A stretch of 64,000 bases of DNA. It comes from Ricordea florida (lineage: Eukaryota; Cnidaria; Anthozoa; Corallimorpharia; Ricordeidae). The notes beneath the pieces were generated by a model. The model was not told where the DNA came from and ran no database searches. It saw only the letters and a list, made by a program, of their open reading frames with translations. The translations under genes were made by a program, and so were the position numbers. Shown here in pieces: positions 1 through 64,000 of this stretch (its first letter is position 1; every line of letters starts with the position of its first letter). The stretch is from assembly GCA_949710005.1 (NCBI GenBank), contig OX453279.1, positions 11,081,378-11,145,377 of the forward strand, written 5' to 3'.

Positions 1-3000
1 TACCCCCTTAGATGACGGTCCTTCTGCCCATACAATCTCTTATCTGTTTTTTTTTGCAAAAATTCTATAAGGCTTAGCTTTCTTGCAACCATCTCTTGGT
101 ATTGTCTCTTGTCTTAAAAAATGACTACAATCACGAGATAAAATGCATTTTAAATTACATTTTAAATGCTACAAGATGGTAAAAATTGCATGTTCATCAC
201 TAATCTGTGTAATAAAGACTTATCAGATAAACTTTGGTACTGTCTGAGCAGTATGCTATAGAATTAGCTGCCTTAAGCAAATATCTTGACAGCCAAAATA
301 CAATACGATTGCGAATTACTATCAATTTGATTTCTTACCAAGATGTTGCCCTTTCGTAATTACTAAGAATCTGCAAAGTTTTAGAATTGCAAAGATTCAA
401 TAGGCCAACGTATGATAAGATATCTTTTATTTTAGGGCATATAGGCAATTGGTCGAGGTGCGCATGCGTAGTAACTAAAAGTAGTTTCCTTAAATCACAT
501 GGAAATCTAATCGTTGCAATTAAAATTTTATTCGTCATCCAAAGCTGAGTCTATATCCTACTATAACATATAGATAAAACATCCAAAATGATTCCATAAC
601 TTACCCTCCTAGATGACGGTCTTTCTGCCCATACAATCTCTTATATGGTTTTTTGACAAAAAATCTATAAGGCTGAGCTTCCTTGCAACCATCTCTTGGT
701 ATTTGTTTCTTGTCTTCAAAAATGACTATAATCACGACATAAAATGCATTTTAAATTACATATTAAATGCTACAAGATGGTAAAAATTGCATGTTCATCA
801 CTAACCTGTGTAATTAAGACTTATCAGAAGAACTTTGGTACTGTCTGAGCAGTATGCTATAGAGTTAGCTGCCTTAAGCAAATATCTCAACAGCCAAAAT
901 ACAATACGATATCGAATTACTATCAATTTGATTTCTTACCTAGATGTTGCCCTTTCGTAATTAGTAAAAATCTGCAAAGTTTTAGAATTGCAAAGATTCG
1001 GTAGGCCGACGTATGATAGAATATCTTTAATTTTAAGGCATATAGGCAATTGGTCGAAGTGCGCATGCGTAGTAACTAAAAGTAGTTTCCTTAAATCACA
1101 TGGAAATCTAATTGCTGCAGTTAAAATTTTATTCGTCATTCAAAGCTGAGTCTATATCCTACTATAACATATAGATAAAACATTCAAAATGATGCGATAA
1201 CTTACCCCCTTAGATGACGGTCCTTCTGCCCATACAATCTCTTATCTGTTTTTTTTTGCAAAAATTCTATAAGGCTTAGCTTTCTTGCAACCATCTCTTG
1301 GTATTGTCTCTTGTCTTAAAAAATGACTACAATCACGAGATAAAATGCATTTTAAATTACATTTTAAATGCTACAAGATGGTAAAAATTGCATGTTCATC
1401 ACTAATCTGTGTAATAAAGACTTATCAGATAAACTTTGGTACTGTCTGAGCAGTATGCTATAGAATTAGCTGCCTTAAGCAAATATCTTGACAGCCAAAA
1501 TACAATACGATTGCGAATTACTATCAATTTGATTTCTTACCAAGATGTTGCCCTTTCGTAATTACTAAGAATCTGCAAAGTTTTAGAATTGCAAAGATTC
1601 AATAGGCCAACGTATGATAAGATATCTTTTATTTTAGGGCATATAGGCAATTGGTCGAGGTGCGCATGCGTAGTAACTAAAAGTAGTTTCCTTAAATCAC
1701 ATGGAAATCTAATCGTTGCAATTAAAATTTTATTCGTCATCCAAAGCTGAGTCTATATCCTACTATAACATATAGATAAAACATCCAAAATGATTCCATA
1801 ACTTACCCTCCTAGATGACGGTCTTTCTGCCCATACAATCTCTTATATGGTTTTTTGACAAAAAATCTATAAGGCTGAGCTTCCTTGCAACCATCTCTTG
1901 GTATTTGTTTCTTGTCTTCAAAAATGACTATAATCACGACATAAAATGCATTTTAAATTACATATTAAATGCTACAAGATGGTAAAAATTGCATGTTCAT
2001 CACTAACCTGTGTAATTAAGACTTATCAGAAGAACTTTGGTACTGTCTGAGCAGTATGCTATAGAGTTAGCTGCCTTAAGCAAATATCTCAACAGCCAAA
2101 ATACAATACGATATCGAATTACTATCAATTTGATTTCTTACCTAGATGTTGCCCTTTCGTAATTAGTAAAAATCTGCAAAGTTTTAGAATTGCAAAGATT
2201 CGGTAGGCCGACGTATGATAGAATATCTTTAATTTTAAGGCATATAGGCAATTGGTCGAAGTGCGCATGCGTAGTAACTAAAAGTAGTTTCCTTAAATCA
2301 CATGGAAATCTAATTGCTGCAGTTAAAATTTTATTCGTCATTCAAAGCTGAGTCTATATCCTACTATAACATATAGATAAAACATTCAAAATGATGCGAT
2401 AACTTACCCCCTTAGATGACGGTCCTTCTGCCCATACAATCTCTTATCTGTTTTTTTTTGCAAAAATTCTATAAGGCTTAGCTTTCTTGCAACCATCTCT
2501 TGGTATTGTCTCTTGTCTTAAAAAATGACTACAATCACGAGATAAAATGCATTTTAAATTACATTTTAAATGCTACAAGATGGTAAAAATTGCATGTTCA
2601 TCACTAATCTGTGTAATAAAGACTTATCAGATAAACTTTGGTACTGTCTGAGCAGTATGCTATAGAATTAGCTGCCTTAAGCAAATATCTTGACAGCCAA
2701 AATACAATACGATTGCGAATTACTATCAATTTGATTTCTTACCAAGATGTTGCCCTTTCGTAATTACTAAGAATCTGCAAAGTTTTAGAATTGCAAAGAT
2801 TCAATAGGCCAACGTATGATAAGATATCTTTTATTTTAGGGCATATAGGCAATTGGTCGAGGTGCGCATGCGTAGTAACTAAAAGTAGTTTCCTTAAATC
2901 ACATGGAAATCTAATCGTTGCAATTAAAATTTTATTCGTCATCCAAAGCTGAGTCTATATCCTACTATAACATATAGATAAAACATCCAAAATGATTCCA

Positions 3001-6000
3001 TAACTTACCCTCCTAGATGACGGTCTTTCTGCCCATACAATCTCTTATATGGTTTTTTGACAAAAAATCTATAAGGCTGAGCTTCCTTGCAACCATCTCT
3101 TGGTATTTGTTTCTTGTCTTCAAAAATGACTATAATCACGACATAAAATGCATTTTAAATTACATATTAAATGCTACAAGATGGTAAAAATTGCATGTTC
3201 ATCACTAACCTGTGTAATTAAGACTTATCAGAAGAACTTTGGTACTGTCTGAGCAGTATGCTATAGAGTTAGCTGCCTTAAGCAAATATCTCAACAGCCA
3301 AAATACAATACGATATCGAATTACTATCAATTTGATTTCTTACCTAGATGTTGCCCTTTCGTAATTAGTAAAAATCTGCAAAGTTTTAGAATTGCAAAGA
3401 TTCGGTAGGCCGACGTATGATAGAATATCTTTAATTTTAAGGCATATAGGCAATTGGTCGAAGTGCGCATGCGTAGTAACTAAAAGTAGTTTCCTTAAAT
3501 CACATGGAAATCTAATTGCTGCAGTTAAAATTTTATTCGTCATTCAAAGCTGAGTCTATATCCTACTATAACATATAGATAAAACATTCAAAATGATGCG
3601 ATAACTTACCCCCTTAGATGACGGTCCTTCTGCCCATACAATCTCTTATCTGTTTTTTTTTGCAAAAATTCTATAAGGCTTAGCTTTCTTGCAACCATCT
3701 CTTGGTATTGTCTCTTGTCTTAAAAAATGACTACAATCACGAGATAAAATGCATTTTAAATTACATTTTAAATGCTACAAGATGGTAAAAATTGCATGTT
3801 CATCACTAATCTGTGTAATAAAGACTTATCAGATAAACTTTGGTACTGTCTGAGCAGTATGCTATAGAATTAGCTGCCTTAAGCAAATATCTTGACAGCC
3901 AAAATACAATACGATTGCGAATTACTATCAATTTGATTTCTTACCAAGATGTTGCCCTTTCGTAATTACTAAGAATCTGCAAAGTTTTAGAATTGCAAAG
4001 ATTCAATAGGCCAACGTATGATAAGATATCTTTTATTTTAGGGCATATAGGCAATTGGTCGAGGTGCGCATGCGTTGTAACTAAAAGTAGTTTCCTTAAA
4101 TCACATGGAAATCTAATCGTTGCAATTAAAATTTTATTCGTCATCCAAAGCTGAGTCTATATCCTACTATAACATATAGATAAAACATCCAAAATGATTC
4201 CATAACTTACCCTCCTAGATGACGGTCTTTCTGCCCATACAATCTCTTATATGGTTTTTTGACAAAAAATCTATAAGGCTGAGCTTCCTTGCAACCATCT
4301 CTTGGTATTTGTTTCTTGTCTTCAGACATGACTATAATCACGACATAAAATGCATTTTAAATTACATATTAAATGCTACAAGATGGTAAAAATTGCATGT
4401 TCATCACTAATCTGTGTAATTAAGACTTATCAGAAGAACTTTGGTACTGTCTGAGCAGTATGCTATAGAGTTAGCTGCCTTAAGCAAATATCTCAACAGC
4501 CAAAATACAATACGATATCGAATTACTATCAATTTGATTTCTTACCTAGATGTTGCCCTTTCGTAATTAGTAAAAATCTGCAAAGTTTTAGAATTGCAAA
4601 GATTCGGTAGGCCGACGTATGATAGAATATCTTTAATTTTAAGGCATATAGGCAATTGGTCGAAGTGCGCATGCGTAGTAACTAAAAGTAGTTTCCTTAA
4701 ATCACATGGAAATCTAATTGCTGCAGTTAAAATTTTATTCGTCATTTAAAGCTGAGTCTATATCCTACTATAACATATAGATAAAACATTCAAAATGATG
4801 CGATAACTTACCCCCTTAGATGACGGTCCTTCTGCCCATACAATCTCTTATCTGTTTTTTTTTGCAAAAATTCTATAAGGCTTAGCTTTCTTGCAACCAT
4901 CTCTTGGTATTGTCTCTTGTCTTAAAAAATGACTACAATCACGAGATAAAATGCATTTTAAATTACATTTTAAATGCTACAAGATGGTAAAAATTGCATG
5001 TTCATCACTAATCTGTGTAATAAAGACTTATCAGATAAACTTTGGTACTGTCTGAGCAGTATGCTATAGAATTAGCTGCCTTAAGCAAATATCTTGACAG
5101 CCAAAATACAATACGATTGCGAATTACTATCAATTTGATTTCTTACCAAGATGTTGCCCTTTCGTAATTACTAAGAATCTGCAAAGTTTTAGAATTGCAA
5201 AGATTCAATAGGCCAACGTATGATAAGATATCTTTTATTTTAGGGCATATAGGCAATTGGTCGAGGTGCGCATGCGTAGTAACTAAAAGTAGTTTCCTTA
5301 AATCACATGGAAATCTAATCGTTGCAATTAAGATTTTATTCGTCATCCAAAGCTGAGTCTATATCCTACTATAACATATAGATAAAACATCCAAAATGAT
5401 TCCATAACTTACCCTCCTAGATGACGGTCTTTCTGCCCATACAATCTCTTATATGGTTTTTTGACAAAAAATCTATAAGGCTGAGCTTCCTTGCAACCAT
5501 CTCTTGGTATTTGTTTCTTGTCTTCAAAAATGACTATAATCACGACATAAAATGCATTTTAAATTACATATTAAATGCTACAAGATGGTAAAAATTGCAT
5601 GTTCATCACTAACCTGTGTAATTAAGACTTATCAGAAGAACTTTGGTACTGTCTGAGCAGTATGCTATAGAGTTAGCTGCCTTAAGCAAATATCTCAACA
5701 GCCAAAATACAATACGATATCGAATTACTATCAATTTGATTTCTTACCTAGATGTTGCCCTTTCGTAATTAGTAAAAATCTGCAAAGTTTTAGAATTGCA
5801 AAGATTCGGTAGGCCGACGTATGATAGAATATCTTTAATTTTAAGGCATATAGGCAATTGGTCGAAGTGCGCATGCGTAGTAACTAAAAGTAGTTTCCTT
5901 AAATCACATGGAAATCTAATTGCTGCAGTTAAAATTTTATTCGTCATTCAAAGCTGAGTCTATATCCTACTATAACATATAGATAAAACATTCAAAATGA

Positions 6001-7530
6001 TGCGATAACTTACCCCCTTAGATGACGGTCCTTCTGCCCATACAATCTCTTATCTGTTTTTTTTTGCAAAAATTCTATAAGGCTTAGCTTTCTTGCAACC
6101 ATCTCTTGGTATTGTCTCTTGTCTTAAAAAATGACTACAATCACGAGATAAAATGCATTTTAAATTACATTTTAAATGCTACAAGATGGTAAAAATTGCA
6201 TGTTCATCACTAATCTGTGTAATAAAGACTTATCAGATAAACTTTGGTACTGTCTGAGCAGTATGCTATAGAATTAGCTGCCTTAAGCAAATATCTTGAC
6301 AGCCAAAATACAATACGATTGCGAATTACTATCAATTTGATTTCTTACCAAGATGTTGCCCTTTCGTAATTACTAAGAATCTGCAAAGTTTTAGAATTGC
6401 AAAGATTCAATAGGCCAACGTATGATAAGATATCTTTTATTTTAGGGCATATAGGCAATTGGTCGAGGTGCGCATGCGTTGTAACTAAAAGTAGTTTCCT
6501 TAAATCACATGGAAATCTAATCGTTGCAATTAAAATTTTATTCGTCATCCAAAGCTGAGTCTATATCCTACTATAACATATAGATAAAACATCCAAAATG
6601 ATTCCATAACTTACCCTCCTAGATGACGGTCTTTCTGCCCATACAATCTCTTATATGGTTTTTTGACAAAAAATCTATAAGGCTGAGCTTCCTTGCAACC
6701 ATCTCTTGGTATTTGTTTCTTGTCTTCAGACATGACTATAATCACGACATAAAATGCATTTTAAATTACATATTAAATGCTACAAGATGGTAAAAATTGC
6801 ATGTTCATCACTAATCTGTGTAATTAAGACTTATCAGAAGAACTTTGGTACTGTCTGAGCAGTATGCTATAGAGTTAGCTGCCTTAAGCAAATATCTCAA
6901 CAGCCAAAATACAATACGATATCGAATTACTATCAATTTGATTTCTTACCTAGATGTTGCCCTTTCGTAATTAGTAAAAATCTGCAAAGTTTTAGAATTG
7001 CAAAGATTCGGTAGGCCGACGTATGATAGAATATCTTTAATTTTAAGGCATATAGGCAATTGGTCGAAGTGCGCATGCGTAGTAACTAAAAGTAGTTTCC
7101 TTAAATCACATGGAAATCTAATTGCTGCAGTTAAAATTTTATTCGTCATTTAAAGCTGAGTCTATATCCTACTATAACATATAGATAAAACATTCAAAAT
7201 GATGCGATAACTTACCCCCTTAGATGACGGTCCTTCTGCCCATACAATCTCTTATCTGTTTTTTTTTGCAAAAATTCTATAAGGCTTAGCTTTCTTGCAA
7301 CCATCTCTTGGTATTGTCTCTTGTCTTAAAAAATGACTACAATCACGAGATAAAATGCATTTTAAATTACATTTTAAATGCTACAAGATGGTAAAAATTG
7401 CATGTTCATCACTAATCTGTGTAATAAAGACTTATCAGATAAACTTTGGTACTGTCTGAGCAGTATGCTATAGAATTAGCTGCCTTAAGCAAATATCTTG
7501 ACAGCCAAAATACAATACGATTGCGAATTA
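1..7530. repeat. Higher-order block: 1202-bp A+B dimers
   Basis: Six successive A-B dimers with a 1202-bp period (two 601-bp monomers). Copies are nearly identical at the base level. Private variants recur 2404 bp apart: GCATGCGTTG replaces GCATGCGTAG near 4070 and 6475, TTCAGACATG appears near 4321 and 6724, and GTCATTTAAAG appears near 4741 and 7146. A dimer pair was therefore itself duplicated recently. The regular order ends where a class C monomer begins at about 7530. Confidence 0.9.
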
Positions 7531-10500
7531 CTATTAATTTGATTTGTTACTTAGATGTTGCCCTTTCCTAATTAGTAAGAATCTGCAAAGTTTCAGAATT
7601 GCAAAGATTCGGTAGGCCGACGTATGATAGAATATCTTTCATTTTAAGGCATATAGGCAATTGGTCGAAGTGCGCATGCGTAGTAACTAAAACTAGTTTC
7701 CTTAAATCACATGGAAATCTAATCGTTGCAATTAAAATTTTATTCGTCATCCAAAGCTGAGTCTATATCCTACTATAACACATAGATAAAACATCCAAAA
7801 ATATTCGATAACTTACCCTCCTAGATGATGGTCCTTCTGCCCATAAAATCTCTTATATGGTTTTTGACAAAAATCTATAAGGCTGAGCTTCCTTGCAACC
7901 ATCTCTTGGTATTTGTTTCTTGTCTTCAAAAATGACTATAATCACGACATAAAATGCATTTTAAATTACATATTAAATGCTACAAGATGGTAAAAATTGC
8001 ATGTTCATCACTAATCTGTGTAATTAAGACTTATCAGAAGAACTTTGCTACTGTCTGAGCAGTATGCTATAGAGTTAGCTGCCTTAAGCAAATATCTTAA
8101 AAGCCAAAATACAATACGATTGCGAATTACTATCAATTTGATTTCTTACCTAGATGTTGCCCTTTCGTAATTAGTAAAAATCTGCAAAGTTTTAGAATTG
8201 CAAAGATTCGGTAGGTCGACGTATGATAGAATATCTTTCATTTTAAGGCATATAGGCAATTGGTCGAAGTGCGCATGCGTAGTAACTAAAACTAGTTTCC
8301 TTAAATCACATGGAAATCTAATCGCTGCAGTTAAAGTTTAATTCGTCATCCAAAGCTGAGTCTATATCCTACTATAACATATAGATAAATCATTCAAAAT
8401 GATTCGATAACTTACCCTCTTAGATGACGGTCCTTCTGCCCATACAATCTCTTATCTGGTTTTTTGCAAAAAATCTATAAGGCTGAGCGTCCTTGCAACC
8501 ATCTCCTTGTATTGTATCTTGTCTTCAAAAACGACTACAATCACGACATAAAATGCATTTTAAATTACATATTAAATGCTACAAGATGGTAAAAATTGCA
8601 TGTTCATCACTAATCTGTGTAAGTAAGACTTATCAGATGAACTTTGGTACTGTCTGAGCAGTATGCTATAGAATTAGCTGCCTTAAGCAAATATCTTGAC
8701 AGCCAAAATACAATACGATTGCGAATTACTATCAATTTGATTTCTTACCAAGATGTTGCCCTTTCGTAATTACTAAGAATCTGCAAAGTTTTAGAATTGC
8801 AAAGATTCAATAGGCCGACGTATGATAAGATATCTTTTATCTTAGGGCATATAGGCAATTGGTCGAGGTGCGCATGCGTAGTAACTAAAAGTAGTTTCCT
8901 TAAATCACATGGAAATCTAATCGTTGCAATTAAAATTTTATTCGTCATCCAAAGCTGAGTCTATATCCTACTATAACATATAGATAAAACATCCAAAATG
9001 ATTCCATAACTTACCCTCCTAGATGACGGTCTTTCTGCCCATACAATCTCTTATATGGTTTTTTGACAAAAAATCTATAAGGCTGAGCTTCCTTGCAACC
9101 ATCTCTTGGTATTTGTTTCTTGTCTTCAAAAATGACTATAATCACGACATAAAATGCATTTTAAATTACATATTAAATACTACAAGATGGTAAAAATTGC
9201 ATGTTCATCACTAACCTGTGTAATTAAGACTTATCAGAAGAACTTTGGTACTGTCTGAGCAGTATGCTATAGAGTTAGCTGCCTTAAGCAAATATCTCAA
9301 CAGCCAAAATACAATACAATATCGAATTACTATCAATTTGATTTCTTACCTAGATGTTGCCCTTTCGTAATTAGTAAAAATCTGCAAAGTTTTAGAATTG
9401 CAAAGATTCGGTAGGCCGACGTATGATAGAATATCTTTAATCTTAAGGCATATAGGCAATTGGTCGAAGTGCGCATGCGTAGTAACTAAAAGTAGGTTCC
9501 TTAAATCACATGGAAATCTAATTGCTGCAGTTAAAATTTTATTCGTCATTCAAAGCTGAGTCTATATCCTACTATAACATATAGATAAAACATTCAAAAT
9601 GATGCGATAACTTACCCCCTTAGATGACGGTCCTTCTGCCCATACAATCTCTTATCTGTTTTTTTTTGCAAAAATTCTATAAGGCTTAGCTTTCTTGCAA
9701 CCATCTCTTGGTATTGTCTCTTGTCTTAAAAAATGACTACAATCACGAGATAAAATGCATTTTAAATTACATTTTAAATGCTACAAGATGGTAAAAATTG
9801 CATGTTCATCACTAATCTGTGTAATAAAGACTTATCAGATAAACTTTGGTACTGTCTGAGCAGTATGCTATAGAATTAGCTGCCTTAAGCAAATATCTTG
9901 ACAGCCAAAATACAATACGATTGCGAATTACTATTAATTTGATTTGTTACCTAGATGTTGCCCTTTCGTAATTAGTAAAAATCTGCAAAGTTTCAGAATA
10001 TCAAAGATTCGGTAGGCCGACGTATGATAGAATATCTTTCATTTTAAGGCATATAGGCAATTGGTCGAAGTGCGCATGCGTAGTAACTAAAACTAGTTTC
10101 CTTAAATCACATGGAAATCTAATCGTTGCAATTAAAATTTTATTCGTCATCCAAAGCTGAGTCTATATCCTACTATAACACATAGATAAAACATCCAAAA
10201 ATATTCGATAACTTACCCTCCTAGATGATGGTCCTTCTGCCCATAAAATCTCTTATATGGTTTTTGACAAAAATCTATAAGGCTGAGCTTCCTTGCAACC
10301 ATCTCTTGGTATTTGTTTCTTGTCTTCAAAAATGACTATAATCACGACATAAAATGCATTTTAAATTACATATTAAATGCTACAAGATGGTAAAAATTGC
10401 ATGTTCATCACTAATCTGTGTAATTAAGACTTATCAGAAGAACTTTGCTACTGTCTGAGCAGTATGCTATAGAGTTAGGTGCCTTAAGCAAATATCTTAA

Positions 10501-13500
10501 AAGCCAAAATACAATACGATTGCGAATTACTATCAATTTGATTTCTTACCTAGATGTTGCCCTTTCGTAATTAGTAAAAATCTGCAAAGTTTTAGAATTG
10601 CAAAGATTCGGTAGGTCGACGTATGATAGAATATCTTTCATTTTAAGGCATATAGGCAATTGGTCGAAGTGCGCATGCGTAGTAACTAAAACTAGTTTCC
10701 TTAAATCACATGGAAATCTAATCGCTGCGGTTAAAGTTTAATTCGTCATCCAAAGCTGAGTCTATATCCTACTATAACATATAGATAAATCATTCAAAAT
10801 GATTCGATAACTTACCCTCTTAGATGACGGTCCTTCTGCCCATACAATCTCTTATCTGGTTTTTTGCAAAAAATCTATAAGGCTGAGCGTCCTTGCAACC
10901 ATCTCCTTGTATTGTATCTTGTCTTCAAAAACGACTACAATCACGACATAAAATGCATTTTAAATTACATATTAAATGCTACAAGATGGTAAGAATTGCA
11001 TGTTCATCACTAATCTGTGTAAGTAAGACTTATCAGATGAACTTTGGTACTGTCTGAGCAGTATGCTATAGAATTAGCTGCCTTAAGCAAATATCTTGAC
11101 AGCCAAAATACAATACGATTGCGAATTACTATCAATTTGATTTCTTACCAAGATGTTGCCCTTTCGTAATTACTAAGAATCTGCAAAGTTTTAGAATTGC
11201 AAAGATTCAATAGGCCAACGTATGATAAGATATCTTTTATTTTAGGGCATATAGGCAATTGGTCGAGGTGCGCATGCGTAGTAACTAAAAGTAGTTTCCT
11301 TAAATCACATGGAAATCTAATCGTTGCAATTAAAATTTTATTCGTCATCCAAAGCTGAGTCTATATCCTACTATAACATATAGATAAAACATCCAAAATG
11401 ATTCCATAACTTACCCTCCTAGATGACGGTCTTTCTGCCCATACAATCTCTTATATGGTTTTTTGACAAAAAATCTATAAGGCTGAGCTTCCTTGCAACC
11501 ATCTCTTGGTATTTGTTTCTTGTCTTCAAAAATGACTATAATCACGAGATAAAATGCATTTTAAATTACATTTTAAATGCTACAAGATGGTAAAAATTGC
11601 ATGTTCATCACTAATCTGTGTAATAAAGACTTATCAGATAAACTTTGGTACTGTCTGAGCAGTATGCTATAGAATTAGCTGCCTTAAGCAAATATCTTGA
11701 CAGCCAAAATACAATACGATTGCGAATTACTATTAATTTGATTTGTTACCTAGATGTTGCCCTTTCGTAATTAGTAAAAATCTGCAAAGTTTCAGAATTG
11801 CAAAGATTCGGTAGGCCGACGTATGATAGAATATCTTTCATTTTAAGGCATATAGGCAATTGGTCGAAGTGCGCATGCGTAGTAACTAAAACTAGTTTCC
11901 TTAAGTCACATGGAAATCTAATCGTTGCAATTAAAATTTTATTCGTCATCCAAAGCTGAGTCTATATCCTACTATAACACATAGATAAAACATCCAAAAA
12001 TATTCGATAACTTACCCTCCTAGATGATGGTCCTTCTGCCCATAAAATCTCTTATATGGTTTTTGACAAAAATCTATAAGGCTGAGCTTCCTTGCAACCA
12101 TCTCTTGGTATTTGTTTCTTGTCTTCAAAAATGACTATAATCACGACATAAAATGCATTTTAAATTACATATTAAATGCTACAAGATGGTAAAAATTGCA
12201 TGTTCATCACTAATCTGTGTAATTAAGACTTATCAGAAGAACTTTGCTACTGTCTGAGCAGTATGCTATAGAGTTAGCTGCCTTAAGCAAATATCTTAAA
12301 AGCCAAAATACAATACGATTGCGAATTACTATCAATTTGATTTCTTACCTAGATGTTGCCCTTTCGTAATTAGTAAAAATCTGCAAAGTTTTAGAATTGC
12401 AAACATTCGGTAGGTCGACGTATGATAGAATATCTTTCATTTTAAGGCATATAGGCAATTGGTCGAAGTGCGCATGCGTAGTAACTAAAACTAGTTTCCT
12501 TAAATCACATGGAAATCTAATCGCTGCAGTTAAAGTTTAATTCGTCATCCAAAGCTGAGTCTATATCCTACTATAACATATAGATAAATCATTCAAAATG
12601 ATTCGATAACTTACCCTCTTAGATGACGGTCCTTCTGCCCATACAATCTCTTATCTGGTTTTTTGCAAAAAATCTATAAGGCTGAGCGTCCTTGCAACCA
12701 TCTCCTTGTATTGTATCTTGTCTTCAAAAACGACTACAATCACGACATAAAATGCATTTTAAATTACATATTAAATGCTACAAGATGGTAAAAATTGCAT
12801 GTTCATCACTAATCTGTGTAATAAAGACTTATCAGATGAACTTTGGTACTGTCTGAGCAGTATGCTATAGAATTAGCTGCCTTAAGCAAATATCTTGACA
12901 GCCAAAATACAATACGATTGCGAATTACTATCAATTTGATTTCTTACCAAGATGTTGCCCTTTCGTAATTACTAAGAATCTGCAAAGTTTTAGAATTGCA
13001 AAGATTCAATAGGCCAACGTATGATAAGATATCTTTTATTTTAGGGCATATAGGCAATTGGTCGAGGTGCGCATGCGTAGTAACTAAAAGTAGTTTCCTT
13101 AAATCACATGGAAATCTAATCGTTGCAATTAAAATTTTATTCGTCATCCAAAGCTGAGTCTATATCCTACTATAACATATAGATAAAACATCCAAAATGA
13201 TTCCATAACTTACCCTCCTAGATGACGGTCTTTCTGCCCATACAATCTCTTATATGGTTTTTTGACAAAAAATCTATAAGGCTGAGCTTCCTTGCAACCA
13301 TCTCTTGGTATTTGTTTCTTGTCTTCAAAAATGACTATAATCACGACATAAAATGCATTTTAAATTACATATTAAATGCTACAAGATGGTAAAAATTGCA
13401 TGTTCATCACTAACCTGTGTAATTAAGACTTATCAGAAGAACTTTGGTACTGTCTGAGCAGTATGCTATAGAGTTAGCTGCCTTAAGAAAATATCTTGAC

Positions 13501-16500
13501 AGCCAAAATACAATACGATTGCGAATTACTATCAATTTGATTTCTTACCAAGATGTTGCCCTTTCGTAATTACTAAGAATCTGCAAAGTTTTAGAATTGC
13601 AAAGATTCAATAGGCCAACGTATGATAAGATATCTTTTATTTTAGGGCATATAGTCAATTGGTCGAGGTGCGCATGCGTAGTAACTAAAAGTAGTTTCCT
13701 TAAATCACATGGAAATCTAATCGTTGCAATTAAAATTTTATTCGTCATCCAAAGCTGAGTCTATATCCTACTATAACATATAGATAAAACATCCAAAATG
13801 ATTCCATAACTTACCCTCCTAGATGACGGTCTTTCTGCCCATACAATCTCTTATATGGTTTTTTGACAAAAAATCTATAAGGCTGAGCTTCCTTGCAACC
13901 ATCTCTTGGTATTTGTTTCTTGTCTTCAAAAATGACTATAATCACGACATAAAATGCATTTTAAATTACATATTAAATGCTACAAGATGGTAAAAATTGC
14001 ATGTTCATCACTAATCTGTGTAATTAAGACTTATCAGAAGAACTTTGGTACTGTCTGAGCAGTATGCTATAGAGTTAGCTGCCTTAAGCAAATATCTCAA
14101 CAGCCAAAATACAATACGATATCGAATTACTATCAATTTGATTTCTTACCTAGATGTTGCCCTTTCGTAATTAGTAAGAATCTGCAAAGTTTTAGAATTG
14201 CAAAGATTCGGTAGGCCGACGTATGATAGAATATCTTTAATTTTAAGGCATATAGGCAATTGGTCGAAGTGCGCATGCGTAGTAACTAAAAGTAGTTTCC
14301 TTAAATCACATGGAAATCTAATTGCTGCAGTTAAAATTTTATTCGTCATTCAAAGCTGAGTCTATATCCTACTATAACATATAGATAAAACATTCAAAAT
14401 GATGCGATAACTTACCCCCTTAGATGACGGTCCTTCTGCCCATACAATCTCTTATCTGTTTTTTTTTGCAAAAATTCTATAAGGCTTAGCTTTCTTGCAA
14501 CCATCTCTTGGTATTGTCTCTTGTCTTACAAAATGACTACAATCACGAGATAAAATGCATTTTAAATTACATTTTAAATGCTACAAGATGGTAAAAATTG
14601 CATGTTCATCACTAATCTGTGTAATAAAGACTTATCAGATAAACTTTGGTACTGTCTGAGCAGTATGCTATAGAATTAGCTGCCTTAAGCAAATATCTTG
14701 ACAGCCAAAATACAATACGATTGCGAATTACTATCAATTTGATTTCTTACCAAGATGTTGCCCTTTCGTAATTACTAAGAATCTGCAAAGTTTTAGAATT
14801 GCAAAGATTCAATAGGCCAACGTATGATAAGATATCTTTTATTTTAGGGCATATAGGCAATTGGTCGAGGTGCGCATGCGTAGTAACTAAAAGTAGTTTC
14901 CTTAAATCACATGGAAATCTAATCGTTGCAATTAAAATTTTATTCGTCATCCAAAGCTGAGTCTATATCCTACTATAACATATAGATAAAACATCCAAAA
15001 TGATTCCATAACTTACCCTCCTAGATGACGGTCTTTCTGCCCATACAATCTCTTATATGGTTTTTTGACAAAAAATCTATAAGGCTGAGCTTCCTTGCAA
15101 CCATCTCTTGGTATTTGTTTCTTGTCTTCAAAAATGACTATAATCACGACATAAAATGCATTTTAAATTACATATTAAATGCTACAAGATGGTAAAAATT
15201 GCATGTTCATCACTAACCTGTGTAATTAAGACTTATCAGAAGAACTTTGGTACTGTCTGAGCAGTATGCTATAGAGTTAGCTGCCTTAAGCAAATATCTT
15301 AACAGCCAAAATACAATACGATATCGAATTACTATCAATTTGATTTCTTACCTAGATGTTGCCCTTTCGTAATTAGTAAAAATCTGCAAAGTTTTAGAAT
15401 TGCAAAGATTCGGTAGGCCGACGTATGATAGAATATCTTTCATTTTAAGGCATATAGGCAATTGGTCGAAGTGCGCATGCGTAGTAACTAAAAGTAGTTT
15501 CCTTAAATCACATGGAAATCTAATTGCTGCAGTTAAAATTTTATTCGTCATTCAAAGCTGAGTCTATATCCTACTATAACATATAGATAAAACATTCAAA
15601 ATGATGCGATAACTTACCCCCTTAGATGACGGTCCTTCTGCCCATACAATCTCTTATCTGTTTTTTTTTGCAAAAATTCTATAAGGCTTAGCTTTCTTGC
15701 AACCATCTCTTGGTATTGTCTCTTGTCTTAAAAAATGACTACAATCACGAGATAAAATGCATTTTAAATTACATTTTAAATGCTACAAGATGGTAAAAAT
15801 TGCATGTTCATCACTAATCTGTGTAATAAAGACTTATCAGATAAACTTTGGTACTGTCTGAGCAGTATGCTATAGAATTAGCTGCCTTAAGCAAATATCT
15901 TGACAGCCAAAATACAATACGATTGCGAATTACTATTAATTTGATTTGTTACCTAGATGTTGCCCTTTCGTAATTAGTAAAAATCTGCAAAGTTTCAGAA
16001 TTGCAAAGATTCGGTAGGCCGACGTATGATAGAATATCTTTCATTTTAAGGCATATAGGCAATTGGTCGAAGTGCGCATGCGTAGTAACTAAAACTAGTT
16101 TCCTTAAATCACATGGAAATCTAATCGTTGCAATTAAAATTTTATTCGTCATCCAAAGCTGAGTCTATATCCTACTATAACACATAGATAAAACATCCAA
16201 AAATATTCGATAACTTACCCTCCTAGATGATGGTCCTTCTGCCCATAAAATCTCTTATATGGTTTTTGACAAAAATCTATAAGGCTGAGCTTCCTTGCAA
16301 CCATCTCTTGGTATTTGTTTCTTGTCTTCAAAAATGACTATAATCACGACATAAAATGCATTTTAAATTACATATTAAATGCTACAAGATGGTAAAAATT
16401 GCATGTTCATCACTAATCTGTGTAATTAAGACTTATCAGAAGAACTTTGCTACTGTCTGAGCAGTATGCTATAGAGTTAGCTGCCTTAAGCAAATATCTT

Positions 16501-19500
16501 AAAAGCCAAAATACAATACGATTGCGAATTACTATCAATTTGATTTCTTACCTAGATGTTGCCCTTTCGTAATTAGTAAAAATCTGCAAAGTTTTAGAAT
16601 TGCAAAGATTCGGTAGGTCGACGTATGATAGAATATCTTTCATTTTAAGGCATATAGGCAATTGGTCGAAGTGCGCATGCGTAGTAACTAAAAGTAGTTT
16701 CCTTAAATCACATGGAAATCTAATCGTTGCAATTAAAATTTTATTCGTCATCCAAAGCTGAGTCTATATCCTACTATAACATATAGATAAAACATCCAAA
16801 ATGATTCCATAACTTACCCTCCTAGATGACGGTCTTTCTGCCCATACAATCTCTTATATGGTTTTTTGACAAAAAATCTATAAGGCTGAGCTTCCTTGCA
16901 ACCATCTCTTGGTATTTGTTTCTTGTCTTCAAAAATGACTATAATCACGACATAAAATGCATTTTAAATTACATATTAAATGCTACAAGATGGTAAAAAT
17001 TGCATGTTCATCACTAACCTGTGTAATTAAGACTTATCAGAAGAACTTTGGTACTGTCTGAGCAGTATGCTATAGAGTTAGCTGCCTTAAGCAAATATCT
17101 CAACAGCCAAAATACAATACAATATCGAATTACTATCAATTTGATTTCTTACCTAGATGTTGCCCTTTCGTAATTAGTAAAAATCTGCAAAGTTTTAGAA
17201 TTGCAAAGATTCGGTAGGCCGACGTATGATAGAATATCTTTAATTTTAAGGCATATAGGCAATTGGTCGAAGTGCGCATGCGTAGTAACTAAAACTAGTT
17301 TCCTTAAATCACATGGAAATCTAATCGCTGCAGTTAAAGTTTAATTCGTCATCCAAAGCTGAGTCTATATCCTACTATAACATATAGATAAATCATTCAA
17401 AATGATTCGATAACTTACCCTCTTAGATGACGGTCCTTCTGCCCATACAATCTCTTATCTGGTTTTTTGCAAAAAATCTATAAGGCTGAGCGTCCTTGCA
17501 ACCATCTCCTTGTATTGTATCTTGTCTTCAAAAACGACTACAATCACGACATAAAATGCATTTTAAATTACATATTAAATGCTACAAGATGGTAAAAATT
17601 GCATGTTCATCACTAATCTGTGTAAGTAAGACTTATCAGATGAACTTTGGTACTGTCTGAGCAGTATGCTATAGAATTAGCTGCCTTAAGCAAATATCTT
17701 GACAGCCAAAATACAATACGATTGCGAATTACTATCAATTTGATTTCTTACCAAGATGTTGCCCTTTCGTAATTACTAAGAATCTGCAAAGTTTTAGAAT
17801 TGCAAAGATTCAATAGGCCGACGTATGATAAGATATCTTTTATCTTAGGGCATATAGGCAATTGGTCGAGGTGCGCATGCGTAGTAACTAAAAGTAGTTT
17901 CCTTAAATCACATGGAAATCTAATCGTTGCAATTAAAATTTTATTCGTCATCCAAAGCTGAGTCTATATCCTACTATAACATATAGATAAAACATCCAAA
18001 ATGATTCCATAACTTACCCTCCTAGATGACGGTCTTTCTGCCCATACAATCTCTTATATGGTTTTTTGACAAAAAATCTATAAGGCTGAGCTTCCGTGCA
18101 ACCATCTCTTGGTATTTGTTTCTTGTCTTCAAAAATGACTATAATCACGACATAAAATGCATTTTAAATTACATATTAAATGCTACAAGATGGTAAAAAT
18201 TGCATGTTCATCACTAACCTGTGTAATTAAGACTTATCAGAAGAACTTTGGTACTGTCTGAGCAGTATGCTATAGAGTTAGCTGCCTTAAGCAAATATCT
18301 CAACAGCCAAAATACAATACAATATCGAATTACTATCAATTTGATTTCTTACCTAGATGTTGCCCTTTCGTAATTAGTAAAAATCTGCAAAGTTTTAGAA
18401 TTGCAAAGATTCGGTAGGCCGACGTATGATAGAATATCTTTAATTTTAAGGCATATAGGCAATTGGTCGAAGTGCGCATGCGTAGTAACTAAAACTAGTT
18501 TCCTTAAATCACATGGAAATCTAATCGTTGCAATTAAAATTTTATTCGTCATCCAAAGCTGAGTCTATATCCTACTATAACACATAGATAAAACATCCAA
18601 AAATATTCGATAACTTACCCTCCTAGATGATGGTCCTTCTGCCCATAAAATCTCTTATATGGTTTTTGACAAAAATCTATAAGGCTGAGCTTCCTTGCAA
18701 CCATCTCTTGGTATTTGTTTCTTGTCTTCAAAAATGACTATAATCACGACATAAAATGCATTTTAAATTACATATTAAATGCTACAAGATGGTAAAAATT
18801 GCATGTTCATCACTAATCTGTGTAATTAAGACTTATCAGAAGAACTTTGCTACTGTCTGAGCAGTATGCTATAGAGTTAGCTGCCTTAAGCAAATATCTT
18901 AAAAGCCAAAATACAATACGATTGCGAATTACTATCAATTTGATTTCTTACCTAGATGTTGCCCTTTCGTAATTAGTAAAAATCTGCAAAGTTTTAGAAT
19001 TGCAAAGATTCGGTAGGCCGACGTATGATAGAATATCTTTCATTTTAAGGCATATAGGCAATTGGTCGAAGTGCGCATGCGTAGTAACTAAAACTAGTTT
19101 CCTTAAATCACATGGAAATCTAATCGCTGCAGTTAAAGTTTAATTCGTCATCCAAAGCTGAGTCTATATCCTACTATAACATATAGATAAATCATTCAAA
19201 ATGATTCGATAACTTACCCTCTTAGATGACGGTCCTTCTGCCCATACAATCTCTTATCTGGTTTTTTGCAAAAAATCTATAAGGCTGAGCGTCCTTGCAA
19301 CCATCTCCTTGTATTGTATCTTGTCTTCAAAAACGACTACAATCACGACATAAAATGCATTTTAAATTACATATTAAATGCTACAAGATGGTAAAAATTG
19401 CATGTTCATCACTAATCTGTGTAAGTAAGACTTATCAGATGAACTTTGGTACTGTCTGAGCAGTATGCTATAGAATTAGCTGCCTTAAGCAAATATCTTG

Positions 19501-22500
19501 ACAGCCAAAATACAATACGATTGCGAATTACTATCAATTTGATTTCTTACCAAGATGTTGCCCTTTCGTAATTACTAAGAATCTGCAAAGTTTTAGAATT
19601 GCAAAGATTCAATAGGCCGACGTATGATAAGATATCTTTTATTTTAGGGCATATAGGCAATTGGTCGAGGTGCGCATGCGTAGTAACTAAAAGTAGTTTC
19701 CTTAAATCACATGGAAATCTAATCGTTGCAATTAAAATTTTATTCGTCATCCAAAGCTGAGTCTATATCCTACTATAACATATAGATAAAACATCCAAAA
19801 TGATTCCATAACTTACCCTCCTAGATGACGGTCTTTCTGCCCATACAATCTCTTATATGGTTTTTTGACAAAAAATCTATAAGGCTGAGCTTCCTTGCAA
19901 CCATCTCTTGGTATTTGTTTCTTGTCTTCAAAAATGACTATAATCACGACATAAAATGCATTTTAAATTACATATTAAATGCTACAAGATGGTAAAAATT
20001 GCATGTTCATCACTAACCTGTGTAATTAAGACTTATCAGAAGAACTTTGGTACTGTCTGAGCAGTATGCTATAGAGTTAGCTGCCTTAAGCAAATATCTC
20101 AACAGCCAAAATACAATACGATATCGAATTACTATCAATTTGATTTCTTACCTAGATGTTGCCCTTTCGTAATTAGTAAAAATCTGCAAAGTTTTAGAAT
20201 TGCAAAGATTCGGTAGGCCGACGTATGATAGAATATCTTTAATTTTAAGGCATATAGGCAATTGGTCGAAGTGCGCATGCGTAGTAACTAAAAGTAGTTT
20301 CCTTAAATCACATGGAAATCTAATTGCTGCAGTTAAAATTTTATTCGTCATTCAAAGCTGAGTCTATATCCTACTATAACATATAGATAAAACATTCAAA
20401 ATGATGCGATAACTTACCCCCTTAGATGACGGTCCTTCTGCCCATACAATCTCTTATCTGTTTTTTTTTGCAAAAATTCTATACGGCTTAGCTTTCTTGC
20501 AACCATCTCTTGGTATTGTCTCTTGTCTTAAAAAATGACTACAATCACGAGATAAAATGCATTTTAAATTACATTTTAAATGCTACAAGATGGTAAAAAT
20601 TGCATGTTCATCACTAATCTGTGTAATAAAGACTTATCAGATAAACTTTGGTACTGTCTGAGCAGTATGCTATAGAATTAGCTGCCTTAAGCAAATATCT
20701 TGACAGCAAAAATACAATACGATTGCGAATTACTATTAATTTGATTTGTTACCTAGATGTTGCCCTTTCGTAATTAGTAAAAATCTGCAAAGTTTCAGAA
20801 TATCAAAGATTCGGTAGGCCGACGTATGATAGAATATCTTTCATTTTAAGGCATATAGGCAATTGGTCGAAGTGCGCATGCGTAGTAACTAAAACTAGTT
20901 TCCTTAAATCACATGGAAATCTAATCGTTGCAATTAAAATTTTATTCGTCATCCAAAGCTAAGTCTATATCCTACTATAACACATAGATAAAACATCCAA
21001 AAATATTCGATAACTTACCCTCCTAGATGATGGTCCTTCTGCCCATAAAATCTCTTATATGGTTTTTGACAAAAATCTATAAGGCTGAGCTTCCTTGCAA
21101 CCATCTCTTGGTATTTGTTTCTTGTCTTCAAAAATGACTATAATCACGACATAAAATGCATTTTAAATTACATATTAAATGCTACAAGATGGTAAAAATT
21201 GCATGTTCATCACTAATCTGTGTAATTAAGACTTATCAGAAGAACTTTGCTACTGTCTGAGCAGTATGCTATAGAGTTAGGTGCCTTAAGCAAATATCTT
21301 AAAAGCCAAAATACAATACGATTGCGAATTACTATCAATTTGATTTCTTACCTAGATGTTGCCCTTTCGTAATTAGTAAAAATCTGCAAAGTTTTAGAAT
21401 TGCAAAGATTCGGTAGGTCGACGTATGATAGAATATCTTTCATTTTAAGGCATATAAACAATTGGTCGAAGTGCGCATGCGTAGTAACTAAAACTAGTTT
21501 CCTTAAATCACATGGAAATCTAATCGCTGCAGTTAAAGTTTAATTCGTCATCCAAAGCTGAGTCTATATCCTACTATAACATATAGATAAATCATTCAAA
21601 ATGATTCGATAACTTACCCTCTTAGATGACGGTCCTTCTGCCCATACAATCTCTTATCTGGTTTTTTGCAAAAAATCTATAAGGCTGAGCGTCCTTGCAA
21701 CCATCTCCTTGTATTGTATCTTGTCTTCAAAAACGACTACAATCACGACATAAAATGCATTTTAAATTACATATTAAATGCTACAAGATGGTAAAAATTG
21801 CATGTTCATCACTAATCTGTGTAATTAAGACTTATCAGAAGAACTTTGCTACTGTCTGAGCAGTATGCTATAGAGTTAGGTGCCTTAAGCAAATATCTTG
21901 ACAGCCAAAATACAATACGATTGCGAATTACTATCAATTTGATTTCTTACCAAGATGTTGCCCTTTCGTAATTACTAAGAATCTGCAAAGTTTTAGAATT
22001 GCAAAGATTCAATAGGCCGACGTATGATAAGATATCTTTTATTTTAGGGCATATAGGCAATTGGTCGAGGTGCGCATGCGTAGTAACTAAAAGTAGTTTC
22101 CTTAAATCACATGGAAATCTAATCGTTGCAATTAAAATTTTATTCGTCATCCAAAGCTGAGTCTATATCCTACTATAACATATAGATAAAACATCCAAAA
22201 TGATTCCATAACTTACCCTCCTAGATGACGGTCTTTCTGCCCATACAATCTCTTATATGGTTTTTTGACAAAAAATCTATAAGGCTGAGCTTCCTTGCAA
22301 CCATCTCTTGGTATTTGTTTCTTGTCTTCAAAAATGACTATAATCACGACATAAAATGCATTTTAAATTACATATTAAATGCTACAAGATGGTAAAAATT
22401 GCATGTTCATCACTAACCTGTGTAATTAAGACTTATCAGAAGAACTTTGGTACTGTCTGAGCAGTATGCTATAGAGTTAGCTGCCTTAAGCAAATATCTC

Positions 22501-22534
22501 AACAGCCAAAATACAATACGATATCGAATTACTA
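7531..22534. repeat. Higher-order block: mixed 3-mer and 4-mer satellite units
   Basis: Class A monomers recur at spacings of 2400 bp (for example 8745 to 11145 and 19547 to 21947) or 1799 bp (11145 to 12944 and 17748 to 19547), with B, C and D monomers between them. Some monomers are mosaics. For example, the one near 17150-17750 begins like B and ends like D, as expected from unequal crossover between classes. The last monomer is class B and stops after the sequence CGAATTACTA, where the transposon begins. Confidence 0.85.
22527..22534. repeat. Target-site duplication, left copy
   Basis: AATTACTA immediately precedes the transposon. In intact monomers the sequence reads CGAATTACTATCAATTTG. 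Here it stops after AATTACTA, and the right flank restarts with AATTACTATCAATTTG, so these 8 bases are duplicated exactly. An 8-bp duplication is within the range known for Mutator-like (8-10 bp) and hAT (8 bp) elements. Confidence 0.9.
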
Positions 22535-22566
22535 GGGAATATTTATATTTGAAAATTATGCAACAA
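22535..22566 (+). repeat. Left terminal inverted repeat
   Basis: The first 32 bases match the reverse complement of the last 32 bases of the element at 22 of 32 positions with no gap. Positions 9-28 match at 16 of 20, including the shared block TATGCA. Both ends begin with GG at the element's outer edge. The repeat is degenerate, but it coincides exactly with the target-duplication boundary, which makes chance unlikely. Confidence 0.7.
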
Positions 22567-22660
22567 TATTTATCTGTATAACAAAAAATTTTAGGCAAAT
22601 GATTTTGTCTGTATAAATATTAATACGAAATTATAAAAAACAACACAGAACAAAATTTAA

Positions 22661-23780
22661 GCAACTTCATACTCGCTTATCGTTTTGTTATATGAGACTA
22701 AAATCCATGCAACTAGATACTCGCTTATCGTTTTGTTATGTACATGTTTATAATATTTTATAACGGGTTATAAGGCCACCAAATTCTTGCTTATCGTTTT
22801 GTTATGCGTGACTGAATTCCATGCAACTAGATACTCGCTTATCGTTTTGTTATGTACATGTTTATAATATTATATAACGGGTTATAAGGCCACCAAATTC
22901 TTGCTTATCGTTTTGTTATGCGTGACTGAATTCCATGCAACTAGATACTCGCTTATCGTTTTGTTATGTACATGTTTATAATATTATATAACGGGTTATA
23001 AGGCCACCAAATTCTTGCTTATCGTTTTGTTATGCGTGACTGAATTCCATGCAACTAGATACTCGCTTATCGTTTTGTTATGTACATGTTTATAATATTA
23101 TATAACGGGTTATAAGGCCACCAAATTCTTGCTTATCGTTTTGTTATGCGTGACTGAATTCCATGCAACTAGATACTCGCTTATCGTTTTGTTATGTACA
23201 TGTTTATAATATTATATAACGGGTTATAAGGCCACCAAATTCTTGCTTATCGTCTTGTTATGCGTAACTGAATTCCATGCCACTAGATACTCGCTTGTCG
23301 TTTCGTTATGTACAGTTTATATTATATAACGGGTTATAAGCCACCAAATTCTTGCTTATCGTTTTGTTATGCGTGACTGAATTCCATGCGACTAGATACT
23401 CGATTGTCGTTTCGTTATGTACATGTTTATAATATTATATAACGGGTTATAAGGCCACCAAATTCTTGCTTATCGTTTTGTTATGCGTGACTGAATTCCA
23501 TGCAACTAGATACTCGCTTGTCGTTTCGTTATGTACAGTTTATATTATATAACGGGTTATAAAGCCACCAATTTCTTGCTTATCGTTTTGTTATGCGTGA
23601 CTGAATTCCATGCCACTAGATACTCGCTTGTCGTTTCGTTATGTACCTCATATAATATCACATAACGGGGCTTAAGCCACCAAATTGTTGCTTATCGTTT
23701 CTTTTCTAGGCGACTTGATACTCGCTTATCGTTTTGTTATGAACAATTTTGTAGAAATATCACATAACGGGTAATAAGCC
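22661..23780 (+). repeat. Left subterminal tandem array (114-bp unit)
   Basis: About ten units. The marker ACTAGATACTCGC recurs at 22825, 22939, 23053, 23167 and 23281, a period of 114 bp. Later units are shortened to 109-110 bp and more diverged towards the inside. Each unit carries the core CGCTTATCGTTTTGTTATG and a related copy, CTTGCTTATCGTTTTGTTATG, so there are two core motifs per period. Inverted relatives of the core fill the right subterminal array. Likely role by analogy with other transposons: repeated transposase-binding sites. No coding potential is seen. Confidence 0.93.
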
Positions 23781-23804
23781 ATACAACGAAAAACGGCCAA
23801 AATT

Positions 23805-23982
23805 AAGAATTGGTTCATGCTTAACGTGCGTGCACACGGGAAGTTTGGAGAGCACGAAAGATGCGTAAGAGTTGTCGAGGCGATAGCCGAGTTTCTAGCT
23901 TCTTGAATGCTCTCCAAACTTCCTAAGTGCACCATAACTTGATGTATGCAAAGCTAAAAGCCAAAAGCATGAACCAATTCTT
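23805..23982. repeat. Foldback (inverted repeat) insertion or hairpin
   Basis: Two nested pairs of arms form an imperfect palindrome. AAGAATTGGTTCATGCTT (23805-23822) pairs with 23965-23982. AAGTTTGGAGAGCA (23841-23854) pairs with 23908-23921. GTGCAC at 23830-23835 pairs with 23927-23932. The central loop is about 53 bp, and the right arm has about 20 extra bases. This looks like a small foldback element, or a remnant of one, inside the left flank of the transposon. It explains two short ORF-like frames crossing it, which are not genes. Confidence 0.7.
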
Positions 23983-25280
23983 TTTATAACATTGTAAGAT
24001 TTTTTTGTGATGACTGATGTTTGCATAAAATTATTACGGGAGCTACGATCGATTAAACCTGCCTTAGTTTTCACTTGTCTAAACGGCTCAAACGTTAGCT
24101 TTGAATTTTCTGAAATTAATTTCATTCATGGATTGACAATGTAAGTTGTAAAATCGATCAGTATAAACTTTATGAAGAACTTGTAAAGAACACGGCAACG
24201 AAAATGGTTCGTAAGTTGAAAATTATAATTTTATTCCTACCGTGGCGAACGATTTAACTGCAGCATTTCTGCATTCCGTTTCGCTCTTAACTTTGTCAAA
24301 ACTCGTTTCAAGCTGGAAACCAAATCACTGCTGATGAAGCGCGCTCAGCCAATCAGGATCAAGTAATCATGCCCTCTTGATTATCAACAAGCAGCTATTT
24401 CAAGAAGAAATAGTGTTTCGTTTCCAGAACATGGAAGGATAAGAATGACAAGGAATTTCCTAATTTATACCTCTCTTGCCCTTTTTCATGGCTTCCGTGC
24501 CAGCAAACACGACAAACGCAAAGGTATCGTGTCTTTGTTTGCGCTTGTAAGCGCTCTCATTGGTGGGAATTTTGTTCTTTCTCAGAATATAGCTAGAATG
24601 TTTACTTAACAATTAAACACGAAAAGAGCTCACTTTATATTTTTCGCCAATACATCGCTTTAATCGAACTTAAAAGCATTGCAGTCTTCAGATATTTTGC
24701 TTAAGACTATCTTTCCGATATTTGAAGAACATGTTTTTACGAGATTGTTCGCCTTTAGTACAAGGTGTTGCCATTGTGGTTACGAGCGTTCTTCTGGTTG
24801 GATAGTAGCCCCCACTGTGTAAATAGTTCGCATCGAATCCAAAACAATACCGTTTCGTTTCTGAGGGAACGAAACAAAAAGTGTTCTCGTGATTAAGAAA
24901 AAATACCCTTTGTCTTAGCAAGTAATTTTGCCCCGTATGTACTATGATAAATAAAAAAAAGTGATTTGTAAAATCCCGTTTAAGAATTTTCGAGATGTCA
25001 AAACTCAGTTTAATGGCTAATCATTCTGCAAGTTTAGTTTTACATTTAAAGTATAATATCTACAGAGCAAAAGTTGATAAGCGGTAAAAAAAGGGGCGAT
25101 GAACTGCTCTTCTATACATGAACAATAAAATATTAATTTGTTTTGAAAAACTGTTGAAAACTATTCACTCTTCTTTTGAAAACTTGTCGTGATCAATTAC
25201 CCCTTGCATTGTTTGACCTAAACATAAACAGTCTGATCAGGAACGCCATGCCCAGTTATAAAGATAGTTGTACCTATAAC
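23983..25280. other. Non-coding interior, no gene recognised
   Basis: AT-rich sequence between the foldback and the 3' flank of the gene. A 77-codon minus-strand frame at 24688-24921 opens with TTG, not ATG, and matches nothing I recognise. CCAAT-like elements occur at about 24348 (plus) and as ATTGG at about 24558, but no coding start follows them convincingly. I see no RNA gene. Confidence 0.5.
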
Positions 25281-25358
25281 CAAATCCTCGATTTTGATTG
25301 TTTCAGCGTGCGCCTGTTCGTCGCGTAATTGGCGCGCGATCACTTGGGTATCCAGTTA

Positions 25359-25680
25359 CACACAGCGGTCAAATGCAAAAATCAAACGCCACTTCCGGTT
25401 TTCGCCGCTTCGAATTTTGCAAGAAATTGAAGAGGAAACCTGCGAGACTTTTGTAGGAAAATGTTATAAAAGTAGTACTGTTAAAGAAAATTACAAGCTG
25501 GGAGTCTCTTATGATGTCCATTAGTAAATTCCCTGGTCATATGCGAAGTAGAAAGCTTAACTTTTCAGCGACTGTCTTAACTTTGGGCTTGAAAGCGGAA
25601 ATCTTTTGGAAATTTAAGACTTTGTTAAGCGAAAGATTTGGCCGGAACTGCGCACGCGCCTCACGTTTGACCGCTGTGTG
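25359..25680. repeat. Separated 15-bp inverted repeat, relatively GC-rich
   Basis: CACACAGCGGTCAAA at 25359-25373 is exactly inverted at 25666-25680 (TTTGACCGCTGTGTG). The surrounding 25270-25740 is visibly richer in CpG and GC than the rest of the element, with short runs such as GCGCGCG and GCGCACGCGCC. It may be another small nested repeat, or a conserved 3' regulatory segment. No reading frame across it looks like a protein. Confidence 0.5.
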
Positions 25681-25691
25681 AGCCAGCTACT

Positions 25692-25726
25692 GGTATCCAA
25701 TTTCAAACAACTTCAAATTGGATACC
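25692..25726. repeat. Short perfect hairpin, 12-bp arms
   Basis: GGTATCCAATTT (25692-25703) and AAATTGGATACC (25715-25726) are exact inverted copies around an 11-bp loop. It lies downstream of the gene's stop codon and next to the inverted repeat just described. GGTATCC also occurs near 25347 beside the left arm, so the hairpin and the inverted repeat may be parts of one nested element. Confidence 0.7.
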
Positions 25727-25925
25727 TGTAATTATTCGCACGTCAGTCACGTACACTTAGATGGGTTCCTTCTGGATTTTATTCTACTGCTTGTATAACC
25801 GATTAAACATACTTTTCACTTTTTTACACAAAATACTTTCTGAAAGATATCCTAACCTCGAATTTTGTTATTGATACGATTAATTGGTAATCGGACATCA
25901 TGTCGTACAAATTACTCATTGTCTG

Positions 25926-25931
25926 TTTATT
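25926..25931 (-). terminator. Probable polyadenylation signal of the transposon gene
   Basis: TTTATT on the plus strand reads AATAAA on the minus strand, 64 bases after the TGA stop codon at 25995-25997. Position and exact hexamer fit a eukaryotic polyadenylation signal for the minus-strand gene. This gives a short 3' untranslated region, with cleavage expected 10-30 bases further on. Confidence 0.65.
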
Positions 25932-25994
25932 GTGTCATTGATCATCGATTAGTTATACGTGGGATTGTGTGAAGAACAAACGATATCTATGAAA

Positions 25995-28900
25995 TCAAGT
26001 AAATCTAACGTCCTCTGTATCTAAGTTCTCTAGCCATTCACTCCATGGGGCTACTTTCTTGCCGTTGACTTCTTTTCCTTCGAATGTTACAAAATATCCT
26101 TTTCTTCTGTTGTAAGAAGAGATGGTTCCATTAAACCAGCCCAAATACTGAGCATCTTTCCCATCAGGGCTCTCTTCTTGGAATTCTACGGCAACTGTCG
26201 TACCAATAAGGTTTCTCCCACTTGCTATATTTCTTCTTTTATCGGGTGGAGCATTGCCATCTTCCTGGGTGCCTTTTGTCAAACTGGAACGCTTTCTTTT
26301 TCTTCTATCGCTTTTATGTTTTCTTCTTGCCTCTTCAATACTTGAATACGAGAGACTTACATTCGTTTCTGTTGCAGACAGTTTTGCAGCATGCGTCCTG
26401 TCTTCTAGATATATGTTTTCAAGTAAACAGTTCAGGCTGCAGCCCTTTTGATGTAACGACTGCCTGTTTATCGATTCGACAGGATTGGTGGTTTTAGGAG
26501 CATGTTCCCACTCTTTTTCACTCAAATTTGTATACGCTCTAGTGAACATTTGTAGGTGATTACCCCTGCACCACCACTCTGACCAGCTTTGGAGTCTCTT
26601 CCATCCTTGAGATTCAGTAGTTGATAATAACACATTTAGAGAGGCATCCACGAATTCACTGGCCTCCAGGATGCTTTCCTGGCCAGACAAAATCCGAAAA
26701 AGCTTTTTAACTTTTTCCTTGTCAGCTACTTGAGGAATTTGTCTGCCAAGGTGAAGGAACAAACGCTCCTCTTCTTTTGTGTTAGTAACGAGTTTAGCTA
26801 CTCTTTGTAGTGATCGTGTCCAGTGGACATGACATCCTCGCAGAACCCGTTCTGCTTGTTCGTTTCCCATGGCTTCCTTCAGGCCTTTGGCTTCTGCGTC
26901 ATCAAAATCTACGAGAATTACATCAAGCTTTTCGCCATTTTTGAAACCCGGAAACTGGTTTATAACATGTGTAAACATTTCCTTAAATGCAGTTGCATAA
27001 GCTAAAGAATCTTGTCTGTTGCACAGCACTCTTCCGACAGCATTATATAAAAGCGTTTTCTCGTTAAGAGATACTACATTTAAAAGATAAGGAAACGACG
27101 TATTTCCAGTGTAGGTGATATCCACAAAAATGTACGATGCGCGAGCTAATTGTTCTGCTTGAAAGGGTGCCATAAAAAAGGCATGCTTGTATGTCGAGGT
27201 GAAAATGTATTCCCTTCCATCCATTTGGTAACTTCCCATCATCTCATTTACTTTATTAGAAAGTAACTCTTCCTCTTCGTCTTGAGTACCTTCTATCTTA
27301 TTTTTGATGTTTGGAAAATTGATAATGGCCGCAATGTCACTCGCATTCGATTGTCCCCCACTGTTAACTATACTTCCAAGTGCAAGTCTCCTTTCTCTTC
27401 TCACTCTGTCAATGTTTATGGCAGCAATGCTTTTTTCACCAGGAACATAAGGCATTCCTAATCCCTTTGCGAGGTCCTTTGCAGTGCTTCTAATGTTCTT
27501 TCTTGCTGACTCCTGGATATCTTCTTGCACCTTGGTGGAAATTTTGTGTGGAGCAGGTTTCGAGTGATTGTGCGAGTTTATAACTCCTATCCATCTCCTA
27601 CCATCATCTTCTGCTGGCCATATATATAAAAATTGAACAGGGCATTTTCCAGTTTCTTTTAGGGGAACAGAATTTTTGTGTGTGGAACACCGGTTCATGC
27701 GTTGTCTCTTGGAAACGGTGTAACTGTCGCATCCATCCCCAGAACAAACTTTAACACCTTCACATGCTGATCTTTTGATGTTCAATTTTGTTACTGCACC
27801 ATCGATACATATATCGTGTGCCTGTGTTTGCGATGACGCTCTTGACAATTGATTGTCGTCATTCATGTAGTGTGCTCTACTCCTGGCAGCGAAAGGTTTC
27901 TTCCTATAATCAGCGCAGTAGTACAGTTTATCGATATCGAAGAACCCTGGGTATTCGTACTCGTCCTTCCTTTCTAAAACCCTCCATGAATCGCTATTTT
28001 TTAGCATGTCCTTTATCCTGGGTAGATAGTGGCAGCCTCTTCCCTGTCGCTTCCTTGTTACTACCTCTTTCGCTTCCTTAGGGTTTAGTATGTTTTTGAA
28101 TGGAGACATCACAAAAACAGGAACGGGATTTGCGAGAAACGACCGACCTTGACTAGTTAGTTTGTAGGTTCTGTAAGTCCTTGTGATAGTTCTTCCTTGT
28201 CCCTTAAGTTCAAACGTATTAAAACAAATATCGACATAGCCCAACTTCACGCTCTGACGGATCACGTTTTCCCAAGCACCTTTTGACCAAACGTGACCTT
28301 CAATTTCATTTCCCTTGCAGTATGTACTGGATTCGTCAATTTTGTTTTGAATGGAATCCGCAGCCAGCCAATCCTGCTTTGCTCCTCTCATCCATGATAT
28401 CAATTTCGTCTCAGAGATACCATCTTTCCCCTTTTCAAGAACGCTCTCCAGTTCCGTGATAGATTTCAATAGTAGAAAAAGTGCCGCCTGTACATCGAAA
28501 TCTTTTTTAGTGTTAAGTTCACAACACAAGCAGCAATCTGCTGGATCAATGTTGACACTTGCAGTATCATTATAGTATTTCAAAAGTTCCGTTCGCAAAC
28601 AGTCCCCGGTGTAAGTTGAGTATATCCATTTCCAGCAAGCCTCGTAATCTTTCTTTATTCGTTCCGTATCACTGCTGCTGCATCCTTTAATCCAATATCC
28701 CAGACGTTGATCGTCTTTGTGTTCATTGATGAGCAGGAGTCCATCGGCACCATTTCCTTCACTTCTTCCAGCTCTACCAAATTCCTGTAACAGAACGTTC
28801 ATATTCCGCATGCACCCCACTCGCGCAACAAAATCAACGTGAGGATTATGTACTCCAACTTCATATGACTCTGTGGCACAAAGCACTTGGAATTCTTCGT

Positions 28901-31852
28901 TGATGAAATCTTCAACTATCTCTTTTTTCTGTGTATTTGTCATACCTTTTCCGTGAAAACACTTCACGTCTAATTCTCCTTTTTTCTTCAAGCATTGGGA
29001 AAAATCTTTAACTTCATTTGTGAAGTCCATGTAGACAATGGTGTATTTTTCCCCTATGAACTTGCTAATGTCGTCGCAAAGAGGACCCCACCCTTCGTAT
29101 ACACTGTCCTTACTCGTTTTTTTCTGTTTTCTTTTTTCCATTTGATATGATCCAACAGTTAACTTTATATTGCTTCTATCTACGCTTCCCTTTATCAGAA
29201 CGGGCGACTGCAGATAATCTTTGCATAAAATTCGAAGATGTTCTTCGCTTAGCGTAGCTGTTAAGGCCATTATAGGTATCCCAGGGAACTGTTCCTTTAG
29301 TTCGCTTAGAGAGCTGTATGCTTCTCGAAACCCAGTATGCCTGTCAAAGACTTTGTGTACTTCGTCCAACACAATCATTTTAAGTTTGCTTTTTCTTGCT
29401 TGAAGAAGGGGCATCACTTTATGAAAATGCTCTGGTGTTGTATATGCTAAGGATGGAGTTCCTAGCAAACTTTCCATGAGTATTCTATCGCTGTTGTCTT
29501 CCGCAGTGTCGCCTGCACAGGGCCCAAATGGTACTGCGTCAATTCCCCTCTTTCTTAGACCAGTTACTTGACTCTGTATCAGAGATACTGTAGGACTTAT
29601 CACTATTGTTACTGCATTATCTTCTACAACAGACGGTACTTGAAAACAAAGACTTTTCCCAGATCCAGTTGGCTGAACCACCACAACATCATGGCCTTCC
29701 TGTATAGCATGAATAGCTTGTAGCTGAAAGGGTTTAAAAGAGTTAAATCCAAAAGCGGTAAGATGACCTTTCCACAACACTTCGTTGCGTTTAGCAAGAG
29801 GCGGAAGCTGTTCTGGAAGCATATAACTAATGCCTTTGCTATTACTTTCTTCATTTGCATTGCCATCGTTTATGAATGTAAGTCCATTAGTACCTTTGCA
29901 ACTACCACCCTCTGCCTCTGTGCCCTCGTGAAAAGTTTGACGAACACCATTCTGCGCGTCTTCACAGTGGATTGATGGAGTGTCTGATTGAGGTCGCTGT
30001 TCTAAGTCGCTTGCTGCTTGCAGCAATTCCTCATCACTGCCCTCATCACTCCCTATATTCACTCTTTCCTCACAAATAACTTCAAGCTTCTCGGCTTCCA
30101 TCAAAGACTGAAAAGATGGACGCTTTATTGACATCTCTATTCGCTGACGGATCCACCTTGCGAGTTCACGGGTTGCATCTTGTAGGTTTTCATCTCGGTA
30201 ATGTACGCATACAATCACGCCATTGCCATTTCCTCCCAAATCTTCTGATATTTTGTGTGTGTCTACAAGCAGAAAACTGTTATGTTCCTTACCTACTGTA
30301 TGAATTAAAGTAAACATGATAGGGGGACAAGTGTAAACTGAAAATGTATTGGATGGGCGACTAGCCATTTCCTGCAATACTTTAATTATTTCATCCTCCC
30401 CTTTGTCTGACTGACCAGTAAAAGACATTGAGAGACTCTCCTTGAAGACATATTGGTATTCCAAAAGCTTGTTCTCGTGAAGGATTTCGTATGCTTCGTC
30501 AACGGTAAAATGGCTGCTTTTGTCTCGCACGCTATTGATGTCAATAGGAAAAAGGGTGATAATTTCCTCGACAATATCCCTGACTTTAGAAGCAGCACTT
30601 TGCATGGTTTCGGCGTCAGAAACAATCAGTGAGTCTATTACTTTTAGGGAAAGGAAGGAGCAAGCATTCGTCCCATCTCTAGTATTCAATTCATCCTCTA
30701 CAACTTCCGCAAGCTCTGCATCTATCGTTTTTCCGTTTGCAAAACCTTGGGCAAAGACTTCCCCAGCTTCTTCGACTGCCTTGCCTTGATGACATGACAA
30801 TGGAATAATATCAGCAAGCTTCCATTCTCTTCTAACATTCCCGTCTATGGTGAGACTGGAATTATCATGTTCAGCGGTCTTACATTCAAAAAGGGATTCT
30901 TTGATATTTCTCAGAGTCGCGGAAACTGCTTTCATTGTTGGTCTTTCGTCGGGAGTTCCGCTCCAGCAATTCCTTATTAACTGCAAAAAAGGATCTGACT
31001 GCTTTCCCAAACCTTCAAGGCCAATTAAAGAGGGACGTGATCCTGTCTCTGCAGATTTACTGATGAGTTCTGGTATGTTACATACTCCATACCATGGATG
31101 CGGTTTTAAGGGATAAGCTATTTCGTGGAGGAAAAGGGAAAAGCTGTAAACATCAGATGCGAAGGAGTAATTACTACCACCCTTGACTACCTCGGGGGCG
31201 ATGAATGGTAAGGTGCCCACTACACGTCTACAGTTTTCTTTATCTGCATTTCTTCCTTGTGTAGGTTGCGACGAGGCAATGGATATGATCGTTTGTCTGT
31301 GGGTAAAAAGAGCTTCTCCGAAATCTCCAATTTTAACAATCCATTCCGCGTTGGATACTCCTCCTGAGATGAAGAAGTTAGCTGCCTTGACATCTCTATG
31401 GACAATGTTCTGAGAATGCAAGTAAGCCAAACCCTCAGCTCCGCTTTGAGCTATGTGAAGCCTAATATCCCAGGTAATATTCTCTTCCAGCTCATCTAAC
31501 ATCATCCTAACATCAAAGACAGTTACGTCTTCACCTTCAACAGAAATAGTCCTTCCCATGAGCTCATACGCTGTCATATACCTGTCCTTCTCAATTCCAT
31601 AGAACTTCATTACATTATCATGTTTCAGCTGCTGTAGCACCAAGGCTTCCTTCTCTATTACGCGCTTAATTCGTCTTGTCAGAGGTGAAGTGAGCTCTTT
31701 TAGGGCCATAGGGATATCAGCAAACTTTCCATCACCTACTAATGTGGCCTTGTACATTAAACACGTAGCACCAGCCGCAAAATGTTTCCCTTCTATGTTT
31801 AAGTGATCTTTATTCAGGAATATATCTTCCCCACCACCTTTAAGCTTGAGAT
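25995..31852 (-). CDS. Exon 7: kinase, protease-like, RecQ helicase and MULE transposase domains
   Basis: A single 5858-nt exon open to TGA at 25995-25997. The frame physically extends to 31913, but its only upstream initiator is GTG, and the residues before position 31852 look intron-derived. The site TTTGCTTATTTCTTACAG|ATCTC is a textbook 3' splice site, so I start the exon there. Phase 1 fits exon 6, giving S-D-L-K-L-K at the join. The exon has no frameshift or stop. Domains are listed separately with their key residues. Short frames on the opposite strand over this exon are shadows. Confidence 0.93.
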
Positions 31853-34791
31853 CTGTAAGAAATAAGCAAACTCTGAAAAATCTGAATAGTTTATTATTCG
31901 ATTTAAAAAACACATTTTGCCCAATTTGTGTGTTTTAAAGTGTGTAATTACCATGTGTTTTGGATCTTTTCCACTGTTAACTTCCATTAATGGTATTTAG
32001 ACAAAATAATAGGTGATCTTTCTAAGCCTTATATTTAATTAGGGAAGGACCATTAGATGATGGGGGGTGGGGGGGAGGGGAATACAAAAAATTCATGCAA
32101 GTCAAAATGCCTAGAAAAACAACAAAGGAAGGAGATTTAACTTTCAAGGTTAAATGTCTTAAAATTATAAAAATACCATTTAAGTGTTGGAAAGACTATA
32201 AGATCGTGGCTCTGATTGTAATTTCAGAACTTTTATGTGACCTATACTCACCTGAACGCACTGGGGCAATTACATTCCTATTTCTAAAGTCCGAGTCTTT
32301 GAACTGTCTTACAAGGTCATAAAATTCTTGCTTGCTGATGTCCGGTTTTCTTTTTTGGGGACTTGGTCTTTTTTTCTGAAACAACATAGCCAGAATTTTG
32401 GTTTGTTAGACAACCAAAGTGATATGTGTTTCAGCATTATCCGCGTGCTGAATTTTTACTTCAATTAATCCCTAAGAAATTTTGAGCAAAAGTCCATATA
32501 GCAGCAGAAAATCTGTTGTGGTATATTACCTTTCGAAAACAGCATTTTGGAGTCCAAAGTTGGAATGCAAGTTCGGCTCTTCTTCTTTTAGTAGCTTTAG
32601 TAGTTTTTCCTGCAGCTGCTCGGACATTTTCGAAAGACGGTTCAAAGCGACAGCTTTGAACCCTCCCATGATCCTTCCCATGATCCGGTTTCACTTTGCT
32701 GAAACAATAACGAAAATTTAATGACTGAAAATTTTGGATCGAGCCTCTGTGGACACTGTTGTAAGGGTAGGATGGTTGTTTGTTTGAGTGCTTGTTGGGA
32801 GGAGGTGGAGGCGTTGGTCCTCCAAGATACCATCTCAAAAGATTGTATCTTTTTATATGGTATCTCGGAGGGTCGAAACGGAAATGAGCAAATGCAATGC
32901 AATAAAAAGTAATTTAAGACGAACGGAAATAAGCAAATGTAATCCATTTTTTCTAAGCAAAGCTGCACCGGCATGGTGTTAACTGGTGAGGTTCACGGAA
33001 ATGAACGATGTTACAACAGTACCTCAATTTTGCTGTGGATTCCTTTGGACGTAGATAACTGATTCTTAAAATTGTTCCTTCGAACAAACACATCTCCTAA
33101 ACCAAAACATTACGAAATAGGGTTTTATTTTACTGTAACGAAGTAGCAAAATGTATATAGTGTTAATAAATTATCCTAACTGTCTTCTTAATTCCGATCA
33201 CCATAATGATCATCATGTATGTAGCTAATGCTTTATTGAATATAGATAATAATTTTACTGCATATAATAATAAGTCTTAATGCACCAAAGATAAAATACA
33301 TATCATATGCAGGAGAATATGCATGTAAATGTAATGGGCTCCTGTCATATGTTAATATATTATAAACAATATATATAGGCTGTGTTTTCACTAGGCCGAT
33401 TAACTAGCTGAACATTTTTGCTAGGTGTTTGTTTACAGACCGACATTAGCTAGTTAAACATGACATCTGTTTTTACTGGGAAATTTTAAGCCACTAATAA
33501 CTCGCAAGATTCAAATTACAAATCTGCACAACCTTAAAAAATGGCGGGAGAGGAAGCGCTTCTAATGAGTTCACTAGTACTGATTCTCGCTTTATTTTTG
33601 CGAAAGAGAAGGAGTTTGGTTGAGAGGATGCGATTAATGTCTCGGTAGATGCGGAGGGACTGAGCTTGTCGAGGGTGACGCATGTGGCATAGGAACTTAG
33701 AAGAACTGCTGCTTGCCCGTAATGCGGGAATTGATTCTGCATGCCGACGCTGTGAAACAAGTAAGGCCCTGGACGAGGCATCTGAGCATCTAAATTGAAA
33801 AACGGCGAAAGAATTGGGAAGAGTTTTGCAAGTCGTCAGCCTTGTTTACAAGCATACGGGGTTTTGTTTCGGAAGAACCACGAGGCGAGCGTCTGGAAAA
33901 TAATTTTGCCAGATTGTTTTGGCAGTTATCTGTCACTACACGCGATGCGATTGGCTGGGGTATTTGTTGGGAAAAGTTAACCATCTTGCGAGGAAGTATA
34001 ACTCTGCGTGAGTTTCCTGTCGAAAACGCGAGAAAACCCGTTGTTTTTCCTTGTGAAAACAGTTGGCATTGTTAACTCGCTAAACACTAGACAAAGTGTT
34101 TTCACTGTATTTCTGGACTTTTCTGACTTTAACTAGCTGAAATTGGCCTAGTGAAAACACAACCATAAAAATTATAAGAAGACAATAAAAAAAATCACCG
34201 ATGGCACAAATACAGTAACAGGCCCATCTTACCAGCTTGTTCCTGTTTAAGATAGTAAGCTCGGCTCCTTTAAAGGTCATCATTTTAATAATTGCTAGAC
34301 ATTTGTTTGCTTTCAGCTGAGAAATAAATACAAAGCGCAGCCTTAGTAAGTTGCTCTTGTGTTTATTAGCCAGACATGCTAATGTTCTTGAAATACTAAA
34401 CGTTAAAAAGAAGCGCAATAATTTTCTCTTTATTACTCTTCTTACCTTCCGCTTTATTATCTTTGCGTAGATGACTTGGCCGTAGCCTAAAAATATAAAA
34501 TGCCAAAGTCTTAGCGATGAAGATACAGAGAAGAAGCTCTAAAAGGTCACAGCAAAACAACTTCGTGATAACCTGCAATCGGGCATCTTTTTCGTTTCTT
34601 TTGATAGTGTAAAGAGGTGGCAAGAAGAAAGAGAGGGCATGATCTCAGGTTAAGTTCATGATAACAAGACACTCACGTGTAAAGTGATCCACAAGAGCCG
34701 TCTCGAGTTCCATATCCTTCCAGTTCTTCCAGGAAATCTTAAAACTAACAAATGGCCGTCTACCTTTTATCAATCCTGCCATATCTACCAT
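25995..34791 (-). CDS. Seven-exon gene: RRM-kinase-cysteine protease-RecQ helicase-MULE transposase fusion (2154 aa predicted)
   Basis: Predicted join, 5' to 3' on the minus strand: 34791-34677, 34486-34446, 34316-34233, 33096-33023, 32698-32530, 32375-32252, 31852-25995. The total is 6465 nt, exactly 2155 codons including stop. All six introns have GT and AG ends, and all six junctions keep frame (donor phases 1, 0, 0, 2, 0, 1). Domains by spliced residue: RRM-like 13-100; basic linker 105-200; TKL-like kinase 219-517; papain-fold protease-like 587-780; RecQ helicase with zinc and winged-helix regions 890-1450; GCM/FLYWCH-like zinc motif 1562-1637; MULE DDE transposase 1772-2002; Lys/Arg-rich stretch about 2045-2060; SH3/Tudor-like 2085-2148. 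Exon 7 is directly visible. The upstream exons are inferred from splice consensus, phase and the RRM pattern. The product is presumably nuclear and mobilises the element that encodes it. The six-exon extension is less certain than exon 7. Confidence 0.72.
26016..26207 (-). other. C-terminal SH3/Tudor-like domain
   Basis: Spliced residues about 2085-2148, at the very C terminus and after a Lys/Arg-rich stretch (KSDRRKRKR). The pattern IGTTVAVEF, then YLGWFNGTISSYN, then GYFVTFEGKEV resembles the five-strand barrels of Tudor, PWWP or chromo-barrel domains, which read modified histones or DNA. If so, it could guide integration into particular chromatin. The residues forming an aromatic cage cannot be judged by eye. 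Confidence 0.45.
26454..27146 (-). other. MULE-type DDE transposase catalytic domain
   Basis: Spliced residues about 1772-2002. First acidic residue D1780 in YIFVDITYTGN. Second D1851 in DVILVDFDDAEAKGLKEAM. The C-x2-H insertion follows in GCHVHWTRSLQRVAK. The catalytic Glu is E1995 in TTNPVESINR, the usual N-x-x-E-S-x-N ending of Mutator-like transposases. All three acidic residues are in the expected order, with spacings of 71 and 144. This identifies the element's superfamily and agrees with the 8-bp target duplication. Confidence 0.85.
27549..27776 (-). other. GCM/FLYWCH-like zinc motif ahead of the transposase
   Basis: Spliced residues about 1562-1637. Ordered ligands are C1606 in GKCPVQFLYIW and H1630 and H1632 in INSHNHSKP, with additional Cys and His just upstream (C1572, C1577, C1591, H1594). 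The C...C...H-x-H pattern with an aromatic strand between is typical of the WRKY-GCM and FLYWCH zinc folds that precede MULE transposase domains and bind terminal repeats. The DNA-binding role here is by analogy. Confidence 0.6.
28104..29786 (-). other. RecQ-family DNA helicase core with zinc and winged-helix regions
   Basis: Spliced residues about 892-1452. Motif 0 is FGFNSFKPFQLQAI. Walker A is QPTGSGKS (K935). Walker B is DEVH (1032-1035) instead of the usual DEAH. Motif III is ALTATL. Motif V is around ATESYEVGVHNPHVDFV. Motif VI is QEFGRAGRSEG (Q1225, R1229, R1232), diagnostic of RecQ. After the core come C1287 in DCLRTELLKYY and a compact DCCLCC cluster, matching the RecQ zinc-binding region, then a winged-helix-like RQC segment. 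All ATPase motifs are present, so an active 3'-5' helicase is likely. The fusion of RecQ with a transposase is unusual. Confidence 0.93.
30114..30701 (-). other. Papain-fold cysteine protease-like domain, C76/OTU-like signature
   Basis: Spliced residues about 587-780. A candidate nucleophile is C600 in GTNACSFLSLKVID. A D-x-H pair follows about 130 residues later (D733 and H735 in NSFLLVDTHKISEDLG), and then a beta strand GVIVCVHYR. A helix-capping N-x-C followed by a late hydrophobic strand and D-x-H is the layout of the C76 peptidase family (deubiquitinases). OTU-type proteases are a looser match. Other MULE elements are known to have captured ubiquitin or SUMO protease domains (OTU, Ulp1). 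The assignment rests on motif order only, so the domain could be a diverged or inactive relative. Confidence 0.5.
30909..31805 (-). other. Protein kinase domain (TKL-like), apparently catalytically complete
   Basis: Spliced residues about 219-517. Visible landmarks are: glycine-rich loop GKHFAAGATCLMYK; ATP-anchoring lysine in MALKEL (K254); catalytic loop HRDVKAANF (H354, D356, N361); metal-binding DFG (D379); activation segment end APE (421-423); D436 in DVYSFSLF; and the late Arg in CWSGTPDERP (R506). The glycine loop has Ala in place of the second Gly, which is seen in some active kinases. The HRDVKAAN loop and the CW-x-x-x-P-x-x-R-P ending favour the tyrosine-kinase-like group of Ser/Thr kinases. 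Its substrate cannot be inferred. Confidence 0.93.
32062..32080 (+). other. G-run in intron 6
   Basis: A 19-base stretch that is all G except one T and one A (GGGGGGTGGGGGGGAGGGG). On the gene's own strand it is a C-rich tract in the middle of the 399-bp intron 6. It could form a G-quadruplex on the plus strand, or serve as an intronic splicing enhancer. No function can be assigned. Confidence 0.6.
32252..32375 (-). CDS. Exon 6: basic segment leading to the kinase
   Basis: The acceptor TATGTTGTTTCAG|AAAAAAAG and the donor TTCAG|GTGAGTATAGG flank 124 nt. It reads KKRPSPQKRKPDISKQ, EFYDLVRQF and then ends VIAPVRS, in phase 1. KKRPSPQKRK is a plausible nuclear localisation signal. A second AG lies 8 bases inside (exon start 32367), a possible tandem acceptor. 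The very strong donor and phase match with exon 7 make this the best supported of the upstream exons. Confidence 0.7.
32530..32698 (-). CDS. Exon 5: basic linker (frame partly uncertain)
   Basis: The acceptor CGTTATTGTTTCAG|CAAAG and donor CGAAAG|GTAATA bound 169 nt. In the phase dictated by exon 4 it is open throughout and encodes a linker with basic clusters (KATKRRRAE, CFRK), leaving in phase 0. A second frame, starting at ATG 32681, is also open to the donor and includes SKMSEQLQEKLLKLLKEEE, which looks like a good amphipathic helix. That frame cannot be entered from exon 4 (a TGA lies just upstream). It joins exon 6 in frame only if the second of two closely spaced acceptors is used. Confidence 0.5.
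33023..33096 (-). CDS. Exon 4: last strand of the RRM-like domain
   Basis: The acceptor TTTTGGTTTAG|GAG follows an 1136-bp intron that holds a nested 787-bp repeat. The exon encodes EMCLFEGTILRISYLRPKES then TAKL. G-T-I-L-R-I-S-Y-L-R-P is the expected ending of an RRM (strand 4). The donor TTGAG|GTACTG is in phase 2. If it were not spliced here, the frame would run 23 further codons to a TAG, so a separate short RRM protein is the main alternative. Confidence 0.6.
33378..34164. mobile_element. Nested 787-bp non-autonomous transposon-like repeat in intron 3
   Basis: The terminal inverted repeats GGCTGTGTTTTCACTAGGCC (33378-33397) and its inverted copy at 34145-34164 differ at a single base, and both continue into related AACTAGCTGA sequences. 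The flanks share only ATA, a possible 3-bp duplication. Terminal GGC plus a 3-bp duplication would suit the PIF/Harbinger type, but ATA is not their usual TWA target, so the class is uncertain. Inside is an interrupted frame from ATG 33541 (35 codons, rich in Arg and Leu) that may be a decayed coding fragment. It lies wholly inside the intron and does not disturb the splice sites. Confidence 0.7.
34233..34316 (-). CDS. Exon 3: RRM-like strand 3 and helix 2
   Basis: Bounded by the acceptor TATTTATTTCTCAG|CTG and the donor AAGCTG|GTAAGAT, 84 nt and 28 codons in phase 0. It encodes a stretch starting LKANKCLAIIKMMTF, in the position of the RNP1 strand, then GAELTILNRNKL, in the position of helix 2. 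The RNP1 aromatics are not conserved (KCLAIIKM), so canonical RNA stacking may be lost. Confidence 0.62.
34446..34486 (-). CDS. Exon 2: 41-nt microexon of the RRM-like domain
   Basis: The acceptor TTTTATATTTTTAG|GC and the donor GGAAG|GTAAG flank 41 nt. Joined in phase 1 to exon 1 it reads RYGQVIYAKIIKRK. With exon 1 this gives HFTRYGQVIYAKII, which is the typical RRM pattern of helix 1 running into strand 2 (F-x-x-Y-G-x-V followed by hydrophobic residues). It ends in phase 0. Confidence 0.65.
34677..34791 (-). CDS. Exon 1: start codon and first half of the RRM-like domain
   Basis: ATG at 34791-34789, with a second in-frame ATG three codons later and an in-frame stop upstream, so this is the first available start. 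It encodes MVDMAGLIKGRRPFVSFKIS followed by an amphipathic helix ending LVDHFT. The exon ends at CAC|GTGAGTGT, a strong donor, in phase 1. The residues fit RRM strand 1 (FVSFKI) and helix 1. Exons 1-3 are short, and I found no long frame that would otherwise explain them. Confidence 0.62.
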
Positions 34792-35197
34792 ATCGATTTC
34801 AAAGAATCTTCGCTTTCGAATTTTCAACCGAAATAAACATAAAGTTCACAGCGTGTTTGACTGCACCATGTGCGTCTAGAAACGTACTGTAAAATGAGTC
34901 TGATCTATTGCAACTCAATGGAAGATGCCAGGTCCGGTTAATATTGGAAAATGGATTGTTTTTTCTGTGTCTGTTTGAAATCCTCAAGGCTCTAACTAAC
35001 ACTTCTCAGCGTATTTAGTTATGTATAGTAAGAATTTTGCTTCCGTAATTCGTAATTTGCTGTCATTCCATTTTGAGGTGTTTTCACAAAAAAAAAAAAA
35101 CACTTTTTGTTTCCGTTGACGGTTTTTAAGTGTCCGTTGTTCGTCTTATAGTACTCTCCTTCGCAGCCGTTGTTTGTGCTCGTCACGCAACGCTTCC
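34792..35197 (-). promoter_or_regulatory. Upstream region of the gene, presumed promoter and 5' leader
   Basis: About 400 bp separate the proposed start codon from the right subterminal array. No TATA box or other core element is obvious in the expected position. An A-run of 14 lies at about 35087-35100. A minus-strand frame at 34799-35002 without a good start is present but unconvincing. Transcription probably starts in this segment or in the adjoining subterminal repeats, whose core motifs could let the transposase regulate its own gene. This is inference from position only. Confidence 0.35.
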
Positions 35198-36363
35198 TCC
35201 GAAACGAAACGATATGCGAGTATCTAGTCGCATAAAGTCCAGTCATTGTGTAACAGAACGATATGCAATTGTTTACCGGCTTATATTTTGTTACATTTAA
35301 GTAACGTCAAATAAATATTTAACGAAACGATATGCGAGTATCTAGTCGCATAAAGTCCAGTCATTGTGTAACAGAACGATATGCGATTGTTTCCTCGCTT
35401 ATATTTTGTTATTAGTAACGAAACGATATGCGATTATCTAGTCGCATAAAGTCCAGTCATTGTGTAACAGAACGATATGCGATTGTTTACTCGCTTATAT
35501 TTTGTTACATTTAAGTAACGTCAAATAAATATTTAACGAAACGATATGCGAGTATCTAGTCGCGTAAAGTTCAGTTAGAATGTAACAAAACGATATGCGA
35601 TTGTTTCCTCGCTTATATTTTGTTATTAGTAACGAAACGATATGCGATTATCTAGTCGCATAAAGTCCAGTCATTGTGTAACAGAACGATATGCGATTGT
35701 TTACTCGCTTATATTTTGTTACATTTAAGTAACGTCAAATAAATATTTAACGAAACGATATGCGAGTATCTAGTCGCGTAAAGTTCAGTTAGAATGTAAC
35801 AAAACGATATGCGATTGTTTCCTCGCTTATATTTTGTTATTAGTAACGAAACGATATGCGATTATCTAGTCGCATAAAGTCCAGTCATTGTGTAACAGAA
35901 CGATATGCGATTGTTTACTCGCTTATATTTTGTTACATTTAAGTAACGTCAAATAAATATTTAACGAAACGATATGCGAGTATCTAGTCGCGTAAAGTTC
36001 AGTTAGAATGTAACAAAACAATATGCGATTGTTTCCTCGCTTATATTTTGTTATTCGTAACGAAACGATATGCGATTATCTAGTCGCATAAAGTCCAGTC
36101 ATTGTGTAACAGAACGATATGCGATTGTTTACTCGCTTATATTTTGTTACATTTAAGTAACGTCAAGTAAATATTTAACGAAACGATATGCGAGTATCTA
36201 GTCGCATAAAGTCCAGTCATTGTGTAACAGAACGATATGCGATTGTTTCCTCGCTTATATTTTGTTATTAGTAACGAAACGATATGCGAGTATCTAGTCG
36301 CATAAAGTCCAGTCATTGTGTAACAGAACGATATGCGATTGTTTACTCGCTTATATTTTGTTA
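35198..36363 (-). repeat. Right subterminal tandem array (alternating 118- and 96-bp units)
   Basis: The marker GATATGCGA recurs at 35211, 35329, 35425, 35543, 35639, 35757, 35853, 35971, 36067, 36185 and 36281. The spacing alternates 118 and 96 bp, so the composite period is 214 bp. Each unit has AACGAAACGATATGCGA and TCGCTTATATTTTGTTA in opposite orientations, a palindromic arrangement. Reverse-complemented, the units read GCGACTAGATACTCGC then TATCGTTTCGTTA, matching the left array's ACTAGATACTCGC core. Overlapping short frames here are repeat-derived and not coding. Confidence 0.93.
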
Positions 36364-36429
36364 CGTTATAATGATATTTTCCACGGAATTGCTTTTTTGC
36401 ATTATTTATTTTGTTATAATGGACGTTCT

Positions 36430-36461
36430 TTAGTGCATATTTTGCGAATGTAATTGATGCC
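36430..36461 (-). repeat. Right terminal inverted repeat
   Basis: The last 32 bases of the element, ending TTGATGCC. Reverse-complemented they start GGCATCAATTAC and align without gaps to the left end (22 of 32 identical, including AATTTATATTTG-like and TATGCA positions). Between this and the subterminal array are about 66 bases of unique AT-rich sequence. Confidence 0.7.
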
Positions 36462-36469
36462 AATTACTA
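36462..36469. repeat. Target-site duplication, right copy
   Basis: AATTACTA restarts the interrupted class B monomer, which continues TCAATTTGATTTCTTACC exactly as in intact monomers. With the left copy it brackets the element. Confidence 0.9.
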
Positions 36470-38281
36470 TCAATTTGATTTCTTACCTAGATGTTGCCCT
36501 TTCGTAATTAGTAAAAATCTGCAAAGTTTTAGAATTGCAAAGATTCGGTAGGCCGACGTATGATAGAATATCTTTAATTTTAGGGCATATAGGCAATTGG
36601 TCGAAGTGCGCATGCGTAGTAACTAAAAGTAGTTTCCTTAAATCACATGGAAATCTAATTGCTGCAGTTAAAATTTTATTCGTCATTCAAAGCTGAGTCT
36701 ATATCCTACTATAACATATAGATAAAACATTCAAAATGATGCGATAACTTACCCCCTTAGATGACGGTCCTTCTGCCCATACAATCTCTTATCTGTTTTT
36801 TTTTGCAAAAATTCTATACGGCTTAGCTTTCTTGCAACCATCTCTTGGTATTGTCTCTTGTCTTAAAAAATGACTACAATCACGAGATAAAATGCATTTT
36901 AAATTACATTTTAAATGCTACAAGATGGTAAAAATTGCATGTTCATCACTAATCTGTGTAATAAAGACTTATCAGATAAACTTTGGTACTGTCTGAGCAG
37001 TATGCTATAGAATTAGCTGCCTTAAGCAAATATCTTGACAGCAAAAATACAATACGATTGCGAATTACTATTAATTTGATTTGTTACCTAGATGTTGCCC
37101 TTTCGTAATTAGTAAAAATCTGCAAAGTTTCAGAATATCAAAGATTCGGTAGGCCGACGTATGATAGAATATCTTTCATTTTAAGGCATATAGGCAATTG
37201 GTCGAAGTGCGCATGCGTAGTAACTAAAACTAGTTTCCTTAAATCACATGGAAATCTAATCGTTGCAATTAAAATTTTATTCGTCATCCAAAGCTGAGTC
37301 TATATCCTACTATAACACATAGACAAAACATCCAAAAATATTCGATAACTTACCCTCCTAGATGATGGTCCTTCTGCCCATAAAATCTCTTATATGGTTT
37401 TTGACAAAAATCTATAAGGCTGAGCTTCCTTGCAACCATCTCTTGGTATTTGTTTCTTGTCTTCAAAAATGACTATAATCACGACATAAAATGCATTTTA
37501 AATTACATATTAAATGCTACAAGATGGTAAAAATTGCATGTTCATCACTAATCTGTGTAATTAAGACTTATCAGAAGAACTTTGCTACTGTCTGAGCAGT
37601 ATGCTATAGAGTTAGGTGCCTTAAGCAAATATCTTAAAAGCCAAAATACAATACGATTGCGAATTACTATCAATTTGATTTCTTACCTAGATGTTGCCCT
37701 TTCGTAATTAGTAAAAATCTGCAAAGTTTTAGAATTGCAAAGATTCGGTAGGTCGACGTATGATAGAATATCTTTCATTTTAAGGCATATAAACAATTGG
37801 TCGAAGTGCGCATGCGTAGTAACTAAAACTAGTTTCCTTAAATCACATGGAAATCTAATCGCTGCAGTTAAAGTTTAATTCGTCATCCAAAGCTGAGTCT
37901 ATATCCTACTATAACATATAGATAAATCATTCAAAATGATTCGATAACTTACCCTCTTAGATGACGGTCCTTCTGCCCATACAATCTCTTATCTGGTTTT
38001 TTGCAAAAAATCTATAAGGCTGAGCGTCCTTGCAACCATCTCCTTGTATTGTATCTTGTCTTCAAAAACGACTACAATCACGACATAAAATGCATTTTAA
38101 ATTACATATTAAATGCTACAAGATGGTAAAAATTGCATGTTCATCACTAATCTGTGTAAGTAAGACTTATCAGATGAACTTTGGTACTGTCTGAGCAGTA
38201 TGCTATAGAATTAGCTGCCTTAAGCAAATATCTTGACAGCCAAAATACAATACGATTGCGAATTACTATCAATTTGATTTC

Positions 38282-41200
38282 TTACCAAGATGTTGCCCTT
38301 TCGTAATTACTAAGAATCTGCAAAGTTTTAGAATTGCAAAGATTCAATAGGCCGACGTATGATAAGATATCTTTTATTTTAGGGCATATAGGCAATTGGT
38401 CGAGGTGCGCATGCGTAGTAACTAAAAGTAGTTTCCTTAAATCACATGTAAATCTAATCGTTGCAATTAAAATTTTATTCGTCATCCAAAGCTGAGTCTA
38501 TATCCTACTATAACATATAGATAAAACATCCAAAATGATTCCATAACTTACCCTCCTAGATGACGGTCTTTCTGCCCATACAATCTCTTATATGGTTTTT
38601 TGACAAAAAATCTATAAGGCTGAGCTTCCTTGCAACCATCTCTTGGTATTTGTTTCTTGTCTTCAAAAATGACTATAATCACGACATAAAATGCATTTTA
38701 AATTACATATTAAATGCTACAAGATGGTAAAAATTGCATGTTCATCACTAACCTGTGTAATTAAGACTTATCAGAAGAACTTTGGTACTGTCTAAGCAGT
38801 ATGCTATAGAGTTAGCTGCCTTAAGCAAATATCTCAACAGCCAAAATACAATACGATATCGAATTACTATCAATTTGATTTCTTACCTAGATGTTGCCCT
38901 TTCGTAATTAGTAAAAATCTGCAAAGTTTTAGAATTGCAAAGATTCGGTAGGCCGACGTATGATAGAATATCTTTAATTTTAAGGCATATAGGCAATTGG
39001 TCGAAGTGCGCATGCGTAGTAACTAAAACTAGTTTCCTTAAATCACATGGAAATCTAATCGTTGCAATTAAAATTTTATTCGTCATCCAAAGCTGAGTCT
39101 ATATCCTACTATAACACATAGATAAAACATCCAAAAATATTCGATAACTTACCCTCCTAGATGATGGTCCTTCTGCCCATAAAATCTCTTATATGGTTTT
39201 TGACAAAAATCTATAAGGCTGAGCTTCCTTGCAACCATCTCTTGGTATTTGTTTCTTGTCTTCAAAAATGACTATAATCACGACATAAAATGCATTTTAA
39301 ATTACATATTAAATGCTACAAGATGGTAAAAATTGCATGTTCATCACTAATCTGTGTAATTAAGCCTTATCAGAAGAACTTTGCTACTGTCTGAGCAGTA
39401 TGCTATAGAGTTAGGTTCCTTAAGCAAATATCTTAAAAGCCAAAATACAATACGATTGCGAATTACTATCAATTTGATTTCTTACCTAGATGTTGCCCTT
39501 TCGTAATTAGTAAAAATCTGCAAAGTTTTAGAATTGCAAAGATTCGGTAGGTCGACGTATGATAGAATATCTTTCATTTTAAGGCATATAAACAATTGGT
39601 CGAAGTGCGCATGCGTAGTAACTAAAACTAGTTTCCTTAAATCACATGGAAATCTAATCGCTGCAGTTAAAGTTTAATTCGTCATCCAAAGCTGAGTCTA
39701 TATCCTACTATAACATATAGATAAATCATTCAAAATGATTCGATAACTTACCCTCTTAGATGACGGTCCTTCTGCCCATACAATCTCTTATCTGGTTTTT
39801 TGCAAAAAATCTATAAGGCTGAGCGTCCTTGCAACCATCTCCTTGTATTGTATCTTGTCTTCAAAAACGACTACAATCACGACATAAAATGCATTTTAAA
39901 TTACATATTAAATGCTACAAGATGGTAAAAATTGCATGTTCATCACTAATCTGTGTAAGTAAGACTTATCAGATGAACTTTGGTACTGTCTGAGCAGTAT
40001 GCTATAGAATTAGCTGCCTTAAGCAAATATCTTGACAGCCAAAATACAATACGATTGCGAATTACTATCAATTTGATTTCTTACCAAGATGTTGCCCTTT
40101 CGTAATTACTAAGAATCTGCAAAGTTTTAGAATTGCAAAGATTCAATAGGCCGACGTATGATAAGATATCTTTTATTTTAGGGCATATAGGCAATTGGTC
40201 GAGGTGCGCATGCGTAGTAACTAAAAGTAGTTTCCTTAAATCACATGTAAATCTAATCGTTGCAATTAAAATTTTATTCGTCATCCAAAGCTGAGTCTAT
40301 ATCCTACTATAACATATAGATAAAACATCCAAAATGATTCCATAACTTACCCTCCTAGATGACGGTCTTTCTGCCCATACAATCTCTTATATGGTTTTTT
40401 GACAAAAAATCTATAAGGCTGAGCTTCCTTGCAACCATCTCTTGGTATTTGTTTCTTGTCTTCAAAAATGACTATAATCACGACATAAAATGCATTTTAA
40501 ATTACATATTAAATGCTACAAGATGGTAAAAATTGCATGTTCATCACTAACCTGTGTAATTAAGACTTATCAGAAGAACTTTGGTACTGTCTGAGCAGTA
40601 TGCTATAGAGTTAGCTGCCTTAAGCAAATATCTCAACAGCCAAAATACAATACGATATCGAATTACTATCAATTTGATTTCTTACCTAGATGTTGCCCTT
40701 TCGTAATTAGTAAAAATCTGCAAAGTTTTAGAATTGCAAAGATTCGGTAGGCCGACGTATGATAGAATATCTTTAATTTTAAGGCATATAGGCAATTGGT
40801 CGAAGTGCGCATGCGTAGTAACTAAAAGTAGTTTCCTTAAATCACATGGAAATCTAATTGCTGCAGTTAAAATTTTATTCGTCATTCAAAGCTGAGTCTA
40901 TATCCTACTATAACATATAGATAAAACATTCAAAATGATGCGATAACTTACCCCCTTAGATGACGGTCCTTCTGCCCATACAATCTCTTATCTGTTTTTT
41001 TTTGCAAAAATTCTATACGGCTTAGCTTTCTTGCAACCATCTCTTGGTATTGTCTCTTGTCTTAAAAAATGACTACAATCACGAGATAAAATGCATTTTA
41101 AATTACATTTTAAATGCTACAAGATGGTAAAAATTGCATGTTCATCACTAATCTGTGTAATAAAGACTTATCAGATAAACTTTGGTACTGTCTGAGCAGT

Positions 41201-43683
41201 ATGCTATAGAATTAGCTGCTTTAAGCAAATATCTTGACAGCCAAAATACAATACGATTGCGAACTACTATCAATTTGATTTCTTACCAAGATGTTGCCCT
41301 TTCGTAATTAGTAAAAATCTGCAAAGTTTTAGAATTGCAAAGATTCGGTAGGTCGACGTATGATAGAATATCTTTCATTTTAAGGCATATAGGCAATTGG
41401 TCGAAGTGCGCATGCGTAGTAACTAAAACTAGTTTCCTTAAATCACATGGAAATCTAATCGCTGCAGTTAAAGTTTTATTCGTCATCCAAAGCTGAGTCT
41501 ATATCCTACTATAACATATAGATAAATCATTCAAAATGATTCGATAACTTACCCTCTTAGATGACGGTCCTTCTGCCCATACAATCTCTTATCTGGTTTT
41601 TTGCAAAAAATCTATAAGGCTGAGCGTCCTTGCAACCATCTCCTTGTATTGTATCTTGTCTTCAAAAACGACTACAATCACGACATAAAATGCATTTTAA
41701 ATTACATATTAAATGCTACAAGATGGTAAAAATTGCATGTTCATCACTAATCTGTGTAAGTAAGACTTATCAGATGAACTTTGGTACTGTCTGAGCAGTA
41801 TGCTATAGAATTAGCTGCCTTAAGCAAATATCTTGACAGCCAAAATACAATACGATTGCGAATTACTATCAATTTGATTTCTTACCAAGATGTTGCCCTT
41901 TCGTAATTACTAAGAATCTGCAAAGTTTTAGAATTGCAAAGATTCAATAGGCCGACGTATGATAAGATATCTTTTATTTTAGGGCATATAGGCAATTGGT
42001 CGAGGTGCGCATGCGTAGTAACTAAAAGTAGTTTCCTTAAATCACATGTAAATCTAATCGTTGCAATTAAAATTTTATTCGTCATCCAAAGCTGAGTCTA
42101 TATCCTACTATAACATATAGATAAAACATCCAAAATGATTCCATAACTTACCCTCCTAGATGACGGTCTTTCTGCCCATACAATCTCTTATATGGTTTTT
42201 TGACAAAAAATCTATAAGGCTGAGCTTCCTTGCAACCATCTCTTGGTATTTGTTTCTTGTCTTCAAAAATGACTATAATCACGACATAAAATGCATTTTA
42301 AATTACATATTAAATGCTACAAGATGGTAAAAATTGCATGTTCATCACTAACCTGTGTAATTAAGACTTATCAGAAGAACTTTGGTACTGTCTGAGCAGT
42401 ATGCTATAGAGTTAGCTGCCTTAAGCAAATATCTCAACAGCCAAAATACAATACGATATCGAATTACTATCAATTTGATTTCTTACCTAGATGTTGCCCT
42501 TTCGTAATTAGTAAAAATCTGCAAAGTTTTAGAATTGCAAAGATTCGGTAGGCCGACGTATGATAGAATATCTTTAATTTTAAGGCATATAGGCAATTGG
42601 TCGAAGTGCGCATGCGTAGTAACTAAAAGTAGTTTCCTTAAATCACATGGAAATCTAATTGCTGCAGTTAAAATTTTATTCGTCATTCAAAGCTGAGTCT
42701 ATATCCTACTATAACATATAGATAAAACATTCAAAATGATGCGATAACTTACCCCCTTAGATGACGGTCCTTCTGCCCATACAATCTCTTATCTGTTTTT
42801 TTTTGCAAAAATTCTATACGGCTTAGCTTTCTTGCAACCATCTCTTGGTATTGTCTCTTGTCTTAAAAAATGACTACAATCACGAGATAAAATGCATTTT
42901 AAATTACATTTTAAATGCTACAAGATGGTAAAAATTGCATGTTCATCACTAATCTGTGTAATAAAGACTTATCAGATAAACTTTGGTACTGTCTGAGCAG
43001 TATGCTATAGAATTAGCTGCCTTAAGCAAATATCTTGACAGCAAAAATACAATACGATTGCGAACTACTATCAATTTGATTTCTTACCAAGATGTTGCCC
43101 TTTCGTAATTAGTAAAAATCTGCAAAGTTTTAGAATTGCAAAGATTCGGTAGGTCGACGTATGATAGAATATCTTTCATTTTAAGGCATATAGGCAATTG
43201 GTCGAAGTGCGCATGCGTAGTAACTAAAACTAGTTTCCTTAAATCACATGGAAATCTAATCGCTGCAGTTAAAGTTTTATTCGTCATCCAAAGCTGAGTC
43301 TATATCCTACTATAACATATAGATAAATCATTCAAAATGATTCGATAACTTACCCTCTTAGATGACGGTCCTTCTGCCCATACAATCTCTTATCTGGTTT
43401 TTTGCAAAAAATCTATAAGGCTGAGCGTCCTTGCAACCATCTCCTTGTATTGTATCTTGTCTTCAAAAACGACTACAATCACGACATAAAATGCATTTTA
43501 AATTACATATTAAATGCTACAAGATGGTAAAAATTGCATGTTCATCACTAATCTGTGTAAGTAAGACTTATCAGATGAACTTTGGTACTGTCTGAGCAGT
43601 ATGCTATAGAATTAGCTGCCTTAAGCAAATATCTTGACAGCCAAAATACAATACGATTGCGAATTACTATCAATTTGATTTCT
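38282..43683. repeat. Satellite 3-mer block (~1800 bp)
   Basis: Class A monomers lie at 38282, 40081, 41882 and 43683, spacings of 1799 and 1801 bp, so three-monomer units run in tandem. The first three A copies share a private change (CACATGTAAATC for CACATGGAAATC, which changes P to T in the recurrent ORF). That points to recent triplication of one unit by unequal exchange. Confidence 0.85.
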
Positions 43684-46082
43684 TACCAAGATGTTGCCCT
43701 TTCGTAATTACTAAGAATCTGCAAAGTTTTAGAATTGCAAAGATTTAATAGGCCGACGTATGATAAGATATCTTTTATTTTAGGGCATATAGGCAATTGG
43801 TCGAGGTGCGCATGCGTAGTAACTAAAAAAAGTTTCCTTAAATCACATGGAAATCTAATCGTTGCAGTTAAAGTTTTATTCGTCATCCAAAGCTGAGTCT
43901 ATATCCTACTATAACATATAGATAAAACATCCAAAATGATTCCATAACTTACCCTCCTAGATGACGGTCCTTCTGCCCATACAATCTCTTCTATGGTTTT
44001 TTGACAAAAAATCTATAAGGCTGAGCTTCCTTGCAACCATCTCTTGGTATTTGTTTCTTGTCTTCAAAAATGACTATAATCTCGACATAAAATGCATTTT
44101 AAATTACATATTAAATGCTACAAGATGGTAAAAATTGCATGTTCATCACTAATCTGTGTAATTAAGACTTATCAGAAGAACTTTGCTACTGTCTGAGCAG
44201 TATGCTATAGAATTAGCTGCCTTAAGCAAATATCTTGACAGCCAAAATACAATACGATTGCGAATTACTATCAATTTGATTTCTTACCAAGATGTTGCCC
44301 TTTCGTAATTACTAAGAATCTGCAAAGTTTTAGAAATGCAAAGATTCGGTAGGCCGACGTATGATAAGATATCTTTTATTTTAGGGCATATAGGCAATTG
44401 GTCGAAGTGCGCATGCGTAGTAACTAAAAGTAGTTTCCTTAAGTCACATGGAAATCTAATCGTTGCAATTAAAATTTTATTCGTCATCCAAAGCTGAGTC
44501 TATATCCTACTATAACACATAGATAAAACATCCAAAAATATTCGATAACTTACCCTCCTAGATGATGGTCCTTCTGCCCATAAAATCTCTTATATGGTTT
44601 TTGACAAAAATCTATAAGGCTGAGCTTCCTTGCAACCATCTCTTGGTATTTGTTTCTTGTCTTCAAAAATGACTATAATCACGACATAAAATGCATTTTA
44701 AATTACATATTAAATGCTACAAGATGGTAAAAATTGCATGTTCATCACTAATCTGTGTAATTAAGACTTATCAGAAGAACTTTGCTACTGTCTGAGCAGT
44801 ATGCTATAGAGTTAGCTGCCTTAAGCAAATATCTTAAAAGCCAAAATACAATACGATTGCGAATTACTATCAATTTGATTTCTTACCTAGATGTTGCCCT
44901 TTCGTAATTAGTAAAAATCTGCAAAGTTTTAGAATTGCAAAGATTCGGTAGGTCGACGTATGATAGAATATCTTTCATTTTAAGGCATATAGGCAATTGG
45001 TCGAAGTGCGCATGCGTAGTAACTAAAAGTAGTTTCCTTAAATCACATGGAAATCTAATTGCTGCAGTTAAAATTTTATTCGTCATTCAAAGCTGAGTCT
45101 ATATCCTACTATAACATATAGATAAAACATTCAAAATGATGCGATAACTTACCCCCTTAGATGACGGTCCTTCTGCCCATACAATCTCTTATCTGTTTTT
45201 TTTTGCAAAAATTCTATAAGGCTTAGCTTTCTTGCAACCATCTCTTGGTATTGTCTCTTGTCTTAAAAAATGACTACAATCACGAGATAAAATGCATTTT
45301 AAATTACATTTTAAATGCTACAAGATGGTAAAAATTGCATGTTCATCACTAATCTGTGTAATAAAGACTTATCAGATAAACTTTGGTACTGTCTGAGCAG
45401 TATGCTATAGAATTAGCTGCCTTAAGCAAATATCTTGACAGCAAAAATACAATACGATTGCGAATTACTATCAATTTGATTTCTTACCAAGATGTTGCCC
45501 TTTCGTAATTAGTAAAAATCTGCAAAGTTTTAGAATTGCAAACATTCGGTAGGTCGACGTATGATAGAATATCTTTCATTTTAAGGCATATAGGCAATTG
45601 GTCGAAGTGCGCATGCGTAGTAACTAAAACTAGTTTCCTTAAATCACATGGAAATCTAATCGCTGCAGTTAAAGTTTTATTCGTCATCCAAAGCTGAGTC
45701 TATATCCTACTATAACATATAGATAAATCATTCAAAATGATTCGATAACTTACCCTCTTAGATGACGGTCCTTCTGCCCATACAATCTCTTATCTGGTTT
45801 TTTGCAAAAAATCTATAAGGCTGAGCGTCCTTGCAACCATCTCCTTGTATTGTATCTTGTCTTCAAAAACGACTACAATCACGACATAAAATGCATTTTA
45901 AATTACATATTAAATGCTACAAGATGGTAAAAATTGCATGTTCATCACTAATCTGTGTAAGTAAGACTTATCAGATGAACTTTGGTACTGTCTGAGCAGT
46001 ATGCTATAGAATTAGCTGCCTTAAGCAAATATCTTGACAGCCAAAATACAATACGATTGCGAATTACTATCAATTTGATTTC

Positions 46083-49000
46083 TTACCAAGATGTTGCCCT
46101 TTCGTAATTACTAAGAATCTGCAAAGTTTTAGAATTGCAAAGATTCAATAGGCCGACGTATGATAAGATATCTTTTATTTTGGGGCATATAGGCAATTGG
46201 TCGAGGTGCGCATGCGTAGTAACTAAAAAAAGTTTCCTTAAATCACATGGAAATCTAATCGTTGCAGTTAAAGTTTTATTCGTCATTCAAAGCTGAGTCT
46301 ATATCCTACTATAACATATAGATAAAACATCCAAAATGATTCCATAACTTACCCTCCTAGATGACGGTCTTTCTGCCCATACAATCTCTTATATGGTTTT
46401 TTGACAAAAAATCTATAAGGCTGAGCTTCCTTGCAACCATCTCTTGGTATTTGTTTCTTGTCTTAAAAAATGACTATAATCACGACATAAAATGCATTTT
46501 AAATTACATATTAAATGCTACAAGATGGTACAAATTGCATGTTCATCACTAATCTGTGTAATTAAGACTTATCAGAAGAACTTTGGTACTGTCTGAGCAG
46601 TATGCTATAGAGTTAGCTGCCTTAAGCAAATATCTCAACAGCCAAAATACAATACGATATCGAATTACTATCAATTTGATTTCTTACCTAGATGTTGCCC
46701 TTTCGTAATTAGTAAAAATCTGCAAAGTTTTAGAATTGCAAAGATTCGGTAGGCCGACGTATGATAGAATATCTTTAATTTTAAGGCATATAGGCAATTG
46801 GTCGAAGTGCGCATGCGTAGTAACTAAAAGTAGTTTCCTTAAATCACATGGAAATCTAATTGCTGCAGTTAAAATTTTATTCGTCATTCAAAGCTGAGTC
46901 TATATCCTACTATAACATATAGATAAAACATTCAAAATGATGCGATAACTTACCCCCTTAGATGACGGTCCTTCTGCCCATACAATCTCTTATCTGTTTT
47001 TTTTTGCAAAAATTCTATAAGGCTTAGCTTTCTTGCAACCATCTCTTGGTATTGTCTCTTGTCTTAAAAAATGACTACAATCACGAGATAAAATGCATTT
47101 TAAATTACATTTTAAATGCTACAAGATGGTAAAAATTGCATGTTCATCACTAATCTGTGTAATAAAGACTTATCAGATAAACTTTGGTACTGTCTGAGCA
47201 GTATGCTATAGAATTAGCTGCCTTAAGCAAATATCTTGACAGCCAAAATACAATACGATTGCGAATTACTATTAATTTGATTTGTTACCTAGATGTTGCC
47301 CTTTCGTAATTAGTAAAAATCTGCAAAGTTTCAGAATATCAAAGATTCGGTAGGCCGACGTATGATAGAATATCTTTCATTTTAAGGCATATAGGCAATT
47401 GGTCGAAGTGCGCATGCGTAGTAACTAAAACTAGTTTCCTTAAATCACATGGAAATCTAATCGTTGCAATTAAAATTTTATTCGTCATCCAAAGCTGAGT
47501 CTATATCCTACTATAACACATAGATAAAACATCCAAAAATATTCGATAACTTACCCTCCTAGATGATGGTCCTTCTGCCCATAAAATCTCTTATATGGTT
47601 TTTGACAAAAATCTATAAGGCTGAGCTTCCTTGCAACCATCTCTTGGTATTTGTTTCTTGTCTTCAAAAATGACTATAATCACGACATAAAATGCATTTT
47701 AAATTACATATTAAATGCTACAAGATGGTAAAAATTGCATGTTCATCACTAATCTGTGTAATTAAGACTTATCAGAAGAACTTTGCTACTGTCTGAGCAG
47801 TATGCTATAGAGTTAGCTGCCTTAAGCAAATATCTTAAAAGCCAAAATACAATACGATTGCGAATTACTATCAATTTGATTTCTTACCTAGATGTTGCCC
47901 TTTCGTAATTAGTAAAAATCTGCAAAGTTTTAGAATTGCAAAGATTCGGTAGGTCGACGTATGATAGAATATCTTTCATTTTAAGGCATATAAACAATTG
48001 GTCGAAGTGCGCATGCGTAGTAACTAAAACTAGTTTCCTTAAATCACATGGAAATCTAATCGCTGCAGTTAAAGTTTAATTCGTCATCCAAAGCTGAGTC
48101 TATATCCTACTATAACATATAGATAAATCATTCAAAATGATTCGATAACTTACCCTCTTAGATGACGGTCCTTCTGCCCATACAATCTCTTATCTGGTTT
48201 TTTGCAAAAAATCTATAAGGCTGAGCGTCCTTGCAACCATCTCCTTGTATTGTATCTTGTCTTCAAAAACGACTACAATCACGACATAAAATGCATTTTA
48301 AATTACATATTAAATGCTACAAGATGGTAAAAATTGCATGTTCATCACTAATCTGTGTAAGTAAGACTTATCAGATGAACTTTGGTACTGTCTGAGCAGT
48401 ATGCTATAGAATTAGCTGCCTTAAGCAAATATCTTGACAGCCAAAATACAATACGATTGCGAATTACTATCAATTTGATTTCTTACCAAGATGTTGCCCT
48501 TTCGTAATTACTAAGAATCTGCAAAGTTTTAGAATTGCAAAGATTCAATAGGCCGACGTATGATAAGATATCTTTTATTTTAGGGCATATAGGCAATTGG
48601 TCGAGGTGCGCATGCGTAGTAACTAAAAGTAGTTTCCTTAAATCACATGGAAATCTAATCGTTGCAATTAAAATTTTATTCGTCATCCAAAGCTGAGTCT
48701 ATATCCTACTATAACATATAGATAAAACATCCAAAATGATTCCATAACTTACCCTCCTAGATGACGGTCTTTCTGCCCATACAATCTCTTATATGGTTTT
48801 TTGACAAAAAATCTATAAGGCTGAGCTTCCTTGCAACCATCTCTTGGTATTTGTTTCTTGTCTTCAAAAATGACTATAATCACGACATAAAATGCATTTT
48901 AAATTACATATTAAATGCTACAAGATGGTAAAAATTGCATGTTCATCACTAACCTGTGTAATTAAGACTTATCAGAAGAACTTTGGTACTGTCTGAGCAG

Positions 49001-52000
49001 TATGCTATAGAGTTAGCTGCCTTAAGCAAATATCTCAACAGCCAAAATACAATACGATATCGAATTACTATCAATTTGATTTCTTACCTAGATGTTGCCC
49101 TTTCGTAATTAGTAAAAATCTGCAAAGTTTTAGAATTGCAAAGATTCGGTAGGCCGACGTATGATAGAATATCTTTAATTTTAAGGCATATAGGCAATTG
49201 GTCGAAGTGCGCATGCGTAGTAACTAAAAGTAGTTTCCTTAAATCACATGGAAATCTAATTGCTGCAGTTAAAATTTTATTCGTCATTCAAAGCTGAGTC
49301 TATATCCTACTATAACATATAGATAAAACATTCAAAATGATGCGATAACTTACCCCCTTAGATGACGGTCCTTCTGCCCATACAATCTCTTATCTGTTTT
49401 TTTTTGCAAAAATTCTATAAGGCTTAGCTTTCTTGCAACCATCTCTTGGTATTGTCTCTTGTCTTAAAAAATGACTACAATCACGAGATAAAATGCATTT
49501 TAAATTACATTTTAAATGCTACAAGATGGTAAAAATTGCATGTTCATCACTAATCTGTGTAATAAAGACTTATCAGATAAACTTTGGTACTGTCTGAGCA
49601 GTATGCTATAGAATTAGCTGCCTTAAGCAAATATCTTGACAGCCAAAATACAATACGATTGCGAATTACTATTAATTTGATTTGTTACCTAGATGTTGCC
49701 CTTTCGTAATTAGTAAAAATCTGCAAAGTTTCAGAATATCAAAGATTCGGTAGGCCGACGTATGATAGAATATCTTTCATTTTAAGGCATATAGGCAATT
49801 GGTCGAAGTGCGCATGCGTAGTAACTAAAACTAGTTTCCTTAAATCACATGGAAATCTAATCGTTGCAATTAAAATTTTATTCGTCATCCAAAGCTGAGT
49901 CTATATCCTACTATAACACATAGATAAAACATCCAAAAATATTCGATAACTTACCCTCCTAGATGATGGTCCTTCTGCCCATAAAATCTCTTATATGGTT
50001 TTTGACAAAAATCTATAAGGCTGAGCTTCCTTGCAACCATCTCTTGGTATTTGTTTCTTGTCTTCAAAAATGACTATAATCACGACATAAAATGCATTTT
50101 AAATTACATATTAAATGCTACAAGATGGTAAAAATTGCATGTTCATCACTAATCTGTGTAATTAAGACTTATCAGAAGAACTTTGCTACTGTCTGAGCAG
50201 TATGCTATAGAGTTAGCTGCCTTAAGCAAATATCTTAAAAGCCAAAATACAATACGATTGCGAATTACTATCAATTTGATTTCTTACCTAGATGTTGCCC
50301 TTTCGTAATTAGTAAAAATCTGCAAAGTTTTAGAATTGCAAAGATTCGGTAGGTCGACGTATGATAGAATATCTTTCATTTTAAGGCATATAAACAATTG
50401 GTCGAAGTGCGCATGCGTAGTAACTAAAACTAGTTTCCTTAAATCACATGGAAATCTAATCGCTGCAGTTAAAGTTTAATTCGTCATCCAAAGCTGAGTC
50501 TATATCCTACTATAACATATAGATAAATCATTCAAAATGATTCGATAACTTACCCTCTTAGATGACGGTCCTTCTGCCCATACAATCTCTTATCTGGTTT
50601 TTTGCAAAAAATCTATAAGGCTGAGCGTCCTTGCAACCATCTCCTTGTATTGTATCTTGTCTTCAAAAACGACTACAATCACGACATAAAATGCATTTTA
50701 AATTACATATTAAATGCTACAAGATGGTAAAAATTGCATGTTCATCACTAATCTGTGTAAGTAAGACTTATCAGATGAACTTTGGTACTGTCTGAGCAGT
50801 ATGCTATAGAATTAGCTGCCTTAAGCAAATATCTTGACAGCCAAAATACAATACGATTGCGAATTACTATCAATTTGATTTCTTACCAAGATGTTGCCCT
50901 TTCGTAATTACTAAGAATCTGCAAAGTTTTAGAATTGCAAAGATTCAATAGGCCGACGTATGATAAGATATCTTTTATTTTAGGGCATATAGGCAATTGG
51001 TCGAGGTGCGCATGCGTAGTAACTAAAAGTAGTTTCCTTAAATCACATGGAAATCTAATCGTTGCAATTAAAATTTTATTCGTCATCCAAAGCTGAGTCT
51101 ATATCCTACTATAACATATAGATAAAACATCCAAAATGATTCCATAACTTACCCTCCTAGATGACGGTCTTTCTGCCCATACAATCTCTTATATGGTTTT
51201 TTGACAAAAAATCTATAAGGCTGAGCTTCCTTGCAACCATCTCTTGGTATTTGTTTCTTGTCTTCAAAAATGACTATAATCACGACATAAAATGCATTTT
51301 AAATTACATATTAAATGCTACAAGATGGTAAAAATTGCATGTTCATCACTAACCTGTGTAATTAAGACTTATCAGAAGAACTTTGGTACTGTCTGAGCAG
51401 TATGCTATAGAGTTAGCTGCCTTAAGCAAATATCTCAACAGCCAAAATACAATACGATATCGAATTACTATCAATTTGATTTCTTACCTAGATGTTGCCC
51501 TTTCGTAATTAGTAAAAATCTGCAAAGTTTTAGAATTGCAAAGATTCGGTAGGCCGACGTATGATAGAATATCTTTAATTTTAAGGCATATAGGCAATTG
51601 GTCGAAGTGCGCATGCGTAGTAACTAAAAGTAGTTTCCTTAAATCACATGGAAATCTAATTGCTGCAGTTAAAATTTTATTCGTCATTCAAAGCTGAGTC
51701 TATATCCTACTATAACATATAGATAAAACATTCAAAATGATGCGATAACTTACCCCCTTAGATGACGGTCCTTCTGCCCATACAATCTCTTATCTGTTTT
51801 TTTTTGCAAAAATTCTATACGGCTTAGCTTTCTTGCAACCATCTCTTGGTATTGTCTCTTGTCTTAAAAAATGACTACAATCACGAGATAAAATGCATTT
51901 TAAATTACATTTTAAATGCTACAAGATGGTAAAAATTGCATGTTCATCACTAATCTGTGTAATAAAGACTTATCAGATAAACTTTGGTACTGTCTGAGCA

Positions 52001-55000
52001 GTATGCTATAGAATTAGCTGCCTTAAGCAAATATCTTGACAGCAAAAATACAATACGATTGCGAATTACTATTAATTTGATTTGTTACCTAGATGTTGCC
52101 CTTTCGTAATTAGTAAAAATCTGCAAAGTTTCAGAATATCAAAGATTCGGTAGGCCGACGTATGATAGAATATCTTTCATTTTAAGGCATATAGGCAATT
52201 GGTCGAAGTGCGCATGCGTAGTAACTAAAACTAGTTTCCTTAAATCACATGGAAATCTAATCGTTGCAATTAAAATTTTATTCGTCATCCAAAGCTGAGT
52301 CTATATCCTACTATAACACATAGATAAAACATCCAAAAATATTCGATAACTTACCCTCCTAGATGATGGTCCTTCTGCCCATAAAATCTCTTATATGGTT
52401 TTTGACAAAAATCTATAAGGCTGAGCTTCCTTGCAACCATCTCTTGGTATTTGTTTCTTGTCTTCAAAAATGACTATAATCACGACATAAAATGCATTTT
52501 AAATTACATATTAAATGCTACAAGATGGTAAAAATTGCATGTTCATCACTAATCTGTGTAATTAAGACTTATCAGAAGAACTTTGCTACTGTCTGAGCAG
52601 TATGCTATAGAGTTAGGTGCCTTAAGCAAATATCTTAAAAGCCAAAATACAATACGATTGCGAATTACTATCAATTTGATTTCTTACCTAGATGTTGCCC
52701 TTTCGTAATTAGTAAAAATCTGCAAAGTTTTAGAATTGCAAAGATTCGGTAGGTCGACGTATGATAGAATATCTTTCATTTTAAGGCATATAAACAATTG
52801 GTCGAAGTGCGCATGCGTAGTAACTAAAACTAGTTTCCTTAAATCACATGGAAATCTAATCGCTGCAGTTAAAGTTTAATTCGTCATCCAAAGCTGAGTC
52901 TATATCCTACTATAACATATAGATAAATCATTCAAAATGATTCGATAACTTACCCTCTTAGATGACGGTCCTTCTGCCCATACAATCTCTTATCTGGTTT
53001 TTTGCAAAAAATCTATAAGGCTGAGCGTCCTAGCAACCATCTCCTTGTATTGTATCTTGTCTTCAAAAACGACTACAATCACGACATAAAATGCATTTTA
53101 AATTACATATTAAATGCTACAAGATGGTAAAAATTGCATGTTCATCACTAATCTGTGTAAGTAAGACTTATCAGATGAACTTTGGTACTGTCTGAGCAGT
53201 ATGCTATAGAATTAGCTGCCTTAAGCAAATATCTTGACAGCCAAAATACAATACGATTGCGAATTACTATCAATTTGATTTCTTACCAAGATGTTGCCCT
53301 TTCGTAATTACTAAGAATCTGCAAAGTTTTAGAATTGCAAAGATTCAATAGGCCGACGTATGATAAGATATCTTTTATTTTAGGGCATATAGGCAATTGG
53401 TCGAGGTGCGCATGCGTAGTAACTAAAAGTAGTTTCCTTAAATCACATGGAAATCTAATCGTTGCAATTAAAATTTTATTCGTCATCCAAAGCTGAGTCT
53501 ATATCCTACTATAACATATAGATAAAACATCCAAAATGATTCCATAACTTACCCTCCTAGATGACGGTCTTTCTGCCCATACAATCTCTTATATGGTTTT
53601 TTGACAAAAAATCTATAAGGCTGAGCTTCCTTGCAACCATCTCTTGGTATTTGTTTCTTGTCTTCAAAAATGACTATAATCACGACATAAAATGCATTTT
53701 AAATTACATATTAAATGCTACAAGATGGTAAAAATTGCATGTTCATCACTAACCTGTGTAATTAAGACTTATCAGAAGAACTTTGGTACTGTCTGAGCAG
53801 TATGCTATAGAGTTAGCTGCCTTAAGCAAATATCTCAACAGCCAAAATACAATACGATATCGAATTACTATCAATTTGATTTCTTACCTAGATGTTGCCC
53901 TTTCGTAATTAGTAAAAATCTGCAAAGTTTTAGAATTGCAAAGATTCGGTAGGCCGACGTATGATAGAATATCTTTAATTTTAAGGCATATAGGCAATTG
54001 GTCGAAGTGCGCATGCGTAGTAACTAAAAGTAGTTTCCTTAAATCACATGGAAATCTAATTGCTGCAGTTAAAATTTTATTCGTCATTCAAAGCTGAGTC
54101 TATATCCTACTATAACATATAGATAAAACATTCAAAATGATGCGATAACTTACCCCCTTAGATGACGGTCCTTCTGCCCATACAATCTCTTATCTGTTTT
54201 TTTTTGCAAAAATTCTATACGGCTTAGCTTTCTTGCAACCATCTCTTGGTATTGTCTCTTGTCTTAAAAAATGACTACAATCACGAGATAAAATGCATTT
54301 TAAATTACATTTTAAATGCTACAAGATGGTAAAAATTGCATGTTCATCACTAATCTGTGTAATAAGGACTTATCAGATAAACTTTGGTACTGTCTGAGCA
54401 GTATGCTATAGAATTAGCTGCCTTAAGCAAATATCTTGACAGCAAAAATACAATACGATTGCGAATTACTATTAATTTGATTTGTTACCTAGATGTTGCC
54501 CTTTCGTAATTAGTAAAAATCTGCAAAGTTTCAGAATATCAAAGATTCGGTAGGCCGACGTATGATAGAATATCTTTCATTTTAAGGCATATAGGCAATT
54601 GGTCGAAGTGCGCATGCGTAGTAACTAAAACTAGTTTCCTTAAATCACATGGAAATCTAATCGTTGCAATTAAAATTTTATTCGTCATCCAAAGCTGAGT
54701 CTATATCCTACTATAACACATAGATAAAACATCCAAAAATATTCGATAACTTACCCTCCTAGATGATGGTCCTTCTGCCCATAAAATCTCTTATATGGTT
54801 TTTGACAAAAATCTATAAGGCTGAGCTTCCTTGCAACCATCTCTTGGTATTTGTTTCTTGTCTTCAAAAATGACTATAATCACGACATAAAATGCATTTT
54901 AAATTACATATTAAATGCTACAAGATGGTAAAAATTGCATGTTCATCACTAATCTGTGTAATTAAGACTTATCAGAAGAACTTTGCTACTGTCTGAGCAG

Positions 55001-58000
55001 TATGCTATAGAGTTAGGTGCCTTAAGCAAATATCTTAAAAGCCAAAATACAATACGATTGCGAATTACTATCAATTTGATTTCTTACCTAGATGTTGCCC
55101 TTTCGTAATTAGTAAAAATCTGCAAAGTTTTAGAATTGCAAAGATTCGGTAGGTCGACGTATGATAGAATATCTTTCATTTTAAGGCATATAAACAATTG
55201 GTCGAAGTGCGCATGCGTAGTAACTAAAACTAGTTTCCTTAAATCACATGGAAATCTAATCGCTGCAGTTAAAGTTTAATTCGTCATCCAAAGCTGAGTC
55301 TATATCCTACTATAACATATAGATAAATCATTCAAAATGATTCGATAACTTACCCTCTTAGATGACGGTCCTTCTGCCCATACAATCTCTTATCTGGTTT
55401 TTTGCAAAAAATCTATAAGGCTGAGCGTCCTTGCAACCATCTCCTTGTATTGTATCTTGTCTTCAAAAACGACTACAATCACGACATAAAATGCATTTTA
55501 AATTACATATTAAATGCTACAAGATGGTAAAAATTGCATGTTCATCACTAATCTGTGTAAGTAAGACTTATCAGATGAACTTTGGTACTGTCTGAGCAGT
55601 ATGCTATAGAATTAGCTGCCTTAAGCAAATATCTTGACAGCCAAAATACAATACGATTGCGAATTACTATCAATTTGATTTCTTACCAAGATGTTGCCCT
55701 TTCGTAATTACTAAGAATCTGCAAAGTTTTAGAATTGCAAAGATTCAATAGGCCGACGTATGATAAGATATCTTTTATTTTAGGGCATATAGGCAATTGG
55801 TCGAGGTGCGCATGCGTAGTAACTAAAAGTAGTTTCCTTAAATCACATGGAAATCTAATCGTTGCAATTAAAATTTTATTCGTCATCCAAAGCTGAGTCT
55901 ATATCCTACTATAACATATAGATAAAACATCCAAAATGATTCCATAACTTACCCTCCTAGATGACGGTCTTTCTGCCCATACAATCTCTTATATGGTTTT
56001 TTGACAAAAAATCTATAAGGCTGAGCTTCCTTGCAACCATCTCTTGGTATTTGTTTCTTGTCTTCAAAAATGACTATAATCACGACATAAAATGCATTTT
56101 AAATTACATATTAAATGCTACAAGATGGTAAAAATTGCATGTTCATCACTAACCTGTGTAATTAAGACTTATCAGAAGAACTTTGGTACTGTCTGAGCAG
56201 TATGCTATAGAGTTAGCTGCCTTAAGCAAATATCTCAACAGCCAAAATACAATACGATATCGAATTACTATCAATTTGATTTCTTACCTAGATGTTGCCC
56301 TTTCGTAATTAGTAAAAATCTGCAAAGTTTTAGAATTGCAAAGATTCGGTAGGCCGACGTATGATAGAATATCTTTAATTTTAAGGCATATAGGCAATTG
56401 GTCGAAGTGCGCATGCGTAGTAACTAAAAGTAGTTTCCTTAAATCACATGGAAATCTAATTGCTGCAGTTAAAATTTTATTCGTCATTCAAAGCTGAGTC
56501 TATATCCTACTATAACATATAGATAAAACATTCAAAATGATGCGATAACTTACCCCCTTAGATGACGGTCCTTCTGCCCATACAATCTCTTATCTGTTTT
56601 TTTTTGCAAAAATTCTATACGGCTTAGCTTTCTTGCAACCATCTCTTGGTATTGTCTCTTGTCTTAAAAAATGACTACAATCACGAGATAAAATGCATTT
56701 TAAATTACATTTTAAATGCTACAAGATGGTAAAAATTGCATGTTCATCACTAATCTGTGTAATAAGGACTTATCAGATAAACTTTGGTACTGTCTGAGCA
56801 GTATGCTATAGAATTAGCTGCCTTAAGCAAATATCTTGACAGCAAAAATACAATACGATTGCGAATTACTATTAATTTGATTTGTTACCTAGATGTTGCC
56901 CTTTCGTAATTAGTAAAAATCTGCAAAGTTTCAGAATATCAAAGATTCGGTAGGCCGACGTATGATAGAATATCTTTCATTTTAAGGCATATAGGCAATT
57001 GGTCGAAGTGCGCATGCGTAGTAACTAAAACTAGTTTCCTTAAATCACATGGAAATCTAATCGTTGCAATTAAAATTTTATTCGTCATCCAAAGCTGAGT
57101 CTATATCCTACTATAACACATAGATAAAACATCCAAAAATATTCGATAACTTACCCTCCTAGATGATGGTCCTTCTGCCCATAAAATCTCTTATATGGTT
57201 TTTGACAAAAATCTATAAGGCTGAGCTTCCTTGCAACCATCTCTTGGTATTTGTTTCTTGTCTTCAAAAATGACTATAATCACGACATAAAATGCATTTT
57301 AAATTACATATTAAATGCTACAAGATGGTAAAAATTGCATGTTCATCACTAATCTGTGTAATTAAGACTTATCAGAAGAACTTTGCTACTGTCTGAGCAG
57401 TATGCTATAGAGTTAGGTGCCTTAAGCAAATATCTTAAAAGCCAAAATACAATACGATTGCGAATTACTATCAATTTGATTTCTTACCTAGATGTTGCCC
57501 TTTCGTAATTAGTAAAAATCTGCAAAGTTTTAGAATTGCAAAGATTCGGTAGGTCGACGTATGATAGAATATCTTTCATTTTAAGGCATATAAACAATTG
57601 GTCGAAGTGCGCATGCGTAGTAACTAAAACTAGTTTCCTTAAATCACATGGAAATCTAATCGCTGCAGTTAAAGTTTAATTCGTCATCCAAAGCTGAGTC
57701 TATATCCTACTATAACATATAGATAAATCATTCAAAATGATTCGATAACTTACCCTCTTAGATGACGGTCCTTCTGCCCATACAATCTCTTATCTGGTTT
57801 TTTGCAAAAAATCTATAAGGCTGAGCGTCCTTGCAACCATCTCCTTGTATTGTATCTTGTCTTCAAAAACGACTACAATCACGACATAAAATGCATTTTA
57901 AATTACATATTAAATGCTACAAGATGGTAAAAATTGCATGTTCATCACTAATCTGTGTAAGTAAGACTTATCAGATGAACTTTGGTACTGTCTGAGCAGT

Positions 58001-59280
58001 ATGCTATAGAATTAGCTGCCTTAAGCAAATATCTTGACAGCCAAAATACAATACGATTGCGAATTACTATCAATTTGATTTCTTACCAAGATGTTGCCCT
58101 TTCGTAATTACTAAGAATCTGCAAAGTTTTAGAATTGCAAAGATTCAATAGGCCGACGTATGATAAGATATCTTTTATTTTAGGGCATATAGGCAATTGG
58201 TCGAGGTGCGCATGCGTAGTAACTAAAAGTAGTTTCCTTAAATCACATGGAAATCTAATCGTTGCAATTAAAATTTTATTCGTCATCCAAAGCTGAGTCT
58301 ATATCCTACTATAACATATAGATAAAACATCCAAAATGATTCCATAACTTACCCTCCTAGATGACGGTCTTTCTGCCCATACAATCTCTTATATGGTTTT
58401 TTGACAAAAAATCTATAAGGCTGAGCTTCCTTGCAACCATCTCTTGGTATTTGTTTCTTGTCTTCAAAAATGACTATAATCACGACATAAAATGCATTTT
58501 AAATTACATATTAAATGCTACAAGATGGTAAAAATTGCATGTTCATCACTAACCTGTGTAATTAAGACTTATCAGAAGAACTTTGCTACTGTCTGAGCAG
58601 TATGCTATAGAGTTAGCTGCCTTAAGCAAATATCTCAACAGCCAAAATACAATACGATATCGAATTACTATCAATTTGATTTCTTACCTAGATGTTGCCC
58701 TTTCGTAATTAGTAAAAATCTGCAAAGTTTTAGAATTGCAAAGATTCGGTAGGCCGACGTATGATAGAATATCTTTAATTTTAAGGCATATAGGCAATTG
58801 GTCGAAGTGCGCATGCGTAGTAACTAAAAGTAGTTTCCTTAAATCACATGGAAATCTAATTGCTGCAGTTAAAATTTTATTCGTCATTCAAAGCTGAGTC
58901 TATATCCTACTATAACATATAGATAAAACATTCAAAATGATGCGATAACTTACCCCCTTAGATGACGGTCCTTCTGCCCATACAATCTCTTATCTGTTCT
59001 TTTTTGCAAAAATTCTATACGGCTTAGCTTTCTTGCAACCATCTCTTGGTATTGTCTCTTGTCTTAAAAAATGACTACAATCACGAGATAAAATGCATTT
59101 TAAATTACATTTTAAATGCTACAAGATGGTAAAAATTGCATGTTCATCACTAATCTGTGTAATAAAGACTTATCAGATAAACTTTGGTACTGTCTGAGCA
59201 GTATGCTATAGAATTAGCTGCCTTAAGCAAATATCTTGACAGCAAAAATACAATACGATTGCGAATTACTATTAATTTGA
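46083..59280. repeat. Satellite 4-mer block (2400-bp period)
   Basis: Class A monomers lie at 46083, 48483, 50883, 53283, 55683 and 58083, and class B at 46684, 49084, 51484, 53884, 56284 and 58684, each exactly 2400 bp apart. The order is A-B-C-D. Rare variants are shared by adjacent units only (for example AATAAGGACTT near 54361 and 56761), the expected trace of local tandem duplication. Regular order breaks down after about 59.3 kb, where 1800-bp units reappear. Confidence 0.92.
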
Positions 59281-62200
59281 TTTGTTACCTAGATGTTGCC
59301 CTTTCGTAATTAGTAAAAATCTGCAAAGTTTCAGAATATCAAAGATTCGGTAGGCCGACGTATGATAGAATATCTTTCATTTTAAGGCATATAGGATATT
59401 GGTCGAAGTGCGCATGCGTAGTAACTAAAACTACTTTCCTTAAATCACATGGAAATCTAATCGCTGCAGTTAAAGTTTAATTCGTCATCCAAAGCTGAGT
59501 CTATATCCTACTATAACATATAGATAAATTATTCAAAATGATTCGATAACTTACCCTCTTAGATGACGGTCCTTCTGCCCATACAATCTCTTATCTGGTT
59601 TTTTGCAAAAAATCTATAAGGCTGAGCGTCCTTGCAACCATCTCCTTGTATTGTATCTTGTCTTCAAAAACGACTACAATCACGACATAAAATGCATTTT
59701 AAATTACATATTAAATGCTACAAGATGGTAAAAATTGCATGTTCATCACTAATCTGTGTAAGTAAGACTTATCAGATGAACTTTGGTACTGTCTGAGCAG
59801 TATGCTATAGAATTAGCTGCCTTAAGCAAATATCTTGACAGCCAAAATACAATACGATTGCGAATTACTATCAATTTGATTTCTTACCAAGATGTTGCCC
59901 TTTCGTAATTACTAAGAATCTGCAAAGTTTTAGAATTGCAAAGATTCAATAGGCCAACGTATGATAAGATATCTTTTATTTTAGGGCATATAGGCAATTG
60001 GTCGAGGTGCGCATGCGTAGTAACTAAAAGTAGTTTCCTTAAATCACATGGAAATCTAATCGTTGCAATTAAAATTTTATTCGTCATCCAAAGCTGAGTC
60101 TATATCCTACTATAACATATAGATAAAACATCCAAAATGATTCCATAACTTACCCTCCTAGATGACGGTCTTTGTGCCCATACAATCTCTTATATGGTTT
60201 TTTGACAAAAAAATCTATAAGGCTGAGCTTCCTCTCAACCATCTCTTGGTATTTGTTTCTTGTCTTCAAAAATGACTATAATCACGACATAAAATGCATT
60301 TTAAATTACATATTAAATGCTACAAGATGGTAAAAATTGCATGTTCATCACTAACCTGTGTAATTAAGACTTATCAGAAGAACTTTGGTACTGTCTGAGC
60401 AGTATGCTATAGAGTTAGCTGCCTTAAGCAAATATCTCAACAGCCAAAATACAATACGATATCGAATTACTATCAATTTGATTTCTTACCTAGATGTTGC
60501 CCTTTCGTAATTAGTAAAAATCTGCAAAGTTTTAGAATTGCAAAGATTCGGTAGGCCGACGTATGATAGAATATCTTTAATTTTAAGGCATATAGGCAAT
60601 TGGTCGAAGTGCGCATGCGTAGTAACTAAAACTAGTTTCCTTAAATCACATGGAAATCTAATCGTTGCAATTAAAATTTTATTAGTCATCCAAAGCTGAG
60701 TCTATATCCTACTATAACACATAGATAAAACATCCAAAAATATTCGATAACTTACCCTCCTAGATGATGGTCCTTCTGCCCATAAAATCTCTTATATGGT
60801 TTTTGACAAAAATCTATAAGGCTGAGCTTCCTTGCAACCATCTCTTGGTATTTGTTTCTTGTCTTCAAAAATGACTATAATCACGACATAAAATGCATTT
60901 TAAATTACATATTAAATGCTACAAGATGGTAAAAATTGCATGTTCATCACTAATCTGTGTAATTAAGACTTATCAGAAGAACTTTGCTACTGTCTGAGCA
61001 GTATGCTATAGAGTTAGCTGCCTTAAGCAAATATCTTAAAAGCCAAAATACAATACGATTGCGAATTACTATCAATTTGATTTCTTACCTAGATGTTGCC
61101 CTTTCGTAATTAGTAAAAATCTGCAAAGTTTTAGAATTGCAAAGATTCGGTAGGTCGACGTATGATAGAATATCTTTCATCTTAAGGCATATAAACAATT
61201 GGTCGAAGTGCGCATGCGTAGTAACTAAAACTAGTTTCCTTAAATCACATGGAAATCTAATCGCTGCAGTTAAAGTTTAATTCGTCATCCAAAGCTGAGT
61301 CTATATCCTACTATAACATATAGATAAATCATTCAAAATGATTCGATAACTTACCCTCTTAGATGACGGTCCTTCTGCCCATACAATCTCTTATCTGGTT
61401 TTTTGCAAAAAATCTATAAGGCTGAGCGTCCTTGCAACCATCTCCTTGTATTGTATCTTGTCTTCAAAAACGACTACAATCACGACATAAAATGCATTTT
61501 AAATTACATATTAAATGCTACAAGATGGTAAAAATTGCATGTTCATCACTAATCTGTGTAAGTAAGACTTATCAGATGAACTTTGGTACTGTCTGAGCAG
61601 TATGCTATAGAATTAGCTGCCTTAAGCAAATATCTTGACAGCCAAAATACAATACGATTGCGAATTACTATCAATTTGATTTCTTACCAAGATGTTGCCC
61701 TTTCGTAATTACTAAGAATCTGCAAAGTTTTAGAATTGCAAAGATTCAATAGGCCGACGTATGATAAGATATCTTTTATTTTAGGGCATATAGGCAATTG
61801 GTCGAGGTGCGCATGCGTAGTAACTAAAAGTAGTTTCCTTAAATCACATGGAAATCTAATCGTTGCAATTAAAATTTTATTCGTCATCCAAAGCTGAGTC
61901 TATATCCTACTATAACATATAGATAAAACATCCAAAATGATTCCATAACTTACCCTCCTAGATGACGGTCTTTCTGCCCATACAATCTCTTATATGGTTT
62001 TTTGACAAAAAATCTATAAGGCTGAGCTTCCTTGCAACCATCTCTTGGTATTTGTTTCTTGTCTTCAAAAATGACTATAATCACGACATAAAATGCATTT
62101 TAAATTACATATTAAATGCTACAAGATGGTAAAAATTGCATGTTCATCACTAACCTGTGTAATTAAGACTTATCAGAAGAACTTTGGTACTGTCTGAGCA

Positions 62201-64000
62201 GTATGCTATAGAGTTAGCTTCCTTAAGCAAATATCTCAACAGCCAAAATACAATACGATATCGAATTACTATCAATTTGATTTCTTACCTAGATGTTGCC
62301 CTTTCGTAATTAGTAAAAATCTGCAAAGTTTTAGAATTGCAAAGATTCGGTAGGCCGACGTATGATAGAATATCTTTAATTTTAAGGCATATAGGCAATT
62401 GGTCGAAGTGCGCATGCGTAGTAACTAAAAGTAGTTTCCTTAAATCACATGGAAATCTAATTGCTGCAGTTAAAATTTTATTCGTCATTCAAAGCTGAGT
62501 CTATATCCTACTATAACATATAGATAAAACATTCAAAATGATGCGATAACTTACCCCCTTAGATGACGGTCCTTCTGCCCATACAATCTCTTATCTGTTT
62601 TTTTTTGCAAAAATTCTATACGGCTTAGCTTTCTTGCAACCATCTCTTGGTATTGTCTCTTGTCTTAAAAAATGACTACAATCACGAGATAAAATGCATT
62701 TTAAATTACATTTTAAATGCTACAAGATGGTAAAAATTGCATGTTCATCACTAATCTGTGTAATAAAGACTTATCAGATAAACTTTGGTACTGTCTGAGC
62801 AGTATGCTATAGAATTAGCTGCCTTAAGCAAATATCTTGACAGCAAAAATACAATACGATTGCGAATTACTATTAATTTGATTTGTTACCTAGATGTTGC
62901 CCTTTCGTAATTAGTAAAAATCTGCAAAGTTTCAGAATATCAAAGATTCGGTAGGCCGACGTATGATAGAATATCTTTCATTTTAAGGCATATAGGCAAT
63001 TGGTCGAAGTGCGCATGCGTAGTAACTAAAACTAGTTTCCTTAAATCACATGGAAATCTAATCGTTGCAATTAAAATTTTATTCGTCATCCAAAGCTGAG
63101 TCTATATCCTACTATAACACATAGATAAAACATCCAAAAATATTCGATAACTTACCCTCCTAGATGATGGTCCTTCTGCCCATAAAATCTCTTATATGGT
63201 TTTTGACAAAAATCTATAAGGCTGAGCTTCCTTGCAACCATCTCTTGGTATTTGTTTCTTGTCTTCAAAAATGACTATAATCACGACATAAAATGCATTT
63301 TAAATTACATATTAAATGCTACAAGATGGTAAAAATTGCATGTTCATCACTAATCTGTGTAATTAAGACTTATCAGAAGAACTTTGCTACTGTCTGAGCA
63401 GTATGCTATAGAGTTAGGTGCCTTAAGCAAATATCTTAAAAGCCAAAATACAATACGATTGCGAATTACTATCAATTTGATTTCTTACCTAGATGTTGCC
63501 CTTTCGTAATTAGTAAAAATCTGCAAAGTTTTAGAATTGCAAAGATTCGGTAGGTCGACGTATGATAGAATATCTTTCATTTTAAGGCATATAAACAATT
63601 GGTCGAAGTGCGCATGCGTAGTAACTAAAACTAGTTTCCTTAAATCACATGGAAATCTAATCGCTGCAGTTAAAGTTTAATTCGTCATCCAAAGCTGAGT
63701 CTATATCCTACTATAACATATAGATAAATCATTCAAAATGATTCGATAACTTACCCTCTTAGATGACGGTCCTTCTGCCCATACAATCTCTTATCTGGTT
63801 TTTTGCAAAAAATCTATAAGGCTGAGCGTCCTTGCAACCATCTCCTTGTATTGTATCTTGTCTTCAAAAACGACTACAATCACGACATAAAATGCATTTT
63901 AAATTACATATTAAATGCTACAAGATGGTAAAAATTGCATGTTCATCACTAATCTGTGTAAGTAAGACTTATCAGATGAACTTTGGTACTGTCTGAGCAG

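Follow-up and report, generated by a model that had tools for sequence, protein, structure and literature searches.

The 64,000-nucleotide stretch of the Ricordea florida genome analyzed here (the window) raises the question of whether a single very long open frame, which joins a kinase, a helicase, and a transposase, belongs to a mobile unit or to a host gene lying beside a transposon. The preliminary description took it for a mobile unit with defined ends and a target duplication, located at 25995 to 34791. These coordinates are right for the span of the gene, but the element is larger, since its ends and duplication sit at 22535 and 36461. When the region is set against satellite monomers that lack the insertion and against two additional copies, the whole mobile element is delimited as 22535 to 36461 (13,927 bp), with the gene on the minus strand. 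The ends and duplication are real: the 8-bp duplication AATTACTA occupies 22527 to 22534 on the left and 36462 to 36469 on the right, and 82 monomers of the surrounding array are uninterrupted at this site. Comparison of the two ends revealed degenerate terminal inverted repeats, one (22535 to 22564) starting with GGG and the other, at the 5' end of the gene (36432 to 36461), starting with GGC.

The insertion host sequence is a satellite array with monomers of about 600 bp, which fills the window from 1 to 22526 and from 36470 to 64000. Each 40-bp flank has 83 matches in the window, of which 82 continue without a break and the remaining one is the insertion locus. The left array has a higher-order organization, with identity peaks at offsets of about 1202, 2404, and 3606 bp (96.4, 96.8, and 95.9%, with 93.4 to 94.5% between them), and the right array has peaks at 2400 and 4800 bp (97.0 and 96.4%, with 93.3 to 95.1% between them). 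This satellite is perhaps centromeric.

Scoring 24 of the 661 candidates from a first look at the genome brought up two near-full further copies, on C5 and C1 (C numbers designate contigs of the same genome, 538 Mb in 48 contigs, and L numbers designate fetched loci). In this genome the GFP family (PF01353) has 61 matches of exon size, 57 of them on a single contig, compared to none in 14 control genomes, which points to an anthozoan host. The C5 copy is flanked on both sides by the 8-bp duplication GATCTCGG and the C1 copy by the 9-bp duplication gcagcagcc. Their main exons are 99.92 and 99.83% identical to that of the window, respectively, and each carries one frameshift; relative to the window copy, there are one synonymous and three nonsynonymous substitutions in C5 and three and four in C1, which are too few to yield a signal. 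As the coding exons of the three copies are 99.8 to 99.9% identical, the element is recent. In all three full copies the whole frame lies between duplicated ends, so the unit has moved as one piece and is a mobile unit rather than a host gene beside a transposon, as first proposed. A decayed relative, with about 90% identity, is present at C5:14331229; its ends were not found.

The ends of the element are more widespread than its body, one end occurring at at least 39 places and the gene-5' end at at least 24. The 24 gene-5'-end places include the three full copies; of the 21 others, we fetched the 15 with a partner end within 4 kb, and the remaining six comprise four in two composite loci and two that have no close partner. 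The 15 short copies measure 977 to 3612 bp and consist mainly of the outer parts of this element. Twelve of them have a target duplication (8 bp in six, 9 bp in six), and none was seen in L041, L043, or L046; copies deleted inside but with the same ends have thus also moved. Two like-built loci, L031 (C2:20363500-20365400) and C16:24224444-24226165, are bounded on each side by the 3' end, in opposing orientations, and enclose 5' ends; these are nested or rearranged short copies. At C14:20339291-20495300, successive 3' ends of the element are spaced 27,968, 27,968, 27,968, 27,764, and 44,341 bp apart, and adjoining 2307-codon frames with a tegument-like (PF04843) domain have spacings of 27,968, 27,968, 27,764, and 44,341 bp. 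This region is a segmental array of units of about 28 kb.

Within the element, the minus-strand frame from 25995 to 31934 is open for 1979 codons. The main coding exon begins at a splice acceptor predicted from the sequence at 31852 and runs to 25995 (5,858 bp with the stop), in agreement with the continuous 5.86-kb exon originally described. A predicted upstream coding exon of 124 bp, or 41 amino acids, at 32252 to 32375 joins this exon in phase, and minus-strand positions 32548 to 32607 may be part of a further, weakly conserved one (tblastx to the C6 and C3 families, E values of 0.071 and 0.024, 45% identity over 20 amino acids). The modules of the window copy follow the order kinase, Cys/Asp-x-His protease-like module, RecQ helicase, Cys/His zinc-finger-like region, MULE-type DDE domain, and a weakly Tudor/Agenet-like C terminus, the last of which had been overlooked in the initial list of domains. 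All lie on the minus strand, and residue numbers below follow the 1978-residue query protein.

The protein kinase domain (amino acids 49 to 339; 30915 to 31787) is complete-looking, as had been claimed. Its Pfam match has an E value of 4.2e-27, the PF07714 score of 95.5 bits is well over the cut-off of 23.1, and the catalytic motifs Lys78, Asp180, Asp203, and Glu247 are present. Among the best 60 of 1143 matches to solved structures, the kinase resembles GCN2 and RAF.

The next region (approximately amino acids 385 to 600; 30132 to 30779) is a cysteine protease- or deubiquitinase-like module with Cys424 and Asp557-Thr-His559. Both the Asp-x2-Asn-x-Cys and the Asp-Thr-His motifs are invariant in nine of nine aligned sequences, which are stop-free pieces, including that of the window, chosen from 38 genome matches with decayed ones left out. 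In the eight sequences measured, the Cys is always followed by Asp-x-His, with a Cys-Asp spacing of 127 to 136. The protease-like module proposed earlier has these invariant residues, but it does not match any Pfam or PDB entry significantly; the solved structures gave only weak matches (best E value, 0.011, to a cytokinesis regulator) and no cysteine protease. Available portions of a report on VTD deubiquitinases, known from Helentrons and cnidarian genes, describe a Cys and an invariable Asp-x-His as seen here, and in DrT1-VTD2 (Cys322, Asp451, and His453) the Cys-Asp spacing is 129 (PMC9741609). UFSP2 and ATG4 use a Cys/Asp-x-His triad as well, and in several corals and sea anemones VTD domains are fused to other regions, including transposon-associated domains (PMC9741609). 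In contrast to VTD domains, the module has no profile match: PF04843 (Herpes_teg_N) was not found in Pfam scans of it, and the element's protease-like places are absent among the 150 PF04843 genome matches listed at E values of ≤10. The word kinase is absent from PMC9741609. By its residues, then, the module appears VTD-like in active-site layout, and by profile it is not a PF04843 member.

The same two modules occur on their own at L050 on C15, where a single 600-codon frame (1474 to 3276) contains only the kinase and the Cys/Asp-Thr-His module; no other frame of ≥120 codons was present in the 3.5 kb fetched, of which about 1.5 kb is downstream. Because this frame has only these two parts, it suggests that the kinase and protease-like module may form an older unit, the L050 frame being a possible host or ancestral form. 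A 312-codon frame at L051 on C12 (1644 to 2582) has the Cys/Asp-Thr-His module, and Pfam gave nothing for it at E values of ≤1. A pattern search of viral contigs with the L050 kinase-protease protein returned three matches, none of them a relative.

In the RecQ helicase (amino acids 725 to 1273; 28113 to 29759), Pfam identified DEAD at amino acids 734 to 897 (E value, 2e-27) and Helicase_C at 962 to 1057 (2.9e-14), and the NCBIfam RecQ model TIGR00614 gave 229.8 bits, over its cut-off of 219.8 (191.0 bits, under it, for the C10 relative). Conserved cysteines follow the core, and RQC scored below its cut-off of 23 bits (E value of 1.8e-4 and 21.7 bits in the window; 12.2 bits in C10). The closest solved structure overall, among the best 60 of 1143 matches, is a RecQ (E value, 2.7e-39). 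When 76 of 451 genomic candidates were scored, element-type matches had at least 39% identity and other RecQ-like matches of >300 residues had 25 to 33%, with short matches from other loci reaching higher identities. Two sets of RecQ-like frames with near-identical scores are also repeated in the genome, one of 640 codons (e.g., C2:33396236, C1:45961453, and C5:12426894) and one of 393 codons (e.g., C3:10206680 and C2:37028927). They differ from the RecQ of the element, with 28 to 30% and 35% identity, respectively, and perhaps belong to other transposons.

Between the helicase and the transposase is a region of conserved Cys and His residues (amino acids 1390 to 1459; 27555 to 27764) that is zinc-finger-like, although no zinc-finger family matched it in Pfam scans. 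The DDE transposase domain (26472 to 27131) has Asp1604, Asp1675, and Glu1819, with Cys1700-x2-His1703 between the second Asp and the Glu. A DDE triad with C-x2-H in this position is the MULE motif. The catalytic residues claimed for a MULE DDE domain are present in the triad and C-x2-H, but the Pfam MULE score is below the curated cut-off of 27.6 bits, both for the whole window protein (E value of 0.01, 16.7 bits) and for its C-terminal piece (0.0022, 18.8 bits), and also for C10 (0.054, 14.4 bits). The alignment in the window spans 94 of 99 profile positions; no match was obtained in the C7 piece or in the piece from C3, which is partial because it begins within the domain. Because of this sub-cut-off score, the MULE label rests on the size of the duplications, the triad with C-x2-H, and the weak profile matches. 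Target duplications in the MULE range (about 8 to 11 bp) flank all three full copies and 12 of 15 short ones, and the terminal inverted repeats found in MULEs are present in degenerate form (20 of 30 positions match). A pattern search of viral contigs with the transposase part gave no match.

The C-terminal domain (25998 to 26219) is weakly Tudor/Agenet-like. Agenet is the sole Pfam match in short C-terminal pieces of the window, C10, and C12 copies (E values of 0.039, 0.42, and 0.041) and ranks third for that of C3 (0.27), all below the cut-off; it is not listed when longer pieces of the window and C10 proteins are scanned, and no solved structure matched this part.

Both ends of the element contain subterminal tandem arrays, with a 114-bp unit on the left (22675 to 23700, plus strand) and a 214-bp unit on the right (35203 to 36364, minus strand). 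A 16-bp motif, counted with ≤3 mismatches, is present in 20 copies at the left end (22535 to 23800), all on the plus strand, and in 22 at the right end (35201 to 36461), all on the minus strand. It does not occur elsewhere in the window, either in the body of the element or in the satellite, and shuffled versions of the element contain a mean of 0.35. The motif is kept at both ends in 14 of the 15 short copies; the exception, L035, has it at a single end. We infer that these motif arrays are putative transposase-binding sites. Arrays are common to some families and not seen in all, since 66-bp arrays flank the gene closely on both sides in C6 and on one side in C3, and none is present in the 20 kb examined for C10 (2,815 bases masked).

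The arrangement of modules is conserved in divergent families. In the C10 family, a single frame is open for 2029 codons; it is 41% identical over its full length and keeps the domain order, with the kinase residues Lys78, Asp180, Asp203, and Glu247, the Cys424/Asp557/His559 triad, the helicase motifs, and D1604, D1675, C1700, H1703, and E1819 all retained. The joint frame is therefore no artefact, and an assembly error or a chance frame is ruled out by the further copies together with this divergent family. This order also holds in C6 and C3, with the kinase-protease and RecQ-transposase parts in separate open frames and gaps of 727 and 830 bp between the matching stretches; an intron between the two frames is plausible. 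In the C16 copy, two C2 copies, and the decayed L052, the protease-like part runs into RecQ with stops inside. The expectation of multiple copies with the same order, their own terminal inverted repeats, and 8-bp duplications was thus borne out in part: the full copies have duplications of 8, 8, and 9 bp and the order is kept in C10, but a search for a duplication and GG/CC ends gave no convincing pair for the C10, C6, C3, or C7 family.

Comparison of the two older copies C6 and C3 gave dN/dS values (with P obtained from back-calculated site numbers) of 0.42 for the kinase (P = 0.066), 0.44 for the protease-like module (0.023), 0.31 for RecQ (7e-8), 0.54 for the zinc finger with its linker (0.16), 0.30 for the DDE domain (5e-4), and 0.51 for the Tudor-like domain (0.11). 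All six modules are below 1, and three of them (RecQ, DDE, and protease-like) are individually significant.

We regard the element as probably a young, potentially autonomous cut-and-paste MULE-type DNA transposon that encodes one polypeptide extending from the kinase to the Tudor/Agenet-like domain. The alternative that has most to recommend it, though we consider it unlikely, is that the DDE element belongs to another superfamily, Rehavkus-like or new, and is not a true MULE. The Pfam MULE matches in the window and C10 reach E values of only 0.0022 to 0.054, the C7 piece and the partial piece of C3 lack such a match, and the minisatellite arrays and 9-bp duplications recall Rehavkus, which, in the portions of PMC6446971 available, has a minisatellite before its 3' end and a 9-bp duplication. 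Yet MULE is the sole transposase family among the Pfam matches of the window and C10, with 94 of 99 positions aligned in the former, and the 8- to 9-bp duplications and C-x2-H fit a MULE. The PHD finger of Rehavkus (PMC6446971), moreover, is not among the Pfam matches of this element at E values of ≤0.1 and ≤5. Membership in Kolobok was rejected on the basis of target duplications, which are 4-bp TTAA there (in the available text of PMC9587614) and varied sequences of 8 to 9 bp here.

It is also quite unlikely that the DDE domain alone works in a MULE-type element that has merely picked up the kinase, protease-like, and RecQ parts as functionless passengers. Pack-MULEs do carry gene fragments, according to the accessible part of PMC6431247, and when modules are taken singly dN/dS reaches significance in just three, RecQ, DDE, and protease-like; against this, the catalytic residues are kept at 41% identity in C10, the order is the same in C6 and C3, and dN/dS is 0.30 to 0.54 across the six modules. 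That the element is a nonautonomous passenger moved in trans by another family seems improbable, given a window copy that is young and whose coding exon is open with the triad, although the short copies, which share its ends, can have moved only in trans and two of the three full copies carry frameshifts. That the locus is a multidomain host gene next to a transposon or interrupted by one, or else an assembly join, would be in keeping with the separate kinase and protease-like frame on C15, but is extremely improbable, as the frame lies within duplicated ends in all three full copies and the same order recurs at other loci.

Among animal MULEs, the Phantom, Ghost, Spectre, and MuDR-6_HM groups have in common with this element duplications of 8 to 10 bp and a DDE domain with a zinc finger, and aphid Phantom likewise has a minisatellite after the transposase ORF (available portions of PMC6446971 and PMC13359780). 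The complete arthropod MULEs described in the same portions are 1.4 to 10.0 kb long, compared to 13.9 kb here, and the words helicase and kinase are absent from both main texts. PMC6446971 assigns an ovarian-tumor (OTU) motif to MuDR-6_HM, a cnidarian group, which sets a precedent for a motif of deubiquitinase type in a cnidarian MULE. As here, KolobokH combines a DDE transposase with a RecQ helicase, but its RecQ is downstream of the transposase domain and that of our element is upstream; in PMC9587614, KolobokH is reported from fungi only and the word kinase is absent. Neither pairing alone is therefore new, since KolobokH has RecQ with DDE and a cnidarian MULE group has an OTU motif. Among the papers listed in a literature search limited to open-licence publications, no fusion of kinase, RecQ, and DDE was seen.

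The conservation of the domain order in a divergent family looks like that of a working design, not an accident. In such a design, the zinc-finger part would bind the inverted subterminal motif arrays and the DDE domain would do the cutting and joining, while RecQ might unwind the repeat-rich ends or help to repair them and the Tudor-like end might read chromatin. The kinase and protease-like head could act on host proteins or on the element's own, in repair, silencing, or transposase stability, and the element would thus supply its own post-translational toolkit. More tentatively, and with considerable doubt, it is possible that a single polypeptide phosphorylates, acts in the manner of a deubiquitinase, unwinds, cuts, and reads chromatin, that the transpososome itself modifies host proteins of repair or silencing where the DNA is cut, and that the RecQ part was what allowed the array ends and a 14-kb body to move.

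Judged from its sequence, the locus is a real, recently active giant MULE-type transposon that has moved and been conserved, with a composite transposase whose enzymes have predicted roles. Cut-and-paste transposases are usually small and dependent on host factors. In this element, by contrast, the DDE transposase shares one polypeptide with a kinase, a protease-like module, and a helicase of the repair type, and the fusion is kept at 41% identity. It is now directly testable whether a DNA transposon of eukaryotes supplies signaling and repair enzymes of its own, and the element points to a route by which kinase and protease modules and RecQ copies may spread in an anthozoan genome.
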